Shown here: positions 1-64,000 of the stretch, piece after piece
Layout of the letters: every line of letters starts with the position of its first letter
How positions within the stretch are numbered: the stretch's first letter is position 1
Assembly (NCBI RefSeq): GCF_000381265.1
Contig: NZ_KB906254.1
Coordinates: forward strand, 248,001-312,000
Direction: 5' to 3'
Source: Curvibacter lanceolatus ATCC 14669
Lineage (GTDB): Bacteria; Pseudomonadota; Gammaproteobacteria; Burkholderiales; Burkholderiaceae_C
Length of the DNA: 64,000 nt
Translations under genes and position numbers: made by a program
Notes under the pieces: generated by a model
Database searches by the model: none
What the model saw: only the letters and a program-made list of their open reading frames with translations
What the model was told of the DNA's origin: nothing

Positions 1-500
1 CCCGAGGGGCGGCACAGGGCGTAGGCGGCGGGGGCGCCGGCGATCACCGCGTCGGCGGCGGCCACCGCGCTGTGCGCCGAGCGCAGGATGGAGCGCCAAC
101 TGGGCGCGCCGATGGGGCAGGACAGATCGCCCAGGTAGTAGCCGGTCTGCGCCACCAGCGAGGGCGAGGGGCAGGGCCCGCGGCGCAGGCCGCCGCCCGG
201 GCTGGGGTAGGGGCCCAGGTTGGGCAGCACTTCAATGCCGGGCTCGACGCCGGGGCGGCGCAAGGCCTGCCAGCGGTCCCAGGCGGTTTCCAGGTAGTCC
301 AGGTAGTGCGGGGCGTGCACGGCGGCCAGGGGCTCGCGCCCCAGCTCGGCAGGCTCGTGCACCGGCACCCCGCAGGCCTGCAGCGCGGCCTGCAGGGCGC
401 TGGCACGGCTGGGCAGGTCGGCCGCGGGCATCAATCGGCCCAGGCGCATGAACTGCTGCGGCGTGTGCAGCATCTGGTCGGGCGAGAAGAAGGCTTGCAT
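1..500 (-). CDS. Histone deacetylase-family / acetylpolyamine aminohydrolase-like protein (3' part outside window)
   Basis: The 166 visible residues begin MQAFFSPDQMLHTPQQF and run off the left edge without a stop. The order (N-terminal target segment, then HAPHYLDYLETAW, then an ending YALCRPSG) fits the arginase/deacetylase fold of class II HDAC-like enzymes that remove acetyl groups from polyamines or similar amines. In this family the catalytic His-His pair follows directly after the CRPxG segment, so it lies just outside the window. It is the last visible gene of a minus-strand operon, 44 bases after an aminotransferase, which fits amine catabolism. The exact substrate is inferred. Confidence 0.8.
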   Translation of the reverse strand, partial: MQAFFSPDQMLHTPQQFMRLGRLMPAADLPSRASALQAALQACGVPVHEPAELGREPLAAVHAPHYLDYLETAWDRWQALRRPGVEPGIEVLPNLGPYPSPGGGLRRGPCPSPSLVAQTGYYLGDLSCPIGAPSWRSILRSAHSAVAAADAVIAGAPAAYALCRPS

Positions 501-544
501 GGGGCACTCCGGGGGCTGGGGGCGTTTCTGGCGGCGCTGGAAGT

Positions 545-1912
545 TCAGGTAGGCAGGCTGGCTTCGAACAGGTCGAAGGCCTGGTCCAGCCGGTCGAACA
601 GGGTGTCGAGCTCGGCCGCGCTGATGATCAGCGGCGGGCACAGGGCCACGGTGTCGCCCATGGCGCGCACGATCAGGCCCTGTTCCTGGGCCAGCTGGGC
701 CAGGCGTGGGCCGGCCTTGAGGGCGGGGGCAAAGGGCTGGCGGCTGGCCTTGTCGGCCACCAGCTCCAGGGCACCGATCAGGCCCACGCCACGGGCTTCG
801 CCCACGCAGCGGCGCTGGCCGAACTGGCGCAGCCGGGCCTGGAAGCCGGGCGCGAGCGCGCGCACGTGCGCCAGGATGTCGTCGTCCTCGTACACCTTGA
901 GGGTTTCGAGCGCGATGGCCGAGGCCACCGGGTGGCCCGAGTAGGTGTAGCCGTGGCCGAAGGTGCCGATGCGCCCGCTGTTGGCGGCCAGGGCGGTGTG
1001 GATGGCGGGCGACACCATCACGGCGGAGATCGGCACATAGCCCGAGGACAAGGCCTTGGCGCAGGTCAGGATGTCGGGCTGCAGGCCGAAGGTGGTCGAG
1101 CCGAACATGTTGCCGGTGCGGCCAAAGCCGCAGATCACCTCGTCGGCCACCAGCAGCACCTGGTACTTGCGCAGCACGGCCTGCACTTTCTCGAAGTAGG
1201 TTTCGGGCGGCACGATCACGCCGCCCGCGCCCATCACCGGCTCGGCAAAGAAGGCGGCCACGGTGTCGGGGCCTTCCTGCAGGATGCGCTGCTCCAGCGC
1301 ATCGGCCAGGCGGGTGGCAAAGTCGGCCTCGCTTTCGCCCGGCAGGCCGTAGCGGTAGTGGTGCGGGCACTCGACATGGCTGATGCGGTCTATCGGCAGG
1401 TCGAAGTCCTGGTGGTTGGCAGGCAGGCCGCTGAGGCTGGCCGCCGCCACCGTCACGCCGTGGTAGGCGCGCTGGCGCGCCAGGATCTTCTTCTTGCCGG
1501 GCTTGCCGATGGCGTTGTGGTAGTACCAGATCATCTTCACCGCGCTGTCGTTGGCCTCAGAGCCCGAGTTGGCAAAGAACACCCGGGCCATGGGCACCGG
1601 TGCCAGGGCCAGCAGCTTTTCGGCCAGTTGCGCCACCGCCGGGTTGGAGCGGTGGTTGAAGGTGTGGTAGTAGGGCAGGGTCTGCAGGGCCTGGGTGCCT
1701 GCCGCGATCAGGCGCGGGTGGCTGAAGCCCAGCGAGCTGCACCACAGGCCCGACATGCCCTCGATGTAGCGGCGGCCCTGCTCGTCTTCGACATGGATGC
1801 CGTCGCCGCGCGTGATCACCAGCGGGCCGACGTCGGCGTGGGTGGCCAGGTTGGTGAAGGGGTGCAGGTGGGCCGCGATGTCCTTGGCGGCCAGCTCGCT
1901 GGGGGTATTCAT
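545..1912 (-). CDS. Class III PLP-dependent aminotransferase (omega-amino acid/polyamine type)
   Basis: A protein of 455 residues starting MNTPSELAAKD; an in-frame extension to 2035 is possible but lacks family similarity. It carries the class III hallmarks: SGSEAND near residue 116, AYHG near 150, the PLP-ring Asp in VADEVICGFGRTG (D257) and the Schiff-base Lys in TCAKALSSGY (K286). Overall it resembles omega-amino acid:pyruvate and putrescine-type (SpuC-like) transaminases. It lies 37 bases after the dehydrogenase gene and before a deacetylase-like gene, so a role in amine or polyamine degradation is likely. Substrate not determined by sequence. Confidence 0.88.
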   Translation of the reverse strand: MNTPSELAAKDIAAHLHPFTNLATHADVGPLVITRGDGIHVEDEQGRRYIEGMSGLWCSSLGFSHPRLIAAGTQALQTLPYYHTFNHRSNPAVAQLAEKLLALAPVPMARVFFANSGSEANDSAVKMIWYYHNAIGKPGKKKILARQRAYHGVTVAAASLSGLPANHQDFDLPIDRISHVECPHHYRYGLPGESEADFATRLADALEQRILQEGPDTVAAFFAEPVMGAGGVIVPPETYFEKVQAVLRKYQVLLVADEVICGFGRTGNMFGSTTFGLQPDILTCAKALSSGYVPISAVMVSPAIHTALAANSGRIGTFGHGYTYSGHPVASAIALETLKVYEDDDILAHVRALAPGFQARLRQFGQRRCVGEARGVGLIGALELVADKASRQPFAPALKAGPRLAQLAQEQGLIVRAMGDTVALCPPLIISAAELDTLFDRLDQAFDLFEASLPT

Positions 1913-1949
1913 GGTGGGGCTTTCTTGGGGGCTGGAAGGTGGGGGCGGT

Positions 1950-2906
1950 TCAGTAGCCGCGTTGCAGGTCGACCGCCACCTCGGCGGCCCGGCCGGCGTC
2001 GACCAGGGCCAGGTTGTCGGCGGTCTGGCGTGCAATCACGGCCGGGTCGGTGCGGGTGGCGATGTGCGGGGTGATGAGGATGCGCGGGTCGGCCCAGAAG
2101 GGGTGTTCGGGGGGCAGGGGCTCTTGCGTCAGGGCATCCAGGGTGGCGGCGGCCAGCTGGCCGCTGGCCAGCGCGGCCAGCAGGTCGGCCTCGACCAGGT
2201 GGGCACCGCGCCCGACATTGATCAGGTGGGCACCCCGAGGCAGTTGATTGAACAGCGGCTGGCCCAGGATGCCGCGGGTGTCTTCGGTCAGCGGCAGCAG
2301 GCACACCAGGGTGTCGCAACCGGCCAGGAATTCGGCCTGCCCGGCCTCGCCATGGAAGGCTTGCAGGCCCGCGGGCAGTTCGCTTTGGGTGTTGCGTTTG
2401 GGCGTGCGGCTCCAGCCGCGCACGCTGTAGCCGATGTTCAACAGCGCCTCGGCACAGGCCAGGCCCAGGGTGCCCAGGCCAGCAATGCCGACGCGGTGCT
2501 GGCGTGGCGGCTGCACGGGCTGCTCTTCCCAGCGGCGCGCGGCGGCGCTGCGCAGGTAGGCCCCCATGTGGCGCTGGTGCTGGATCACGGCCCAGGTGAC
2601 ATAGGCGGTCATGCCCTGCCCCATGTCGGGGTCGATGATGCGGCACGCCGGTACCTCGGGCAGGGCCGGGTCGGCCGTGATGTGGTCGATGCCGGCGCCC
2701 ACCGACTGGATCAGCCGCAGCCGGGGCAGGCGGGCCAGCAGGCCTTCGGGCGGGTACCAGCAGACGGCGGCGTCGATGTCTTCCAGCGGGCCCAGCTCGG
2801 TGCCCAGGCGCAGACGGGCCTGGGGGAACTGGGTCTGGAAGGCGGGCAGCAGGTAGCTGAAGTCGAGGTTGCTGCTCAGAAACGCGATGGTGAGGGGCGC
2901 GGGCAT
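1950..2906 (-). CDS. ghrA: GhrA-type D-2-hydroxyacid dehydrogenase (glyoxylate/hydroxypyruvate reductase A)
   Basis: 318 residues. The NAD(P)-binding Rossmann motif GIAGLGTLG sits mid-protein, followed by LINVGRGAHL and a C-terminal ITPHIATRTDP that supplies the catalytic His. Length and layout match the GhrA branch, which reduces glyoxylate and hydroxypyruvate in the cytoplasm. It starts 9 bases after the transporter ATPase stop and precedes the aminotransferase, so it is co-transcribed with an importer. It may reduce a keto acid made by the aminotransferase; that link is inference. Confidence 0.82.
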   Translation of the reverse strand: MPAPLTIAFLSSNLDFSYLLPAFQTQFPQARLRLGTELGPLEDIDAAVCWYPPEGLLARLPRLRLIQSVGAGIDHITADPALPEVPACRIIDPDMGQGMTAYVTWAVIQHQRHMGAYLRSAAARRWEEQPVQPPRQHRVGIAGLGTLGLACAEALLNIGYSVRGWSRTPKRNTQSELPAGLQAFHGEAGQAEFLAGCDTLVCLLPLTEDTRGILGQPLFNQLPRGAHLINVGRGAHLVEADLLAALASGQLAAATLDALTQEPLPPEHPFWADPRILITPHIATRTDPAVIARQTADNLALVDAGRAAEVAVDLQRGY

Positions 2907-2915
2907 GGGGCGGGC

Positions 2916-4610
2916 TCAGTCTTGGTGGGCATTCAGGCGCGGGATGGCGTCGATCAGCCGGCGGGTGTACTCATGCTGCGGGTTGCGCAGCACCTCGGCG
3001 CTGGGGCCGTACTCGACCACCTGGCCGCGCTGCATCACGGCGATGTGGTCGCACATCTCGCCGGCCACGCGCAGGTCGTGGGTGATGAAGACCATGGCCA
3101 GCTGGAAGCGCTCGCGCACCTCGGCAAACAGCTTGAGCACCTGGGCCTGCACCGACACATCCAGGGCCGACACGGGTTCGTCGGCCACCAGCAGTTCGGG
3201 CTCCATGGCCAGCGCGCGTGCAATGCCGATGCGCTGGCGCTGCCCGCCCGAGAACTCATGCGGAAAGCGGTCGGCGGCCTCGGGGCCCAGGCCCACCAGT
3301 TGCAGCAGCTCCAGGGCCCGGGCCATGGCCACGTCGCGCGGCACGCCCTGGGCGATGGGGCCGGCGGCCAGGGTGGGGCCGATGCGGTGGCGCGGGTTGA
3401 GCGAGGCATAGGGGTCTTGAAAGACCATCTGGATCTTGCCCTTGGCCTGCTGGCGCAGCGCGGCGCCCGACATCAGGTTGCGGCCCTTGAACAGGATGCG
3501 GCCCGACTCGAAGGGCGCCAGGCCGACGATGCAGCGGCCCACGCTCGATTTGCCCGAGCCCGACTCGCCCACCAGGCCCAGGGTCTGGCCGCGGCGCAGT
3601 TCGAAGTTGACGTTTTTTGCGGCGCTGACCTGGCGCCCCTTGCGGAACAGGCCGCCGCCCGAGGTGTAGGTCTTGCACAGGTCCTGCACCTGCAGCACGT
3701 GCATGGGGTCGGGTTCGCCCTCGCGGATCACGGGCTCGCCCTGGGGAATGGCGGCGATCAGCTTCTGGGTGTAGGGGTGGCTGGGCTGGCTCAGCACCTG
3801 GCGGGCCGGGCCGGCCTCGACCACCTGGCCGGTCTGCATCACCACCACGTGGTCGGCGATCTCGGACACCACCCCGAAATCGTGGGTGATGAACAGCAGG
3901 GCCATGCCGCGGCGCTGCTGCAGCTCGCGCATGAGCTTGAGGATCTGCGCCTGCGTGGTGACGTCCAGCGCGGTGGTGGGTTCGTCGGCGATCAGCAGCC
4001 GGGGCTCCAGCAGCATGGCGCAGGCGATCATCACGCGCTGGCGCTGCCCCCCCGAAAGGCGGAAGGGGTAGCTGTCGATCAGCAGGGCCGGGTCGGGCAG
4101 GCCCACATCGGCCAGGGCGGCCAGGATGCGGCGGCGCTTTTCGGCGGCGCCGAGCTTCAGGTGGGCGTCGAACACCTCGGCCAACTGCTCGCCGATGCGC
4201 ATCACCGGGTTGAGGGCGGTCATGGGCTCCTGGAACACCATGCCGATGCGGTGGCCGCGCAGCTCGCGCATCTGGGCTTCGCTGAGCTGCAACAGGTCTT
4301 GCCCGTCAAACAGGATCTGGCCGGCCACGGGCTCGACGTGGGGGCGTGGCAGCAGGCCCATGATGGCGTTGGCAATCATCGATTTACCCGAACCCGACTC
4401 GCCGACCACGCACAGCGTCTGGCCGGCCTGCAGCGTGAACGAGGCACCCTGCACGGCCAGGCGGCGGTCGCCGCCCGAGGGCAGCTTGATGTCGAGGCCG
4501 CGCACTTCCAGCACGGGGGTGTCGGGCAGGGGATCGTTGGCAGGCATGGGGTGGCTTCCGGTCAGGGGCTCGGCACAGGGCTCGGTGGTGGTTTGCAGCA
4601 CGGCGTTCAT
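2916..4610 (-). CDS. Dipeptide/oligopeptide-type ABC transporter, fused double ATP-binding protein
   Basis: 564 residues with two complete ABC cassettes in one chain. Each has a Walker A (GESGSGKS), a signature ([18 protein letters not shown]) and a Walker B ([24 protein letters not shown]). This is the DppD-DppF type fused as in YejF/GsiA proteins. The start [11 protein letters not shown] overlaps the upstream permease stop by one base (TGATG), implying translational coupling. It powers import through the two permeases encoded upstream. The longer frame reaching 4721 lies inside the permease gene and was not used. Confidence 0.93.
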
Positions 4611-5461
4611 CAGCGTCTCCCATCCAGGCGGGCGTTCAGGCCGTCGTTGAGGCCTTCGCCGACCAGGTTGAGGGCCAGCACGGTGAGCACGATGGCGGCG
4701 CCCGGGAACACGGCCATCCACCAGGCCTGGCGCAGCACGGTGCGGGCCGAGCCCACCATGTAGCCCCAGCTCATCTGGTTGGGGTCGCCCAGGCCCAGAA
4801 AGCTCAGGCTGGACTCCAGCAGGATCGCGGTGGCCACCATCAGCGAGGCCATCACCACGATGGGCGAGGCCGCGTTCGGCAGGATCTGCGTGAGGATGAT
4901 GCGGGGCGTGCTCTGGCCCGACAGCTGGGCTGCGGCCACAAAGTCGCGCTGGCGCAGCGTGAGGAATTCACCGCGGACCAGGCGCGCCACCGGGGGCCAC
5001 GAGACGATGGCAATGGCCGCCACGATGGACTTGACCGAGGGCTCGAAGATGGCCACCAGCACGATGGCCAGGGCAAAGCTGGGGATGGCCTGGAACAGCT
5101 CGGTAAAGCGCATCAGCGTGGCATCCACCCAGCGCCCGAAGTAGCCTGCCACGGCGCCGATGCTGACCCCGATCAGCAGCGACACCAGGGTGGACACGAT
5201 GCCGATCAGCAGCGACACCCGTGCCCCCAGCACCACGCCCGACAGGATGTCGCGCCCCATGGTGTCGGTGCCCAGGGCGAAGCCGTTTTGCTGCCCGGGC
5301 TGCAAAAAGGGCTGCTCGACCATGTCCCAGGGGTCGTGGGCCGCCAGCAGCGGCCCGAAGGCCACCACCAGCGCCACCAGCATCAGCACGATGAGGCCGA
5401 ACAGGGCGCCGCGGTTGCGCCGGAAGCGGCGCCAGAAGGAGTTCTTGGAAGCTTGGCTCAT
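4610..5461 (-). CDS. ABC transporter permease, DppC/OppC type
   Basis: 283 residues with a short basic N-terminus (FWRRFRRNRGALFGL) leading into a first membrane helix, then the helices and cytoplasmic coupling loop of the BPD transporter family (SGQSTPRIILTQILPNA). It is the second permease of the importer; its stop overlaps the ATPase start and it begins 8 bases after the first permease. The N-terminal OppC extension seen here is typical for dipeptide/nickel-type systems. Confidence 0.92.
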   Translation of the reverse strand: MSQASKNSFWRRFRRNRGALFGLIVLMLVALVVAFGPLLAAHDPWDMVEQPFLQPGQQNGFALGTDTMGRDILSGVVLGARVSLLIGIVSTLVSLLIGVSIGAVAGYFGRWVDATLMRFTELFQAIPSFALAIVLVAIFEPSVKSIVAAIAIVSWPPVARLVRGEFLTLRQRDFVAAAQLSGQSTPRIILTQILPNAASPIVVMASLMVATAILLESSLSFLGLGDPNQMSWGYMVGSARTVLRQAWWMAVFPGAAIVLTVLALNLVGEGLNDGLNARLDGRR

Positions 5462-5469
5462 GGAAGACC

Positions 5470-6444
5470 TCAGGCCATTTCGATGCGCGGATCGACCAGG
5501 GTGTAGACCAGGTCGGTGAGCAGGTTGAACAGCACGGCCACGGCGGCGGTGACCAGGAAGCAGCCCAGCAGCAGGTTGTAGTCACGCTGCAGCAGGGCGT
5601 CGAACATCAGGCGGCCGATGCCGGGCCAGGCAAACACGGTTTCGGTCAGCACGGCGCCGCCGATCATCCCGCCGGCCTGGATGCCGGCCAGGGTGACCAC
5701 GGGCAGCAGGGCGTTGCGCAGGATGTGGTTGCGCTGGATGCGGCCCGGGGGCACGCCCTTGGCGCGGGCCGTCTTGACGAAATCCATCTGCGCCACCTCG
5801 AGCATCGAGGCGCGCGTCATGCGGGCGTACACGGCCATGTAGAACAGGGCCAGGGTGAGCGCCGGCAGGATCAGGTGCTTGCCGATGTCCAGCACCCGGT
5901 CCAGCCCGCTCAGCGAGGTGCCGACCGTGAAGAAGCCGAAGCCCGGCAGCCAGTCGAGCTGCACGGTGAAGATCAGCACCGCCATCATGGCCAGCCAGTA
6001 CAGCGGTGTGGCAAAGAAGATCAGCGCCACCACCGTGATGGCGCTGTCCAGCCAGCTGCCCACCCGCCGGCTGGCCATGGCCCCCAGGGCCACCCCGAAC
6101 AGCAGCGACAGGGCAAAGGCGCTGCCGGTCAGCAGCAGGGTGGCGGGCAGGCGGTCGGCGATCAGCTTGAGCACCGGCTGCTGTTGCCGGTACGACCAGC
6201 CCAGGTCCAGCGTGGCCACGTGGCCCAGGTAGTGGCCGAGCTGGGTGGACAGGGGCTGATCCAGCCCGAACTCCTTGCGCAACTGGGCCACGAACTGGGC
6301 GTCCGAGGCCCCGGCCTCGCCCGCGAGCACCGACACCGGGTCGCCGGGGGCGGCGCGGATGAGCAGGAAGTTCACGGTGGCGATCAGCATCAGGGCCAGC
6401 AGGCCCTGCACGATGCGGGTGAGCATGTACTGCAGACGTTTCAT
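5470..6444 (-). CDS. ABC transporter permease, DppB/OppB type
   Basis: 324 residues starting MKRLQYMLTRIVQGLLALM, with an N-terminal membrane helix, a periplasmic segment including VLAGEAGASDAQF, and the permease core with coupling loop ending in RNHILRNALLPVVTL. An upstream in-frame ATG at 6459 would add five residues; the MKRLQYML start is more typical. It pairs with the next permease to form the importer channel and follows the binding-protein gene by 45 bases. Confidence 0.92.
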   Translation of the reverse strand: MKRLQYMLTRIVQGLLALMLIATVNFLLIRAAPGDPVSVLAGEAGASDAQFVAQLRKEFGLDQPLSTQLGHYLGHVATLDLGWSYRQQQPVLKLIADRLPATLLLTGSAFALSLLFGVALGAMASRRVGSWLDSAITVVALIFFATPLYWLAMMAVLIFTVQLDWLPGFGFFTVGTSLSGLDRVLDIGKHLILPALTLALFYMAVYARMTRASMLEVAQMDFVKTARAKGVPPGRIQRNHILRNALLPVVTLAGIQAGGMIGGAVLTETVFAWPGIGRLMFDALLQRDYNLLLGCFLVTAAVAVLFNLLTDLVYTLVDPRIEMA

Positions 6445-6489
6445 GGGCAGATCCGGCAAGTAGGTGGGGCGGCTGGGGGGGGCTTGGGC

Positions 6490-8070
6490 TCAGGTCAGCG
6501 AGGCGCGGCTCAGGCTGTCGTTCAGGCCGATGCCCGAGCTGATCGGGTTCTTGACCTTGCTGCGGTACAGCGTGGGGAAGTTGATCTCGTGCAACCAGGC
6601 CACGGGCACTTCTTCCAGCAGCAGCTTCTGCACCTCCAGGTAGGCCTTGGCGCGCGATTCAGGGTCGGTGGCGCGGGCGCCGGCGGCAAACAGGGCGTCG
6701 ACGCGGCTGTTGCTGTAACCCTCGACGTTATTGAAGGGCGAGCCCTTGGCGATGTTGCTGCTGGTGTAGTTGCGGGCCACGCCCAGGGCCGGGTCACCGT
6801 ACTGGTAGACGTAGGTGAAGGCGATGTCGTAGTCCCACTCGTTGAGGCGCTGGTTCCAGCCCGCCACGTCGGTGCCGGTGAGTTCGATCTTGATGCCGGC
6901 CTGAGTGAGGTTTTGGCGCACGATCTCGGCCTGGCGCTGCCACGACTCGCCATAGGGCAGGGGCAGCAGCTTCAGCGGCTCGCCCTTGTAGCCCGATTCG
7001 GCCAGCAACTGCTTGGCCTTCTCGAGGTTGCGCGGGTACTTGGCCACGTCGTCGCTGTAGTACTTGATGTGGCTGTTGAAGGGGCCGGTGGCGGGCTTGG
7101 CAAAGCCCTGCCAGGCGATCTTGGCCATGGCCTCGCGGTCGATGGCAAACATCACGGCCTGACGGAACTTGACGTTGTTCATCGGGGCCTTGCGGTTGTT
7201 AAGCCACAGCCACGAATGGGGCGAGAAGAACTCCCAGCCCTTGGTGGTCAGCGTCACCCCGGGCAGCTTGGACAGGCGCACCACGTCGAAGAACTCGACC
7301 GCGCCGCCGGGCACCACGTCGACCTTGCCCGATTCGAAGGCCGCGGCCCGCGAGGCGGCGTCGGGGATCACGTGGAAGTACAGGCTTTCCAGCAGCGGCT
7401 GGCCAGGCGTGTGGTAGGCCTCGTTGGCCACCAGCTGGATGTACGAACCCTTGACCCACTCCTTGAACTTGAACGGGCCCGTGCCCAGCGGCGTGGCATT
7501 GGCCGGGTTGGTGGCGAAGTCGGTGCCCTCGTAGACATGCTTGGGCACCATGGGCATGGTGCCGGTCTCGAACAGGCCCAGGAAGGGGCCGAAGGGATAC
7601 TTGAGCTTGAATTCGACCGTCAGCGGGTCGATGGCGCGCACGGTGTCCAGGCACTCCAGGTTGCCGCGCAGGCGGGCGTGGGTCTTGCGCAGGAACACGT
7701 CGACCGAGAACACCACATCGGCCGAGCTGAAGGGCTTGCCGTCGTGCCACTTCACGCCGGGCTTGAGCTTGAAGGTGTAGACCAGGCCGTCCTTGCTCAT
7801 GGTCCAGGCGGTGGCCAGCAGGGGCTGCGGGTTGAGCTTCTCGTCGTAACGCAGCAGGCCTTCGTAGATGTTGCCCGCGATCAGTTGCGTGGGGCCGTTC
7901 TGCACCATGCCCAGCATCAGGCCCGGGGGTTCGGGCTGCACCAGCACGTTGAGCACACCGCCTTTGCGGTCCTGGGCGAGCACGCTCAGGGGAATGCCAG
8001 CCAGGGACAGGCCGAGTCCAGACAGGCCGAGTCCGCTGGCACCGAGTTGAATCATTTCACGACGCTTCAT
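6490..8070 (-). CDS. ABC transporter substrate-binding protein, peptide/amine type (SBP family 5)
   Basis: 526 residues. The N-terminus MKRREMIQLGASGLGLSGLG followed by a hydrophobic stretch and SVLAQ looks like an export signal; the Arg-Arg pair suggests the Tat route, but this is not certain. The mature part is a family 5 extracytoplasmic solute-binding protein, with the typical WHDGKPFSSADVVFSVD segment near residue 110. It would bind the substrate in the periplasm for the permeases encoded downstream. This family takes peptides, amines, opines and nickel, so substrate identity stays open. Confidence 0.92.
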   Translation of the reverse strand: MKRREMIQLGASGLGLSGLGLSLAGIPLSVLAQDRKGGVLNVLVQPEPPGLMLGMVQNGPTQLIAGNIYEGLLRYDEKLNPQPLLATAWTMSKDGLVYTFKLKPGVKWHDGKPFSSADVVFSVDVFLRKTHARLRGNLECLDTVRAIDPLTVEFKLKYPFGPFLGLFETGTMPMVPKHVYEGTDFATNPANATPLGTGPFKFKEWVKGSYIQLVANEAYHTPGQPLLESLYFHVIPDAASRAAAFESGKVDVVPGGAVEFFDVVRLSKLPGVTLTTKGWEFFSPHSWLWLNNRKAPMNNVKFRQAVMFAIDREAMAKIAWQGFAKPATGPFNSHIKYYSDDVAKYPRNLEKAKQLLAESGYKGEPLKLLPLPYGESWQRQAEIVRQNLTQAGIKIELTGTDVAGWNQRLNEWDYDIAFTYVYQYGDPALGVARNYTSSNIAKGSPFNNVEGYSNSRVDALFAAGARATDPESRAKAYLEVQKLLLEEVPVAWLHEINFPTLYRSKVKNPISSGIGLNDSLSRASLT

Positions 8071-8128
8071 GGCAGGAGTCCTTTGTGGGTGAGGGTGGGG
8101 CAGGAATGCGCTTGGATGACAGAGGGGA

Positions 8129-8914
8129 TCAGTCGCGGAAACTGCTGGGCGCGGGGCGCTCCAGGTGCTTGAGCAGGCCCAGCCATTCGCGCTGGTTGGG
8201 GTCGGCCTGGCCAGGCAGGCGGTTGCTGTCGCCGCTCTCGTACTGGCGGGCCGTGCGCTCGCACACCTCGGGCGAGACGAGGCGAACCGGCTGGCCGCTG
8301 CCCTGGATGGCCAGTTGCACCCGGCAGGCGCGGTCGAGGTTGAGCATCAGGATCAGCGCTTCGGAGACCGTGCGGCCCAGCGTCATGAGGCCGTGGTTGC
8401 GCAGGATCATGGCGCGGGCCGTGGGGCCCAGGTCGGCGATCAGGCGTTCGCGCTCGTCCAGGTCGAGGGCGATGCCCTCGAACTCGTGGTAGACGACCCG
8501 GTTGTAGAACTGCAGCGCCCACTGGTTGCAGGGCTGCAACCCATCCTGCAGCGACGACACCGCCACGCCGGCCACGGTGTGGGTGTGCAGCACGCATTGG
8601 GCGTCATGGCGGGCCGAATGCACCGCGCTGTGGATGGTGAAGCCGGCCGGGTTCACGTCATAGGGCGAGGGCTCGATGATCCGGCCCTCCAGATCGATCT
8701 TCACCAGCGATGAGGCGGTGATGTCGCGGAACAGCAGGCCGTAGGGGTTGATCAGGAACTGGTCCTGGGTGCCGGGCACGCGGGCCGAGATGTGGGTGTA
8801 GATGCTGTCATCCAGCCCGAAGTGGGCAATCAGGCGGTAGGCCGCGGCCAGGTCCTGGCGAACCTGCTGCTCGCTCTGGCCTTCTGGGGCGGTGGGGGTA
8901 GACACAGTCGACAT
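8129..8914 (-). CDS. Class II aldolase/adducin-family protein
   Basis: 261 residues. The metal-binding histidines of the class II aldolase fold are visible in VLHTHTVAG and in the later MILRNHGLMTLG. Members include L-fuculose-phosphate aldolase and several decarboxylases, but this copy cannot be assigned a substrate. It is the first gene of the minus-strand transporter operon (58 bases before the binding-protein gene), so the operon promoter should lie in the 8915-9010 region. The neighbours point to catabolism of an imported small molecule. Confidence 0.85.
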   Translation of the reverse strand: MSTVSTPTAPEGQSEQQVRQDLAAAYRLIAHFGLDDSIYTHISARVPGTQDQFLINPYGLLFRDITASSLVKIDLEGRIIEPSPYDVNPAGFTIHSAVHSARHDAQCVLHTHTVAGVAVSSLQDGLQPCNQWALQFYNRVVYHEFEGIALDLDERERLIADLGPTARAMILRNHGLMTLGRTVSEALILMLNLDRACRVQLAIQGSGQPVRLVSPEVCERTARQYESGDSNRLPGQADPNQREWLGLLKHLERPAPSSFRD

Positions 8915-8942
8915 GCACGCTTCCTTCCGGTTGGCCGGGGTG

Positions 8943-9007
8943 CTTGCCTAGTACAAGATGCCCCGTTTTGAGTTGATCTTCGACAGAAGACTGTCGACAG
9001 TTATCAA
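8943..9007 (-). promoter_or_regulatory. Candidate operator region upstream of the transporter operon
   Basis: Three symmetric elements lie just upstream of the first operon gene. CTTGCCTAGTACAAG (8944-8958) has CTTG/CAAG ends. A perfect CGACAG-AAGA-CTGTCG inverted repeat sits at 8981-8996, overlapping the palindrome CTGTCGACAG at 8991-9000. These lie between outer TTGAT (8973) and ATCAA (9003) arms. Such sites usually bind a dimeric regulator; no regulator gene is adjacent. The rest of the gap to 9357 shows no convincing gene. Confidence 0.4.
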
Positions 9008-9357
9008 CTTAGCAGGTTCCGGGCCAGGAAAGAACACCCTGAAAACCCTGAGTCAGGCCGTTCTTCGTGCGCTTTTGGTGCCTGCGTGCACCAGCGCAGG
9101 TCAAAGTCGCCACCAGAAAACGGTCTTCCGTGGGGCGCTCGCGGCTTTTCTGCAGTGCGTTCAGCGTTGATGTGCCCATACCCTTCATTCGGACTCTGGG
9201 GTTCGATGACGCGCGGGTATCCGCCTTCTCGCCAAGGTGCACGGCCTTGGAATTGCGCCGAGCCTGGGCTGGCTTGCGGCCCAGTGCTTGGCCCACCTGG
9301 CACACCTGGCCCACTGATGCTTGGTGTACCTACAGGGCCCTTGGCCGTATCCCCCAG

Positions 9358-10275
9358 TCAGGTCTCGACGCTGATCAATTGGCGTTTGTAGATGTCGCGT
9401 TTTTCCACACTGTCCCAGTACCTGGCCGTTTCAACGCGCAGCCGGGCACGGGTTGTGATGGTCAAGCCTTGCACCTGTTGGGTCAGTTGCAAAGGAAATC
9501 GGATCGACACCTTGCCATGGTCGGTGCGCAGGTCGAGGCGGCCTGTATCCGTGATGCTGGCCACCCGGCCTTCGATGGTCTCCTGATAACGCTCTGGTTC
9601 TCGCACGGTCTCGAGCATCATTCGCAGGCGGATGATCTCATCGGTACGGCCCTCCCAGGTACGCATGCCTTTGGGGGATTGCCATGCGACCTGCGCCGCC
9701 AGTCCTGCATCGCTCAGCGCTTTCATGAACTCGCTCAACTGATGGGCTGACTTTCCACCGATGGCATCCACGGCGTCGTAGAAGTCGTTGGTGCTGGCGT
9801 TCAAGAGGCTGAAGGTCTGCGTCAGGGTGGCCTGCAGCAGGTTTTCGCCGGTGAGGTCGGGGGTGCCGTTGCCTGTTACAAAGATGCGTGTTGATCCATA
9901 GGCCAAGCCCGACAACTTGAGGTTGAGTGCATCGACCACGTCGTCGCCTATGCCTCGAGCAGAGTCCTGTCCGTAGCGCAGGCGGTGCGCAGCCAGTTTC
10001 AAGGCTTTCGAAAGGGGGCTCATGGCGGCGATGAACCAGTCCAGCGAAATGCTGCCATTGGCCTGGGGTCCGATCAGGCGCAGGTCAACCAGTTCGCCCG
10101 CCTCTTCGGCCAGGGCAAGGGCCAGTGCGCGCTGCGTGTCGTGTGCAGCGTCTTCTTGAACTTGGGCGGCCAGTTGCAAGAAAAAATCGTCCGGAGCGTG
10201 GTGGGCTCGCTCGCGTGTTTTTTGGGCAAATTCGGTCAGTGTGCTGGCGTGGTTTCGGAGAAATTGGCTGTTCAT
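9358..10275 (-). CDS. Hypothetical protein, partner of the DUF6932-like gene
   Basis: 305 residues from MNSQFLRNHASTLTEFAQ. I do not recognise a family. The N-terminal half is helical and acidic; the C-terminal third (from about IEGRVASITDTGRLDLRTD) looks like a small beta-rich domain. Its ATG overlaps the upstream gene's stop (ATGA), so the two are translated as a unit. The codon mix is less GC-extreme than in flanking core genes. A toxin-antitoxin or defence module is possible, but nothing in the sequence proves it. Confidence 0.7.
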   Translation of the reverse strand: MNSQFLRNHASTLTEFAQKTRERAHHAPDDFFLQLAAQVQEDAAHDTQRALALALAEEAGELVDLRLIGPQANGSISLDWFIAAMSPLSKALKLAAHRLRYGQDSARGIGDDVVDALNLKLSGLAYGSTRIFVTGNGTPDLTGENLLQATLTQTFSLLNASTNDFYDAVDAIGGKSAHQLSEFMKALSDAGLAAQVAWQSPKGMRTWEGRTDEIIRLRMMLETVREPERYQETIEGRVASITDTGRLDLRTDHGKVSIRFPLQLTQQVQGLTITTRARLRVETARYWDSVEKRDIYKRQLISVET

Positions 10276-10808
10276 AGAGATAGCTCCGCGAATCCTTTGG
10301 CCGTGATCCGGTCGCGTGCAAAGCCCAATACGCCGCGCCAATAGGCTTCGCGATGAAAAGTTTCGTCAGATTGCGGTAGTTCGAGGTAGAAGTCCAGACC
10401 GTAAATCGCTCTTGCAGTGGGTTGATCAAACAGGCGCTGCAGCATTTGCCGATGGGCCTGGGTTGGAGCGCTTGCTTGGGCCCAATGGGGGTTCCAAAGC
10501 ACGCAATCAATGTCATCCGGATCAGGCTTTTGGGTCAGGAAAGACCCGTCAAGCCAGAGCGTGCCGCGCACGTTCAATGAGTTGACGGCTGCCGTCCAGG
10601 TCGCCAGCCTGTCAAACAGAAGGTGACGTCGGGTCCCTTCGGGAAAGGGTGCAACAGCCAGTTTGTGCAGTTCGAGCAGGGTGAGCCTGTGTAGCCCAGG
10701 GGGTAAGAGCGCTGGGTGATCGTGTTTGCCATGGGCTGTCGTTTTCCCTTCTGTTCCGCGTCCATCCTGCATTCGGTGATCCATCTGATGGTCAGATGCC
10801 GGCTGCAC
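10272..10808 (-). CDS. DUF6932-like nucleotidyltransferase-fold protein
   Basis: Up to 178 residues; starts at 10784 or 10772 are also possible because the first 35 residues look unconserved. The body begins LPPGLHRLTLLELH and contains LDGSFLTQKPDPDDID, the GS...DxD signature of the nucleotidyltransferase fold and of DUF6932 proteins. It overlaps the following gene by four bases. Members are small cytoplasmic proteins of unknown role, often next to mobile or defence genes (general knowledge). Function not assigned. Confidence 0.68.
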   Translation of the reverse strand: MQPASDHQMDHRMQDGRGTEGKTTAHGKHDHPALLPPGLHRLTLLELHKLAVAPFPEGTRRHLLFDRLATWTAAVNSLNVRGTLWLDGSFLTQKPDPDDIDCVLWNPHWAQASAPTQAHRQMLQRLFDQPTARAIYGLDFYLELPQSDETFHREAYWRGVLGFARDRITAKGFAELSL

Positions 10809-10998
10809 GGTAGCAGTGGGGGCAAATGGTGCGAAGGTGCTGACACGGCCGAGGCGCCGAATGGCAGCAATGGGTCGATGGCGGCTCTGCGCAGCTTTGT
10901 CAGGTTCGTTGAGCAGCGTTTGATGGCCTGCCTGTCCCTGTGTGCTGGAGGCATGGCTTCCGGCGGAACTGCATCCTTTCAGTCGGGCCTCTGATGAG

Positions 10999-11036
10999 CC
11001 AAAAAAAATCCCGCAGGCGGCAAGGCGTGCGGGATT
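10999..11036 (-). terminator. Intrinsic terminator after rho
   Basis: A perfect 8-bp stem, AATCCCGC (11007-11014) with GCGGGATT (11029-11036), is followed on the minus strand by a run of eight T. It lies about 40 bases beyond the rho stop codon. Confidence 0.85.
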
Positions 11037-11075
11037 CGGGTGCGCCCCTGTTCGGGGCGCCGGGGCCGGGGCGGG

Positions 11076-12338
11076 TCAGCCGCCGCGGCGCATCATGTCG
11101 AAGAAGTCGACGTTGGTCTTGGTGGCCTTCATGTTCTTGATCATGAGTTCCATCGACTCGATCTCGTCCATGTTGTACATGAACTGGCGCAGGATGCGGG
11201 TCTTTTGCAGGATCTCGGGGGCCAGCAGCAGCTCTTCGCGGCGGGTGCCGCTCTTGTTGAGCTCGATGGCCGGGAACACGCGCTTTTCGTACAGGCGGCG
11301 GCTCAGGTGGATTTCGCAGTTGCCGGTGCCCTTGAATTCTTCAAAGATCACTTCGTCCATGCGGCTGCCGGTGTCGACCAGGGCGGTGGCGATGATGGTC
11401 AGCGAGCCACCTTCTTCGACCTTGCGGGCCGCGCCGAAGAAGCGCTTGGGGCGCTGCAGGGCGTTGGAGTCCACACCGCCCGACAGCACCTTGCCCGACG
11501 AGGGCACGACGTTGTTGTAGGCGCGGGCCAGGCGGGTGATGGAGTCGAGCAGAATGACCACGTCTTTCTTCAGCTCGACCAGGCGCTTGGCGCGCTCGAT
11601 CACCATCTCGGCCACGTGCACGTGGCGGGCGGCGGGCTCGTCGAAGGTGGATGCGATGATTTCGCCCTTCACCGAGCGCTGCATTTCGGTCACTTCTTCA
11701 GGGCGCTCGTCCACCAGCAGCACCATCAGGTGCACGTCGGGGTTGTTGGCCGTGATGGCGTGGGCGATGTGCTGCATCATCACCGTCTTGCCGCTCTTGG
11801 GCGGCGCCACGATCAGCGCGCGCTGGCCGCGGCCGATGGGCGAGATGATGTCGATGATGCGGCCGGTGATGTTCTCTTCGCTCTTGATCTCGCGCTCAAG
11901 CCGCATCTGCTCCTTGGGGAACAGTGGCGTGAGGTTTTCGAACATCACCTTGTGCTTGTTCTGCTCCGGGGGGCCACCGTTGACGGCGTCGAGCTTGGTC
12001 AGGGCAAAGTAGCGCTCGCCATCCTTGGGCGTGCGCACTTCGCCTTCGATCATGTCGCCGGTGTGCAGGTTGAAACGGCGCACCTGGCTGGGCGAGATGT
12101 AGATGTCGTCGGTGCTGGCGGTGTAGCTGCTGTCCGGGCTGCGCAGAAAGCCAAAACCATCGGGCAGGATTTCCAGGACGCCGTCGGCGAACACCTGCTC
12201 GCCGGCCTTGGCGCGCTTCTTGATGATCGCAAACATCAGCTCCTGTTTGCGCATGCGGCCCGTGTTTTCGATCTCAAGCTCTTCGGCTTGCTTCAACACT
12301 TCAGACACATGGAGTGCCTTGAGTTCGTTCAAATGCAT
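11076..12338 (-). CDS. rho: Transcription termination factor Rho
   Basis: 420 residues, the usual length, starting [20 protein letters not shown]. The N-terminal RNA-binding cold-shock-like domain includes [12 protein letters not shown]; the ATPase core has the P-loop [10 protein letters not shown], Walker [18 protein letters not shown] and the Q-loop/R-loop region SSGKVLSGG. It is a hexameric RNA-dependent helicase that ends transcription. A 46-residue in-frame extension to 12476 is Pro-rich and unlike Rho, so the later start was chosen. It lies downstream of trxA with its own 3' terminator. Confidence 0.97.
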
Positions 12339-12544
12339 GGAGGGTCCTGCGTGGACTGACCCGGACAGTGGGTCGCCAAAAAATCCCTTGCGGGCTGACT
12401 GATTCGGGGGAGGTTTGGGGGGAGGCGAGAGAGGCCTCGCAAACCGGACATTCGATTCGGAAGGTTGGTCTGCCATCCGATGAATTGCGCTGATTATGAC
12501 AGGAAAATCAGGCCGCCCGTTTCAGCGCAGCGGGCGCCTGCAAA

Positions 12545-12567
12545 ACACGGCCCGCACAGGGCGGGCC
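12545..12567 (-). terminator. Likely intrinsic terminator after trxA
   Basis: GGCCCGC (12549-12555) pairs with GCGGGCC (12561-12567) over a 5-base loop. On the minus strand it is followed by GTGTTTTG. It starts about 10 bases after the trxA stop and would separate trxA from rho. Confidence 0.6.
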
Positions 12568-12576
12568 ACAGGGGTA

Positions 12577-12909
12577 TCAGGCCAGTTGCTGGTCGATGAA
12601 AGCGGTGAGGGCCGCCTTGTTCAAAGCGCCGACCTTGGTGGCTGCCAGATTGCCGTTCTTGAACAGCATCAGCGTGGGGATGCCACGGATGCCGAACTTG
12701 GCCGGGATGTCGCGGTTTTCGTCGACATTCATCTTGGCGATCTGCAGCTTGCCTTCGTAGCCGGCAGCCACTTCGTCGAGGATGGGGGCGATCATCTTGC
12801 AGGGGCCGCACCATTCGGCCCAGTAGTCGACCAGCACGGGCTTGTCGGCTTGCAGAACGTCGGCTTCGAAGGAGGCGTCGGAGATGTGTTTGATCAGGTC
12901 GCTGGCCAT
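12577..12909 (-). CDS. trxA: Thioredoxin 1
   Basis: 110 residues from [14 protein letters not shown], with the active site WCGPCK near residue 33 and the cis-Pro segment [10 protein letters not shown]. This is a standard small cytoplasmic disulfide reductase. An AAGGAAA ribosome site precedes the chosen ATG; a 25-residue extension to 12984 is unlikely. The trxA-rho neighbourhood is common in betaproteobacteria. Confidence 0.96.
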
Positions 12910-13175
12910 GGTGTCGTTTCCTTGGGATGAAGCGTAAGAAAAGGAGTGATGCGCTTGAGTTGGCGGCATTGTGACAGAAACCAAGTCCTTTGATGGGGCA
13001 TCTCGCGCCTATGGGCGACATAGGCAAAAGCCATCAGAACATTCTGCGGGTTTTGGGCTGTTGTGTCCTGCTGGCCGTGGGCGAGGCCAGCGGGGCTTGC
13101 GTCACGCATACTTGCACCCCTGGCGACGCCGCCGCACGGTGCCCGCCTTGACTTTTTTCTGATCTGCCTGCCCCC

Positions 13176-14564
13176 ATGACCTCTGCTGCTTCTTCGATTT
13201 CTTCCGTGGCCCCATCGGCCGCTCCTTCTGCGCACCCGGGCGCAGCCCCTGTGGTGGTGGTCGGGGGCGGCCCGGCCGGCCTGATGGCGGCCGAGGTGCT
13301 GGCCAGCGCCGGAGTGGCGGTGCACCTGTACGACGCCATGCCCTCGGTGGGGCGCAAGTTTCTGTTGGCGGGCAAGGGGGGCTTGAACCTCACGCATTCC
13401 GAGCCGCACGAACCTTTCATGAGCCGCTATGCCGAGGCCCGCGCGGCCCTGGAGCCCTCCATGCACGATTGGGGCGGCCCCGAGTGGCGGGCCTGGGCCG
13501 CCGGCCTGGGCATAGCGACCTTTGTGGGCAGCTCGGGGCGCGTGTTCCCGACCGACATGAAGGCGGCACCGTTGTTGCGGGCCTGGCTGCATCGCCTGCG
13601 CGGCCTGGGGGTTCAGTTCCACATGCGGCACCGCTGGCTGGGCTGGGACGCCTCGGGCGGCTTGCTGCTGCAGGGCCCGCAAGGGGCGGTGACGGTGTCG
13701 GCTCGGGCCGTGGTGCTGGCGCTGGGCGGCGCCAGCTGGGCGCGTCTGGGGTCGGACGGGGCCTGGGTGCCCTGGCTGCAGGCGCGTGGCGTGGCCGTGG
13801 CGCCGCTGCGGCCCTCGAATTGCGGTTTTGAGGTGGCCGCCACGGCGCGCGGGCAGGGTGAGTCAAGGGGCGAGTCACGGCGCGAGTTCCTGGGCGAGCT
13901 GCTGGGCCATGAGGCCGCCCCCAAGACCGGCTGGACCCCCTTCTTTGCCGAGCGCTTTGCCGGCCAGCCGTTCAAATCGGTGGCGCTGCGGCATGTGGAC
14001 GGCGAGGGGCGGGTGTTTGAGCGTCGCGGCGAGTTTGTGGCCACCGCCAGCGGGGTGGAGGGCAGCCTGGTCTATGCGGTGTCGCCAGCCCTGCGTCGTG
14101 GCATCGAACAGCACGGCAGCGCCACTTTCGAGCTGGATCTCTTGCCCGACCATTCGGCCGAGCGGGTGCTGGCCGAAGTGCGGCATCCCCGGGGTTCCCG
14201 CTCCTTGTCCAGCCACCTGAAAGGGCGGCTGGGGCTGGACGGCATCAAGATGGGGGTGCTCAACGAGCTGCTGAGCCGCGAGCAGATGAACGACCCGACC
14301 CAGCTCGCCGCAGCCATCAAGGGCTTGCCCATCACCGTGGTTGCTACCCGTCCCCTGGACGAGGCCATCAGCACGGCAGGCGGCGTGGCCTTCGAGGGAC
14401 TGGATGCCGACCTGATGCTGGGCTCATGCCCGGGCGTGTTCTGTGCCGGCGAGATGCTGGATTGGGAGGCGCCCACGGGCGGCTATCTGCTGACGGCCTG
14501 CGCCGCGACCGGCCGCCGGGCAGGGCAGGGCGTGTTGCGCTGGTTGGCTGCCCAGCCCGCTTGA
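13176..14564 (+). CDS. TIGR03862/BaiN-like NAD(P)/FAD-dependent flavoprotein
   Basis: 462 residues. After a Ser/Ala-rich leader of about 24 residues comes the FAD-binding motif VVVVGGGPAGLMAAE, then GRKFLLAGKGGLNLTHSE, a hallmark of the HI0933/YhiN group. The C-terminal FAD segment is GVFCAGEMLDWEAPTGGY. The biochemical role of most members is unknown. It is transcribed divergently from trxA; the 266-base gap between them should hold both promoters. Confidence 0.87.
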   Translation: MTSAASSISSVAPSAAPSAHPGAAPVVVVGGGPAGLMAAEVLASAGVAVHLYDAMPSVGRKFLLAGKGGLNLTHSEPHEPFMSRYAEARAALEPSMHDWGGPEWRAWAAGLGIATFVGSSGRVFPTDMKAAPLLRAWLHRLRGLGVQFHMRHRWLGWDASGGLLLQGPQGAVTVSARAVVLALGGASWARLGSDGAWVPWLQARGVAVAPLRPSNCGFEVAATARGQGESRGESRREFLGELLGHEAAPKTGWTPFFAERFAGQPFKSVALRHVDGEGRVFERRGEFVATASGVEGSLVYAVSPALRRGIEQHGSATFELDLLPDHSAERVLAEVRHPRGSRSLSSHLKGRLGLDGIKMGVLNELLSREQMNDPTQLAAAIKGLPITVVATRPLDEAISTAGGVAFEGLDADLMLGSCPGVFCAGEMLDWEAPTGGYLLTACAATGRRAGQGVLRWLAAQPA

Positions 14565-14581
14565 GCGGCCTGGGTTGACGC

Positions 14582-14848
14582 TCAGCGCCAGCCGCGGTGC
14601 CAGCCGTGATCGGGGTGGTGCCAGCCCCAGCCGTAGCGCGGGTGCTGGATCCAGACCCAGCCCACGCCCGGGCTGGCATAGGCAGGGGCCACATACACCG
14701 GGGCCGGTGCTGGCGCGACATAGACCGGTCCGGGGTTCACCACCACCGGGCGGGCAGGCACCGGCGCCACGACGCAGCCGGTGAGGCTGGCGCCGATGGC
14801 CAGGGTGACCAGCGTGATCAGGGAGCGGATGGGGGTCTTTTCGAGCAT
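14582..14848 (-). CDS. Small Pro/Tyr/Trp-rich lipoprotein
   Basis: 88 residues with a signal peptide ending in the lipobox LTGC, so the mature protein is predicted to be lipid-anchored. The rest is low complexity: VAPAPAPVYVAP repeats and a His/Trp/Gly-rich tail (GWGWHHPDHGWHRGW). Similar short YXWXH-rich lipoproteins are common in Burkholderiales and remain uncharacterised. It is convergent with the flavoprotein gene 17 bases away. Confidence 0.78.
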   Translation of the reverse strand: MLEKTPIRSLITLVTLAIGASLTGCVVAPVPARPVVVNPGPVYVAPAPAPVYVAPAYASPGVGWVWIQHPRYGWGWHHPDHGWHRGWR

Positions 14849-14922
14849 GTGAGGCCTTTTGTCAGCATTCTGATACCGATAACGCCCGACGAATGGCGAG
14901 GTTGACCCCTGTTACCGAGGCT

Positions 14923-16104
14923 TTACACGACCCGGTTGCGACCCCATTGTTTGGCCTGGTACAGCGCCTGGTCTGCCGCCGCGTAGAGGGTGTCAAAACT
15001 GGCCTCCGCATCGGGTGCGGTGCTGGCCAGGCCAATGCTCACGCAGATGCCCAGGGGGCGCCCCTGCACCTGGGCCGGGGTGTTCTGGATGCGCAGGCGC
15101 AGCTTTTCGGCCAGCACGCGCCCGGCCTCGGGCCGGGTGGCAGGCAGCAGGATGATGAACTCTTCGCCCCCCAGGCGCCCGACCAGATCGGTGCTGCGCA
15201 CCGTGCCGGCACACAAGGCCGCCACATGGCGCAGCACCTCGTCACCGGCGGGGTGGCCCCAGGTGTCGTTGACCTGTTTGAAGTGGTCCAGGTCCAGCAG
15301 CAGCAAGGTGGTGGGGGTGCCCTGGCGCCGGGCCCGGGCCAGCTCGTTGCGCGTCAGCTCGACGAAGGTGGCGCGGTTGAGCAAGGCGGTCAGACCATCG
15401 ACCCGGGTCAGGCGTTCGAGCTCGCGCTGTTTGGTCTGCAGCGCCTGGTTGGCTTTTTCAAGCGCGCGCTGCTGCAGGGTGATCACGGCAAATTTGCGCC
15501 ACAGCAGCACCGACAGCGTGAGCCCCAGCAGGCAGGCGCACACGCCGTTGACCCGGTTGGACAGCAGGTTGTCGGGTTGGGCCTGGGTCAGCCCGATGCC
15601 CGCCATGAAGCCCCCAGCCGCCAGGGCAAACAGCATCGCCGATTCGCGTGGCCGCAGGTGCAGCAGCAGGCCGGCCAGCATGCAACCCAGCACAAACGGG
15701 GTGATGTTGGGGGTGACCCACTGGTCGATGCAAGCCAGCACCGTGGCATACACCAGTTCGGTGACCAGCCAGGCCAGGGGCAGCAACCGGCCGGCCAGGC
15801 GCCGGGCGTCATGCCGGAGGTGGTGGGTCAAGCCCATGAAGACCAGCATCAGCAAGCCCATGGCGAGGTGGGCCCAGAGCAGCCCGAACAGCCAGTCGCG
15901 CGAGGCGCCCGAACTCTCCAGCAACAGCAATCGGAAGGCAAACACCAGGGTGGACAGGGCACTGAGCCCGCACAGCAAAGGGGTCAGGATCCGCATGCGG
16001 GCCAGGTTGATCTCGCCGGCCTGGGGGACCACCTGATCGTGCTCGCGGGCCCATTGGCGAAGCTTGAACCGCAGGGCTGGCCAGTCAAACGGTAGGGAGA
16101 GCAT
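14923..16104 (-). CDS. Membrane-anchored diguanylate cyclase (GGDEF)
   Basis: 393 residues. The N-terminal half carries about six hydrophobic helices (for example LLMLVFMGLTHHL and TLSVLLWRKFAVI). A short coiled segment links it to a GGDEF domain with LTRVDGLTALLNR and the active site GRLGGEEF. The intact GGEEF loop predicts synthesis of cyclic di-GMP from GTP. No inhibitory RxxD site was found just before the active site. It is divergent from the potassium-channel gene. Confidence 0.9.
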   Translation of the reverse strand: MLSLPFDWPALRFKLRQWAREHDQVVPQAGEINLARMRILTPLLCGLSALSTLVFAFRLLLLESSGASRDWLFGLLWAHLAMGLLMLVFMGLTHHLRHDARRLAGRLLPLAWLVTELVYATVLACIDQWVTPNITPFVLGCMLAGLLLHLRPRESAMLFALAAGGFMAGIGLTQAQPDNLLSNRVNGVCACLLGLTLSVLLWRKFAVITLQQRALEKANQALQTKQRELERLTRVDGLTALLNRATFVELTRNELARARRQGTPTTLLLLDLDHFKQVNDTWGHPAGDEVLRHVAALCAGTVRSTDLVGRLGGEEFIILLPATRPEAGRVLAEKLRLRIQNTPAQVQGRPLGICVSIGLASTAPDAEASFDTLYAAADQALYQAKQWGRNRVV

Positions 16105-16261
16105 GGTGAAGCGGTGGGGCGAAAAAGCGGATCATCGACGATGAGACCAAAGCACTCTAAACCGATTTGGGGCCCTTCGTCGCCTCCGATGAGCAGGCTT
16201 CAGTCCTGCTCAGGCGGTTTGATTGGGTGGGCGGGTGGCACAATCCGCCCGATCCGATTTG

Positions 16262-17293
16262 ATGGGTGCCCCTTTGTCCAAACGTTTTCCCGGCAGACAT
16301 TTTTCAGGCTTGGCCCGGGGTCTGTTGCTGCTGCTGCTGATCCAACTGGCCGGCACGCTGGGCTACCACTACATCGGGCGGCCCACGGCCACCTGGATCG
16401 ACAGCTTCTACATGACCTTCATCACCATCGCCACCATCGGCTATGGCGAGACGGTCGATCTTTCCAACCACCCCATGGGGCGGTTGTTCACCGTGTTGAT
16501 TGCCGTGGTGGGCATCGGCACCATGAGTTACCTGTTCTCCACCATGGTGGCCTTGCTGGTGGACTACGACCTCAATGCGGCCATCAGGAGAAGGCGGATG
16601 CAGAAGGAATTGGACCGGCTCAGCGGTCATTACATCGTGTGCGGCATCGGGCGCGTGGGCTCCAATGTGGCCGACGAGCTGGACCTGACCCGGCGCCGTT
16701 ACGTGGTGGTGGAAACCAACCGCCAGGTGCTTGACGAGTGGCTGGAGCACCACCCGGATGCTTTGTACCTGCACGAGGATGCTGCGGACGACGAAGCCCT
16801 GCTGCGTGCCGGCCTCAGCCGCGCGGCGGGGGTGTTCGCGGTCACGGGCGACGACAGCCACAACCTGATGGTGTCGCTGTCGGTCAAGCTGATCAACCCG
16901 GCGGCGCGCGTGGTGGTGCGCCTGCACGACATCCGCAATGAAAAAAAGGCCCGCCGCGCCGGCGCCGACGAGATCGTGTCACCCGACTTCACCGGGGGCA
17001 TGCGCATCGCATCGGCCATGGTGAGGCCGCATGTGGTCAATTTCATGGACCAGATGCTGCACAGCGACGAGGCCATGCGGATGGAGGAACTGGTGCTGCC
17101 GGCCCACTTGGCGCCTTGTGCCCTGAGCGAGGCCGTGCCCCGCGCACGCGACTATGTGGTGCTGGCCGTTCATGCGGGTGGCGTCTGGGTCTTCAACCCC
17201 GATGAATCCCACCAGCTGAAGCCTGGCAATACCCTGGTGCTGATGACCAACCCCGCCGGGCGCGAGGCGCTGGAGCGGCGGTTGAAGGGGTGA
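16262..17293 (+). CDS. Two-helix potassium channel with RCK (TrkA-N/TrkA-C) domains
   Basis: 343 residues starting MGAPLSKRFPGRHF. Helix 1 (about GLLLLLLIQLAGTLGYHY) is followed by the pore loop and filter TIGYGE, then helix 2. Next comes a Rossmann RCK domain (HYIVCGIGRVGSNVADEL) that senses a nucleotide or ion, and a C-terminal TrkA-C part. This is the MthK/YugO-like arrangement of a tetrameric inner-membrane channel. A 13-residue upstream extension is possible. Confidence 0.9.
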   Translation: MGAPLSKRFPGRHFSGLARGLLLLLLIQLAGTLGYHYIGRPTATWIDSFYMTFITIATIGYGETVDLSNHPMGRLFTVLIAVVGIGTMSYLFSTMVALLVDYDLNAAIRRRRMQKELDRLSGHYIVCGIGRVGSNVADELDLTRRRYVVVETNRQVLDEWLEHHPDALYLHEDAADDEALLRAGLSRAAGVFAVTGDDSHNLMVSLSVKLINPAARVVVRLHDIRNEKKARRAGADEIVSPDFTGGMRIASAMVRPHVVNFMDQMLHSDEAMRMEELVLPAHLAPCALSEAVPRARDYVVLAVHAGGVWVFNPDESHQLKPGNTLVLMTNPAGREALERRLKG

Positions 17294-17655
17294 GACGAGG
17301 GTGCGGGGCCTAGGAGGGTGCTGTGCCGGGCCGTGGCGCCGCTGCGAAGGCCTGGGGTGGCCATTCGCTCGCACATGAATTGGGTCAGGGGGCGGAAGCA
17401 GGCTGGCGACTCATCGTCGGGCTTCTTCATCGAGGTTGAACGCACCGTCAAACATGGCGGTGCGCAGCCCCTGTTTCAGGGTCGGCAGTGCTTATCTCGC
17501 GATGGGAGTTTGGGCGCCCCAAACTGGGGTTTCGGCTCGGGCAGAGCCCTCGATAGGGCCCTTTAAAGCTGTGTACCATCGGCCTACATCAACGACCCCC
17601 AAGATTGCAGGGAGCGTGCTGATCCACCTGGTCAGGCACCTCTGGCGACGCCCTC
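17294..17655. other. Intergenic segment at the left edge of the restriction locus
   Basis: No convincing gene in about 360 bases. GC-rich inverted fragments lie near 17536-17562 (GGGC...GCCC and AGGGCCCT), which may end transcription from the channel gene. No flanking direct repeats or integrase were seen that would show how the adjacent locus arrived. Confidence 0.5.
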
Positions 17656-19209
17656 ATGCTGGAAGACATCAAGAAGACCCTCTGGGCCACCGCCGACAAG
17701 CTGCGGGCCAACATCGATGCAGCCGAATACAAGCACCTGGTGCTGGGCCTCATCTTCGTCAAATACATCTCGGACACCTTCGCAGCCCGCCGCGCCGAGC
17801 TGACCACCCGCCTGACCGACCCCGACGACGAATACTTCTACGGCGATGCCGACCCGGCCGACATCGAGGCTGAGCTGGAAGACCGCGACTACTACAAGGA
17901 GGTCAATGTCTTCTGGGTGCCCGCCGAGGCGCGTTGGGAGGCCCTGCGCAACGCCGCCAAGCTGACCGACATTGGCAAGCGCATTGACGATGCCCTGACC
18001 CTGATCGAGGCCGAAAACCCCAAGCTCAAGGGCATTCTGGACAAGCGCTACGCCCGCGCCCAATTGCCTGACGGCAAGCTCGGTGAGCTGGTGGACCTGG
18101 TGTCCACCATCGGCTTTGGCGAGAACGCCATCACCGCTCGTGATGTGCTGGGCCAGGTGTACGAATACTTTCTGGGCATGTTCGCCAGCGCCGAGGGCAA
18201 GCGGGGCGGGCAGTTCTACACGCCGGCCTCCATTGTCAAAACCCTGGTCGCCATTCTGGCCCCGCATGAAGGCAAGGTGTACGACCCCTGCTGTGGCTCG
18301 GGCGGCATGTTTGTGCAGTCAGAGAAATTCATCGAGGCCCACGGCGGCAAGCTGGGCGATGTGAGCATCTATGGCCAAGAGGCCAACCCCACCACCTGGC
18401 GCCTGGCCGCCATGAACCTGGCCATCCGTGGCATCGACTACAAGCTGGGTCGCGAACCTGCCGACACGTTCACCCGCAACCAGCATCCCGATCTGCGGGC
18501 CGACTACATCCTGGCCAACCCGCCCTTCAACATCAGCGACTGGTGGCATGGCAGCCTGGAGGGTGATCCACGCTGGGAGTACGGCGATCCACCCCAAGGC
18601 AACGCCAACTACGCCTGGCTGCAGCACATGCTGTACCACCTCAAGCCCACAGGCCGTGCCGGCATTGTGCTGGCCAATGGCTCGATGAGTTCCAGCCAGA
18701 ACAACGAGGGTGTGATCCGCGCTGCCATGGTCGATGCCGACGTCGTTGAGATCATGGTGGCCTTGCCAGGCCAGTTGTTCTTCAACACCCAGATCCCCGC
18801 CTGCCTGTGGTTTTTGGCTAAGCAAAAGACCACCCGCAAGGGCGAGGTGCTGTTCATCGACGCCCGCAAGCAGGCCAGCATGATCAGCCGCGTGCAGGCC
18901 GAGCTGACCGATGAGGTCATTGCGCGCATTGAAGGCGTTGTAGCCGCCTGGCGCGGTGAGGCGGGTGCAGGCCCCTATGAAGATGTCAAAGGCTTCTGCC
19001 GCAGCGTGCCCTTGGCGGAGATTGCCCAGCATGGCCATGTGCTGACGCCTGGGCGTTATGTGGGCGCTGAAGAGGTGGAGGACGACGACGAAGCCTTTGG
19101 CGAGAAGATGCGTAAGCTGACCGAGAAGCTTGGTGAGCAGATGGCCAAGGGATCAGAACTGGATGCGCTGATTCGGGTGAAGTTGGGGGGGCTGGGGTAT
19201 GAGTTCTGA
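17656..19209 (+). CDS. hsdM: Type I restriction-modification DNA methyltransferase subunit
   Basis: 517 residues. The N-terminal helical HsdM domain (TLWATADKLRANIDAAEY) is followed by the N6-adenine methylase core with SAM motif YDPCCGSGGMF and catalytic NPPF (ILANPPFN). With HsdS it methylates adenine in a bipartite recognition site. Its 3' end overlaps hsdS by 11 bases. No strong ribosome site is visible upstream of the ATG. Confidence 0.96.
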   Translation: MLEDIKKTLWATADKLRANIDAAEYKHLVLGLIFVKYISDTFAARRAELTTRLTDPDDEYFYGDADPADIEAELEDRDYYKEVNVFWVPAEARWEALRNAAKLTDIGKRIDDALTLIEAENPKLKGILDKRYARAQLPDGKLGELVDLVSTIGFGENAITARDVLGQVYEYFLGMFASAEGKRGGQFYTPASIVKTLVAILAPHEGKVYDPCCGSGGMFVQSEKFIEAHGGKLGDVSIYGQEANPTTWRLAAMNLAIRGIDYKLGREPADTFTRNQHPDLRADYILANPPFNISDWWHGSLEGDPRWEYGDPPQGNANYAWLQHMLYHLKPTGRAGIVLANGSMSSSQNNEGVIRAAMVDADVVEIMVALPGQLFFNTQIPACLWFLAKQKTTRKGEVLFIDARKQASMISRVQAELTDEVIARIEGVVAAWRGEAGAGPYEDVKGFCRSVPLAEIAQHGHVLTPGRYVGAEEVEDDDEAFGEKMRKLTEKLGEQMAKGSELDALIRVKLGGLGYEF

Positions 19210-20530
19210 GTTGGTCACGCTTCATCGTTTTGCTGACCTTCTATCTGAACCATTGCGAAACGGCGTATACAAACCCAAAGAGCATCACGGTCGCGGAATA
19301 AAAATTGTGAACATGGGCGAGCTTTTTGGTCATCCCAGGCTTCGCAATGTTTCGATGAAAAGACTCGAGCTGACCGATGCTGAACTGCGAAAGGCAAGTC
19401 TGAAAGAAAATGACTTACTGTTCGCTAGGCGCTCTCTTGTAGCTGAAGGTGCGGGTAAATGCAGCATAGTCAAAGAGATAGTGGAGGCAACTACCTTCGA
19501 AAGTTCGATTATTCGGGCTCGTCCCAATCCAAGCCTCGTTGATAGTGACTACCTGTACTACTTTTTCGCTTCGCCTCAAGGTCGAGAGCTTATGGGTACT
19601 ATTTTGCGACAGGTAGCTGTTTCCGGTATAACGGGTGGTGACCTCGCTGAGTTGAAGATACCGTTACCAAATCTTCAGGATCAGCGCATGCGAGCTTCTG
19701 TATTGGTAGCTATCGACGACCGTATCACCCTCCTGCGCGAAACCAACACCACCCTCGAAGCCATCGCCCAGGCCCTGTTCAAGTCCTGGTTTGTCGATTT
19801 CGACCCCGTGCGCGCCAAGATGGAAGGCCGCATGCCCGAAGGCATGGATGAGGCCACGGCGGCCTTGTTTCCTGATGGGTTTGAAGCGTCGGAGTTGGGG
19901 TTGGTGCCAGAGGGATGGACTACTTCTCCTATTTACGACTTGGCAACCTTCATTAATGGTGCGGCGTACAAAGTATTTGAGCCAAACGCCGAGCAAAGGG
20001 GGCGACCAATCATTAAGATTGTTGAACTCAAGTCAGGGATTACGTCGCAAACGGCATATTCGGATGTGGAAATGCCGAGAAAGTACCTCATTGAGACTGG
20101 CGATATTTTATTTTCATGGTCTGGTAATCCGGATACATCCATTGATACTTTTGTTTGGACGTTTGAACCAGCTTGGTTGAATCAGCACATCTTCCGAGTA
20201 TTGCCGCATGTAGATCACGAGCGCACATTTGTACTGCAGATGCTCCGTCATTTGAAACCTGTTTTCACCGAGTTGGCGCGCAATAAGCAGACTACGGGCC
20301 TTGGTCACGTGACTGTTGCCGACATGAAGCGCGAACTCATTGCAATCCCTTCAGGGAAATTGGTGGAGCATTTCGATTTGACGATCAGGCCGATACACGC
20401 AAGAATCTTTGAGAATCAGCGTCAAGCCCAATCCTTAGTCACCCTACGCGACACACTACTCCCGCGCCTCATATCCGGCCAACTGCGTCTCCCAGATGCA
20501 GAGTCACAACTTGCTGAGGCTCTCTCATGA
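19199..20530 (+). CDS. hsdS: Type I restriction-modification specificity subunit
   Basis: 443 residues with two target-recognition domains and conserved helical spacers. The first spacer (DRITLLRETNTTLEAIAQAL) sits near residue 190, and a second, related spacer ends the protein (QSLVTLRDTLLPRLISGQL). The two recognition domains (about 19210-19700 and 19920-20400) are visibly AT-richer than the spacer between them, which keeps the GC-rich codons of the host. That mosaic fits recognition-domain exchange. Overlaps hsdM and, by ATGA, the next gene. Confidence 0.95.
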   Translation: MSSELVTLHRFADLLSEPLRNGVYKPKEHHGRGIKIVNMGELFGHPRLRNVSMKRLELTDAELRKASLKENDLLFARRSLVAEGAGKCSIVKEIVEATTFESSIIRARPNPSLVDSDYLYYFFASPQGRELMGTILRQVAVSGITGGDLAELKIPLPNLQDQRMRASVLVAIDDRITLLRETNTTLEAIAQALFKSWFVDFDPVRAKMEGRMPEGMDEATAALFPDGFEASELGLVPEGWTTSPIYDLATFINGAAYKVFEPNAEQRGRPIIKIVELKSGITSQTAYSDVEMPRKYLIETGDILFSWSGNPDTSIDTFVWTFEPAWLNQHIFRVLPHVDHERTFVLQMLRHLKPVFTELARNKQTTGLGHVTVADMKRELIAIPSGKLVEHFDLTIRPIHARIFENQRQAQSLVTLRDTLLPRLISGQLRLPDAESQLAEALS

Positions 20531-22242
20531 GCATTCCTGAGGCCACCGAGATCATTCAGATCCTGGATCAGTTGGATCACCACATTGCCGACGACCTGGA
20601 GGGGCAGTACCTTGATTTCAAGCCCTCGCTGGGGCCAAAAGAAGATCTCAAGGTGGCCTGTGAGTACGCAGTGTGTTTCTCCAACGCCGGCGGCGGTGTG
20701 GTGGTCTTTGGCGTCGCTGACAAAGTGAAAGGTCGAGCCCAGGCCATTCAGGGATGCAAGGGGCACGATCTGGATGTGTTTCGACGGGGTATCTACGACG
20801 GGACTTCGCCAGGGATCGACGCCGAGGTGTTCGAGTTGCAGGTGCCAGAAGGCACGGGCAACTTGCTTGTGATGCGCGTGGCTGAGGGGCTGCACAAGCC
20901 CTATGGCACCGCGGCAGGGCTGTTCAAACAGCGGATCAGTAAAAACTGCATGCCTTTGGACCCCAGCGCGTTTCAGCATGCGCAGGTAAGGACAGCAGCC
21001 TTGGATTGGAGTGGTGCGGTCGCCCAGGGGTTGACGCTACAGGATCTAGATCCCCTGCAAATCGAGCGCGCACGGCAGATTTTGCGAACCAAGGCGCCGT
21101 CTTCAGGTCTGTTGGAGTTGCCTGAAGCCAGCTTTCTGCAGGGCTTGGAGGCCATGCGGGACGGGCGTGTCACCCACACTGGCATGTTGTTGTTTGCCAG
21201 GCGTGAAGTGCTGGCCGCACATTGTCCCCAAGCACAGTTTCACTATGTCCTGCACGACAGCGAGACCACGGTGGCCCGAAATGACATCGACCGTTTGCCT
21301 TTGCTGGAGGCTGTCGAGCGCATGGAACAGGTGTTTGTTGGGCCGCTGAACCCCGAGCGAGAGGTGGAACTCGGCTTGTTCAAGGTGCGCATTCCACAGT
21401 TTCCTGTGGAGGGGGTGCGTGAGGCCGTGTTGAATGCACTGACACACCGTGACTATCTGAACCCAGGCGAAATTCTCATCCGGCATTCCGCCAAAGAATT
21501 GGTTGTGACCAGCCCGGGTGGCTTTGTGGCGGGCATCACGCCTGAAAATATCCTGCGACACGAAGCTGTGCCTCGGAATCGAACTCTGGCGAACGCCTTG
21601 GTCAAGCTGAGGTTGGTTGAATCGTCTGGGGTGGGCCGGCGGCGCATCTTCCGATCTGCCCTGATCTATGGCAAGCGTCGCCCGCTCTACCAGACGGATG
21701 GCTTCTCGGTCACCCTGCGCATGTTCAACCGCGAGACCCATGATGAGTTGGTGCAGTTGGTGGCGCGGCTGGACGCCCAAGGTGCCGAAGTGTCGCTGGA
21801 CCACCTTCTGGTCCTAGACACCTTGATGGGCCAGTCATTCATTGATGTGGCAGAGGTCGCTGAAGTTTTGCAGTTGCAAAAGGACGAAGCCAAGCAGGTT
21901 GTGGAGGCCATGTGCCAACCACCTCTCGACTTGTTGGAGCGCAAAGGCCATACCGCTGCAGCCACGTATCACCTGGCCAAAGGGGTGGCCAAGACATTGA
22001 AGGGTAAAGCTGCCTACACCCGCACACGAGGGCTGAACCCAGTCAGGTACGCCGAGATGGTGAAAGTCTATTTGGCTGATCACCAACGCATCGACAACGC
22101 TCAGTTGCGGGATCTCCTTGGCCTGGGGGAGTCGCCTTCAGCATCTGTTGAGGCTTCTCGCTATCTGAAAAAGTGGAGCAGCGACGACGGTTTCCTGGTC
22201 AAGCAAGTGGTGAGGGGAAAGCCTTTCTACACCTTGCGATGA
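20527..22242 (+). CDS. AlbA_2 / RecG-like C-terminal (HATPase_c_4) protein in the type I R-M operon
   Basis: 571 residues. The N-terminal part (GQYLDFKPSLGPKEDL; VCFSNAGGGVVVFGV) matches the AlbA_2 (Schlafen-like) domain, and the middle (VREAVLNALTHRDY) matches the ATPase-like region that often follows it. The C-terminal third may be winged-helix. Such genes are frequent between hsdS and hsdR and may regulate or aid restriction; their activity is not established. It overlaps the hsdS stop by four bases. Confidence 0.8.
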   Translation: MSIPEATEIIQILDQLDHHIADDLEGQYLDFKPSLGPKEDLKVACEYAVCFSNAGGGVVVFGVADKVKGRAQAIQGCKGHDLDVFRRGIYDGTSPGIDAEVFELQVPEGTGNLLVMRVAEGLHKPYGTAAGLFKQRISKNCMPLDPSAFQHAQVRTAALDWSGAVAQGLTLQDLDPLQIERARQILRTKAPSSGLLELPEASFLQGLEAMRDGRVTHTGMLLFARREVLAAHCPQAQFHYVLHDSETTVARNDIDRLPLLEAVERMEQVFVGPLNPEREVELGLFKVRIPQFPVEGVREAVLNALTHRDYLNPGEILIRHSAKELVVTSPGGFVAGITPENILRHEAVPRNRTLANALVKLRLVESSGVGRRRIFRSALIYGKRRPLYQTDGFSVTLRMFNRETHDELVQLVARLDAQGAEVSLDHLLVLDTLMGQSFIDVAEVAEVLQLQKDEAKQVVEAMCQPPLDLLERKGHTAAATYHLAKGVAKTLKGKAAYTRTRGLNPVRYAEMVKVYLADHQRIDNAQLRDLLGLGESPSASVEASRYLKKWSSDDGFLVKQVVRGKPFYTLR

Positions 22243-22441
22243 GCGTTTAGCAAACCTTATTTCTGACCTGGTGTTTGAGGAAAGCTCATTGAAATCAATG
22301 AGTTGCTACGATTTCTGTTAAACACTTTGTTAAACGCTTTGGTGACTCGACGGGCACGTAGCAAGAAAACGCCGAAATGTATGCGCGCCAACAGTGAGAT
22401 GTCTAAAAAAGGCCGCATTTCTATACACATCAGGGAGGGGC
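22243..22441 (+). promoter_or_regulatory. Repeat-bearing leader between the AlbA_2 gene and hsdR
   Basis: This AT-richer gap holds a hairpin CTCATTG-AAAT-CAATGAG (22285-22302), then two adjoining 12-base direct repeats, GTTAAACACTTT (22317-22328) and GTTAAACGCTTT (22329-22340). A related inverted element (AGCGTTTA) lies near 22243. These look like operator sites giving hsdR its own control. A GGGAGGGG ribosome site precedes the hsdR ATG. Confidence 0.45.
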
Positions 22442-25400
22442 ATGACCGAAGACCAACTCGAACAAGAAACGCTGGCCTGGCTGCAAGACGCGGGCTACAC
22501 CCGCCGCTACGGCCCCGATATCGCCTTTGACGGCTCCTCGCCCGAGCGGGCCGACTACCGCCAGGTCTTGCTGCCTTTCCGCCTGCGCGATGCCATTGCC
22601 CGCCTGAACCCTGGCATCCCTGCTGCTGCCCGTGAAGATGCCCTGAAGCAGGTGCAAGACTTGGGTATCCCCGCCTTGCTGTCGGCCAACCGTGCCTTCC
22701 ACAAGCTCTTGGTGGGCGGCGTGCCGGTGCAGTACCAGAAGGACGGCGAGACCCGCGGCGACTTTGTGCGCTTGGTCGATTGGGCACAGCCTGAGAAGAA
22801 CGAGTGGTGGGCGGTCAACCAGTTCACGATCAAGGGTGCCCACAAGACCCGGCGCCCCGACATCATCCTGTTCGTCAACGGCCTGCCCCTGGTCTTGCTG
22901 GAGCTGAAGAACCCTGCCGACGAGAATGCCAATATCTGGAAGGCCTTTGACCAGATCCAGACCTACAAAGAGCAGATCCCCGACGTCTTTCAGTACAACG
23001 AGGTGCTGGTCATCTCGGACGGCACCGAGGCCCTGATGGGCTCGCTCTCGGCCGATGCCGAGCGCTTCATGGCTTGGCGCACCATCGACGGCGTGACGCT
23101 GGACCCGCTGGGCACCTTCCAGGAGTTGCAGACGCTGGTGCGCGGTGTGCTGGCCCCCCAGTACCTGCTGGACTACATCCGCTTCTTTGTGCTGTTTGAG
23201 GATGACGGCACCCTGGTCAAGAAGATCGCGGGCTACCACCAGTTCCATGCCGTGCGTGCGGCCATCCAGCAGGTGGTGACGGCATCGCGCCCCGGGGCCT
23301 CGCGCAAGGGTGGCGTGGTGTGGCACACCCAGGGCAGCGGCAAGAGCATCACCATGACCTGCTTTGCTGCGCGGGTGATGCAAGAGCCGGCCATGGAGAA
23401 CCCGACCATCGTGGTGATCACCGACCGCAATGACCTGGACGGCCAGCTCTTCGGCGTGTTCAGCCTGGCGCAAGACCTGTTGCGTGAGCAGCCGGTGCAG
23501 GCCCTCACGCGGCCTGACTTGCGGGCCAAGCTGGGCAACCGCCCTTCGGGCGGCATCATCTTCGCCACCATCCAGAAGTTCATGCCGGGCGAGGGTGAAG
23601 ACACCTTCCCGGTGCTGTCGGAGCGCAGCAACATTGTGGTGATTGCCGACGAAGCCCACCGCACCCAGTACGGCTTTGAAGCCAAGCTCAAGACCATCAA
23701 AAAGCGCTCGGCAGGCTTGGCCACCGGAGATGGCGTTCCGGCCGCTCTGCACGCCGAATTGGACCCCGGCAAGTATGAGGTGACGCGCTACCAGGCGGGC
23801 TACGCACAGCACCTGCGCGATGCACTGCCCAATGCCACCTTTGTAGGCTTCACCGGCACGCCGGTCAGCAGTGCGGATCACGACACCCGGGCCGTGTTCG
23901 GTGACTACATCCACGTCTACGACATGCAGCAGGCCAAGGAAGATGGCGCCACCGTGGCCATCTACTACGAGTCGCGCTTGGCCAAGCTGCGTCTCAAAGA
24001 AGACGAGTTGCCAGCCATCGATGACGAGGTGGACGAACTGGCCGAAGACGAAGAAGAAAGCACCCAGGCCAAGCTTAAAAGCCGCTGGGCGGCCCTGGAG
24101 AAGATCGTGGGCGCCGAGCCCCGTGTGGCCAGCGTGGCTGCGGATCTGGTGCAGCACTTCGAGGAGCGCAATCAGGCCCAGACCGGCAAGGCCATGGTCG
24201 TGGCCATGAGCCGCGAGATCTGTGTTCACCTCTACAACGAGATCATCAAGCTGCGGCCCGACTGGCACGACGACGACCCCGAGAAGGGCGCCATCAAGAT
24301 CGTGATGACCGGTTCGGCCAGCGACAAGGCCTTGTTGCGTCCGCACATCTACGATGGTCGGGTCAAGAAGCGGCTGGAAAAGCGCTTCAAAGACCCGCAA
24401 GACCCGCTGCGCCTGGTGATCGTGCGCGACATGTGGCTGACCGGCTTTGATGCCCCCTGCGTCCACACCCTGTACGTGGACAAACCCATGCGCGGCCACA
24501 ACCTGATGCAGGCCATTGCCCGGGTCAACCGGGTGTTCAAGGGCAAGCAAGGCGGCCTGGTGGTGGACTACATCGGCATCGGCAACGAGCTGAAAGCCGC
24601 CATGCGCGAGTACACCGCCAGCAAGGGTCGGGGCAGCCCCACGGTGGACGCCCATGAGGCCTACAGCGTGCTGATGGAAAAGCTCGACGTGCTGCGGGCC
24701 ATGCTACATGGCTGCGATTACAGCGATTTCCTGACCGGGGGCCACCAGACCCTGGCCCGCGCCGCCAACCACGTTCTGGGCCTCAAAGAAGAAGCCGGCA
24801 AGGACGGCAAGCGCCGCTTTGCCGATGCCACCCTGGCACTGAGCCAGGCCTTCTCGCTGTGCTGCACTCTGGACGAGGCCAAGCGGGTGCGCGAAGAGGT
24901 CGCCTTCATGCAGGCCGTGAAGGTGATCCTGACCAAGCGCGACATCACCGCCCAAAAGCGAACCGACGAGCAGCGTGACGCTGCCATCCGCCAGATCATC
25001 AGCAACGCCGTGGTGTCAGACCAGGTGGTGGACATCTTTGACGCCGTGGGCCTGGACAAGCCCAATATCGGCTTGTTGGACGACGAGTTCCTGGCCCAGG
25101 TGAAGAACCTGCCCGAGAAGAACCTGGCGGTGGAGCTGTTGGAGCGCCTGCTCGAAGGCGAGATCAAAAGCCGCTTCGGCAGCAACGTGGTGCAGGAGAA
25201 GAAGTTCTCGGAGATGCTGGGCAACGTGATCAAGCGGTATCAGAACCGTTCCATCGAAACCGCGCAGGTGATGGAAGAGCTGGTCGAGATGGCCAAAAAG
25301 TTCCGCGAACAGGCGACCCGGGGTGAGCAACTGGGTTTGTCAGACGACGAGGTGAAGTTCTACGATGCCCTGGCGAACAACGAATCTGCCGTCAAAGAAC

Positions 25401-25621
25401 TGACCGACGAAACGCTCAAGAAGATCGCCCATGAACTGACCGAAAACCTGCGTCAGAACCTGACCGTGGACTGGTCACAGCGTGAAAGCGTGCGGGCCAA
25501 GCTGCGTCTGATGGTCAAGCGCATTCTGCGCAAGTACAAATACCCGCCGGATTTGCAAGAGGCCGCCGTGGAGCTGGTGCTTGAACAGGCGCAGGCGTTT
25601 GGGGAGGCATGGGGGGAATGA
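22442..25621 (+). CDS. hsdR: Type I restriction enzyme endonuclease/translocase subunit
   Basis: 1059 residues starting [15 protein letters not shown] after a strong ribosome site. The nuclease domain shows [11 protein letters not shown]...LLELKN (the D...ExK active site). The motor domain has Walker [12 protein letters not shown], the DEAH box [11 protein letters not shown] and motif III FTGTP. HsdR translocates DNA and cuts it when the HsdM-HsdS complex meets an unmethylated site. An acidic stretch (about 24020-24060) interrupts the motor domain. All motifs are intact, so the system looks functional. Confidence 0.96.
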
Positions 25622-26011
25622 GCAAGCCCCCAATGACTTGAGTCAGCAGCCGCGAAAGACGCTTGAATGAAGGGGGTGATCAGCAGGCAGAACGACACGC
25701 AGCTAGTAGCAATTACCGCGTCGAAACAAACCAGTGAGTTTTGAAGCCACAGCGCACCTGTTTGAAGGTTACGTGTGACACCCATGTTGTACAAATCGCC
25801 CGCTTTGAGGATCAACCAGCTGCAAGCTGTTGATTGCAAACGATTTGAAAGAAGAAGTTGACGAGCCTTACCCCCGGCACTGGCTCCACAGTTAGGGCTG
25901 CTTGGTTCCCCACCTGACCCGGTTGGCCGCTTCACCATGCGGGGAGGCCCGTCAGCGGCAAGTATATGCGATGGCGAGGGGCGTTCCGGGCTGCTGCGGC
26001 TCAAAGCTGCG
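25622..26011. other. Intergenic segment after hsdR
   Basis: About 390 bases with no convincing gene on either strand. Base composition is more AT-rich than the flanking core gene. It probably marks the right edge of the restriction locus, but no repeat shared with the left edge was seen. Confidence 0.45.
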
Positions 26012-26575
26012 TCAATGTCGGGCTGTGCGTTGCCAGGGCAGCATGCGCATCAAGGTGTTGTCGCGCACCAGGTAGTGGTGCACCAGCGCAGCGGCGGTGT
26101 GCAGGCCGACGAGCACATAGCCGAGGGTGGCGCCGGTTTCGTGCAGCTCCATCAGGTTGTGGGCCAGGGCTTTGTCGGGGCCCACCAGGGGGGGCAGTTC
26201 AATGCCCCAGAAGAAGGGGATGGCGCGGCCCTTGGCGCTGAGCAGGGCCCAGCCCAGCAGGGGCATGGCGATCATCAGCAGGTAGAGCAGGCCTTGCACC
26301 GCGTGGCTCAGGCCGGTCTGCCAGCGCGGCGGGGTTGGGGTGATGGCCGGTGTGCGGTCGACCCAGCGCAGCACCAGACGCAGCCACACCAGCACGAACA
26401 CGGCCAGGCCGAGGCGGAAATGCCAGGCCACCAGCCCGGCGCGTATCGGGTCGCCCTTGGGGAACAGTTCGTGCAATTCGACGCAGATCACCAAGGCGAC
26501 CAGCAGCAAAGCCATGAACCAGTGCAGGGCCAGGCTGGGCAGGCCGTACCGGTTTCGGGGGGTCAAGGAACGCAT
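26012..26575 (-). CDS. Cytochrome b561 family protein
   Basis: 187 residues from MRSLTPRNRYG (an in-frame ATG seven codons upstream is possible). Four membrane helices carry the haem-binding histidines of the family: LALHWFMALLL, VAWHFRLGLAV, and two late ones in LMELHETGATLG and GLHTAAALVHHY. Members move electrons in the inner membrane, for example from ubiquinol to superoxide. It is divergent from dnaX. Confidence 0.9.
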   Translation of the reverse strand: MRSLTPRNRYGLPSLALHWFMALLLVALVICVELHELFPKGDPIRAGLVAWHFRLGLAVFVLVWLRLVLRWVDRTPAITPTPPRWQTGLSHAVQGLLYLLMIAMPLLGWALLSAKGRAIPFFWGIELPPLVGPDKALAHNLMELHETGATLGYVLVGLHTAAALVHHYLVRDNTLMRMLPWQRTARH

Positions 26576-26682
26576 GGAGGAACTCCCTCGCTTCAAAAAG
26601 GGTTATTTTGAGACCGGGGCCTGAAGCCAATGTGAAGAGGCTGGTGCCGAGCGGCTGGCCGGGGCACATAGAATCACCCCCC

Positions 26683-28881
26683 ATGTCCTATCTTGTGCTC
26701 GCCCGAAAGTACCGCCCCCGCAATTTCACGGAAATGGTGGGGCAAGAGCACGTGGTTCAAGCCCTGGGCAATGCCTTGCAGACCCAGCGCCTGCACCACG
26801 CCTACCTGTTCACAGGCACCCGCGGCGTGGGCAAGACCACGGTGTCGCGCATTTTGGCCAAGTCGCTCAATTGCGTGGGCCCCGATGGGCAGGGTGGCAT
26901 CACCAACACGCCTTGCGGGGTGTGCCAGGCCTGTACCGACATCGACAGCGGTCGTTTTGTCGATTACACCGAGCTGGATGCCGCCTCCAACCGGGGCGTG
27001 GACGAGGTCCAGTCGCTGTTGGAGCAGGCGGTCTACAAGCCGGTGCAGGGGCGCTTCAAGGTCTTCATGATCGACGAGGTGCACATGCTGACCAACACCG
27101 CGTTCAACGCGATGTTGAAGACCCTCGAAGAGCCGCCCGAGTACCTGAAGTTCGTGCTGGCCACCACCGATCCGCAGAAGGTGCCCGTCACCGTGCTGTC
27201 GCGTTGCCTGCAGTTCAACCTGCGGCCGATGGCACCCGAGACGGTGCTGGAGCACCTGACCCGGGTGCTGGCGCTGGAGTCGGTGCCCGCTGAAGAAGGA
27301 GCCTTGCGCCTGCTGGCCCGTGCCGCCCGGGGCTCGATGCGCGACGCGCTGTCCTTGACGGACCAGGCCATCGCCTTCGGCAGTGGTGAATTGCACGAAG
27401 CCGGCGTGCGCCAGATGCTGGGCAGTGTGGACCGCAGCCACGTGTTCCGCGTGATTGCAGCCCTGGCGGCAGGGGACGGGCGCAGCGTGGTCGAGACCAC
27501 CGACGCCCTGCGCCTGAATGGCCTGTCGGCCGCGTCCACCCTCGAAGAGATGAGCGCTGTGTTGCAGCGCATGGCCGTGTTCCAGGCCGTGCCGCAGATG
27601 GCTGCCGCCCTGGACCCGACCGACCCCGAGGCGGGCGAGATCGCGCGCCTGGCCGAGCTGCTGCCGGCCGATGAAACCCAGCTGCTCTACAGCATGTGCC
27701 TGCACGGCCGCGCCGAGCTGGGTCTGGCCCCCGATGAGTACGCGGCTCTGACCATGGTGCTGCTGCGTTTGCTGGCCTTCAAGTCGGGCCACCCGCGCAG
27801 CGAAAACGGGTTGGCTGAAAAAAAAACTCTGAAACCAGCGTCGGCCGCCCCTGAGCCCGCTGCGGCAGTGGCTCAGGCGCCCGCCGCGGTGGCTTCCAAG
27901 CCTGCTTCGTCACCGGTTTCCGCCCCCCTTTCTGGCCCCGTTGCTGCCCCCGTTTCCGCACCTTTCACGGCGACTGTTTCGGCACCACCGCCCGCCCCGG
28001 TGCGTGCCAGCCCCCTGGCTTCATTGTCCGAGCCCGTCGTTCGCACGGCTGTGCCTGAGGCCCTGTCCTTGCCCAGCCCGGCCCCGGTGAGCGTGCCGCC
28101 GGTGTCTGCCACGCCTGCTGTCCCTGCCACCCCTGCAGCCTCTGTTGCCCCGGTGCCCCCCCCCGCGCCAGCCGCAGCGCCAGCGCCGAGCCCTGAGCCC
28201 CCGGCCCAGGATGGCCGTTGGAGCGAGTCTGCCGATGACGGCGATGCCGGCGGGCCGCCGCCTTGGGCCGATGAGTGGCCCGACGATGGCTCGGTGGCCG
28301 TCACCCCGGCCCCGACCCGTGGCGCTTCACTGCCGGTGCGCGAGCCCGGCGACACGCCCTCCGGTGGCGTGGCGGGTGGTGGGCCTGCCCCTGATCTGGT
28401 GGCCGTGCCGGTGCGCGTGCAGCCCGAGCCTGGCGAGCGCACGCAGCCGCGTTACGACGTGCATGCGGCCTCTCGCGTGGCCCCCACCTTTACCCCCACC
28501 GAAGACGGTGAGTTCTGGCATGCCACGGTGCAGCAGTTGGCGGCCGCCGAGGCCATCACCGCCCTGGTGCGCGAGCTGGCGCTGCAGTCGCAGCTGGTGG
28601 CGCGCGATGGTCAACACTGGATGCTGCGCGTCGAGCGCGAATCGCTCAACCAGCCCAACAGCCGCGAGCGTCTGCGTCAGGCCTTGCAGCAGGCCGGCTT
28701 GGCCAGCCAGATCACGGTCGAGCTGGGTGTGGTGATCGACAGCCCGGCGCGGCGCAATGCGGCGGCCGCTGCGGCGCGGCAGAAGCTGGCCGAGGAGATC
28801 ATCCTGGGCGATCCTTTTGTGCAGTCGGTCATGCGCGACTTTGGCGCGAAAATCGTGCCCGGCAGCATCAAGTCGGCCTGA
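26683..28881 (+). CDS. dnaX: DNA polymerase III subunits tau/gamma
   Basis: 732 residues from [20 protein letters not shown]. The AAA+ clamp-loader domain has Walker [10 protein letters not shown], a zinc module (C-x8-C-x2-C near residue 65), Walker [11 protein letters not shown] and sensor [11 protein letters not shown] long Ala/Pro-rich linker (about residues 385-555) joins the C-terminal tau domain that contacts the polymerase. A run of nine A at the end of domain III could yield the short gamma form. It is followed by ybaB and recR, a classic gene order. Confidence 0.95.
27818..27826 (+). other. A9 slippage site in dnaX (tau/gamma switch candidate)
   Basis: Nine consecutive A follow codon 378. 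One extra A, or a -1 ribosomal shift, leads to TGA after residue 390. Loss of one A leads to CTC TGA after residue 382. Either product would be a gamma-like clamp-loader subunit ending just after domain III, as in Thermus dnaX, where slippage on an A9 run is known. Confidence 0.6.
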
Positions 28882-28957
28882 GTGGGCCGATGGGTGCCGA
28901 GGCCTTGAATTTTTCCGTTCGTTTCTTCAATCACTTCTCCTAGAAAGACTTCCGATC

Positions 28958-29290
28958 ATGTTCAACAAGGGACAACTCGCTGGCCTCATGAAGCAGGCCC
29001 AGGCCATGCAGGACAACCTCAAGAAGGCTCAGGAAGAGCTGGCCTTCATCGAGGTCGAGGGTGAATCGGGCGCCGGCCTCGTGAAGGTGCTGATGACCTG
29101 CAAGCACGACGTCAAGCGCGTGACCATCGACCCCAGCCTGCTGGCCGACGACAAGGACATGCTCGAAGACCTGGTGGCGGCTGCTTTCAATGCCGCCGTG
29201 CGCAAGGCCGAGGAGACCTCGGAGCAGAAGATGTCCAAGCTCACGGCCGGCATGCCTGGCCTGCCGGGTGGCATGAAGTTCCCGTTCTGA
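28958..29290 (+). CDS. ybaB: YbaB/EbfC family nucleoid-associated protein
   Basis: 110 residues from [18 protein letters not shown]. The protein has the N-terminal coiled helix, the central strands with [20 protein letters not shown] and the Met/Gly-rich tail ([16 protein letters not shown]) of this DNA-binding dimer. The dnaX-ybaB-recR order is conserved in many bacteria. Confidence 0.94.
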
Positions 29291-29336
29291 GACCCGTCGC
29301 CTTGTCTTCGCTGGGCCGCTGTGCGGCGCTTCGGCC

Positions 29337-29930
29337 ATGAGCTCGGACACCCACTCGCTGGACGCCTTGGTGCTGGCGCTGCGGCGCCTACCGGGGGTGG
29401 GCGTCAAGTCGGCCTCGCGCATGGCCTACCACCTGTTGCAGAACGACCGCGAAGGCGCCCAGTTGCTGGCCCATGCGCTGTTGGATGCCAGTGCCAGCAT
29501 GCGCCACTGCGAGCGTTGCCACACGTTCACGCAGCAGCCGGTGTGTGCCACCTGCCTGGACCCGGCGCGCGATGCCACGCGACTGTGCGTGGTCGAGTCA
29601 CCGGCCGATCAGGCCGCGCTGGAGCGCACGGGCGCCTACAAAGGCCTTTATTTCGTGCTGCTGGGGCGCATCAGCCCGCTGGACGGTATCGGGCCCCATG
29701 AGATCGGCATCGATCTGCTGTTTCAGCGTGCCTGCGATGGCGTGGTGCAGGAGGTGATCCTGGCCACCAATTTCACGGCCGAAGGCGAGGCCACAGCCCA
29801 TGTGGTCGGCGAGGGCTTGCGTTCGCGCGGGCTGCGGGTGACGCGCCTGGCCCGTGGCGTGCCGGTGGGCAGCGAGCTGGAGTACGTGGACCTGGGCACC
29901 ATCGCCCATGCGCTGGCGGATCGCCGTTGA
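29337..29930 (+). CDS. recR: Recombination protein RecR
   Basis: 197 residues. N-terminal helix-hairpin-helix ([19 protein letters not shown]), a C4 zinc site ([16 protein letters not shown]), a Toprim domain ([14 protein letters not shown]) and the C-terminal [17 protein letters not shown]. It works with RecF/RecO to load RecA at gaps. Starts 46 bases after ybaB. Confidence 0.96.
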
Positions 29931-30104
29931 CGCTTGGTTCAGGGGTCGCCATTGCGTCCTTTCTGGCGGCTTGGCGCACCGGCCCGTGATGTAATGGCGG
30001 GCTTGTTTCATACCCGCCACGGCGCGCCCGGGCCATGTCCGGGCCGGGCTGCAGTGAGGGGCCCGTGAGGCCACGGGGCTGCCGCGCAAGATCAGATTTC
30101 TGTC

Positions 30105-30527
30105 ATGAACACTCTTCATTTTGTCCGTTTCACGGTCGCCTACTGGTGCCTGCTGGCGGCCGCCTTGCTGCCCTATGTGTGTGCCGGCATCGCCAAGTCG
30201 GGCTTGCTGGGCAAGCCCCGCAACCAGGGGGGCTATGACAACGACCACCCCCGCCAATGGATGGCCCGGCAGACCGACTGGCGGGCGCGCGCCAATGCGG
30301 CCCAGGCCAACAGCTTTGAAGGTCTGCCGTTTTTCATGGCCGCAGTCATCATTGCGCACCAGCTTGGCGCGGCACAGACCTTGCTCGACATCCTGGCCTT
30401 TCTGTATGTGCTGACCCGCGTCCTCTACATCACCATGTACGTCGGGGGCCTGTCCAGTGCCCGCAGTGCCGCCTGGGCGGTGGGGATGCTGTTGAACTTG
30501 GTGATCCTGTTCATCGGTTACCACTGA
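30105..30527 (+). CDS. MAPEG family membrane protein
   Basis: 140 residues with four hydrophobic helices and the family core ARANAAQANSFEGLPFFMAA between helices 1 and 2. MAPEG proteins include glutathione-dependent membrane enzymes; this bacterial branch has no assigned substrate. Preceded by a 175-base gap and followed by a clear terminator. Confidence 0.87.
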   Translation: MNTLHFVRFTVAYWCLLAAALLPYVCAGIAKSGLLGKPRNQGGYDNDHPRQWMARQTDWRARANAAQANSFEGLPFFMAAVIIAHQLGAAQTLLDILAFLYVLTRVLYITMYVGGLSSARSAAWAVGMLLNLVILFIGYH

Positions 30528-30604
30528 AGGTGGTGGCGTGGCGGCACTCGGTGCGCCGCCTTGCAATGGTCCTGACACAGGCAGATGGCACACTGTTCCC
30601 CCGA

Positions 30605-30639
30605 CCCGCACGGCGTGATTCCGATGCGGGTATTTTTTT
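30605..30639 (+). terminator. Intrinsic terminator after the MAPEG gene
   Basis: CCCGCA (30605-30610) pairs with TGCGGG (30625-30630) and is followed by TATTTTTTT. It lies 78 bases past the stop and separates the MAPEG gene from the binding-protein gene. Confidence 0.8.
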
Positions 30640-30688
30640 CATCTCGTTGCATGTTCAATCGTCCCCAGCCCCTTGAGGAGTTTTCCGG

Positions 30689-31738
30689 ATGAGGCCGCCC
30701 CTGGTGCTGAATCGCCGCGTGTTCGGCGGTGTGCTCACGCTGGCTGCCACCTCTCTGGTGGCCCCTGTGGTCCGGGCCCAGGCGCCGCTGGAGCGCAGCA
30801 CCGTGTCGATCGCGGTGGGTGGCAAGGCCACGTTTTATTACCTGCCGCTGACCATTGCCGAACAACTGGGCTACTTCAAGGCCGAAGGCCTGGACGTGCA
30901 GATTCTGGACTTTCAAGGCGGCGCCCGGGCCTTGCAGGCCTTTGTCGATGGCGGGGCTGACGTCTGCTCGGGGGCTTTCGAGCACACCCTGCGTTTGCAG
31001 AGCCGTGGCATGCCCGTCAAGGCCTTCGTGCTGCAGGGGCGGGCCCCGCAGGTGGTGGTGGGGGTGTCGCACCGCACGCTGCCGGGCTACAAGGGCCTGG
31101 CCAGCCTGCGCGGGCGCCGCATCGGGGTGTCGGCACCGGGCTCGTCCACCGACACGGTCTGCCGCCTGTTGCTGGCGCGCGCGGGCCTGGCCATGCAAGA
31201 CATCAACACCGTGGCGGTGGGCGTGGGCAACACCGCGCTCACGGCCCTGCGCTCCGGCAGCATCGATGCGCTGAGCAGCGTGGACCCGGTGATGACCATG
31301 CTGGCGCAGAAGAACGAGGTGCGCGTGGTGGCTGACACCCGCACCCTGCGCGGCAGTGCCGAGGTGTTTGGTGGCCCCATGCCGGCGGGCTGCCTGTTTG
31401 CTGCATCTGCCTTCATTCAGAAGAACCCGCGCACCGTGCAGGCCATGACCAATGCCATCGTGCGGGCCCTCAAGTGGCTGCAGACAGCGGGCCCCTCTGA
31501 CCTGCTGCAGGCCGTGCCTGAAAGCTATCAGCTGGGGGACCGGGCGCTGTACCTGGCGGCCTTCGGCAAGATGCGCGAGGCGATTTCGCCCGATGGCCTG
31601 CTGCCGGACGACGGGCCTCGCACGGCCTTGCGCGCCCTGGCCGTGGTGGATGCCTCGATCCAGCCCGAACGCATGGAGCTGGCGCGGCTCTACACCAACG
31701 AATTTGCCCGCCGCGCCAGAGACCTGCTCAAAACCTGA
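30689..31738 (+). CDS. NitT/TauT-type ABC substrate-binding protein (orphan)
   Basis: 349 residues. The leader NRRVFGGVLTLAATSLVAP ending near VRAQA is a likely export signal with a twin-arginine-like start. The mature part shows the SsuA/THI5-like pattern: YLPLTIAEQLGYFKAEGLDV, an internal GVSAPGSSTDTVCR and the C-terminal helix set. It would bind a sulfonate, nitrate, pyrimidine or similar ligand in the periplasm. No permease or ATPase gene is adjacent, so it is an orphan or serves a distant transporter. Confidence 0.88.
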   Translation: MRPPLVLNRRVFGGVLTLAATSLVAPVVRAQAPLERSTVSIAVGGKATFYYLPLTIAEQLGYFKAEGLDVQILDFQGGARALQAFVDGGADVCSGAFEHTLRLQSRGMPVKAFVLQGRAPQVVVGVSHRTLPGYKGLASLRGRRIGVSAPGSSTDTVCRLLLARAGLAMQDINTVAVGVGNTALTALRSGSIDALSSVDPVMTMLAQKNEVRVVADTRTLRGSAEVFGGPMPAGCLFAASAFIQKNPRTVQAMTNAIVRALKWLQTAGPSDLLQAVPESYQLGDRALYLAAFGKMREAISPDGLLPDDGPRTALRALAVVDASIQPERMELARLYTNEFARRARDLLKT

Positions 31739-31820
31739 GGGCGGTCTCGCAGTTTTCAAACCCTGGGCGCTGGCAGCCCGGCTTGCACACGTGCCCTGAA
31801 CACCCTGCGCGTGGGACCGT

Positions 31821-33422
31821 TCAGTGCTTGCGCCGCGACGGCGCTGCCGTTGGCGTGTTGCGGGTGGGTGCCGCGGCGCTGCGCGCTGCCTGGCGGGTGG
31901 GCCGGCTGCTGGTGTTGGACACTGTGGCGCGCGAAGGCGCGCTCTTGGTGTTGCTGCTCGAGCCGCTGTGGCTGGCCAGGCTGGGGGTGCGTGGCTGGTA
32001 GGGCAGGTACACGATCACCGACTGGCCCACCTTGAAGGCGGCCGAGGTCTTGGTGTCGTTCCAGTCGGCCACCTGGCTGACGGTGAGCTTGTAGCGCTGG
32101 GCAATGCTGAGCACGGTGTCCTTGCGACCGGCCTTGACGACGGTGCGGCGGGTGACGATCTCGGGCGCGAGTGCCAGCTGGCCGGCATCGGCCACCCGGC
32201 TGCCCACATCGTTGTCGAGGGCGCCCAGGCGGGGCACGATCAGGGCCGAACCGGCCTTGATCAGCATGCGGGGCGGGATGTTGTTCACGTTGCGCAGGTC
32301 GTACTCGCTCATGCCCACGCGCTGCGCGGCCGAGGCCACCGACATGGTGCTGGGGGCCGTCCAGGCCGTCCAGGTGGCCAGGCGCTCGTGGTAGGTTTCA
32401 AGGTTGCGCTTGAAGATGGTGGCGTTGTCCCAGGGCAGCAGGATCTGGGGCGTGCCAGCGGCCAGGATCACGGGCCGGTGCACCGAGGGGTTGAGGGCCT
32501 TGAAGTCGTCCAACGGCACTTCGGCCAGCTTGGCGGCCAGGGCCACGTCGATGTCGCCGGGGATGTCCACCGTCTCGAAATAGGGGTGGTTGGGGATCAG
32601 GGCCAGCTCGGCACGGAACAGCTCCGGGTTGGCCACGATGTTCTTCACGGCCTGCAGCTTGGGCACGTAATAGCGGGTTTCGTTGGGCATGCTCAGGTCG
32701 ACATAGCGGGTGCCCAGGCCTTGCTTCTGGTTGCGTGCAATGGCCCGCCCCACGCTGCCTTCACCCCAGTTGTAGGCCGCCAGGGCAAGTTGCCAGTCGC
32801 CAAACATGTTGTAGAGCTTTTGCAGGTAGTCGAGCGCGGCCCGGGTCGAGGCCAGTACGTCGCGCCGGTCATCGCGGAAGACGTTCTGCTTGAGGTCGAA
32901 GGTGGTGCCGGTGGCGGGCATGAACTGCCACATGCCGGCTGCCTTGGCCGACGAGACCGCCTGCGGGTTGAAGGCGCTCTCGATGAAGGGCAGCAGGGCC
33001 AGTTCGGTGGGCATGCCGCGTCGCTCCAGCTCTTCAACGATGTAGAACAGGTATTTGCGCGAGCGCTCGGTCATGCGGTTGAGGTAGTCCGGCCGCGCGG
33101 TGTACCACTGTTCCCGGTCGTGCACCAGATCGGTGTCGAGGTCGGGCATGGCAAAGCCGGAACGGATGCGCTCCCAGATGTCGGACGGTGCCGCCAACTG
33201 GGCCACCGGACGTGAGTAGGCCTCGGCCGCGGCAATCGGTTGCAGCGGATTGGCCCCTCCCAGCGTCAGGGTCATGGGTGAGCGGGGGGCAGACGGGCGC
33301 GTGGCGGCGCTGGTCGTGCTGGAGGCGGTGGCCTCCGGGCTGCCCGGGGTCGGGTTGGGTGCATTGGCACAACCGGTCAGCCACAGCAAGGCGGCCAGAC
33401 AGGCCGCGGTGAGCAATTTCAT
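31821..33422 (-). CDS. mltD: Membrane-bound lytic murein transglycosylase D with LysM domains
   Basis: 533 residues. A lipoprotein signal (MKLLTAACLAALLWLTGC) anchors it. The SLT domain has the catalytic Glu in LLPFIESAFNPQAVSSAKAA and the GMWQFMPATG and AYNWGEG motifs. At least two LysM peptidoglycan-binding repeats follow (one near KAGSALIVPRL, another near DTVLSIAQRYKLTVSQVADW), then a Ser/Thr/Ala-rich basic tail. The ATG overlaps the gloB stop by four bases, so the two are coupled. Confidence 0.94.
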   Translation of the reverse strand: MKLLTAACLAALLWLTGCANAPNPTPGSPEATASSTTSAATRPSAPRSPMTLTLGGANPLQPIAAAEAYSRPVAQLAAPSDIWERIRSGFAMPDLDTDLVHDREQWYTARPDYLNRMTERSRKYLFYIVEELERRGMPTELALLPFIESAFNPQAVSSAKAAGMWQFMPATGTTFDLKQNVFRDDRRDVLASTRAALDYLQKLYNMFGDWQLALAAYNWGEGSVGRAIARNQKQGLGTRYVDLSMPNETRYYVPKLQAVKNIVANPELFRAELALIPNHPYFETVDIPGDIDVALAAKLAEVPLDDFKALNPSVHRPVILAAGTPQILLPWDNATIFKRNLETYHERLATWTAWTAPSTMSVASAAQRVGMSEYDLRNVNNIPPRMLIKAGSALIVPRLGALDNDVGSRVADAGQLALAPEIVTRRTVVKAGRKDTVLSIAQRYKLTVSQVADWNDTKTSAAFKVGQSVIVYLPYQPRTPSLASHSGSSSNTKSAPSRATVSNTSSRPTRQAARSAAAPTRNTPTAAPSRRKH

Positions 33423-34213
33423 TTGAAGTCGTTTTTCCATTCGCGCAGTTGCGCGAACACGGCGGCGTCATCGGCGCCGGAGGTGTCGGGGGCCTGGGCT
33501 TGCACGGCCTCGATCACCGAGGGCTGGCGCGAGCGCAGGAAGGGGTTGATGGCTTGCTCCAGCGCGATGGTGGAGGGCAAGGTGGGCTCATGCCGTGCCC
33601 GCTGTGCAATGCATTGGGCCTGGTGCTCGATCAGGGCCTGGTTGTGGGGCTCGACCGCCAGCGCAAAGCGCAGGTTGGACAAGGTGTATTCGTGGGCGCA
33701 GCACACCCGGGTGTTGCCGGGCAGGGCGCTCAAGCGGTCCAAAGAGGCCAGCATCTGGGCCGGCGTGCCTTCAAACAGCCGCCCGCAACCGCCCGAGAAC
33801 AAGGTGTCGCCACAGAACAGCAGGGGGGCAGTCGGGTCGGTGGCGGGGTGTTCGAGGTAATAGGCGATGTGCCCTGCCGTGTGGCCAGGCACGCCGATCA
33901 CCTGAAAACGGAAGCTGGCGGCTTCCACCGAGTCGCCCGCGTTCAGCCGAGTGACGGGTTCGGGCAACCTTTCGCCCGCCGGGCCCCACACGCTGGCGCC
34001 TGTTTGGGCCTGCAGCGCGGCCACGCCGCCGGTGTGGTCGGCATGGTGGTGGGTGAGCAAAATGGCTTCCAGGCGCAGGCTCGGCAGGCGGGCCAGCGCG
34101 TCCAGCACGGGTTGGGCATCGCCTGGGTCGACCACCAGCGCCCGTTGGCCATCGTGCAGCAGCCAGATGTAGTTGTCCGCGAAAGCCGGCAGGGGAATGA
34201 GGTGTGTGGTCAT
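33419..34213 (-). CDS. gloB: Hydroxyacylglutathione hydrolase (glyoxalase II)
   Basis: 264 residues with the metallo-beta-lactamase signature LLTHHHADHTGG near residue 55 and the GHTAGHIAYYL metal ligand segment. It splits S-D-lactoylglutathione to lactate and glutathione in methylglyoxal detoxification. A perfect minus-strand TATAAT at 34224-34229 is only about 11 bases from the ATG, so the transcript leader would be extremely short. Coupled to mltD. Confidence 0.95.
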   Translation of the reverse strand: MTTHLIPLPAFADNYIWLLHDGQRALVVDPGDAQPVLDALARLPSLRLEAILLTHHHADHTGGVAALQAQTGASVWGPAGERLPEPVTRLNAGDSVEAASFRFQVIGVPGHTAGHIAYYLEHPATDPTAPLLFCGDTLFSGGCGRLFEGTPAQMLASLDRLSALPGNTRVCCAHEYTLSNLRFALAVEPHNQALIEHQAQCIAQRARHEPTLPSTIALEQAINPFLRSRQPSVIEAVQAQAPDTSGADDAAVFAQLREWKNDFK

Positions 34214-34282
34214 GGACGGGCGGATTATAGAAAGATGAGGGGCTGGCAGGGGGATCGCAGGCGCTATGCTCTGGGGCTGGTT

Positions 34283-34306
34283 CCCGGCGCTTCTGCGCCG
34301 GGTTTC
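34283..34306 (+). terminator. Strong GC hairpin upstream of the methyltransferase gene
   Basis: CCCGGCGC (34283-34290) pairs perfectly with GCGCCGGG (34295-34302) across TTCT and is followed by TTTC. It lies 57 bases before the methyltransferase start. It could be an attenuator-like element or only a leader hairpin. Confidence 0.45.
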
Positions 34307-34359
34307 ATGGCGCCACCCGGCGTGCCCCAGCCACCGAGTTTCGCATTTTCAGCCCGCCC

Positions 34360-35172
34360 ATGCAGTCGCTTCATGAATGGTTTCAGACCCCGCCCGGGCG
34401 CTACCTGATGGCCTGGGAGCAGGCACGCATCGATGCGGCTGTGGCCGATATCTTTGGCTACCACAGCCTGCAGCTCGGCCTGCCCGAACTGGACGCCTTG
34501 CGGCGCAACCGCATGCCGCACCAGTGGCTGGCCGTTGACAGTACCGAGGTACAGGCCGCCCCGGGAGGCCTGCGGGCCGCCCTGGTGACCGACTTTGCGG
34601 CGCTGCCCTTTCCCGAGGCCAGCCTCGATCTGGTGGTGCTGCCCCACACGCTGGAGGTGTCGCACGACCCGCACACCACCTTGCGCGAGGTGGCGCGGGT
34701 GCTGGTGCCGGAGGGGCGGGTGGTGATCTGCTGCTTCAACCCCACCAGCCTGTGGGGCGCGCGGCAGCGGCGCGAGCACCTGTACCAGCGTTTTGGCTGC
34801 GGCCAGCTTTACCTGCCGGGGGCCGGCGATTTTCTGGGCTACCTGCGGCTGCGCGATTGGCTGCGGCTGCTCAGCTTCGAGGTCGAGGAGGCCGACTTCG
34901 GTTGCTACCGACCTGCGGTCGACACTGACACATGGCTGCGGCGTTTTGAATGGATGGACCGCGCAGGCCCGCGCTGGTGGCCGATCTTCGGTGCCGCGTA
35001 TTGCCTGGTCGCGGTCAAGCGCGTGCGCGGCATGCGCTTGCTGGGGCCCGCCTGGAAGACCGCGCGCCGGCCGGCCGGGGTGCCGGTGCCGGCGGTGAAT
35101 CGCCAGCATCATCAACCCGCCAAGGCGGCCGGCCAAGCGTCGGCATCCCGTTTTGAATCAGAAGGATTTTGA
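34360..35172 (+). CDS. Class I SAM-dependent methyltransferase
   Basis: 270 residues. The protein has a short N-terminal segment (LHEWFQTPPGRYLMAWEQ) typical of the type found upstream of rnhA, then the methyltransferase core with DLVVLPHTLEVSHDPHTTLRE (motif II-III) and VLVPEGRVVICCFNP. Motif I is atypical, lacking a clear GxGxG. Substrate unknown. It is separated from rnhA by three bases, so they form one unit. Confidence 0.83.
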   Translation: MQSLHEWFQTPPGRYLMAWEQARIDAAVADIFGYHSLQLGLPELDALRRNRMPHQWLAVDSTEVQAAPGGLRAALVTDFAALPFPEASLDLVVLPHTLEVSHDPHTTLREVARVLVPEGRVVICCFNPTSLWGARQRREHLYQRFGCGQLYLPGAGDFLGYLRLRDWLRLLSFEVEEADFGCYRPAVDTDTWLRRFEWMDRAGPRWWPIFGAAYCLVAVKRVRGMRLLGPAWKTARRPAGVPVPAVNRQHHQPAKAAGQASASRFESEGF

Positions 35173-35175
35173 GTT

Positions 35176-35625
35176 TTGAACCATGTTGTGATCTACACCG
35201 ATGGCGCCTGCAAGGGCAACCCTGGGCCCGGTGGCTGGGGCGTGTTGCTGAAATCGGGCAGCTTCGAGAAAGAATTGTTCGGTGGCGAGTTGGGCACCAC
35301 CAACAACCGCATGGAGATGATGGCGGTGATCGAGGCCTTGACGGCGCTCAAACGGCCCTGCCAGGTCACCCTGTTTCTGGACAGCGAGTACGTGCGCAAG
35401 GGCATCACCGAATGGATCCATGGCTGGAAGGCCAAGGGCTGGAAGACGGCCGCCAAGCAGCCCGTGAAAAACGCCGAGCTGTGGCAACGCCTGGACGCGC
35501 TGGTGGCCACCGGCGGCCACCAGATCGAGTGGCGCTGGGTGAAAGGGCACGCCGGCGACCCGGGCAATGAGCGCGCCGACGCATTGGCCAACATGGGGGT
35601 TGAAAAGGCCCTGGGCCGGCGTTGA
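35176..35625 (+). CDS. rnhA: Ribonuclease HI
   Basis: 149 residues. All catalytic acids are visible: [34 protein letters not shown] and NERADALAN. It removes RNA from RNA-DNA hybrids. The start is TTG: the codon is followed directly by AACCATGTTGTG and preceded by AAGGA about 9 bases upstream; an ATG start would lose the conserved first strand. Confidence 0.95.
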
Positions 35626-35762
35626 TGGCCCATCATGCGGGGTGACAGGGGTTTGACGGCGTCGTCTGGCCGCAACGCACACGGGCGCGCGTGGCGCACT
35701 GCCTCGTGGGCGCCGTATCCTGTCGTCAACGGGCGTTGCCCGGCGCTTCGGGGGTGAGGGAG

Positions 35763-36866
35763 ATGGATGTTGATCCGCAGGCGGCGGCTGTGCAGGCCGC
35801 GCGTCAATCGTTGCAAACGCTGCTGACGGCGGGCCAAAGCCCGGGGGTGCAGTACCTGTTCATGCACGGTCAGCAGGCGTGGCTGTCCTTTCAGGCCGGC
35901 CTGGCCGACCCTGGCACAGGCCAGGTGCTGCAGGCGAGCCACCGTTTCAACCTGCATTCGGCCACCCAGTTGTGGACGGCTGCGGCGGTGTTGCGTTGCG
36001 TGCAGACGGGGCTTTTGGCCCTGGATGAGCCTTTGCAGGCCTACCTGCCTGGCCATGCTGAGCTGGGCACCGCGACTGTGCGCCAGGCTCTGTTGCACAC
36101 GGCAGGCTTTGCCAACCCCAACCCCCTGGCCTGGATTCACCTCGGTCGCGACAGCTTTGACCCGTACAAGGTGGCCCAGGCCCTGCTGGACGAGCATGGG
36201 CGCCCGGTTCGTTCACCCGGTGGGGCGTACCGGTACTCGAACATCGGCCCTCTCTGGTTGGGCCAGGTGCTGCGCGCGGTCACCCGTCAATCCTTGCCAG
36301 ATTACCTGCAGGCGCAGGGCCTGTTGGGTGGTGAGGCACACGCGGGCGGGCACCTGAGTTTTGAGCGGCCCGATCCGCCCCAGCACGCTCGGGGCACCTT
36401 GCCCCGCTGGGGCTGGCTGAACCCCGTGCTGGCCTGGATGCTGGACCGCGACCGCTTTGTGGCTGGGGTGAGTGGTGCCTGGGTTCGGTTGGAACACCAC
36501 CAGGCCGATGCCCAGGCCTGCAATGGCCTGATCGGCAATGCCGCTGGCGTGGCCGCCAGCCTGCAGGGCTTGCTGGGGCGTCATGGCCTGGCCAGCAGCG
36601 GTTGCCTCTCAGGCTTGTTCGATTCGGTGCCCATGGTGGGGCCGGCGCGTGGTCTGGGCGGCTTCACCGGTTGGCTGGAGGGGCAGCACTGGTGCGGGCA
36701 CGCCGGCGGCGGTGTGGGCCACTACGGCGAGTGGCGGGTGTATCCGCGTTTGCAGGCCGTGAGTGTGCTGCTGCTCAACCGCGCAGGTTTGCGCGACGAG
36801 GGCTTGCTGACGCGCATCGACAAACCTTTGGTGGCGGCCTTGGGACGGCAACTCGCCCAGGGGTGA
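35763..36866 (+). CDS. Serine beta-lactamase-like protein with altered SxxK motif
   Basis: 367 residues starting MDVDPQAAAVQAARQSL after a GGGAG ribosome site. The fold resembles class C beta-lactamase/esterase (PF00144): FNLHSATQLWTAAAVLR at the position of the nucleophile and YRYSNIGPLWLG for the YxN motif. The usual SxxK has become SATQ, so the general-base Lys is missing. That predicts a weak or inactive hydrolase, or a binding role. No signal peptide is obvious. Confidence 0.75.
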   Translation: MDVDPQAAAVQAARQSLQTLLTAGQSPGVQYLFMHGQQAWLSFQAGLADPGTGQVLQASHRFNLHSATQLWTAAAVLRCVQTGLLALDEPLQAYLPGHAELGTATVRQALLHTAGFANPNPLAWIHLGRDSFDPYKVAQALLDEHGRPVRSPGGAYRYSNIGPLWLGQVLRAVTRQSLPDYLQAQGLLGGEAHAGGHLSFERPDPPQHARGTLPRWGWLNPVLAWMLDRDRFVAGVSGAWVRLEHHQADAQACNGLIGNAAGVAASLQGLLGRHGLASSGCLSGLFDSVPMVGPARGLGGFTGWLEGQHWCGHAGGGVGHYGEWRVYPRLQAVSVLLLNRAGLRDEGLLTRIDKPLVAALGRQLAQG

Positions 36867-36879
36867 TGGCCCGGGTAGC

Positions 36880-37545
36880 TCAGGCCAACCGGGCCAGCTC
36901 GGCCGGGGTGTTGACGTTGGCGAAGTCCGTGGGTTGATCTTCCGGTCGATCAAACACGGCCTCACCCAGAGGGTGTCGACTCAGCCAGGCGCCCACCTTG
37001 CGCTCGCCTTCTTGCAGCCAAAGAGCCAGGTCGTCTGCCAGGCTGCGGTGCAGCAGGCAGAACACCGGCTGGCGCCAGGGGCCGGGGCGCCCCTGGGGTG
37101 TGGCGCCCCCGTTGTCGTCCGGGGTGAAGGCCCGCACGGTGGCCAAGGCTTTGGGTGGCGTGCCCAGGGCTTGCACCAGGCGTTGGGCCAGATCGGGCGG
37201 AAAGTTCGGCACGTCGCAGGGCACGGTCAGCAGCCAGTCGGTGGTGCAGTGGCGCAGGCCGCTGAGCATGCCGGCCAGCGGGCCTTGGGGCTCTTCGGCA
37301 GGCGCATCGGTCCAGACCGGCACGCCCAGGGCCTGGTACCGGTCCAGATGGCGGTTGGCGTTCAGGGCCAGTGGGCCCACCTGGGGCCGCAGGCGCTGCA
37401 AGGCGTGCCAGGCCAGAGCTTGGCCTTGCAGTTGTACCAGGCCTTTTTCCTGACCCATGCGCTGCCCCTGGCCGCCGGCCAGGACCAGGCCGGTGATGTG
37501 CTCCGGGCCGATGGGGGCTTGGATATCTGCTGAAGGCACGGCCAT
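36880..37545 (-). CDS. mobA: Molybdenum cofactor guanylyltransferase
   Basis: 221 residues with the nucleotide-binding signature GLVLAGGQGQRMGQEKG, the PCDVPNFP segment and a C-terminal DFANVNTPAEL typical of MobA. It adds GMP to molybdopterin to form the bis-MGD cofactor. It lies 12 bases after moaA, so both cofactor genes are co-transcribed. Confidence 0.93.
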   Translation of the reverse strand: MAVPSADIQAPIGPEHITGLVLAGGQGQRMGQEKGLVQLQGQALAWHALQRLRPQVGPLALNANRHLDRYQALGVPVWTDAPAEEPQGPLAGMLSGLRHCTTDWLLTVPCDVPNFPPDLAQRLVQALGTPPKALATVRAFTPDDNGGATPQGRPGPWRQPVFCLLHRSLADDLALWLQEGERKVGAWLSRHPLGEAVFDRPEDQPTDFANVNTPAELARLA

Positions 37546-37557
37546 GCAAGACAGGGT

Positions 37558-38736
37558 TCAGCCGCCGATGTAGCTCATTTCAACCCGGCGGCTGACGTTG
37601 GCCGGGGCCGTGGCTTCGGCGGGCAGGCTGGCCCGCAGCTCGGAGTACCGATCGCTGCGGCCTTGCCAGATGTGGCCGATGGCCGAGGCCAGTTCCGCAT
37701 CACTGGCACCGCTGCGCAGCAGGCCGCGCAGGTCGTGGCCTTGGCTGGCGAACAGGCACAGGTAGACCTGGCCTTCGGTGGACAGGCGGGCCCGGTTGCA
37801 ATCGTGGCAAAAAGCCTGGGTGACGCTGCTGATCACGCCCACTTCGCCCAGGGCAGGGTCCCATTCGCCTGCGGAGTTGGCATAGCCCCAGCGCTGGGCG
37901 GTTTCGCCCGGGGCGGCCGCTTCGAGCGGCACCAGCGGGAACTCGGTCTTCAGCAGATCGATCACCTGGGCCGAGGGCAGCACCTCGTCCATGCACCAGC
38001 CGTTGGTGGCGCCCACGTCCATGTACTCGATGAAGCGCAAGGTGACGCCGCGCCCCCTGAAGTAACGCGCCATAGGCAGGATCTCGTGTTCGTTGGTGCC
38101 GCGCTTGACCACCATGTTGACCTTGAGTCCGCCATGGGCGCCCAGGCCGGCATCACGGGCGGCTTCAATGCCTGCCAGCACATCGGCCACCGGAAAGTCG
38201 ACATCGTTCATGCGGCGGAACACCGCGTCGTCCAGGCCATCGAGGCTGACGGTGACGCGCTGCAGGCCGGCCTGGCGCAGGGCCTGGGCCTTGCGGGCCA
38301 GCAGCGAGCCATTGGTGGTCAGGGTGAGGTCGGGCGGCAGGCCATCGGGCGTGCGCAGGGCGGCCAGCATCTCGATCAGGTGTTCGAGGTTCTTGCGCAG
38401 CAGGGGTTCGCCCCCGGTGAGGCGGATCTTGCGCACGCCATGGGCCAGGAACTGCGCCGCCACGCGGGTGATTTCTTCGAAGCTCAGCAGCGAGGCGTGG
38501 GGCAGGTAGGGGTAGTTCTTGTCGAACACCTCTTTGGGCATGCAATAGCTGCAGCGGAAGTTACACCGGTCGGTGACGCTGATGCGCAAATCCCGCAAGG
38601 GGCGGTGCAGGCGATCGCGCAACTGGCCCTGCGCCGGGATCAGGGGCAGGGTTTCGGCAACTCGCTGCCCCGACTGGCGCCAATCGGCGACAGGGATGAT
38701 GCGATTCGCGGACGGAGAGGGGGATCGTTCTGTCAT
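37558..38736 (-). CDS. moaA: GTP 3',8-cyclase MoaA
   Basis: 392 residues. Radical SAM cluster CNFRCSYC, the second cluster [20 protein letters not shown], the [11 protein letters not shown] motif and the essential C-terminal Gly-Gly (SYIGG). It carries out the first step of molybdenum cofactor synthesis from GTP. The N-terminal extension of about 40 residues is longer than in many homologues. No cofactor riboswitch was recognised upstream. Confidence 0.95.
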
Positions 38737-38818
38737 GCAGGCAAGGGGGTCGGGAGGGGCCTGGTTCAGGCACCCCGGTCATGCGCGCAACGGTACACCA
38801 GAAGCAGAGCCCCGACGG

Positions 38819-38843
38819 GCCTCATGGGGGAAATCCATGAGGC
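38819..38843 (-). terminator. Stem-loop between the SDR gene and moaA
   Basis: GCCTCATGG (38819-38827) pairs perfectly with CCATGAGGC (38835-38843) around a 7-base loop. It starts 16 bases after the SDR stop. No T-run follows, so it may be a Rho-dependent or RNA-stabilising hairpin. Confidence 0.45.
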
Positions 38844-38858
38844 TTGCCTGACGGGAGA

Positions 38859-39620
38859 TCAGACGCAGCGGGCGCCGTCCACTTCGATGCACACGCCCGA
38901 GATGAACGCGGCTTCGTCCGAGGCCAGGTACAGGGCCGCGTTGGCCACGTCCAGTGCGGTCGAGAAGCGGCCCAGCGGAATGGTGGCCAGAAACTTGGCA
39001 CGCCGGGCGTCATCGACCGGGCCACCGGCAAACTCGGCGGCCAGCCCGGTGTCGGGGTTGAACACCGGGTTGATGCAGTTCACGCGGATGTTGTCTGGCC
39101 CCAGTTCGGCCGCCAGCGATTTGCTGATGGTGATGACGGCGCCCTTGGAGCCGTTGTACCAGGTCAGGCCCGGGCGAGGGCGCACGCCCGCGGTCGAGGC
39201 GATGTTGATGAAGCTGCCGCCCCCGTTGGCGCGGAATACCGGCGTGGCGTGCAAGGTGGCGAGGTAGATGCTCTTCACGTTGATGGAGAAGCAGCGGTCG
39301 AACTCCTCCTCGCTCACTTCGAGGGCGGGGCGGTTGCGGTGCGTCCAGCCCGCGTTGTTCACCATGGCGTCGAGCTTGCCGTAGAGGCGAACCGACTCGT
39401 CCACCAGGGTCTTGACCTCGTCCGAGCGGGTGACGTCGGCCTTGAAGAAGGCGGCTGTGCCGCCGGCCGCGGTGATCTCGGCCACCACCCGCTGGCCGCC
39501 GGCCTCGTTGATGTCGTTGACGAGCACCTGGGCGCCTTCGGCCGCCAGGCGCTTGGCGATGCCTTCACCGATGCCGTTGCCGGCACCCGTCACGATGATC
39601 GATTTTTGGTTCACGCGCAT
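38859..39620 (-). CDS. Short-chain dehydrogenase/reductase
   Basis: 253 residues with the cofactor motif VTGAGNGIGEGIA, AMVNNAGWTHRNR and the active site WYNGSKGAV (Tyr and Lys of YxxxK), plus an upstream catalytic Ser in INIASTAG. This is a classical NAD(P)-dependent SDR of FabG-like type; substrate unknown. It follows the aldehyde dehydrogenase gene by 91 bases on the same strand, so an alcohol-aldehyde-acid pathway is plausible. Confidence 0.88.
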   Translation of the reverse strand: MRVNQKSIIVTGAGNGIGEGIAKRLAAEGAQVLVNDINEAGGQRVVAEITAAGGTAAFFKADVTRSDEVKTLVDESVRLYGKLDAMVNNAGWTHRNRPALEVSEEEFDRCFSINVKSIYLATLHATPVFRANGGGSFINIASTAGVRPRPGLTWYNGSKGAVITISKSLAAELGPDNIRVNCINPVFNPDTGLAAEFAGGPVDDARRAKFLATIPLGRFSTALDVANAALYLASDEAAFISGVCIEVDGARCV

Positions 39621-39711
39621 GAAATGTCTCCAGAGGGGGCTGTTGGGGCGGTGGCGGCAGGATCAGCCGCTCTACCGCCACCGTGCTGAGAAAACCTGAG
39701 CTGGGTGGGCC

Positions 39712-41145
39712 TCAACCGTGCCGGATGGCCACGGTCTTCAGGGTGGTGAAGCCGTAGAGGGCTTCAAACCCCTTCTCGCGGCCATAACCCGAGGACTTGA
39801 CGCCCCCGAAGGGCAGCTCGACACCGCCACCTGCACCATAGTTGTTGATGAACACCTGGCCGCAGCGCAGGCGCTTGGCCATGCGGAACTGGCGCCCGCC
39901 ATCGCGGGTCCAGACGCCGGCCACCAGGCCGAAGTGGGTGGCGTTGGCCAACTCCACCGCGTGGTCTTCATCGCGGAAGCGCATGGCGGCCAGCACGGGG
40001 CCGAACACTTCCTCTTGCGCCAGGCGGTGGTCCACCGGCACATCGCGCAGCAGCGTGGGGGCCTGGTAGTAGCCGGTTTCGGGGGCTTCTTCGACCACCC
40101 GGCCCTGGGCCACCATGGCGATGCCGGCCACCTGGGCGTCGGACAGGAAATCCCAGACCCGTTGCTGCTGGGTCTGGCGGATCAAGGGGCCGACATCCAG
40201 ATCCAGGTGGGCCGGGCCCACGCGCAAGGCCTCGAAGGCATGACCCAGGCGCTCCAGCAGGGGCTCGTAGATGCTGTCCTGGATCAGCACGCGTGAGCCG
40301 GCCGAGCAGGTCTGGCCGGCGTTCTGCACGATGGCATTGATGATCACCGGCACGGCCGCATCGAGGTCGGCATCTTCAAAAATGATTTGCGGGCTCTTGC
40401 CGCCCAGCTCCAGGGTGACCGGGCAGTGCCGCTCGGCGGCCACCTGCTGGATCAGTGTGCCCACCTTGGGGCTGCCTGTGAAACTGATGTGGTCGATGCC
40501 GGGGTGGCGTGCGAGGGCGTCACCCACTTCGTGGCCGTAGCCGGTGACGATGTTCAGGGCGCCGGCCGGGAAACCCACCTCGGCGGCCAATTGCGCCACC
40601 CGGATCAGCGACAGGCAGGCGTCTTCGGCTGGCTTGACCACGCACACATTGCCCGCCGCCAGGGCACCGCCCACGCTGCGGCCAAAGATCTGCATCGGGT
40701 AGTTCCAGGGAATCACATGGCCGGTCACGCCGTGCGCTTCGCGCCAGGTGAGCACGCTGTAGCCATCCTGGTAGGGAATGGTTTCGCCGTGGAACTTGTC
40801 GGCCGCGCCGGCATAGAACTCGAAATACCGCACCAGGGCCAGGGCATCGGCCCGGGCCTGCTTGGTCGGCTTGCCGCAGTCGCGCTGCTCCAGGGCGGCC
40901 AGTTCGTCGGCATGTTCGCCGACCTTGACCGACAGGCGCATCAGCAATCGGCCGCGCTCGGCAGCACTCAGCTTGCCCCAGACCGTGTCGTAACACTGAC
41001 GCGCAGCCCGGACGGCGTCGTCGATGTCCTGGGCGTTGCTGCGCTGAAGATGATCAAAGACCTGCCCGTCCGAAGGATCGATCACTGGCAGGGTTTTGCC
41101 CGAAGAACTGGGCACCGATGCGTTGGCGATGAAGTTGAGTTGCAT
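39712..41145 (-). CDS. NAD(P)-dependent aldehyde dehydrogenase
   Basis: 477 residues from MQLNFIANASVPSSSG. The catalytic Glu is in VTLELGGKSPQ and the nucleophilic Cys in NAGQTCSAGSRVLI. The C-terminus has PFGGVKSSGYGREKG. It is close to betaine- or gamma-aminobutyraldehyde-type dehydrogenases, but the substrate cannot be set. A 20-residue upstream extension was rejected as unconserved. Confidence 0.93.
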   Translation of the reverse strand: MQLNFIANASVPSSSGKTLPVIDPSDGQVFDHLQRSNAQDIDDAVRAARQCYDTVWGKLSAAERGRLLMRLSVKVGEHADELAALEQRDCGKPTKQARADALALVRYFEFYAGAADKFHGETIPYQDGYSVLTWREAHGVTGHVIPWNYPMQIFGRSVGGALAAGNVCVVKPAEDACLSLIRVAQLAAEVGFPAGALNIVTGYGHEVGDALARHPGIDHISFTGSPKVGTLIQQVAAERHCPVTLELGGKSPQIIFEDADLDAAVPVIINAIVQNAGQTCSAGSRVLIQDSIYEPLLERLGHAFEALRVGPAHLDLDVGPLIRQTQQQRVWDFLSDAQVAGIAMVAQGRVVEEAPETGYYQAPTLLRDVPVDHRLAQEEVFGPVLAAMRFRDEDHAVELANATHFGLVAGVWTRDGGRQFRMAKRLRCGQVFINNYGAGGGVELPFGGVKSSGYGREKGFEALYGFTTLKTVAIRHG

Positions 41146-41307
41146 GCCGGCATTTTGCGCCAATGTAGCAATGCCTACATCAGGGGCGTGACGGAGCGGG
41201 GACACCCCAGCCGTCGCGCTTGGGGGCGGCTGCCATCGTCAATACCGGGGAGCAAAGGGGTGGTGGGAGGCGACGTTGCATCGCAACAGATTGAATCGCC
41301 CAACGAC

Positions 41308-41332
41308 AAAAAGCGCCAATCAAGGCGCTTTT
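41308..41332. terminator. Bidirectional terminator-like hairpin
   Basis: AAAAGCGCC and GGCGCTTTT form a perfect stem around AATCAA, with A-rich and T-rich flanks that would work on both strands. It lies between the aldehyde dehydrogenase gene and the small reading frames further right. Confidence 0.7.
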
Positions 41333-41390
41333 GGGAGGTGTCGTGGGGTTGTTGGGCCGTCTGGGGGGAGAGGGTTCCCCCGGCCAGGGG

Positions 41391-41471
41391 TCAACGCTGA
41401 GGGCTGCGCTTGCGATCGCGATCGTCGTGGGGCCAGGCGTTGACAGGTTGTTTGGCGAAGCTGGAATTCAT
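41391..41471 (-). CDS. Possible 26-residue small protein
   Basis: ATG to TGA encodes a 26-residue basic/polar peptide (MNSSFAKQPVNAWPHDDRDR and six more). A GGAG ribosome site lies about seven bases upstream and the terminator hairpin about 60 bases downstream. No family recognised; ribosome site and terminator are the only support. Confidence 0.35.
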   Translation of the reverse strand: MNSSFAKQPVNAWPHDDRDRKRSPQR

Positions 41472-41613
41472 TTGAAATCTCCGTGGATGGAGCTACAACG
41501 AAAGGCCAGCAGACTTGGTTGACAGTTTTTTTGAGAAATTTTTGAGGTGGGCGAAAGTTCGGTAAAGACCAGCCGCTACGGGTGAAAAGGCTGTTAATTC
41601 AATACCGAAATGC

Positions 41614-41805
41614 TTATGTTTTATTATTTTTTCGACCGCCGTCAGACAGGGTCAAAGCCAGTGTCTGGCGGGTCAGAGCTTCTGCTTCCTGGGCTTCCGG
41701 CGTGCGCTGGGCGATCTTGAGCAGCAAGATCAACTCGTCCAGCCCGGCGAGCGCATCGTGCACGGCCAGGCGCAGCTGGCGTAACTGAGCATCTGTGGAG
41801 TCCAT
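41614..41805 (-). CDS. Hypothetical small protein (63 residues)
   Basis: 63 residues (MDSTDAQLRQLRLAVHDALA...), predicted mainly helical and Leu/Ala-rich with a polar C-terminus. No family recognised. It lies between the core chromosome and the tRNA-Arg gene in a stretch with variable base composition. No strong ribosome site. Confidence 0.4.
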   Translation of the reverse strand: MDSTDAQLRQLRLAVHDALAGLDELILLLKIAQRTPEAQEAEALTRQTLALTLSDGGRKNNKT

Positions 41806-41952
41806 GCGTCATTCTGGTCTGCCAGACGCCAACTTCAAGTGTCTCTTTGATAGGAAATGTAAAGCGCCTACCGTCCAAGGCCCTGCCATGGGCCCGGATC
41901 ATCAAACTGGGGAGCGCGCCTCGAACCGGCTGGGCCTGCGTTCAAGGATTGG

Positions 41953-42026
41953 CCTGCCCGACAGGAATCGAACCTGTGACCCACAGCTTAGAAGGCTGTT
42001 GCTCTATCCAACTGAGCTACGGGCAG
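41953..42026 (-). tRNA. tRNA-Arg (anticodon TCT)
   Basis: A full cloverleaf reads on the minus strand: acceptor CTGCCCG/CGGGCAG, D-arm GCTCAGTTGGATAGAGC, anticodon loop CTTCTAA with TCT (41990-41992 on the plus strand), T-loop TTCGATT. CCA is encoded at 41950-41952. The prophage integrase lies 109 bases from its 5' end, making this the likely integration target. Confidence 0.95.
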
Positions 42027-42134
42027 TCGCATGGATACTGCGTTTCGCGCTACGGTTTGTGTAGCGCTTTCCGACGCGCATCGGAAAGGATTCCAGCGCG
42101 CCCCGGATTATGCCCTCGAAACTGGCGCGATTTG
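42027..42134. other. Probable prophage attachment region
   Basis: 107 bases between the tRNA 5' end and the integrase stop. One att site should lie here or within the tRNA gene. The partner copy is beyond the right edge, so the core cannot be defined from this window. Confidence 0.4.
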
Positions 42135-43151
42135 CTACTTTGTCGGGCCCACGATCTTGCCCCGACGCAGGTAGTGGCGCTTGGTCGTGGAGACGTTCGC
42201 ATGGCCCAAAAGATCGGCCGCGCTCTGTTCCCCCCGGGCGTCAGCGGTGTCGTCAGCAGCTTTGGCGCGAAGGTCATACAGCCAGGCTTCTTTGATGGCG
42301 TCGGCCAAATCTGGGTTGGCTTCGGCTGCTGCACTGCGGGCATCTTCAAAGCCTTTTCGGATCATCTGCTTGGACATGGGCTTCCCTCGGTCAGAAACCA
42401 GCAAGTAAGAGGTCCAGGTCTTGTGCGTTTCCTTTCGGGCATTGATCCGCTTGATCAGGGCCGCCAGCTCACCCTCAATTCGGATGCGCACCATGGTTCC
42501 CGTCTTCCCCTGGCGGGTTGGAATCGTCCCATCTGCGATGTCTTCATCCGTCATCGCGCGGGAATCTGATGGGCGCTGGCCGGTCAGGTAGGCCAGGTCC
42601 ATGGCATCGCGGATCGGCGCTGTGGCGCAGTCCCAAATGGCCTTAAAAACCTGATCGGTGACGTAGACCTCGCGCTTGCCCACGGCAAGGCCCCGCACTC
42701 CCGTGGCGGGGTTTTCCTTGTCGGTGTAGCCCCAGGCCCTGGCTCGGTTGAACATGGCGCTGAACAGCCGCTTCAGGCGGTTGGCAGTCTGGGGTTTGGT
42801 GCGGTGCTTCTCCAGCAGCTTGGCAATGTGGGATGGCTTTATCGCGTCCAGTGGAGCTGGGGAGGGCTTGCCGAAGAAGTCACGCAGGTGCTTGATGTCG
42901 TACTTCTGGGTTGCCTGGGTTGATGTGGCCAGCAAGGGGAGGGCCTCGCGTTCGTACTTTTCGATCACATCAATGAAGGTGGCGCCGTGCTGGACGTTGG
43001 CTTTTGTCAGCTCGGCCCATTTCTGGACAGCCAGGATGTAGTCGCTACCCAGGGGGATCTGCTTTCTGTCTTCGATCTCGAGGTAGTAATAGATCCGCCC
43101 GGAGCGCTGCTTTTTGGCTCGGAGGCCAGGGGTCGGTAAGCGCTTTGGCAT
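42135..43151 (-). CDS. int: Prophage tyrosine integrase
   Basis: 338 residues. An N-terminal arm-binding region (KKQRSGRIYYYLEIEDRKQI) and a SAM-like core-binding domain precede the catalytic domain. That domain shows Arg in LTGQRPSD, the YDLRAKAADD box (Tyr in place of the usual His) and GHANVSTTKRHY with the nucleophilic Tyr. It recombines phage and host att sites. Its position next to tRNA-Arg marks the left end of the prophage. Confidence 0.94.
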   Translation of the reverse strand: MPKRLPTPGLRAKKQRSGRIYYYLEIEDRKQIPLGSDYILAVQKWAELTKANVQHGATFIDVIEKYEREALPLLATSTQATQKYDIKHLRDFFGKPSPAPLDAIKPSHIAKLLEKHRTKPQTANRLKRLFSAMFNRARAWGYTDKENPATGVRGLAVGKREVYVTDQVFKAIWDCATAPIRDAMDLAYLTGQRPSDSRAMTDEDIADGTIPTRQGKTGTMVRIRIEGELAALIKRINARKETHKTWTSYLLVSDRGKPMSKQMIRKGFEDARSAAAEANPDLADAIKEAWLYDLRAKAADDTADARGEQSAADLLGHANVSTTKRHYLRRGKIVGPTK

Positions 43152-43159
43152 GTTGGCTC

Positions 43160-43396
43160 CTAATGCATGACCGGCTCCCAGGCCTCGACGGCGGGAGCAT
43201 TTGATTTTGCGAGTGCCGCCGCTGAGCCTTCGATGGCGGCCCGAGCGACGATTGGGCGCTTGGCGGCGTTGATGTAGTGCGGCACGCCCATGGATTTCAG
43301 GGCGGTGGCTTGGCGCTGCTCGCGGGACTTTCCCTTGCAGCCCCGGCGGATGCCGGTCAGTTCTGCGACTTCTTCAGGTGTAAGGAAGATGCTCAT
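43160..43396 (-). CDS. DUF4224-type excisionase-like protein
   Basis: 78 residues from MSIFLTPEEVAELTGI, with a GGAGAC ribosome site five bases upstream. The N-terminal segment looks like a MerR/excisionase winged-helix start followed by a basic stretch (RRGCKGKSREQRQ). It is encoded 8 bases upstream of int in the same direction, where phage excisionases usually sit. Role inferred from position and family. Confidence 0.72.
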   Translation of the reverse strand: MSIFLTPEEVAELTGIRRGCKGKSREQRQATALKSMGVPHYINAAKRPIVARAAIEGSAAALAKSNAPAVEAWEPVMH

Positions 43397-43406
43397 GGCG
43401 GTCTCC

Positions 43407-43435
43407 AAAAGAAAAAGGCCCCTGGGTAGGGGCCT
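43407..43435 (-). terminator. Intrinsic terminator upstream of the excisionase-like gene
   Basis: AGGCCCCT and AGGGGCCT form a perfect 8-bp stem with loop GGGT (43416-43435). On the minus strand a T-rich tail follows. It ends transcription coming from the phage genes at 43.45 kb and above, before int. Confidence 0.8.
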
Positions 43436-43453
43436 GTGGTGGGGGTGTGCGGG

Positions 43454-43570
43454 TCAGCCGAAAAAAAGGCCGGCCAGTAGCAAGACGAACGGAAGCATCA
43501 CCAGGAAACAAATCAAGAGGAGTTGCAGTAGGTTAAAGAATCCGACTCTTTCGCGCTTTTGTTCATCCAT
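43454..43570 (-). CDS. Small phage membrane protein (38 residues)
   Basis: ATG to TGA encodes 38 residues: a charged start (MDEQKRERVGFF), then one long hydrophobic helix (LLLICFLVMLPFVLLLAGLF). The start overlaps the preceding gene's 3' end by 8 bases. A second ATG four bases downstream is out of frame. Single-helix phage miniprotein; function unknown. Confidence 0.55.
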   Translation of the reverse strand: MDEQKRERVGFFNLLQLLLICFLVMLPFVLLLAGLFFG

Positions 43571-43835
43571 TGAGTTCACCTTTTGGCTTGACGATATCCT
43601 TGATCTTGCCCTCAATCAGCCCTGCCAAGCGCTCACCGTATTCCCGGTCTGCCTCGGTAATCCATTCCTGGCGACACAGCTTTGCGCATTCCTCCATCTC
43701 CGCCCTCACGATGGAGCGGACTTGATCGGCGGTGTAAACCTGCTCCCATTCAGGCCCGGAGTGATATGGCTTGCAACCCAACTCAAAATCGCCGATGTCA
43801 AGGATGTGCCCCACGGGCTCAGGCCACTTGGTCAT
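43563..43835 (-). CDS. Hypothetical phage protein
   Basis: 90 residues, acidic, with a Cys-containing helix (VRAEMEECAKLCRQEW). No family recognised. The start overlaps the upstream gene by four bases and the 3' end overlaps the small membrane protein, so it belongs to a tightly packed phage operon. Confidence 0.65.
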   Translation of the reverse strand: MTKWPEPVGHILDIGDFELGCKPYHSGPEWEQVYTADQVRSIVRAEMEECAKLCRQEWITEADREYGERLAGLIEGKIKDIVKPKGELNG

Positions 43836-44092
43836 GTCTTCCCCTTCACGGTCTTGGTTGGTACAGCAGCCAGCAGACTCCCTTGCATGGCCTCGGCTGC
43901 CGAAAACAGCACATCAAGTGCCGGTGTGCGCTCGTCGGGCTGGATGCACTCGGCGCGGTGCTTGGCTGTCGAGTAGTCCACGATATGCACCCAGGTCGGC
44001 GCATTAACCCAGCCTGGGCCAGAGCATATTTCGGGCGTAACGGCCACGATTTGCTCATTGGGGTTGAGCATGATCGTCAGGGGCTTGGTCAT
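43832..44092 (-). CDS. Hypothetical phage protein
   Basis: 86 residues from MTKPLTIMLNPNEQIVAVTP. No recognised motif. Overlaps genes on both sides by four bases. An upstream in-frame ATG at 44116 is less likely, given the ATGA overlap at 44089-44092. Confidence 0.62.
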   Translation of the reverse strand: MTKPLTIMLNPNEQIVAVTPEICSGPGWVNAPTWVHIVDYSTAKHRAECIQPDERTPALDVLFSAAEAMQGSLLAAVPTKTVKGKT

Positions 44093-44598
44093 GTCTTGTC
44101 TCCAGAACTTAAACAATCGCCCTTGAACCCAACAGGATTTAGCCTTGCAAAATCACCATGCAACCGAATTGCTGCTTTGTTATAAGCATGGGCCGCATCA
44201 TGTTCGTTGTCGTGCTCGCCAAGGTAAAAACGTTTTTTGTTGATTTGGATTTGTGCCCGCCATTTATTTTTCTTGAGTAATGTCACGCCTTTAAATTGAG
44301 ATGACGTATTGGAGGTTTTCATTTGATTGCATGTATTTTCTCCTTTTGATGCTATTCGTAAGTTTGACCTCAAATTGTTTAGTTTGTTTCCATCAATGTG
44401 GTCAACAAGTTTCGTTGGATCAGACTGTCTTAGAACTACACGATGGAGCATTAAATTTCTTCCTTTTTTGCCGCCTATGGTTGTTTTTCTAAAGATGTAT
44501 CCGTCTTTACTAACGCGCCATGTGAATTTGCATATTTCCTGAAAAATATCTTCATCAATATAAAATTCGGTTCCGCATCGGGTTTTGAAATTAACCAT
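44089..44598 (-). CDS. HNH homing endonuclease with AP2 DNA-binding domain
   Basis: 169 residues from MVNFKTRCGTEFYIDED. The HNH nuclease core is LVDHIDGNKLNNLRSNLRIAS with the upstream MLHRVVL. The C-terminal AP2-like domain runs SSQFKGVTLLKKNKWRAQIQ through HDAAHAYNKAAIRLHG. This is the architecture of phage-borne free-standing homing endonucleases. The gene is sharply more AT-rich than its neighbours and fits exactly between two overlapping genes, so it looks like a recent insertion. Confidence 0.88.
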   Translation of the reverse strand: MVNFKTRCGTEFYIDEDIFQEICKFTWRVSKDGYIFRKTTIGGKKGRNLMLHRVVLRQSDPTKLVDHIDGNKLNNLRSNLRIASKGENTCNQMKTSNTSSQFKGVTLLKKNKWRAQIQINKKRFYLGEHDNEHDAAHAYNKAAIRLHGDFARLNPVGFKGDCLSSGDKT

Positions 44599-44599
44599 G

Positions 44600-45979
44600 T
44601 CAATTCCCACCTTTCTGTGCTGCCTCGGGCTGCGGAATTGGCAAGAGAACAGCATCAACAGCTTCATCAAGCTCGTCGCCCTTCAGCGTGTCGCCAATCC
44701 CGTTGATGACACTCCAGCGCTGTCCACGTCGAAGCTGGCGATACCTTCCGGCATCTCGTTCCATGGCCTCCAGACTGTCGGCGCTTGCGGGGGTTTCCGG
44801 CCTTGCGGTGGGCTGTGCTGCCTCGGGCTGCGGGGCGGCCTCTGGCAGCGGCGAGTATTTCGGCTTGGCTGCCTGCTTGGCGCGGATCTTCTTGACCATC
44901 TCTGGAGCGGTGATCCGCGTCAGTTCGGTCTCACCGTTTGCATGCATGTCTAGGCCGTTCGCCAAGCACAGCGCGGCCAGGGTGACCATGACGCCACCGA
45001 CCTCCTGTGCGGGCTCTCCGATGGGGCGGCCAAACGTGTAATCGACGAGCTGATGTGCTTCGCTGGCCGTGCAGCCGCAGGCCTGCACCAGCTCCAGTGC
45101 TTCCTCAAGGAATCGGTGATTCCGCTCCTCGCGGTCGCCCGCGATCATCTCGCCAAAGCACTCCATGAGCCATGGTTGCACTCGGTTTTGGAAGGGTTTC
45201 ACCTGATCGGGCTGCGGGGCGGCATTTACCATCGCATCCCAGTGATCCCAGGGGCCCTGCATGACGGTCATCACATCGCCAAAATTCCGAAGCGTGTATT
45301 CACGGTCAGACTCGTGGGCGGCATCCAGCATGTCCTCAGTCGGCTCAACCGGCACCAACTTCCACCCCTCCGGCACGGCTGGCCGTGTCAGCGGCTGGGG
45401 CGCGTACAGCATCGCAGCCTTCCACGCAGCGGCCCAAACTGATGCCTCTTTCCGCCAGTCCTTGTCAGCAAACGACTGGCTGTAGTAGCGCTCAAACGAG
45501 GTGATCATCCCCGGGTACGGAGCATCCGGCCCGTCGCCAACGGTCGCGCAGAATCGAGCCCATGCATTGTCAACGCCCGGATCATGCCGATCACTTCGGG
45601 TGCAAATGCATTCGCCGCCGTCAAGCGCTGGGCACTTTGGCGCGTGCATCTCGGGTTGTGTAGAGGGCTTACTCAGCGCCACCGCCTGGGCGCGCAACTC
45701 GTCACGTTCACAGATCACTCGCTCAGTAAACGCTGTTATGTTCTCGTCGGGCCCAGCGCCGCCCAGCTCACGCAATCGCAAACCCTCGTTCATTTCGTCG
45801 CGGATTGCTCCGGTCAGCGCCTCCACCTGGGCGCGCAGCCCTTCAATCTCTCCGTGCTGGCGGCGGAGTTCATTGATTGCTTCAATCATCAAGAACGTGC
45901 CACCGTTCTCGTCTCCGTACTTGTTGACGTAGTTCGTCAGGTCTGCGGCCAGTTCCGGGGCTTTGGGTGTGGTGCTCAT
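44600..45979 (-). CDS. Phage protein with MazG-like C-terminal half
   Basis: 459 residues. The N-terminal part has a coiled segment (LRRQHGEIEGLRAQVEAL) and a repeated-looking WxxA region. From about residue 280 a MazG-like helical core appears: RNHRFLEEALELVQACGC and EVGGVMVTLAALC, with the EExxE-type acidic pattern of NTP pyrophosphohydrolases. Proteins of this mixed type are frequent in phage early regions. Enzymatic activity is not certain. Overlaps the ATPase gene by four bases. Confidence 0.72.
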   Translation of the reverse strand: MSTTPKAPELAADLTNYVNKYGDENGGTFLMIEAINELRRQHGEIEGLRAQVEALTGAIRDEMNEGLRLRELGGAGPDENITAFTERVICERDELRAQAVALSKPSTQPEMHAPKCPALDGGECICTRSDRHDPGVDNAWARFCATVGDGPDAPYPGMITSFERYYSQSFADKDWRKEASVWAAAWKAAMLYAPQPLTRPAVPEGWKLVPVEPTEDMLDAAHESDREYTLRNFGDVMTVMQGPWDHWDAMVNAAPQPDQVKPFQNRVQPWLMECFGEMIAGDREERNHRFLEEALELVQACGCTASEAHQLVDYTFGRPIGEPAQEVGGVMVTLAALCLANGLDMHANGETELTRITAPEMVKKIRAKQAAKPKYSPLPEAAPQPEAAQPTARPETPASADSLEAMERDAGRYRQLRRGQRWSVINGIGDTLKGDELDEAVDAVLLPIPQPEAAQKGGN

Positions 45980-47733
45980 GCTGCCACCTTCAGCCCGCCA
46001 ACCACCCCGCGCTCAACCCAATGCACCGCCAGGCCAGTACCAGCCGCCGGCGCAGCTTTCAGCGTGCCAAACAGCAAGGCCGTCTCGATCGAGCCATCCT
46101 CGGTCAGGCCATCCAGCCAGGCCAGCAGGTCGCCACGGCCACGCAGATCCAGCACATCGAACCGGTCCAGCACCAGCAGGCGAAGGCCTGACAGGTGGCT
46201 CACGGCCTCGGCCAGCATGGCATCCACGCGCCACTGCTCCGACTCGCTCAGCAGCTCGTAGCGGCGGCCGCCACCGGTGATCGGCATGTCGGCGTGCACC
46301 TCTGCCTTGAGCCATTCGGCCTCACGGGCAGAGCTGGCGAGCCGGGCATTCAGCGGGCCCAGCGCCTCGACCAGCAGCTCACCCGGGATGCCGCCTGGGG
46401 CCAACTGCTCGGCGATCAAATCCCAGCCAGCCACGTCTGCATGGTGCTGGGCGGCCTTGGCTGTCTTTTCGTCGGCCTGGGCCCGGGCAGATTCCGCCGC
46501 CTTGGCCGCCTGGATCTTGGCGCGCAGGTCGCGCTGCTGGGTCTGCAGCTCGACCACCAGGTCGCGCAGCATGTCCAGCTTGGTGCTGTCGTCGTCGGAT
46601 TTATCCAGAGAGATGGCGGCCAGCTGGTTGGCTGCCGCATCGGCCTCGGCCAGGTCGCGTTTTCCGTTCTCAACGGCGCGGGCCATCAGGTCGCGGGCCT
46701 TGACGTACTCGGGCAGCGCTTCGGCAGCCTTGGGATCGCCACTCGATCCCACGGGGCCATATTCACGCTCATACGCCTTCAGCACGGCCTCGGCATTCAC
46801 TGTTTTGTCGTCCGGCGCGAACACTACCACCTCATCCAGAGCGGCAATCGCATCATGCAGAAGCCCCACGCGCGGCCCATTGCCAGCCATGGCCGTGGCT
46901 GCGGCCACTGCGGCTTCCCAATCTGCCAGCTCGGCCTGGTCGCGCTTCAGCTTCTCGGCGATGCGCGCATGCTTGCCGGCCTTTTCGCGCAGGGCCTCGA
47001 CCTGGCTGCGGGCATTGACCCGGGCCTGTTCGGCAGCTTGCAGGGCGCCCAGCTCGCGGTTGTGGCTGGCCAGCTTGGCGTCCAGCTCATCGAGCTCAGC
47101 CTGCAGGGCCTGGGTGTCGGCGCCGGCCTCCGCCGGCTGTGCTGCCTTCCAGCCCTCGGCCTTCTTGGCGCCGTAGGTCTCACCGGTCACGGCCCGCCAG
47201 GCGGCCTTGGCATCACGGGCCCGGTTCTTGGCTTCCTCGGCCGCGGCATCGAACCCGGCGCGCAGCAGGGGGCCAATGGCCTGGATGCGGGCAGCATCCG
47301 CGCCCCGGGCGGCCAGCTTCTCACGCACGGCAGGGCCGTCTGCGGTCAGGCCCATGAGACCGAACAAAAAGGCGCGGCGCTCGTTGGCATCCATCCGGGC
47401 AAAGCGTTGGGCGGCCAGAACGTACGGCAGGGCCGCCGGGCGCTCGACTGGGCCGGAGCCCTTGCCGCTGGGCAGCGTGACAACCGACGATTCGCCATCG
47501 GCCTGCACTTCGATGAAGCCGCCCTCGGCGCCCTCGGTCAGCAGCCGGCCGTATTCCTTCTTCAGGGCCACGCGCACGGCTTCCCCGGTCAGGGCCACGC
47601 GCACGGCTTCCTGAATGCTGCTCTTGCCGGCGCCGTTGAGGCCGCAGAACAGGTGCACCGGCTCGGCTGCCAGGTCCAGATCGACGGCGCGCGCGCCCAG
47701 GAAGTTCTCGATGGTCAGGTGGGTGAGTTTCAT
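45976..47733 (-). CDS. SbcC/RecF-like AAA ATPase, phage recombination type
   Basis: 585 residues. Walker A FCGLNGAGKSSIQ near residue 30; a long helical middle; C-terminal LRLLVLDRFDVLDL as Walker B. This is the SMC-like layout of proteins that act with phage nucleases in DNA end processing. A 27-base tandem duplication (copies starting at 47563 and 47590) repeats AVRVALTGE/AVRVALKKE just after Walker A. Overlaps the RlmN-like gene by four bases. Confidence 0.84.
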   Translation of the reverse strand: MKLTHLTIENFLGARAVDLDLAAEPVHLFCGLNGAGKSSIQEAVRVALTGEAVRVALKKEYGRLLTEGAEGGFIEVQADGESSVVTLPSGKGSGPVERPAALPYVLAAQRFARMDANERRAFLFGLMGLTADGPAVREKLAARGADAARIQAIGPLLRAGFDAAAEEAKNRARDAKAAWRAVTGETYGAKKAEGWKAAQPAEAGADTQALQAELDELDAKLASHNRELGALQAAEQARVNARSQVEALREKAGKHARIAEKLKRDQAELADWEAAVAAATAMAGNGPRVGLLHDAIAALDEVVVFAPDDKTVNAEAVLKAYEREYGPVGSSGDPKAAEALPEYVKARDLMARAVENGKRDLAEADAAANQLAAISLDKSDDDSTKLDMLRDLVVELQTQQRDLRAKIQAAKAAESARAQADEKTAKAAQHHADVAGWDLIAEQLAPGGIPGELLVEALGPLNARLASSAREAEWLKAEVHADMPITGGGRRYELLSESEQWRVDAMLAEAVSHLSGLRLLVLDRFDVLDLRGRGDLLAWLDGLTEDGSIETALLFGTLKAAPAAGTGLAVHWVERGVVGGLKVAA

Positions 47734-48665
47734 GCTTGCTGCTCCCGGGGTGTGTGAACAATTGGAAGGACTCGGCCAATGCTCGGCCGGGCCAGCTGTG
47801 GGTGGCGCTTCATCCAGTCCTGAACGAACCAGAGCTGGCCGCAGCCGCCCCCGATGTCGTCCTGGCCGGCTGGGTCAAAGCAGCGGGTGCTGAAGCCGAT
47901 CTGCATCAGCTTCTCCATGAAACCGGCTGTCAGGTCACGCTGACGCTGATTGGCCGCGGCCACCGACTCATCACGCTCACAGACCACGCTGACAGTCGCC
48001 TGCCAGATGCGGGGGTTGAACAGGGCACCGAGGCGGTCGGCGTCTGCCTGGCTGGTGTTGCCCTCGTGTGCGCAGTAGTTGAAGAACGGCTGGCGGCCGG
48101 TCTTCATCGCCCAGATTTCACCCTGCGTGGCGATTTCCTGAAGGCTCAGCTTCGCCTTGAACGGGATCAGCTTGTCGCGGGCCTCGTCAGTGCTCTCGTG
48201 CACGCTGAACTGCAGGCCCACGGTTGGCACATCGGTCGACAGCTTCCACAGCGGCGCGTATTCGACGCGCGGGCCGCTGGTGCTGATCAGCAGGGCGAAA
48301 CGGGGATAGAGGTTGTGCAGCACCCGGATGGCAGCATCCAGTTCCTTGAAGTTCAGCATGGGCTCGCCCATGGACATGAACATGATCTGGCACTTCTTGA
48401 CCTTTTCAGGGTCGATGCCGCGGTCACTGAACAGGCTCGTGACCTGGTGCACGATCTCCGAGGCGGTGAGGTTGCGCACGAAGTTGTCGCCGGCGCCGCA
48501 GAAGCGGCAGCCCACCGGGCAGCCCGACTGTGTGCTGCAGCAGATCACTGTGCGCTCTTCGTAGGTCGGGTATTTGTAGAGCACGGCCTCGGCCACTGCG
48601 TTGTCGAAGTCGAAGACGTACTTGCTGACGTTCTGATCGGAAGAGTCGATGCGCTTCATCGTCAT
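47730..48665 (-). CDS. RlmN/Cfr-like radical SAM methyltransferase (phage-encoded, short)
   Basis: 311 residues. The 4Fe-4S motif is CPVGCRFC (C49, C53, C56). A Cys seven residues before it (C42, in ICCSTQSGC) and a late Cys in GGGCGQL (C275) match the two extra RlmN cysteines. MSMGEPMLNF, ISTSGPR and LQFSVHESTDEARDKLIPF are RlmN-like. The usual N-terminal accessory domain of about 90 residues is absent. Such enzymes methylate adenine C2/C8 in rRNA or tRNA; this one's target is unknown. Coupled to the ATPase gene. Confidence 0.87.
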   Translation of the reverse strand: MTMKRIDSSDQNVSKYVFDFDNAVAEAVLYKYPTYEERTVICCSTQSGCPVGCRFCGAGDNFVRNLTASEIVHQVTSLFSDRGIDPEKVKKCQIMFMSMGEPMLNFKELDAAIRVLHNLYPRFALLISTSGPRVEYAPLWKLSTDVPTVGLQFSVHESTDEARDKLIPFKAKLSLQEIATQGEIWAMKTGRQPFFNYCAHEGNTSQADADRLGALFNPRIWQATVSVVCERDESVAAANQRQRDLTAGFMEKLMQIGFSTRCFDPAGQDDIGGGCGQLWFVQDWMKRHPQLARPSIGRVLPIVHTPREQQA

Positions 48666-48686
48666 GGTGTTCTCCAGGTTGTGGGC

Positions 48687-48712
48687 AAAAAGAAGCCCGC
48701 GATAAGCGGGCT
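48687..48712 (-). terminator. Intrinsic terminator upstream of the RlmN-like gene
   Basis: AGCCCGC (48694-48700) pairs with GCGGGCT (48706-48712) over GATAA; on the minus strand a T-rich tail follows. It lies between the exonuclease stop and the RlmN-like start. Confidence 0.75.
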
Positions 48713-48727
48713 GGGTTGGTGCTTTGA

Positions 48728-50617
48728 TCAGGCGGCCTGTTTGGCCTGCACAGACTGCAGGTGCTCGACCATGGCGGCCAGCATGTGCGGCCAGTCGCTT
48801 TCGCGGTACAGGCAGGCGGCGCGGTCCTTGGCGACGATCTCAAATCCCAGGGCGCGCAGGCCATCGGCCGTGATGTTGAACACGCCCAGGCGGGTGTTGA
48901 TCTCGCCCAGGCGCAGGGTGGGTGCTGCGCTGGTGGCCACCGGTGCAGGGCGGGCCAGGGGCACCACGTTGGCGGCCGGGGCCGGCGCAGCAGATGTCAC
49001 CTCGTCAGTGAAAACAGGCGTCCCGACGTTAGCCGGAAAGTGGCTGGCCAGGCTGTCGGGCCCGTTGTTCTCCACCACTTGCACAGCGGCGGCCACCGCC
49101 GCGCGCTCTTCGGCTTCAGCCTGGCGCAGCGCTGCAGCCGATGCCTCGGCTTCCTGGCGCGCCTGCTCTGCGGCGGCCTGCTGCTCTGCCCGCACACGTT
49201 CTGCCTCAGCCTTGCGCTCAGCTTCAGCCCGGGCAGCAGCCTCGCGGCGCTCCTGGGCTTCGCGCTCGGCCTGCACTTGGCGCGCAATCTCCGCCTGATG
49301 CTCGGCAATCCGAGTCTTGACCAGCGAGGTCAGGTCTTCGGTCTGCTTGAGCACGATCTGCGCGGTGTCCGGGAACAGCGCCTTGTGATCGGCGGCTAGG
49401 TCGCGCAGGGTGTTCAGGTTGGTCGAGATTCGGCGCCCGATGGCGTCGGCTTCTATCTTGGCCTGGGCCAGGGTCGTGTCGATCGCATTGCGCAGGCTGT
49501 CGATCGTTCGCTTGCCCTTGATGGCACCCGCGAAATCGGCGGCCACCTGGGGCATGTAGGGCTTGCCCAGGCTGGCGTTCAGGGCGGCGATGTGGTCGGC
49601 CAGGGCCTTCTGGCCGGTCTGCACCATCTCGATCCGGATCTGATCCTTGCGGGCCTTCACCAGCTTGTCCAGTTCCAGGCGCACGCGGCGGGCCTCGGCG
49701 CTGATCTCGTCCACGGTGCGGAACAGCTCGTCAATGCTGGCGGTTTGGCTCAGTGCGTGCTGCTTGGCGGCCTCCAGGCGGCTCTCGACATCGCCGCACC
49801 ATTTGACCGTGGCCTCGGCGGTTGCAAAGTCCTGATCGGTCTTCAGATCGCGGTTGATGTCACCCAGCACAGCCAGGGCGTGGTCGCGGTACTCGGCCAG
49901 GTTGCTTGCCGTGACCATGCCGGTGACCTCGATGCGCAGGGCGGGGAGGTTTTCCGGGGTTCGGCCAATGGGCTTGGGCTCGGCCGGGGCCGGTGGCACG
50001 TAGGTGGCCAGGTCGGCGTCGAACTGATCCCAGCCGGCCATGATCTTGGCGCGCAGGTCCGGGTCTGGGTAGTACCAGACGTGCTTCACCTCCAGCAGGT
50101 TGTCGTTTGCATCCCAGTCGCTGGCCGAGAACAGCACGCGCTTGAGGTCTCCCACATGGGCCTGTTGCTCCATCTGAACACGGTGGTAGATCGGGAGGCA
50201 ACGGCCGGCGGCCTGCTCGCGGTGCTCAGGCGCGATGGTTTCCATGTCGGCGAAGGCCGCGCGCAACACCTCGTTCAGGCGCTTGTGTTCCCAACCTTCG
50301 GTCTCCAGCAGGTCGAGGCCGTCATAGCTGGCGGACTGCTTGCCCAGCGAGCCGATGACGCGGTAGAGGCGCTTGCCCATGAACTTCTCGGCCAGGGGCC
50401 GGCACAGTTCCTCGAAGTGGTGGCCGGGGTCAATGACGTTCTCCTGCACATAGTCGCTGAACTCGCGGCTGATGCCGGTGTGCAGTTCCTGCAGCAGCTG
50501 GTTGCGGGTGACGGTCGGGTGCACGCCCATCATGGCCGGCGCATCGCTGGCGTTGAAGTGGTCGCGGCGGTAGGCCAGCCACTCGGGGGTGCCTTGGATC
50601 AGGTTTACGGTTTGCAT
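48728..50617 (-). CDS. YqaJ-type phage exonuclease with long C-terminal extension
   Basis: 629 residues. The first ~190 form a YqaJ/lambda-exonuclease nuclease: GTPEWLAYRRDHFNASDAPAMM and the catalytic region YDGLD...WEHKR. The middle part is helical, then comes an Ala/Glu/Arg coiled coil (about residues 450-500) and a small C-terminal domain. Typical phage exonucleases are 200-330 residues, so this is an unusual fusion, possibly of nuclease plus a DUF1351-like protein. With RecT it would do single-strand annealing recombination; it starts 12 bases after recT. Confidence 0.85.
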   Translation of the reverse strand: MQTVNLIQGTPEWLAYRRDHFNASDAPAMMGVHPTVTRNQLLQELHTGISREFSDYVQENVIDPGHHFEELCRPLAEKFMGKRLYRVIGSLGKQSASYDGLDLLETEGWEHKRLNEVLRAAFADMETIAPEHREQAAGRCLPIYHRVQMEQQAHVGDLKRVLFSASDWDANDNLLEVKHVWYYPDPDLRAKIMAGWDQFDADLATYVPPAPAEPKPIGRTPENLPALRIEVTGMVTASNLAEYRDHALAVLGDINRDLKTDQDFATAEATVKWCGDVESRLEAAKQHALSQTASIDELFRTVDEISAEARRVRLELDKLVKARKDQIRIEMVQTGQKALADHIAALNASLGKPYMPQVAADFAGAIKGKRTIDSLRNAIDTTLAQAKIEADAIGRRISTNLNTLRDLAADHKALFPDTAQIVLKQTEDLTSLVKTRIAEHQAEIARQVQAEREAQERREAAARAEAERKAEAERVRAEQQAAAEQARQEAEASAAALRQAEAEERAAVAAAVQVVENNGPDSLASHFPANVGTPVFTDEVTSAAPAPAANVVPLARPAPVATSAAPTLRLGEINTRLGVFNITADGLRALGFEIVAKDRAACLYRESDWPHMLAAMVEHLQSVQAKQAA

Positions 50618-50629
50618 GGTGTGCCTTCC

Positions 50630-51598
50630 TTATGCGGCTTCGGTTGATTCGAGGGCCCACGAGGCGATTTCCATCTTCTGCTCGGGGGTCAGTGGGGTGC
50701 GGGTCTCGATCGTGTGGATCAGGTCGTTGGGCTTGCGCTTCCCACTCTCAATGAGAGCTTTGAACTCCTCGCGCTGGGCCTTGAACTCCTCATCGGTCAT
50801 GAAGGTGACCTCGCCAGTGGCCTGGTTGGTGCCGTCCTGTGCGGCCTCGTCTGGCCCTTGCTGGGGCGGCCCGTTGTCGACCACCACAAAGTTGCTGTCG
50901 ACGGTGACGGTGCGGCCTTCTTCGGCGGCATTCGAGGCCGCGATGGCGCTGGACAGTTCAATGCTGCTGGGCATGTACTTCAGCACCTGCAGGAGGGGCA
51001 CCTTGCGGGCGTACATCTCGGGGTTGCCGAAGCTGTAGTGCCGCTTGCCCACCTTGTTGAACTTGTCGCGGTGCTTCCAGACCTTGCGAATGGTCCAGAC
51101 CTCGATCACCGGCCATTCGCTGCCCTTGACCCGGCCCACGGCGTAAACGTGGGTCAACTTCGACGGGTCGTCTTCGTCGCCAGGGTGGTGCCGGATGAAC
51201 GGGTTGTCGCCCAGGGCATATTCGAAGGTGTCGCCCTCGAACACAGCACCGGTCCAGACCGTGCAACGGCCCGAACGGTTGGCGATGTCGACCAGGCCCT
51301 TCCAGCCGGGCACGAAGGTGCAGCTGGTGCCGTAGGGGATCAGGTAGCCCTGGCCATTCACGCCGGGCTCCAGGCCCAGGGTTGAGGCCGTCATGATCGA
51401 GGCCGCGATGCTGTGGTGCGTGCAGGCCTGCAAGGCGGGCGTGGTGCTGAAAGCCGTCAGTGTCAGCCGGGCCATGCGGTCAGCTGTCAGGTGCTTGGGC
51501 AGCGCCAGGGCCAACTGGGGCTTGAGGCTGTCCATGAACTTGGACAGCACGGCGACGGGGTTGGGCTGCTTGTGACCAGCCTGAAGGGCGTTTGACAT
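50630..51598 (-). CDS. recT: RecT-family single-strand annealing protein
   Basis: 322 residues from MSNALQAGHKQPNPVAVLSK after a GGAGACC site. The RecT core is clear: LTAFSTTPALQACTHHSI, LGLEPGVNGQGYLIPYG and CTFVPGWKGLVDIANRSG, ending with MYARKVPLLQVLKYMPSS. It anneals phage DNA ends resected by the exonuclease encoded downstream. The acidic C-terminus contains FKAQREEFKALIESG. Confidence 0.93.
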   Translation of the reverse strand: MSNALQAGHKQPNPVAVLSKFMDSLKPQLALALPKHLTADRMARLTLTAFSTTPALQACTHHSIAASIMTASTLGLEPGVNGQGYLIPYGTSCTFVPGWKGLVDIANRSGRCTVWTGAVFEGDTFEYALGDNPFIRHHPGDEDDPSKLTHVYAVGRVKGSEWPVIEVWTIRKVWKHRDKFNKVGKRHYSFGNPEMYARKVPLLQVLKYMPSSIELSSAIAASNAAEEGRTVTVDSNFVVVDNGPPQQGPDEAAQDGTNQATGEVTFMTDEEFKAQREEFKALIESGKRKPNDLIHTIETRTPLTPEQKMEIASWALESTEAA

Positions 51599-51610
51599 TT
51601 GGGTCTCCAA

Positions 51611-51640
51611 AAACAAATCAGCCGGCGAAGTAGCCGGCTG
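51611..51640 (-). terminator. Intrinsic terminator upstream of recT
   Basis: CAGCCGGC (51619-51626) pairs with GCCGGCTG (51633-51640) over GAAGTA. A-rich DNA on the plus-strand left gives the minus-strand T-tail. It overlaps the stop of the small Cys-rich gene. Confidence 0.7.
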
Positions 51641-51806
51641 CAAGTGAAAAGATGAAAAGGAGAATGAGCCAGAGAAGGGCCCATCCACTGGTTCGCATAA
51701 GGTCGTCAAGCCAGTTGTCGGGCTCGGCGACGTCGATGGGCAGCTCGCAGGCCTGCCGGGCCGGGCAGTCGCGGCCCTGGTTGCAGTTCTTGTTGCAGCA
51801 GGTCAT
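51618..51806 (-). CDS. Small Cys-rich membrane protein
   Basis: 62 residues from MTCCNKNCNQGRDCPARQAC; six cysteines in the first 20 residues, then a membrane helix (ALLWLILLFIFSLAAGYF). The start overlaps the upstream gene by four bases. The cluster may bind metal. No family recognised. Confidence 0.65.
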   Translation of the reverse strand: MTCCNKNCNQGRDCPARQACELPIDVAEPDNWLDDLMRTSGWALLWLILLFIFSLAAGYFAG

Positions 51807-52066
51807 TGAGTCCTCGCTTCCGGCCATTCGACTTCGGCGAACACCTTGGTAAACACCTGAATGATGTCCACGGCCCCTTGCTGGCCGAAATCGGCGGCCA
51901 TCGCGCCCATGCACGCCATCAGGAAGCCGCCGTAAAGCTGCGCCCACTGCTGATGGGTGGGGTTCGCAGGCGCCGCCGCTTTCAGCGTGGGCAAGCAGAA
52001 CTTGTGAAAGACCTGCTCTCCGATTTCGATCGGAGTTCCTTGGATCATGGTTGTCTGAGAGGTCAT
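51803..52066 (-). CDS. Hypothetical phage protein
   Basis: 87 residues (MTSQTTMIQGTPIEIGEQVF...), mostly helical with a Met-rich helix (FLMACMGAMAADFG). No family recognised. Overlaps the genes on both sides by four bases. Confidence 0.65.
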   Translation of the reverse strand: MTSQTTMIQGTPIEIGEQVFHKFCLPTLKAAAPANPTHQQWAQLYGGFLMACMGAMAADFGQQGAVDIIQVFTKVFAEVEWPEARTQ

Positions 52067-52320
52067 GGGGATTCCTTGGCGATCAGATACGACACGAAGC
52101 GCGTGTACCGGGAGAACACTGGCTGGCTTCTGTCGTGGTAGTGGCAGTAGTCATCCATTTGGCCGAAGCCATCAATGAACTGGCTTCCGCATTCGCATCG
52201 ACCTTTGTTGTGAACGCAGGCCTGATACGACTTCTTTGCCTCGGCCCAGATCGCGGCCTTCTTGGTGAACCATCTGCGGCCACCGCCTCGGTAGACTGTC
52301 GCGGTTTCGGTGGTGATCAT
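52063..52320 (-). CDS. Hypothetical phage protein with Cys/His cluster
   Basis: 85 residues from MITTETATVYRGGGRRWFTK. A possible zinc site is formed by CVHNKGRCECG and CHYHDRSQ. Overlaps its neighbours by four bases. No named family. Confidence 0.62.
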   Translation of the reverse strand: MITTETATVYRGGGRRWFTKKAAIWAEAKKSYQACVHNKGRCECGSQFIDGFGQMDDYCHYHDRSQPVFSRYTRFVSYLIAKESP

Positions 52321-52445
52321 GGGATGTGCTCCGGGGCAATAGAAAGAACGATCAGTCCGGCGATGGCCAGGAGTGCAGCGAACGCCACCAGGGCGGTGAC
52401 GGCAAGGTTCTGCAGGCGTTGGGCGGTGGAGTAGTGGCGGGTCAT
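52317..52445 (-). CDS. Small phage membrane protein (42 residues)
   Basis: 42 residues: short basic start (MTRHYSTAQRLQN), then one hydrophobic helix (LAVTALVAFAALLAIAGLIV). The start and stop both overlap neighbouring genes by four bases (ATGA), strong evidence that it is translated. Confidence 0.6.
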   Translation of the reverse strand: MTRHYSTAQRLQNLAVTALVAFAALLAIAGLIVLSIAPEHIP

Positions 52446-52834
52446 TGGTCGCACCCTTCAAGCGAAAAGCCTAGGACTGCATCCCTCACTCGCCTGAGCC
52501 TCATCGCTTCAGAAATGTCACGATCCCAGGGCGAAAAAGGACCGGCTATTTTTTGAGGTCCATGTCCAGGTGCGTACGAATCAAATCGCACGCGTCGTAT
52601 GCCTGCTTCGTCTTGATACAGCTCGATGGTGTTCCAGCAATCGGCCAGATCGCTCCATCCGTGGCCAGCGACATCGACAGATCTGATGCCGATGACAATA
52701 CTGTTCCAGTTCGGCTTGCATCCTTTGTGGCAGGCAATTACCTCGATGCTGTCTTTTCCGACTGTGAACCGTTCAGGCTGCTGACCACAAATCGGGCAGG
52801 GCTTGAGTTTTTTAGCCGGGTTGCTTCTATTCAT
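52442..52834 (-). CDS. Lar-like (restriction alleviation-type) zinc-finger protein
   Basis: 130 residues. The start KLKPCPICGQQPERF plus ACHKGC and CWNTIEL matches the Lar/DUF zinc-ribbon pattern (LxPCPxCG...CWN) of lambdoid phage proteins. In Rac, Lar eases type I restriction; whether this one does is unknown, though a type I system sits 27 kb away. Overlaps both neighbours. Confidence 0.7.
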   Translation of the reverse strand: MNRSNPAKKLKPCPICGQQPERFTVGKDSIEVIACHKGCKPNWNSIVIGIRSVDVAGHGWSDLADCWNTIELYQDEAGIRRVRFDSYAPGHGPQKIAGPFSPWDRDISEAMRLRRVRDAVLGFSLEGCDQ

Positions 52835-53213
52835 CGCTCCCCCTGTGAGCCAGCATCAGCCGAATACGAGGCGACGGTAGATCACATATTTCTTGCTGTG
52901 GTCGGTCTGCAGCAATTTGGGCCCTGTACCCATCTGTGAGGTAGATCACCTCGATCGATGGATGTTGGCCGTGACGGTCATGCCAGCACCAGACTGCGGC
53001 GCGGCTATCGCGGGCCTCGCCTTCGCGCTCAAAGACGTGCGCCTTTTCAAGCTCATGCGTGAACGTGTAGTTTGTCAGTGGCTCGGGCTTGATCATCCAG
53101 GCTGCGCGGCCCTCAATGATGGTTTCGACAACCCAGCCTTCTGGGGCTGGTCCTGCAGTGCAGGGCGCGCGGCTGGCGTCAGCAACTGTGGTGTAGGTTG
53201 GCCGGGATTTCAT
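52827..53213 (-). CDS. Hypothetical phage protein
   Basis: 128 residues from MKSRPTYTTVADASRAP. Contains VVETIIEGRAAWMIKPEPL and AAVWCWHDRHGQH. No named family. Overlaps the downstream gene by eight bases and the upstream gene by four. Confidence 0.62.
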   Translation of the reverse strand: MKSRPTYTTVADASRAPCTAGPAPEGWVVETIIEGRAAWMIKPEPLTNYTFTHELEKAHVFEREGEARDSRAAVWCWHDRHGQHPSIEVIYLTDGYRAQIAADRPQQEICDLPSPRIRLMLAHRGSDE

Positions 53214-53551
53214 CGCACACCCCCATCCGCCAGCATCAGCCGGTCCTGCTTGGCGGGCTCTCCGCGCTGAACGCAGTGCAGCGATTCGTCTTTGCCCTCC
53301 CAAGATGCCCGGTAGCTGGGCCCATGGGTTCGGATGCAGATCGTGTCGCCGGCCAACTGCACGCGCTGGTTGAACATGTGCTCTGCCTCGACCTGGCGGC
53401 CGGCCGCATCGGTGTCCTCGACCGATTGGGCGGTGCGCTCCATGGTCTCAATGTCGCTGCCGCCTGACTCTCGGGCTGCCTGGGCAGAGAGAGCCAGGAA
53501 TAGGGCGATGACGGCCGCGATGCCAAGGCGGGTTTTGGTGGTGGGGGTCAT
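53210..53551 (-). CDS. Small exported/membrane phage protein
   Basis: 113 residues from MTPTTKTRLGIAAVIALF. The N-terminal hydrophobic segment followed by SAQA suggests a signal peptide or anchor. Two cysteines in the mature part (TICIRTH, SLHCVQ) could pair. Unknown function; overlaps the preceding and following genes. Confidence 0.62.
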   Translation of the reverse strand: MTPTTKTRLGIAAVIALFLALSAQAARESGGSDIETMERTAQSVEDTDAAGRQVEAEHMFNQRVQLAGDTICIRTHGPSYRASWEGKDESLHCVQRGEPAKQDRLMLADGGVR

Positions 53552-53772
53552 GGTTGGTCTCCCTGGGGCTTCCCCCAAATGATGTTTTTTCGATCAGGGC
53601 GAAAGACGTCAATGCAGGACGGCTCTTGATTTGCGCGTCTGCAACAAAGAGAGCCAGCTTCGGGTTCAAAAGCGCACCCATGACACCCATGCCCTGGCCG
53701 TGGGTCCATCGGTTGCGCCGGGTATGTAATACCCTTGAGCTTTAGGGTGGCCGGGTTGAACTCGGTGCTCAT
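53548..53772 (-). CDS. Small Cys-rich phage protein
   Basis: 74 residues with a CHGCAFEPEAGSLCCRR segment and a later Cys that may form a zinc site. No named family. Overlaps both neighbours. Confidence 0.62.
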   Translation of the reverse strand: MSTEFNPATLKLKGITYPAQPMDPRPGHGCHGCAFEPEAGSLCCRRANQEPSCIDVFRPDRKNIIWGKPQGDQP

Positions 53773-54002
53773 TCCGCACCTGCCTTCCCGGTAGCGCGGG
53801 CGCGGATCATGGCGTCGGCCATCTTGTAGGCATCGCGGGCAACGCCATCACGCCAAGTCTCATCGGGGAACGAGCGGCATTGAGCTAGTGTGTCCAGCAA
53901 CGCGATACCCGCGAAATGGTCCCGCAGACTCATGCCGTGGGCTTGATATTCATGGGCATTGCGCACCGGATACGCCGGGCCGCCATCATCAATCGTGCTC
54001 AT
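53769..54002 (-). CDS. Small hypothetical phage protein
   Basis: 77 residues from MSTIDDGGPAYPVRNAHEYQ. The pattern DGGPAYP...GMSLRDHFAGIAL...DAYKMADAMI is common in phage genomes of Burkholderiales (function unknown). Overlaps both neighbouring genes. Confidence 0.7.
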   Translation of the reverse strand: MSTIDDGGPAYPVRNAHEYQAHGMSLRDHFAGIALLDTLAQCRSFPDETWRDGVARDAYKMADAMIRARATGKAGAE

Positions 54003-54379
54003 GTCGTCTTCTCCAATACACGTTGTTCGTTGATTTCGTCCAGGTAATACGTGTTGACGTGCTGTGTCAGCCTGTCTATCTGGTCCCGGCTCAGGTCCGA
54101 TCCGATGTCCTGGCCGTTGACCCAGACCCGGCTGATTTCGATGAAGGCAGGCCGGTCGCCATCGGGAGGGAACCACTCGAAATCGGCGATGCAGGGGATG
54201 TGGTCCAGCGTCGTGCTGAATCGCGTGTGGCCGGGTTCGATGGGCGGTGGCTTCCATTCGCCCAACTCGGCCAGCAACTCAGCAATACGCAGGCGCAGTG
54301 CCCGCTCAACCTCCAGCACCGGAGGGGCCTGAAAACCTGGGGGGATTGCCGGTATGCGCGGCTGAAGGACTGCGCTCAT
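53999..54379 (-). CDS. Hypothetical phage protein
   Basis: 126 residues. Starts MSAVLQPRIPAIPPGFQAPP; contains HTRFSTTLDHIPCIADFEWF and FIEISRVWVNGQDIG. No family recognised. A GGAGCCC ribosome site and a terminator hairpin lie directly upstream. Confidence 0.62.
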   Translation of the reverse strand: MSAVLQPRIPAIPPGFQAPPVLEVERALRLRIAELLAELGEWKPPPIEPGHTRFSTTLDHIPCIADFEWFPPDGDRPAFIEISRVWVNGQDIGSDLSRDQIDRLTQHVNTYYLDEINEQRVLEKTT

Positions 54380-54390
54380 GTGGGCTCCAG

Positions 54391-54417
54391 AAAAGAGAAA
54401 GCCCGCTGGTGCGGGCT
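54391..54417 (-). terminator. Intrinsic terminator in phage operon
   Basis: AGCCCGC (54400-54406) pairs with GCGGGCT (54411-54417) over TGGT; T-rich tail on the minus strand. It lies just upstream of the 126-residue gene. Confidence 0.75.
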
Positions 54418-54427
54418 GGGTGGGTTA

Positions 54428-54775
54428 CTACTGAGAGTCAAGCCATCTCTTGCTGATGGTGACTTCGGAGTCAAGGAGGGATTCGGCGGCGCTGGTGCGC
54501 TCGCAGAGGATGAACGCCGTGTCTTGCGGTATCGGCTCGTTGGTCAGCAAGGTTGGCAGCGGCGGCTCAAACACCCAGAACCCGCCGCGCATGCGGAATT
54601 TTCCGATGTACTCGCCAGCCATGTCCCAGGCATTGCCGTCAAGGTCGTAGCGCAGCAAGGTTTCGCATGGCTCGTCGTGGCGCTCGAGCTGCAGGAATAC
54701 ATCATCGGTTTTGGTATTGATGACGTGGCGGTACCGATGTTCTCCGTGACGGAACGCCTTAATTGTGGTCAGCAT
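54428..54775 (-). CDS. Hypothetical phage protein
   Basis: 115 residues from MLTTIKAFRHGEHRYRHVIN. Contains LLRYDLDGNAWDMAGEYIG and FWVFEPPLPTLL. No family recognised. Ends just before a terminator hairpin. Confidence 0.62.
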   Translation of the reverse strand: MLTTIKAFRHGEHRYRHVINTKTDDVFLQLERHDEPCETLLRYDLDGNAWDMAGEYIGKFRMRGGFWVFEPPLPTLLTNEPIPQDTAFILCERTSAAESLLDSEVTISKRWLDSQ

Positions 54776-54791
54776 GCGCGGCCTCCAAAAG

Positions 54792-54812
54792 AAAACGCCC
54801 TTATGAGAGGGC
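54792..54812 (-). terminator. Weak terminator-like hairpin
   Basis: GCCCT (54797-54801) pairs with AGGGC (54808-54812) with A-rich DNA on the plus-strand left. Short stem, so lower confidence. Confidence 0.5.
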
Positions 54813-54833
54813 TGTGTTGTGGGTGGGGTGGAA

Positions 54834-55538
54834 TTAGTCGGGTAGATACCCGCGACCCTCACAAGCCTTGCAGCATTCCTGCTTAGGTTTGCAAGCCGGA
54901 TCCATGCTGGGGCGGTACTCTGTCAGACCTGTGCCGTCGCAGTGGATGCAGGGGGTGGGATCTGGTTCGTCGGGCTGCGGGGTGGAAAGCAGGGAAGCCA
55001 GCGCATCGCGGTCTTTCCAACCCTTTGCATCACAAGGCGCATTGGCTGGAACAGGGGTGAACCAGACGGTGAGTTTTGGGATGTGGTGCTGCGCTGTATC
55101 GTCCCAGTCGAATCCTGCATCTGTCCGCGTCACGCCCTCCGGCACGGCTTGCCGTGTCGGCGGCTGCGGGGATCGACCAGGCCAAGGCCGGAGAAACCGG
55201 ACAACGTCGCTGACGTGGTTGTCAATTGCGCTGCCATCCTCGTAGCCCATCCTTCTTTGATGAGCGATGACAAGACCTACGGTGGCACTCAGCAGATCGC
55301 ACGCTTGCATCAGTGCGGCATCAGGTTTGCTCAGCGCCTCCACCTGTGCCTTTGCTGCGGCCAGCTCGGCATCAACAGCAGCGAGACGGCGGAGTTCGAC
55401 AGCCAAAAATCTGGCGTTGTCGAATGCACGGTTGCGCTGTTCTGCAGAAACAGCGCCCGCGTACTTCCCAGCGCCGTGGTCATACAGGCATTCATTGATC
55501 TGGCTGAGTGCAGTCGCGATCTTTTGTTCGATGCTCAT
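54834..55538 (-). CDS. Phage protein with DnaJ-type zinc motifs at C-terminus
   Basis: 234 residues from MSIEQKIATALSQINECLYD. The middle part holds RTDAGFDWDDTAQHHIP. The C-terminus carries two CxxCxGxG-like motifs, CIHCDGTG and CKACEGRGY, the DnaJ zinc-ribbon pattern, without a J domain. Function unknown. It follows the DGR reverse transcriptase in the same direction, but a terminator separates them. Confidence 0.7.
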   Translation of the reverse strand: MSIEQKIATALSQINECLYDHGAGKYAGAVSAEQRNRAFDNARFLAVELRRLAAVDAELAAAKAQVEALSKPDAALMQACDLLSATVGLVIAHQRRMGYEDGSAIDNHVSDVVRFLRPWPGRSPQPPTRQAVPEGVTRTDAGFDWDDTAQHHIPKLTVWFTPVPANAPCDAKGWKDRDALASLLSTPQPDEPDPTPCIHCDGTGLTEYRPSMDPACKPKQECCKACEGRGYLPD

Positions 55539-55554
55539 CTGTCTTGCTCCCATG

Positions 55555-55576
55555 AAAAAAGCCACGCGTGGGTGGC
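55555..55576 (-). terminator. Intrinsic terminator after the DGR reverse transcriptase
   Basis: GCCAC (55561-55565) pairs with GTGGC (55572-55576); on the minus strand a T-run follows at 55560-55555. It closes the DGR transcript 13 bases after the reverse transcriptase stop. Confidence 0.75.
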
Positions 55577-55588
55577 CTGTTTGACGAT

Positions 55589-56767
55589 TTATGGGTGTTT
55601 TCGAAACACCTTGGTGAGGTTCTTTCCCTCGACCGTGTGGCCCCGCTTTCGCAGGGCGTTGGTGATCAGGGCTTGATCGTGGTGGCTGTGACTTGCCTGC
55701 CGGGCAAGGCCCAGGTAGCTGTTGCCCGTGGCGAATGTGTCGGCATCCGGCACGGTTCGGATCCGCTCCAGGGCAGTTCGCATCGTTCGCGGCCTGGTGG
55801 TGCGGCGCCATGGCTTGATCAGATGGCCTACAAAGTCGATCCCGCGATCAATTGGCTGAAGGATCGTCTTCGTCGGGTTGAGCCTGGCGCCCAGGCGTGC
55901 AGGCAGAAACGCGTCGATCCGCTTCAGCGCGGCATTCAGGTGCTGTGGCGACTCGTGCAAGATCACGAAGTCATCGACATACCGCACGTAGTGCCTGGCC
56001 TTGAGCTGGTGTTTGCAGAACTGATCCAAGGCATCCAGGTGCACGTTGGCGAAGAACTGGCTGCTCAGGTTTCCGATGGGCAAACCGGTGTCTGACGGCG
56101 CATTGAACAGGCTCTTGTGCGGTGGCACCTTTGCCAGCAAGTCAGGGCGCCCCCGGACCTCAACGTCCATGCGCGGGTCATGAAACAGAATCTTGCGTGC
56201 CAGCGACAGCCAGAATGGCTCATGGACATGTCGGGCCAGCTGATCGAACAAAACATGCTTGTCGATGGCCACGAAGAAGTTTGCAAGGTCCATCTTCAGA
56301 TAGAAGGCCTGTCGGCTCCAGTTCTGGGTGATGGACCTCACGGCGTGCTCCAGGCGCTGCGCCGCATACAGCGTTCCGCGACCGGGTATGCAAGCGCTGC
56401 TCCCGGCATCAAACCGCGCATAGAAGCGTGAGCTGATGTGGTTGTAGAGCAGGTGGTGCACGACCCGATCACGGAACTTGGCCGCCCAAACTTCCCTGGT
56501 CTTCGGCCTGGTGATCACAAAACAAATGGAGCGGCCCGGCTGATAGGCGCCGCTGATGAGGTCCTCGTGGAGATCAAACAGGTTGCTCTCCAGGTGGGCC
56601 TCGAATTCGAGTGCACTTGCGGTGTTGCGTTTGCTTCGACGGCAGTCGAGGTACGCACGCACCAGCGGTTCGAAAAGGTTTGATACTGCTGACAGCCCGG
56701 GCCCTGAACTCGTTGTTCTGATGGTTGTTGTTCTGGTTGCCGTTGTTGAAGTTCTGATTCCATGCAT
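55589..56767 (-). CDS. DGR reverse transcriptase
   Basis: Up to 392 residues from the ATG at 56767, which lies inside the template repeat; a GTG at 56662 would give 357 residues. RT similarity starts near NLFEPLVRAYLDCRRSKR. Motifs: YLKMDLANFFVAID (catalytic Asp), LPIGNLSSQFFANV (the IGNxxSQ motif of DGR enzymes) and YVRYVDDFVIL. It copies the template RNA with errors at adenines to rewrite the target genes. A frame open to 56914 shows no RT similarity in its first part. The order avd-template-RT matches the Bordetella phage BPP-1 cassette. Confidence 0.93.
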   Translation of the reverse strand: MHGIRTSTTATRTTTIRTTSSGPGLSAVSNLFEPLVRAYLDCRRSKRNTASALEFEAHLESNLFDLHEDLISGAYQPGRSICFVITRPKTREVWAAKFRDRVVHHLLYNHISSRFYARFDAGSSACIPGRGTLYAAQRLEHAVRSITQNWSRQAFYLKMDLANFFVAIDKHVLFDQLARHVHEPFWLSLARKILFHDPRMDVEVRGRPDLLAKVPPHKSLFNAPSDTGLPIGNLSSQFFANVHLDALDQFCKHQLKARHYVRYVDDFVILHESPQHLNAALKRIDAFLPARLGARLNPTKTILQPIDRGIDFVGHLIKPWRRTTRPRTMRTALERIRTVPDADTFATGNSYLGLARQASHSHHDQALITNALRKRGHTVEGKNLTKVFRKHP

Positions 56768-56782
56768 AGGAAGGCGAGGACT
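56686..56782 (-). repeat. DGR template repeat (TR)
   Basis: 97 bases. Read on the minus strand in the target frame it encodes SPSYAWNQNFNNGNQNNNHQ then NNEFRARAV, rich in AAC codons. Each variable repeat matches it over the same 97 bases except at A positions. It lies between avd and the reverse-transcriptase region. Its GC-rich end (GGGCCCGGGCTGTCAGCAG) is shared with both targets and would be the homing start; the bases just beyond differ (TAT versus ATT). Confidence 0.95.
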
Positions 56783-56952
56783 GAGGATTGCACTATCTAC
56801 GTCGCCCCGGCGAAGGCTGCTGCCGATCACTGGAGAAACTGCGCCAGACCTGCGCGCCTGGGGCGGTGGTATCTGTGGTGCGCTTGGCGGTGCCCTTGTG
56901 GGGCAGCGGTGCAACCAGATTCAAAATTCGCACAGGCATGAGGCCTTGACAC

Positions 56953-57318
56953 TCATGCGGCGGGCGACCTATTCGATGCTGACTTGAGCCATCCACCGCC
57001 CTGCTTGCCGATGCTGCCAAGCAGAGAAACCGATTCGGCCCACAGCTTGTGTGAGATGTATCGGCTGTCATGGCTGACGCGCAAGAGCACCGTGATGGCG
57101 CGGAGGTGCGTCATCAAGGCCCGGATGTGCGCCGCCCGTTCTCCGTGCTTGGTGGCATTCGCCAGCGCCATCAGATCCAACATCTCGACGCAGTGCTGGC
57201 TGACCTTCTCGCCGAGAGACCGCTTGATCCCTCGGGGCATCTGCTCCTGAGCCTTGAAGGCCAAGGATAGAAGTTGCACGCCGGTCCGGTAGATGGGGAG
57301 GTCCGTGTGGAGACTCAT
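56953..57318 (-). CDS. avd: DGR accessory variability determinant (Avd-like)
   Basis: 121 residues predicted to be all-helical, with the four-helix-bundle pattern of Avd/S23-like proteins: VQLLSLAFKAQEQMPRGIKR, VSQHCVEMLDLMALANATKH, then ALMTHLRAITVLLRVS. Avd pentamers bind the reverse transcriptase and template RNA and are needed for mutagenic homing in BPP-1. It starts 19 bases after the first target gene and ends about 170 bases before the template. Confidence 0.85.
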   Translation of the reverse strand: MSLHTDLPIYRTGVQLLSLAFKAQEQMPRGIKRSLGEKVSQHCVEMLDLMALANATKHGERAAHIRALMTHLRAITVLLRVSHDSRYISHKLWAESVSLLGSIGKQGGGWLKSASNRSPAA

Positions 57319-57337
57319 GACTCAAAGGACTGAAGGA

Positions 57338-57790
57338 TCAAATGAACAATCTGCTGACAGCCCGGGCCCTGAACTCGCTGCCCTGATGGCCGTGGCCCTG
57401 GCTGCCGGAGCCGAAGCCCTGACCCCATGCACAGGAAGGCGAGGACTCGTGCTGCTCGCCAGACCAGTACCAAGCTTCCTTGAATTCGCCCTTCAAGTTG
57501 GCGAACAGTAGGGATTGCTCTTGGCGGGTGGGAAGCTCGCCACCAGCCTTGGCCGCCCAGGCCTTGGCATCGGCCCAGTTGACCTCTTCAGCCTCGCCGG
57601 GCAAAAGGATCAGGTGATGGCTGGGAGAGCCGTCATCCTTCAGGACCAAACCCGCATACTGCTGGCCTGGCTTGAGTTCGATATGGGATTCGGGAATGTG
57701 AAAGAAGGTTGGTGCCGATTGTTTGAGTTCGGCAATCATGCGAGCTAGCTTCACCTGCTCGGCTTCGAGTTGTTCAATGGTCAGGGACAT
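57338..57790 (-). CDS. DGR target protein 1 (DUF1566/C-type-lectin-like variable protein)
   Basis: 150 residues from MSLTIEQLEAEQVKLARMIA, preceded by a GGAG site. A short N-terminal coiled segment is followed by a domain with VNWADAKAWAAKAGGELPTR, LLFANLKGEF and YWSGEQHE, then the variable C-terminus SSPSCAWGQGFGSGSQGHGH. Its last 32 codons carry the variable repeat. The fold resembles lectin-like proteins diversified by DGRs. Paralogous to target 2. It is not an obvious tail protein and lacks a signal peptide. Confidence 0.88.
   Translation of the reverse strand: MSLTIEQLEAEQVKLARMIAELKQSAPTFFHIPESHIELKPGQQYAGLVLKDDGSPSHHLILLPGEAEEVNWADAKAWAAKAGGELPTRQEQSLLFANLKGEFKEAWYWSGEQHESSPSCAWGQGFGSGSQGHGHQGSEFRARAVSRLFI
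57351..57447 (-). repeat. DGR variable repeat 1 (VR1)
   Basis: 97 bases at the 3' end of target 1. It differs from the template at 18 positions, all template A: 15 A-to-G, two A-to-C and one A-to-T. All non-A positions match. Confidence 0.95.
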
Positions 57791-57813
57791 TGGGTACTCC
57801 GGAGTTAAAGGAT

Positions 57814-58215
57814 TCAAGAATTGATCGGAAATCTGCTGACAGCCCGGGCCCTGAACTCGTCGTCCTGACGGTTGCCGTCCTGGCCGCCGCCGCCGAAGTC
57901 CTGACCCCATGCATAGGAAGGCGAGGACTGGTAGACCGTGCCCGTCCAATACCACTCGTCCAGGTCGAACTGGTCGCGCAGATTGGCGTAGAGCAGGGCG
58001 CTTTCAAAGCGCGTCGGCAGGCGGGCGCCGTTGCCCAGGCTTTCGGCCCAGGCCTTGGCGTCCTTCCAGGTCAGGTCTTCTTCTGGCTTGGCAGAAAGCA
58101 GCACCAGGTGGCCATCAGGCTCACCGTTCTCGCCGCGAGAAACGCCGGCATAGATGCCGTCAATTGCGCCGGGCCACTTGGCTCCGATGCATGGTGCTTG
58201 GAGTTGGTTGTCCAT
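57814..58215 (-). CDS. DGR target protein 2 (DUF1566/C-type-lectin-like variable protein)
   Basis: 133 residues from MDNQLQAPCIGAKWPGAIDG after a strong AGGAGA site; a longer frame to 58344 lacks support. Core: LTWKDAKAWAESLGNGARLP then FESALLYANL and YWTGTVYQ, aligned with target 1. The variable end is SSPSYAWGQDFGGGGQDGNR. The stop lies 23 bases before the target 1 start, so the targets are co-transcribed with avd and probably the RT. Confidence 0.88.
   Translation of the reverse strand: MDNQLQAPCIGAKWPGAIDGIYAGVSRGENGEPDGHLVLLSAKPEEDLTWKDAKAWAESLGNGARLPTRFESALLYANLRDQFDLDEWYWTGTVYQSSPSYAWGQDFGGGGQDGNRQDDEFRARAVSRFPINS
57833..57929 (-). repeat. DGR variable repeat 2 (VR2)
   Basis: 97 bases at the 3' end of target 2. 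It differs from the template at 15 positions, all template A, all A-to-G. The match ends at the same GC-rich segment and shares AATCTGCTGAC (plus strand) with VR1 just outside. Confidence 0.95.
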
Positions 58216-58235
58216 GGGTTCTCCTGTTGATGGAC

Positions 58236-58261
58236 GAAAAAAATCCCGGGCTTGCCGGGAT
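58236..58261 (-). terminator. Intrinsic terminator upstream of the DGR cassette
   Basis: ATCCCGG (58243-58249) pairs with CCGGGAT (58255-58261) over GCTTG; a run of A on the plus-strand left gives a minus-strand T-tail. It would reduce read-through into the DGR targets. Confidence 0.75.
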
Positions 58262-58286
58262 GGGAGGAAAGGGTGGAGCGGGTAGA

Positions 58287-58619
58287 TCAAAGCTGACCAT
58301 CCCGGTATTCGTTGACCAGCCTGATGAAGCGGGCCGGCTGCCACTTGACCCAGTCAAGCAGCGTTGCTTTCATGTCGCGCATGGCCTTGTCGCGGGTGTC
58401 GCCATCCTTGAGGACGATGCGCGGACCCAGCTCCTGCAACATGGCCTCACCGTACCGGTCCCAAAGTTCGCGCGCCTCGGCCTTGTTGGCCTTGAGCTTG
58501 GCGCCGAGTTCTTTGGCCTTGGCCCTATCTGCAGCGGCTTGCCGGACCTTGTACTTGTCCAGCTCGGAATTGATGGTGCTGGTACGGCCAGGAATGTTGA
58601 GCGTGCCGTGATCAAGCAT
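58287..58619 (-). CDS. Hypothetical phage protein
   Basis: 110 residues, strongly helical and charged (AAADRAKAKELGAKLKANKA; RELWDRYGEAMLQELGP). It is the first confident gene of the leftward phage operon. No family recognised. An AGGAG-like site precedes the ATG. Confidence 0.68.
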   Translation of the reverse strand: MLDHGTLNIPGRTSTINSELDKYKVRQAAADRAKAKELGAKLKANKAEARELWDRYGEAMLQELGPRIVLKDGDTRDKAMRDMKATLLDWVKWQPARFIRLVNEYRDGQL

Positions 58620-58633
58620 TACGGACTCCTTTG

Positions 58634-58670
58634 AAAACCTGAACCCCCTCAGTGAAGGCGCTCAGGTTTT
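58634..58670. terminator. Hairpin in the leftward leader
   Basis: AAAACCTGA (58634-58642) pairs perfectly with TCAGGTTTT (58662-58670). It lies about 15 bases upstream of the first leftward gene and could stop transcripts unless antiterminated. Confidence 0.55.
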
Positions 58671-59164
58671 GCCCCTCTTGCGAAGGGCTACCGGTTACGT
58701 CGATCCGGCGGTATTGCACCCGTGTTCAGGCCCAAGCTATGACGCTCTGAGGCGACGTGAAATCTTTGGCGGCGTCCTCTGGTGTACGCAGGGCGGGCAC
58801 TCCTGCAACCATCAGCCAACTGGGAACCCGTGCCGTCTTTCGTGCGGCTCTCACGATTGGGTTTTGGCCGGGTCATCCGGCTAGGTCTCTCGCATGTGTT
58901 CTCCTTCGCAGCGCCTGGCCGCATTGGTCTTCGGGCTTCTGCTGAAACCCGACTGCAAACGTCGTATCAAGGACCCCCTCGACAGTGTTTGCTGCTGATC
59001 TCTCTCTCCATTGACCATCGGTCCATGGATCGCCCCAGCATTGCCTCGCAACTTCCGGCGTGCTTGCCTCCATCCCTCATGCCTGCTTTCGCATCCCCGG
59101 ACCACCGAATGTCCCTGGTCAACCCGCCGTGTGGATCAGGCGGTGCAGCTTTCGCTGCGGCATG
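58671..59164 (-). other. Long leader between the leftward promoter and first gene
   Basis: Nearly 500 bases with no confident gene. A minus-strand frame at 58881-59105 (GTG start) would encode 74 residues with an Arg-rich part (ESRHEGWRQARRKLRG); another at 58688-58924 (ATG) encodes an Arg-rich 78-mer. Either could be an N-like antiterminator, or the region may act as RNA. Not proven. Confidence 0.35.
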
Positions 59165-59176
59165 AGTGCATTCTGC

Positions 59177-59191
59177 GATAGAAAAACTATC
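59177..59191. promoter_or_regulatory. Phage operator OL1 (GATAG-N5-CTATC)
   Basis: Perfect GATAGAAAAACTATC, identical to the operator in front of the cro-like gene. On the minus strand a TTGCAT -35 candidate lies directly before it and CAGAAT directly after, so it sits in the spacer of the leftward promoter. Confidence 0.75.
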
Positions 59192-59194
59192 AAT

Positions 59195-59229
59195 GCAAGA
59201 AAAACTATCTCGATGAAAGAAAAAGAATC
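59195..59229. promoter_or_regulatory. Phage operators OL2 and OL3 (imperfect)
   Basis: GCAAGAAAAACTATC (59195-59209) and GAAAGAAAAAGAATC (59215-59229) resemble the perfect operator, spaced 18 and 20 bases apart. Three tandem sites fit cooperative repressor binding as in lambda. Confidence 0.55.
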
Positions 59230-59261
59230 TACTTAGAGGCATACGTAGTTGATGGCAGACG

Positions 59262-59285
59262 AAAAAAAGCCCGCTCGTGGCGGGC
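59262..59285 (-). terminator. Terminator ending the cI transcript
   Basis: GCCCGC (59269-59274) pairs with GCGGGC (59280-59285); a T-tail on the minus strand follows. It comes after the last gene of the cI operon and just before the leftward promoter. Confidence 0.75.
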
Positions 59286-59306
59286 AGTTCCTCGGTGGTC
59301 GAGGCG

Positions 59307-59774
59307 TCAGGGAGTCTTTGCGGCCGGGGCGGTCGTTGCGCTGGGGGCGACTGGGGCCGCGGCGGGCGCGCCTGGCACGTTGATGATGATGGGGGGCTGG
59401 GCCGGTTGGGGCGGGGAAGCCTGCGCGCCGGCAGCCTGGAATGTCGCCACCGTCATCTGCTGGATGGCTACGCCTGTCCCTAGGACGGCTGCAATCATGG
59501 TGAGCACGATGGTGACGGTCGACCCAGCGACCCACCACTTTGTGGTGCTCACTTCCTTCTCCAGGTGCTCAAGCTTCGTTTCGATGCGCGTGAGCTTCTC
59601 CTTCGCATCAGATGCGAATCCTTCAAGGGCGGCTACACGTTGTTGCATGCCGTCATCATAGGGCCCATGGCCATCGCCGTCACCATGGCGCCGAAAGGCC
59701 TCGGGCTGTGGGGGTGCTTCTGCTGTGTGGAAGCTCTCAGGACGAAGAAGTCGCAGCTTGGGTTCCGAACTCAT
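59307..59774 (-). CDS. Phage protein with coiled coil and one membrane helix
   Basis: 155 residues. An N-terminal polar region, a coiled segment (AKEKLTRIETKLEHLEKEVS), one membrane helix (TVTIVLTMIAAVLGTGVAI) and a Pro/Ala-rich tail. The layout resembles hemolysin XhlA-like phage proteins, but position next to the immunity genes suggests expression in the lysogen. Overlaps the next gene by four bases. Confidence 0.68.
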   Translation of the reverse strand: MSSEPKLRLLRPESFHTAEAPPQPEAFRRHGDGDGHGPYDDGMQQRVAALEGFASDAKEKLTRIETKLEHLEKEVSTTKWWVAGSTVTIVLTMIAAVLGTGVAIQQMTVATFQAAGAQASPPQPAQPPIIINVPGAPAAAPVAPSATTAPAAKTP

Positions 59775-60088
59775 TTCTCGCCACCTGTCTCCCGAGTATT
59801 TCTTCGCATAAGCACGGACACGTCATGCAATCTTGTATAGCCACAATTGGCGCATATCAGCATTGCGAACCGATAGTATTTGAACGGGGTTGCGATGAAA
59901 TTGTTTGGCAACTCAGGCATTGCCGCGTATCGAACAACGTCGCCATCCACATTACCCCCAATTACAGACCAACCTTCTTCTTGACGACAAACCGGGCAAG
60001 TCATGTCTGCTTTGACGTCCTCCAGCATTTTTACCACGTCTTCAAAAAGAATCTTTTTTTCAGGTGGCACGGCCATTTGATCGCTCAT
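59771..60088 (-). CDS. Zinc-ribbon-like phage protein
   Basis: 105 residues with two Cys pairs, MTCPVCRQEEGW and LICANCGYTRLH, forming a probable zinc ribbon. No named family. Part of the cI-linked minus-strand gene set. Confidence 0.7.
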   Translation of the reverse strand: MSDQMAVPPEKKILFEDVVKMLEDVKADMTCPVCRQEEGWSVIGGNVDGDVVRYAAMPELPNNFIATPFKYYRFAMLICANCGYTRLHDVSVLMRRNTRETGGEK

Positions 60089-60163
60089 ATCGATCCTTTC
60101 ACCATTGGTTTTTCGGCATTGGGTTGACCTGGCTGAACTTCAAATCCAAAGCGCACGAGAGGG

Positions 60164-60442
60164 TTATTCTTCATCCTCGTCCTGGTCATCCATCATGTTG
60201 CTGATCGTCATCAGCACCCCGAACGAGGTCATACCGATGATGATTTCGGCGGTCTCTTCATCCACCTTCACCAGCTCGCCGCAGCCTGGGCATCGGAACT
60301 CGTCGCGCGTCTCCAGCTCACCAACCCGGATCAAGAACCTGGTCTCGCAGTCGTCGCAGGTGATCGGCACGCGCTCGGAGGCGATCCGCTTGGCGTACTC
60401 TTCCTTCTGCTCATCTGTGAGGTGGGCGACGTTCTCAAACAT
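60164..60442 (-). CDS. Zinc-ribbon-like phage protein
   Basis: 92 residues from MFENVAHLTDEQKEEYAKR. Two Cys pairs (ITCDDCETRF and FRCPGCGELV) suggest a zinc ribbon; the tail is acidic (DDQDEDEE). Second zinc-ribbon protein in this cluster. Function unknown. Confidence 0.68.
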   Translation of the reverse strand: MFENVAHLTDEQKEEYAKRIASERVPITCDDCETRFLIRVGELETRDEFRCPGCGELVKVDEETAEIIIGMTSFGVLMTISNMMDDQDEDEE

Positions 60443-60552
60443 GCTATCTCCCTGCACTCTTCTATGTTCAGATTGATTGAACTATCATTGCCAGAAGATT
60501 GAAGGAAATTCAATGATCGGCGCGCCAATCAAAAAAACTCTGCTGCAACGAT

Positions 60553-60813
60553 TCAGTGCTTGGATTGCGTTGGTGGCGTTGCGGCAAGCACTTCCTGAAT
60601 TTCACGGCTTAGCTCCAGGCCAAGCTTCAATTTCGGTAGTTCCGACGCTGGAATTCGGACCCCCAGCCACAATTCGTTTTCAAGAGTCTGGCCTCCAGGT
60701 CCTGGCACCGCAAAAGGATGAGGCCAGGAAATCAAAAGTTCTCCTTCTGTTGATATGCCAAACTCAACAGGGCAATTCGCCTGCATCCACTTGACGTCAT
60801 TGCCATCGCTCAT
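60553..60813 (-). CDS. Hypothetical phage protein
   Basis: 86 residues (MSDGNDVKWMQANCPVEFGI...). No motif recognised. It lies 12 bases after the secreted protein gene on the same strand. Confidence 0.55.
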   Translation of the reverse strand: MSDGNDVKWMQANCPVEFGISTEGELLISWPHPFAVPGPGGQTLENELWLGVRIPASELPKLKLGLELSREIQEVLAATPPTQSKH

Positions 60814-60825
60814 TTCCCGCTCCCT

Positions 60826-61680
60826 TTATTTGATGCCGAACAGATCAGTCTTGTCGGCATAGAACTCCCCCGCCTCGCGGCAATATGCCTGGGCGCCATC
60901 GCGGTTGAAGTCCGAGACCGAATCGAACTCAACCTGCTTGCGCGTGACGTTGATCTCATCGGCCGCTGAGATCCTGGCGCAGTTGCTGCGCGAGTAGTGG
61001 TCCATTGCGGCTTGGCTGACCCCGGGCCGCTGGCCACACTGGCGAACGTAAGCATCTGCCAGGGCAGCTACTCGAACCAGTGAAATGCACTGCTCGCTGT
61101 TGGTGGCTGGCTCTTGAGCTTTCCTGGTCTTAATGGCCTGAACTTTGGCCTGCACCTGCTTCGAAAATTCTTCGTCAGATGTGCGCGCCGGCTTGGGATG
61201 AGCTGGCTTGATGGTCGGCGCGAGTTCCAGAGCAGTAGCCCCATCCTTTTGCTTTTTCGGCAAACGTGCCTGAGACTTGGGGCAGTAGTCACTTTCTATT
61301 CGACCCGCAACGGAATTCGGGCCAAAGTCATGAAGTGAGGATGGGAAGCTTGTGAAATCTTGATATTGGCCTTGGCAATTGAAGTATGGGCGAAGGACTT
61401 TTGAGCCATCAAAAAGGTGGCCGGCTTGCCCCGTGTAGAGAATTACAAAGAATCCACCCTGCGGTTGCAAAGATACCGAGGCTGTATCAAGTGCGGTGCG
61501 TATGCCTGTTGCATCTTCGTAGCGACGCCACACCTGTTTAAACATGTCGTTGTCGCAATTTTCTTTGCACTGATCGGAAGAGACAAGAGCGAAGAGCTCG
61601 CCGTCAGCCGCCCGGCCGCGCGCGATGGCAGCCGCAAACAACGCCGCGCAAAGCATGGCGGCTTTTATCCCTGATTTCAT
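60826..61680 (-). CDS. Exported Cys-rich prophage protein next to cI
   Basis: 284 residues. A signal peptide (GIKAAMLCAALFAAAIARG, cleavage near RAADG) precedes a mature part with several cysteines (DQCKENCDNDMF, YFNCQGQ, DYCPKS, NSEQCIS). No family recognised. It lies 42 bases after the cI stop in the same direction, so it is probably made in the lysogen. A role in superinfection exclusion or surface change is a guess from position. Confidence 0.7.
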   Translation of the reverse strand: MKSGIKAAMLCAALFAAAIARGRAADGELFALVSSDQCKENCDNDMFKQVWRRYEDATGIRTALDTASVSLQPQGGFFVILYTGQAGHLFDGSKVLRPYFNCQGQYQDFTSFPSSLHDFGPNSVAGRIESDYCPKSQARLPKKQKDGATALELAPTIKPAHPKPARTSDEEFSKQVQAKVQAIKTRKAQEPATNSEQCISLVRVAALADAYVRQCGQRPGVSQAAMDHYSRSNCARISAADEINVTRKQVEFDSVSDFNRDGAQAYCREAGEFYADKTDLFGIK

Positions 61681-61722
61681 TTCACCCCCTGCGATCCTTG
61701 TTCGGGTTTTCTAAATTGATCT

Positions 61723-62340
61723 CTATCGGTAACGCTTCTCCACTGATCGAAGAACGCCAATTATTCGACTATCGCCCAGAAGCTTTATTGGGTAGCGAGG
61801 ATTGAGCGGCTTCAAATACCACTCCGTACCATCTTTTACGAGTTGCTTGAATGTGGTTTCGTCACCGCCATTTTTTGCGATAACGAAATCACCAGGAAGC
61901 GGATCGAGTTCGGGCTCAATGATCAGCACCATGCCCTCAGTGAACTCAGGCTCCATGCTGTCACCTGTGACGCGCAGGGCGAAGGTGTAGCGGTTGACGG
62001 GTACCGACGTGGAGATCATCTCCATGCCGCCATCGCCGGGGTGGAAGTTATCTACGTGCTCTGTGAACGATCCAGCTTGGACGCTTGAAATCAATGGAAC
62101 CTCTCCCCTGATGTTTGGGCCTGGCGCAGTATTCGCGCTGCCGTCTCCCGTCATCAGTTGAGCTACCGAGATACCAAGCACGTCAGCAACTGCCTGCTGA
62201 CGCTTTCGTGCGGGGGCTGTTCCGCCCTCTCGCTCCCATTGCTGAACCGTTGCGCGGGTGACACCGCAGAGCTTCGCGAATGCTTCTTCGGTAAGTGCGA
62301 GGCGTGCGCGCCCCTCTCTGATTAGCTTGTGAATGCTCAT
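61723..62340 (-). CDS. cI: CI-type phage repressor with S24 autopeptidase
   Basis: 205 residues. N-terminal HTH (LTEEAFAKLCGVTRATVQQW), linker with an Ala-Gly cleavage site (SVQAGSF), and the S24 domain with nucleophile Ser in RVTGDSMEPEF and the Lys in TTFKQLVKDG. It should hold the prophage silent and be cut on RecA activation. The 15-bp GATAG-N5-CTATC sites in front of this gene and at 59.2 kb are its likely operators. Confidence 0.93.
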   Translation of the reverse strand: MSIHKLIREGRARLALTEEAFAKLCGVTRATVQQWEREGGTAPARKRQQAVADVLGISVAQLMTGDGSANTAPGPNIRGEVPLISSVQAGSFTEHVDNFHPGDGGMEMISTSVPVNRYTFALRVTGDSMEPEFTEGMVLIIEPELDPLPGDFVIAKNGGDETTFKQLVKDGTEWYLKPLNPRYPIKLLGDSRIIGVLRSVEKRYR

Positions 62341-62376
62341 TGGAGGAGCCTACCGAGCAGACGGATTTTCGGCCAA

Positions 62377-62391
62377 GATAGAAAATGTTGC
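62377..62391. promoter_or_regulatory. Second phage operator (imperfect)
   Basis: GATAGAAAATGTTGC matches the perfect operator at 11 of 15 positions and starts 18 bases before it, the same spacing seen in the leftward operators. Confidence 0.5.
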
Positions 62392-62420
62392 ATTGATAGA
62401 AAAACTATCTACAATGCAAC
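62387..62420 (+). promoter_or_regulatory. Rightward promoter and perfect operator before the cro-like gene
   Basis: -35 TTGCAT (62388-62393), 16-base spacer, -10 TACAAT (62410-62415). The perfect operator GATAGAAAAACTATC (62395-62409) fills the spacer. Outer arms GTTGCATT (62387) and AATGCAAC (62413) form a further inverted repeat. The predicted start point falls at about the cro ATG (62422), implying a leaderless mRNA. Confidence 0.75.
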
Positions 62421-62421
62421 C

Positions 62422-62673
62422 ATGGAACAAACGACCGAATCCCCACTTGACCGCGCGATCCGGCTTCACGGCGGGATCACCAAGCTTGCTCGCGACCTTG
62501 GGTTGAACAGCCACGCCGTGATCAACGGCTGGCGTAAGACTCGCGTCCCATCGGACCACTGCCCAAGCATTGAAGGCTTGACCGGCGTCCCTTGCGAAGA
62601 GCTCCGTCCCGATGTGCGCTGGGAGGTATTGCGCGCCAAGGCCCAGCCCACTCAAGCAGGGCAGGTGGCGTGA
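62422..62673 (+). CDS. Cro/YdaS-like phage repressor
   Basis: 83 residues from MEQTTESPLDRAIRLHGGIT, with a helix-turn-helix LARDLGLNSHAVINGWRKTR. YdaS/Cro-like proteins counter CI in the lytic switch. No ribosome site lies before the ATG, in line with a leaderless transcript. The stop overlaps the next start (TGATG). Confidence 0.85.
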   Translation: MEQTTESPLDRAIRLHGGITKLARDLGLNSHAVINGWRKTRVPSDHCPSIEGLTGVPCEELRPDVRWEVLRAKAQPTQAGQVA

Positions 62674-62960
62674 TGTCCATGGTGACCATGCGTTTGTCGT
62701 TCGACACGACATCGCTTCAAACCCAACTCCACGAGCTGGGCGAACTTGTGGCGTCTTTACCGCAAGAGACCGCGAAGCGACTTCTTGATTTCGTCCTTGG
62801 CGATCTGGACGGCCATCTGCTTGATGTCCTCCCCATTGATGGCGTGCCCGCAGTCGTTGCAGACCAGCCCGTTCAAGTCCTCTATCGACTGAGGCTTGGT
62901 GGTCGTTTTGAACGTGCTGCTGCCGCAATTCGGGCAGGAGAAGTTGATGGTCTCTTCTGA
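62673..62960 (+). CDS. Possible phage protein coupled to the cro-like gene
   Basis: 95 residues from MSMVTMRLSFDTTSLQTQLH, starting one base inside the cro stop. The first half looks protein-like (LHELGELVASLPQETAKRLL). The same DNA from 62757 is open on the other strand for a zinc-ribbon protein, so one of the two may be spurious or truncated. Confidence 0.45.
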   Translation: MSMVTMRLSFDTTSLQTQLHELGELVASLPQETAKRLLDFVLGDLDGHLLDVLPIDGVPAVVADQPVQVLYRLRLGGRFERAAAAIRAGEVDGLF

Positions 62961-62969
62961 GTTTTCCAT
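62757..62969 (-). CDS. Zinc-ribbon protein, ECs_2282-like
   Basis: 70 residues from MENSEETINFSCPNCGSSTF, with a second Cys pair VCNDCGHAI and a basic tail (AKDEIKKSLRGLLR). It resembles small zinc proteins found in prophages. It lies antisense to the coupled frame at 62673-62960. The zinc site makes this strand the better-supported choice. Confidence 0.6.
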   Translation of the reverse strand: MENSEETINFSCPNCGSSTFKTTTKPQSIEDLNGLVCNDCGHAINGEDIKQMAVQIAKDEIKKSLRGLLR

Positions 62970-63196
62970 GGTCCGGTCCCTTTGCAAATGGTTGTGTGAG
63001 AACTCCATTTTGCTGAAGGTGCACCGGGCCACCAACACCTCGATCTGCCCAAGCGTCCAAGTCGGCGCGGGTGAGATCGCACTCCATGCCGTCACACCCA
63101 GTGCAAGCGTCTTCTCCTCCCTGGACGCGGGTGCGGCTTTTGCCCTGGGCCTTTTGGCCCCGGGCGCTTTTGTTTTGAAGTTTTTTCGTGAAGTCC

Positions 63197-63652
63197 ATGC
63201 CAAAAATTTTGGACTTTCGAGCCACTCCACACCACTCAACAGATTGGAGCAGCGCTGTGTCGCAACTCGGAATACCCGTTGAAGTCACCCCGCAAGAGGT
63301 GGCTCGTGAGTCCACCCTTGGTGGTTCGATCTCCCTCTGCGCCAAGGCCGCAGGCCTGATGCCAAAAGAAGTTCAAGACGCCCTGAAGGCCGACCGCTCG
63401 CAGTTCTCTCGCTGGACTGACGACAAAGAGGGGATCACTTGGTCAAAGCTTTCCGCTCTGATGGACGTGTGTGGCAACGATGCGCCCCTGCTTTGGATGC
63501 TGAACGCCCGCGGCTACGACCTGACCAGCCTGCGCAAGCGTGAGACCGAGACCCAGCGCGAACTGCGCGAGGCCCGCGAGGAGATTGAGCGCCTGAAGCA
63601 GGAGCGCGAAGTCGAGCGCCGCCTGTTCCGTGACCTGAGGGCTGCAGCATGA
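63197..63652 (+). CDS. Phage regulatory protein with coiled-coil tail (CII-like candidate)
   Basis: 151 residues from MPKILDFRATPHHS (a GTG at 63188 is possible). The middle has a helical DNA-binding-like part (GSISLCAKAAGLMPKEVQDA, then RSQFSRWTDDKEGITWSKL) and the end is a coiled coil (TQRELREAREEIERLKQERE). Its place in the rightward early operon suggests a lysis-lysogeny or replication regulator. Not proven. Confidence 0.65.
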   Translation: MPKILDFRATPHHSTDWSSAVSQLGIPVEVTPQEVARESTLGGSISLCAKAAGLMPKEVQDALKADRSQFSRWTDDKEGITWSKLSALMDVCGNDAPLLWMLNARGYDLTSLRKRETETQRELREAREEIERLKQEREVERRLFRDLRAAA

Positions 63653-63843
63653 CCCAGCATCTCACCCCCCACAACTTGACGGCCGAAGAACTGGGCCGCC
63701 GTGACGCCCAGCAGGCCCACCACGGCTGCGCCGTCAGCAACCCCTTCCCGCCTTGCCATCCTGATCACAGCGCCTGGCAGACCGCCTACAACAGCGAGGC
63801 CCTGCGCCTCTTTCATGCCGATCTGGTTTTGGAGGCCGCATGA
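63649..63843 (+). CDS. Small RMF/CrpP-like phage protein
   Basis: 64 residues. GRRDAQQAHHGCAVSNPFPP followed by AWQTAYNSEAL recalls the GxxxxxxG...NPfp...AWxxGY pattern of ribosome modulation factor/CrpP proteins. Function is inferred from pattern only. Overlaps both neighbours by four bases. Confidence 0.6.
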   Translation: MTQHLTPHNLTAEELGRRDAQQAHHGCAVSNPFPPCHPDHSAWQTAYNSEALRLFHADLVLEAA

Positions 63844-64000
63844 CCTCAGAAGAAAAGCAGCAACTCGCCGACAAGGCGCTTGAACTGCGCATTCAGGCCC
63901 AGGGTCACCTGATGCAGGTCGCCATGATCTATTTCGAGCTCACGGGCGCCCCTTACTACCGGACTTTGGCCGACCACTATTTGGCCGACCAGAACCACCT
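63840..64000 (+). CDS. Hypothetical phage protein (3' part outside window)
   Basis: 53 visible residues from MTSEEKQQLADKALELRIQA, helical, ending at the window edge without a stop. The start overlaps the previous stop (ATGA). No family recognised. Confidence 0.6.
   Translation, partial: MTSEEKQQLADKALELRIQAQGHLMQVAMIYFELTGAPYYRTLADHYLADQNH

What the first reader, a model, noticed from the sequence alone, without database searches (positions are those of the whole stretch)
55589..58215. Complete diversity-generating retroelement in a prophage
Reverse transcriptase with IGNLSSQ and YVDD motifs, an Avd-like protein, an AAC-rich template repeat and two target genes with C-terminal variable repeats all lie together on the minus strand. 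Both variable repeats match the template over exactly 97 bases and differ only at template adenines. This is the signature of mutagenic homing.
Basis: partly seen in the sequence, partly recalled or inferred. Interest (0 to 1): 0.95.

Follow-up and report, generated by a model that had tools for sequence, protein, structure and literature searches.

The report
Phage hypermutation cassette, rewired template RNA
This prophage carries a complete protein-diversifying retroelement of a known kind, but in its family a structured RNA of unknown role sits in front of the template, where the textbook case has one behind it, and pairs with the template's far end.

Summary
TR 56686-56782 differs from VR1 (57351-57447) at 18 positions and from VR2 (57833-57929) at 15, all 33 at TR adenines. 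RT, Avd and two lectin-type targets belong to the DGR kind, in a prophage of about 60.6 kb. Near-identical relatives with the same TR differ in their VRs almost only at TR adenines, so the family has been active recently.

That is a new member of a known kind. The family looks like a new variant. The Rfam orphan RT-15 (RF03018) lies between avd and TR; all 10 distinct over-cutoff hits of an RT-independent search, window included, adjoin a TR. In BPP-1 the structured RNA (RF03022) is 3' of TR. RT-15's unpaired conserved strand covaries with the TR 3' end (one pair: 97% paired, 44% shuffled, 52% at the VR site). The RT frame runs out of the TR in 104 of 107 representatives. I propose that RT-15 clamps the template loop, positions RT-Avd and supplies the internal primer. 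Helix and frame are comparative results; priming is inferred. In the window's own copy the helix has two mismatches and the RT start is unresolved.

The parts
57817..58215 (-). Target 1, 133 aa, C-type-lectin fold, VR2 at C-terminus
   Evidence: ORF; AlphaFold pLDDT 95.1, pTM 0.88; best PDB match 8q4e Legionella Lcl C-terminal domain, E 6.7e-6, TM 0.70
57833..57929 (-). VR2
   Evidence: 15 mismatches to TR, all at TR adenines
57341..57790 (-). Target 2, 150 aa, VR1 at C-terminus
   Evidence: ORF; weak Lcl_C and FGE-sulfatase matches below Pfam cut-offs; 48% identical to target 1 over 110 residues (copy in L011)
57351..57447 (-). VR1
   Evidence: 18 mismatches to TR, all at TR adenines
56953..57318 (-). 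avd, 121 aa
   Evidence: Pfam bAvd 6.2e-12 over cut-off; PHROG 3206 1.1e-23
56781..56969 (-). RT-15 RNA (Rfam RF03018), overlapping the end of avd and adjoining TR
   Evidence: 170.5 bits, gathering 82, E 1.8e-42, full-length
56916..56922 (-). RT-15 single-stranded segment GAAUCUG, proposed partner of the TR 3' end
   Evidence: position; family covariation
56686..56782 (-). Template repeat (TR), 97 nt, 31 adenines
56682..56688 (-). Last 3 nt of TR and the 4 nt after it, CAGUAUC, proposed helix strand; two central mismatches to GAAUCUG in this copy
55589..56674 (-). Conserved RT core (IGNLSSQ, YVDD); the frame is open upstream through TR to 56914, true start unresolved
42138..43151 (-). Prophage integrase
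   Evidence: PHROG 1 integrase 8.3e-38
41986..42028 (.). attL-like 43-bp repeat overlapping tRNA-Arg (41950-42026); second copy 38.6 kb beyond the window end
61726..62340 (-). CI-like repressor
   Evidence: PHROG 4 transcriptional repressor 3.1e-44

Best explanation
A diversity-generating retroelement in the lysogeny/early arm of a prophage with contractile-tail genes. SHOWN by sequence or comparison: RT, Avd, TR and two small lectin-type targets whose VRs differ from TR only at adenines; relatives have diversified recently; the structured RNA of this family is RT-15, 5' of TR; an unpaired RT-15 strand covaries, as a helix would, with the 3' end of TR, so that TR would be a loop of about 100 nt held at both ends by RT-15; the RT reading frame runs through at least the TR 3' end. 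INFERRED: the avd-RT-15-TR-rt transcript binds RT and Avd through RT-15; the helix places the TR 3' end at the active site and a 2'-OH at the junction (by analogy with the internal adenine of the BPP-1 spacer) primes cDNA; RT-15 also stops synthesis at the TR 5' edge; adenine-mutagenised cDNA then replaces either VR. By eye the two target proteins show no signal peptide or membrane segment; they are encoded on the opposite strand from the tail-fibre genes and about 30 kb or more away, so their ligand is unknown.
For: DGR anatomy. Activity: (L075/L006; L030/L031 with 1 RT difference in 900 nt and 17 VR differences, all at A, flank 0/91; L148/L149 with identical RT and one VR differing by 10, all at A, flank 0/200). 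RT-15: in the window; an RT-independent search gave 9 of 399 genomes of the order, 1 of 369 of the class (the window itself) and 3 of 398 of the phylum over the cut-off, 0 of 14 controls, and all 10 distinct hits, window included, adjoin a TR and this RT. Contrast: BPP-1 avd 2294-2680, TR 2681-2814, then 144 nt to brt, with RF03022 'Phage_DGR' at 2819-2951. Helix: 113 of 115 representatives usable; pair 6 (counted from 0) 97.3% standard pairs against shuffle mean 43.7% (0 of 2000), types C-G 50, G-C 38, U-A 11, A-U 8, U-G 3; in-register mean 0.894 against 0.23-0.43 when slid by -2, -1, +1, +2, +3; at least 14 changes on the RT tree; homologous VR site only 51.5%; 68 further representatives: pair 6 91.2% against shuffle mean 71.9%, maximum 80.9%; four loci of one diverged subclade changed both strands and keep 7 of 8 pairs (read by eye). 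Frame: TR end to RT core congruent in 104 of 107, later 66 of 68. No extra synonymous constraint at the RT 5' end, so no sign of a 3' spacer hidden in the gene.
Against: In the window's own copy the helix has two central mismatches, and the MFE fold of the region is no better than shuffles (z 0.33) and lacks the helix. Pairs 0-4 hardly vary and say little. Pair 5 is often A-C (30 of 113; 31 of 68) and is not supported in the second sample (0.309 against 0.277), where pair 8 is not supported either. Pair 7 is weak in the first sample (41 of 2000 shuffles reach it). A single-sequence complementarity search does not pick out the window's helix, and in the two canonical relatives tried it is the top match but 7 and 4 of 60 shuffles score as well. 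The tree-based independent-pair tests rest on few pairs (median p 0.06 and 0.03). Priming and termination have no direct evidence. The BPP-1-type hairpin downstream of VR is absent in the window (arms of 3 and 4 bp; BPP-1 8) and rare in the family (arm of 7 or more in 13 of 231 VRs, though shuffles give 0.5%).
Confidence: 0.8

Rival explanations
1. The helix between RT-15 and the TR end is a translation switch: it hides or exposes the RT reading frame, separating RNA used as template from RNA used as mRNA, and does not prime cDNA.
For: RT-15 carries an ATG, preceded by AAGG/GAGG-like sequences in many relatives; it is in frame with RT in 71 of 88 representatives that have it and open through TR in 68, again 37 of 46 in frame in the second sample. 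The helix partner lies where the RT frame leaves the TR.
Against: The ATG is lost or out of frame in many members (108 sites found in 115 representatives: 88 ATG, 17 of these out of frame), among them the window (AAG, frame shifted), while the paired positions persist in such members as L006 and L015. The covariation is with TR and not with VR, as a priming element should show.
Confidence: 0.3
2. An ordinary BPP-1-type DGR in which RT-15 is only a 5' leader for stability or for stopping cDNA, with priming from an unrecognised 3' element inside the RT gene.
For: In BPP-1 a motif at the end of avd, 5' of TR, ends reverse transcription (PMC12875486, passages).
Against: Only about 7-43 nt separate TR from the conserved RT core in relatives with RT identity of 60% or more (best VR of each locus), and RT codons there show no extra synonymous constraint (ratios 1.11, 1.17, 1.04, 1.06; elsewhere 0.92-1.25). 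RF03022 was not found in 55000-59000 at E 0.1.
Confidence: 0.2
3. A decayed DGR: the window copy is no longer active.
For: RT-15 ATG changed to AAG with a frame shift, helix with two mismatches, no second strain to compare.
Against: RT and Avd frames are open and complete; VR1 and VR2 are different variants, both in frame and with adenine-only changes, so homing did occur.
Confidence: 0.12

Closest known systems
BPP-1 DGR of Bordetella phage (mtd-avd-TR-sp-brt)
   Same: RT signature IGxxxSQ/YxDD, Avd, TR upstream of RT, VR at the C-terminal end of the target gene; adenine-specific changes and lectin fold of Mtd are recalled or from papers
   Different: BPP-1 has TR directly after avd and a 144-nt structured spacer (RF03022) 3' of TR, a hairpin after VR and a tail-protein target. 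Here the structured RNA (RT-15) is 5' of TR, no 3' spacer or hairpin was found, and two small targets lie outside the tail region.
Burkholderia phage Magia DGR (MT701587, PMC7883833)
   Same: Same family, also between integrase and repressor; RT 62.8% identical; authors report a potential DGR with target sequences in genes 47 and 57 (passages read)
   Different: The passages read (terms retroelement, Avd, lectin, template) speak of no RNA. My scan finds VRs at three places in the stretch held: in gene 47, in gene 57 and in gene 46.
RT-15 RNA (Rfam RF03018)
   Same: Window match of 170.5 bits over the full model
   Different: Listed only as 'RT-15 RNA', type 'Gene; sRNA'; the model stops at the TR, so its conserved AAUCUGG is unpaired in it
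Pseudomonas phages Haboob, Cruim01, phPA-G, LPPA56
   Same: Same cassette order; two VRs each in the stretches held; RT 61-66% identical
   Different: In the stretches shown, none of the four records marks TR or VRs; Cruim01 annotates RT-15 as misc_RNA and phPA-G an 'Avd protein of DGR'

Membership tests
Diversity-generating retroelement | RT of the DGR type | tested here: met
   PHROG 1423, PDB 8ub7 best match, IGNLSSQ/YVDD shared with BPP-1 and not with two group II-like RTs; no outgroup tree
Diversity-generating retroelement | TR and VR nearly identical, differing at TR adenines | tested here: met
   33 of 33 mismatches
Diversity-generating retroelement | VR at the C-terminus of a C-type-lectin-fold (or Ig-like) protein | tested here: met
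   target 1 modelled; target 2 by sequence similarity only
Diversity-generating retroelement | Avd or other accessory protein | tested here: met
   NCBIfam below cut-off
Diversity-generating retroelement | Mutagenic retrohoming observed | not testable with these tools
   Indirect: recent divergence, almost only at TR adenines, between near-identical relatives
BPP-1-type template RNA | Structured spacer 3' of TR | tested here: not met
   11 nt between TR and RT core (coordinates); no RF03022 match at E 0.1; no synonymous constraint
BPP-1-type target site | Hairpin/cruciform downstream of VR | tested here: not met
   arms of 3 and 4 bp; BPP-1 control 8
RT-15 RNA (RF03018) | Score above the family's gathering threshold | tested here: met
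   170.5 against 82 bits

The most novel reading that the evidence does not exclude
A second architecture of DGR template RNA: one 5' RNA (RT-15) scaffolds RT-Avd, stops cDNA at the TR 5' edge and, through a helix with the TR 3' end, supplies the internal primer, while the RT is translated through its own template. Template reading and RT synthesis then compete on one RNA.
Probability: 0.45. Interest if true: 0.78.

Novelty: new variant of a known kind. Interest (0 to 1): 0.58.

Why it matters
It gives an orphan Rfam RNA a concrete role and suggests that the structured part of a DGR template RNA can lie on the other side of the template from BPP-1, the model system. The helix, which follows TR and not VR, makes priming in a second DGR lineage directly testable.

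Tried and rejected
Artefact or chance repeat: rejected. Antiviral RT, retron or group II intron: NCBIfam matches all far below cut-offs. More targets in the host genome: none found. Hidden 3' spacer in the RT gene: no synonymous signal. Helix from single sequences: window helix not picked out, MFE fold lacks it; the case rests on covariation. Helix with the target in place of TR: rejected, the VR site pairs at 51.5% for pair 6 (shuffle mean 40.3%, maximum 50.7%, so a slight excess) against 97.3% for TR; at pair 5 the VR pairs more often than TR (0.85 against 0.66; 0.914 against 0.309). The TR/VR scan penalises non-A mismatches, so the pooled share (4633 of 4707 at A) is biased; the window comparison is fixed-length and one search compares VRs with each other, although VR bounds come from the scan. 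Rows kept: one search kept 206 of 214 loci with an RT hit, 185 of them with a VR scoring at least 55; one search kept 115 representatives of 177 loci, found the RT-15 codon in 108 and a TR end in 107; one search lined up 111 of 115 and 113 of 115; one search kept 73 of 152 new loci (51 near old, 24 near new, 4 short) and used 68. Three sub-threshold RT-15 matches (L071-L073) had no RT and are taken as chance. Seven loosely related sources: RT-15 was found in 2 (L135, L136, both just under the gathering score) and not in L057, L138, L142, L045 or BPP-1.

Papers: PMC12875486, PMC7883833, PMC3240598, PMC8144416, PMC8143477 and PMC10589994 were seen as passages only; other papers as search listings. 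PMC8143477 cites the Weinberg 2017 paper, seen only in its reference list. Weinberg 2017 and Wu 2018 are not held, so an earlier link of RT-15 to DGRs there cannot be excluded; searches listed no paper on it (one found no paper with RF03018, RF03022, 'RT-15 RNA', 'DGR RNA motif' or 'DGR template RNA'). Not used: second structure job, third fold search, host identification.
Full report
OBSERVATION. The cassette is real. On the minus strand the order is target 1 (57817-58215), target 2 (57341-57790), avd (56953-57318), TR (56686-56782), RT (to 55589). Ungapped comparison gives 18 TR/VR1 and 15 TR/VR2 mismatches, all at TR adenines (chance 1e-11 and 2e-9). In the target frame TR reads SSPSYAWNQNFNNGNQNNNHQNNEFRARAVS; in the VRs most of its asparagines have become G, S, D or H. 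A DNA search found no further VR in the host genome.

PROTEINS. RT: PHROG 1423 (1.4e-112) and Pfam RVT_1; best solved relative 8ub7 'Reverse transcriptase' (2.6e-37), ahead of a group II-type RT (6ar1, 1.3e-9). Avd: Pfam bAvd over its cut-off and PHROG 3206; the NCBIfam Avd model matches below its cut-off. Target 1 models at pLDDT 95.1 (65-sequence alignment) with best match the Legionella Lcl C-terminal domain (8q4e, E 6.7e-6, the only PDB match under 0.001), then C-type lectins.

PROPHAGE. A 43-bp repeat overlapping tRNA-Arg (41986-42028) recurs at window-equivalent 102602-102644, giving a prophage of about 60.6 kb. The window holds its early/lysogeny arm: integrase, SbcC-like, RecE, RecT, DGR, CI-like repressor. 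Terminase, portal, head, sheath, baseplate and tail-fibre genes follow beyond the window on the other strand (20 of the ORFs listed were scanned). The tail-fibre matches lie about 30-37 kb from the DGR. In four related phages the cassette also lies among integrase, recombination, methylase or repressor genes.

FAMILY. RT relatives were found in named phages (119 records match, 24 of them over at least 80% of the query), in IMG/VR and in 8 loci of the genome collection. Of 206 loci with a usable RT hit, 185 have at least one VR scoring 55 or more: 25 with one, 135 with two, 25 with three. In 73 further representatives the counts are 4 with none, 21 one, 42 two, 6 three. Two targets are the norm. 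Called target ORFs have median lengths of 167 and 158 aa, some of them in wrongly called frames.

RECENT ACTIVITY. Among 62 locus pairs with RT nucleotide identity of at least 93% over up to 900 nt, 18 are identical. In 16 of the 18 the matched VRs are the same or differ by one or two bases; several of these are the same element in two collections or samples. Two show diversified VRs: L075/L006 (18 differences, 17 at A; 21, all at A; target flanks 0/200) and L148/L149 (10, all at A, flank 0/200; its other VR differs by 14, all at A, but its flank by 38). L030/L031, one difference in 900, show 17 VR differences, all at A. In the 44 pairs below identity every matched VR differs (L135/L143 had none matched), and where TR is the same, nearly all differences are at A.

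RT-15. Rfam RF03018 matches 56781-56969 with 170.5 bits, between avd and TR. To test the link without using the RT, I searched genomes with the RNA family: 9 of 399 (order), 1 of 369 (class; the window) and 3 of 398 (phylum) passed the cut-off, 0 of 14 controls did. These are 10 distinct loci, the window included; all 10 have this RT and a TR beginning within about 4 nt of the end of RT-15. A diverged subclade (RT 52-54% identical) still matches, at 105.6 and 100.5 bits and, just under the gathering score of 82, 79.9 and 77.7. BPP-1 is arranged the other way: TR follows avd at once and RF03022 'Phage_DGR' lies 3' of TR; PMC12875486 (passages) describes that spacer as the RT-Avd recruiting and priming element.

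LONG-RANGE HELIX. In the Rfam model the segment gAAUCUGG is conserved and unpaired. It can pair with the last three bases of TR and the bases after it: AAUCUG with CAGAUU. Representatives show G-C, C-G, A-U and U-A at the seventh pair, AAUCCG/CGGAUU (L017, L052, L056) and CACCUG/CAGGUG (L070). Among 113 of 115 representatives the seventh pair is standard in 97.3% against 43.7% after shuffling (0 of 2000); sliding the register drops the mean from 0.894 to 0.23-0.43. The pair changes state at least 14 times on the RT tree; independent-pair tests go one way only, but the supported pairs are few (median p 0.06 and 0.03). The homologous place in VRs pairs in 51.5%. In 68 further representatives the seventh pair holds (91.2% against mean 71.9%, maximum 80.9%) and the eighth (76.5% against 58.8%, maximum 69.1%), whereas the sixth and ninth do not exceed shuffles. 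In the diverged subclade (four loci with the same letters, so one event at most) RT-15 reads AUCAUUUGG and the TR end CACAUGAU, 7 of 8 pairs in the same register (by eye). By the model's structure line the RT-15 central stem begins one base after AAUCUG and closes about 5-7 bases before TR, so TR would be a loop between two helices that could stack (inference).

READING FRAME. No ATG, GTG or TTG lies in frame between TR and the conserved RT core in 91 of 107 representatives, yet that gap keeps frame in 104 of 107 (14 different lengths, 11 of them in frame) and in 66 of 68 later ones: the RT is read out of the TR. An ATG inside RT-15 is in frame with RT in 71 of 88 and open through TR in 68. 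In the window this codon is AAG and out of frame, so its start is unresolved (candidates).

MECHANISM. Shown by sequence and comparison: anatomy, adenine-specific changes, family activity, RT-15/TR linkage, covarying strands, frame. Inferred: RT-Avd binding to RT-15, priming from an internal 2'-OH next to the helix, stop at the TR 5' edge, VR replacement. The target-side hairpin important in BPP-1 (PMC3240598, passages) is missing in the window and rare in the family, so target recognition may also differ.

NOVELTY. As a DGR it is a known kind; Magia's authors reported a potential DGR of this family. I found no paper in the held library on RT-15 in DGRs, but key papers are not held. Hence 'new variant of a known kind'.

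Noticed in passing
window 41950-42028 and G000:C2:350602-350644 (L229): 43-bp direct repeat covering the 5' part and anticodon region of tRNA-Arg(tct), probable att sites of a prophage of about 60.6 kb.
   Followed up: partly
L004, L014, L026, L027/L058, L091, L106, L122, L189/L191: Extra VRs 3-7 kb from the TR in some relatives, mostly in small lectin-type ORFs; in Magia (L004) the distant one falls in gene 57, near the repressor.
   Followed up: partly
window 57340-57360 and 57820-57840: Both window VRs continue with ATT after the shared CAG, the usual family sequence that would pair fully with RT-15, while the window's TR has TAT; the TR may have changed after the VRs were written.
   Followed up: no
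L135, L136, L137, L143: A diverged subclade with RT-15 and both helix strands changed together.
   Followed up: partly
L023, L028, L035, L036, L039, L053, L055: In-frame TTG 8 codons before the RT core with GAGG six bases upstream, both inside the TR: a possible RT start within the template.
   Followed up: no
window 58287-58619: 110-aa ORF upstream of the targets with no Pfam, PHROGs or NCBIfam match at E 0.01.
   Followed up: no
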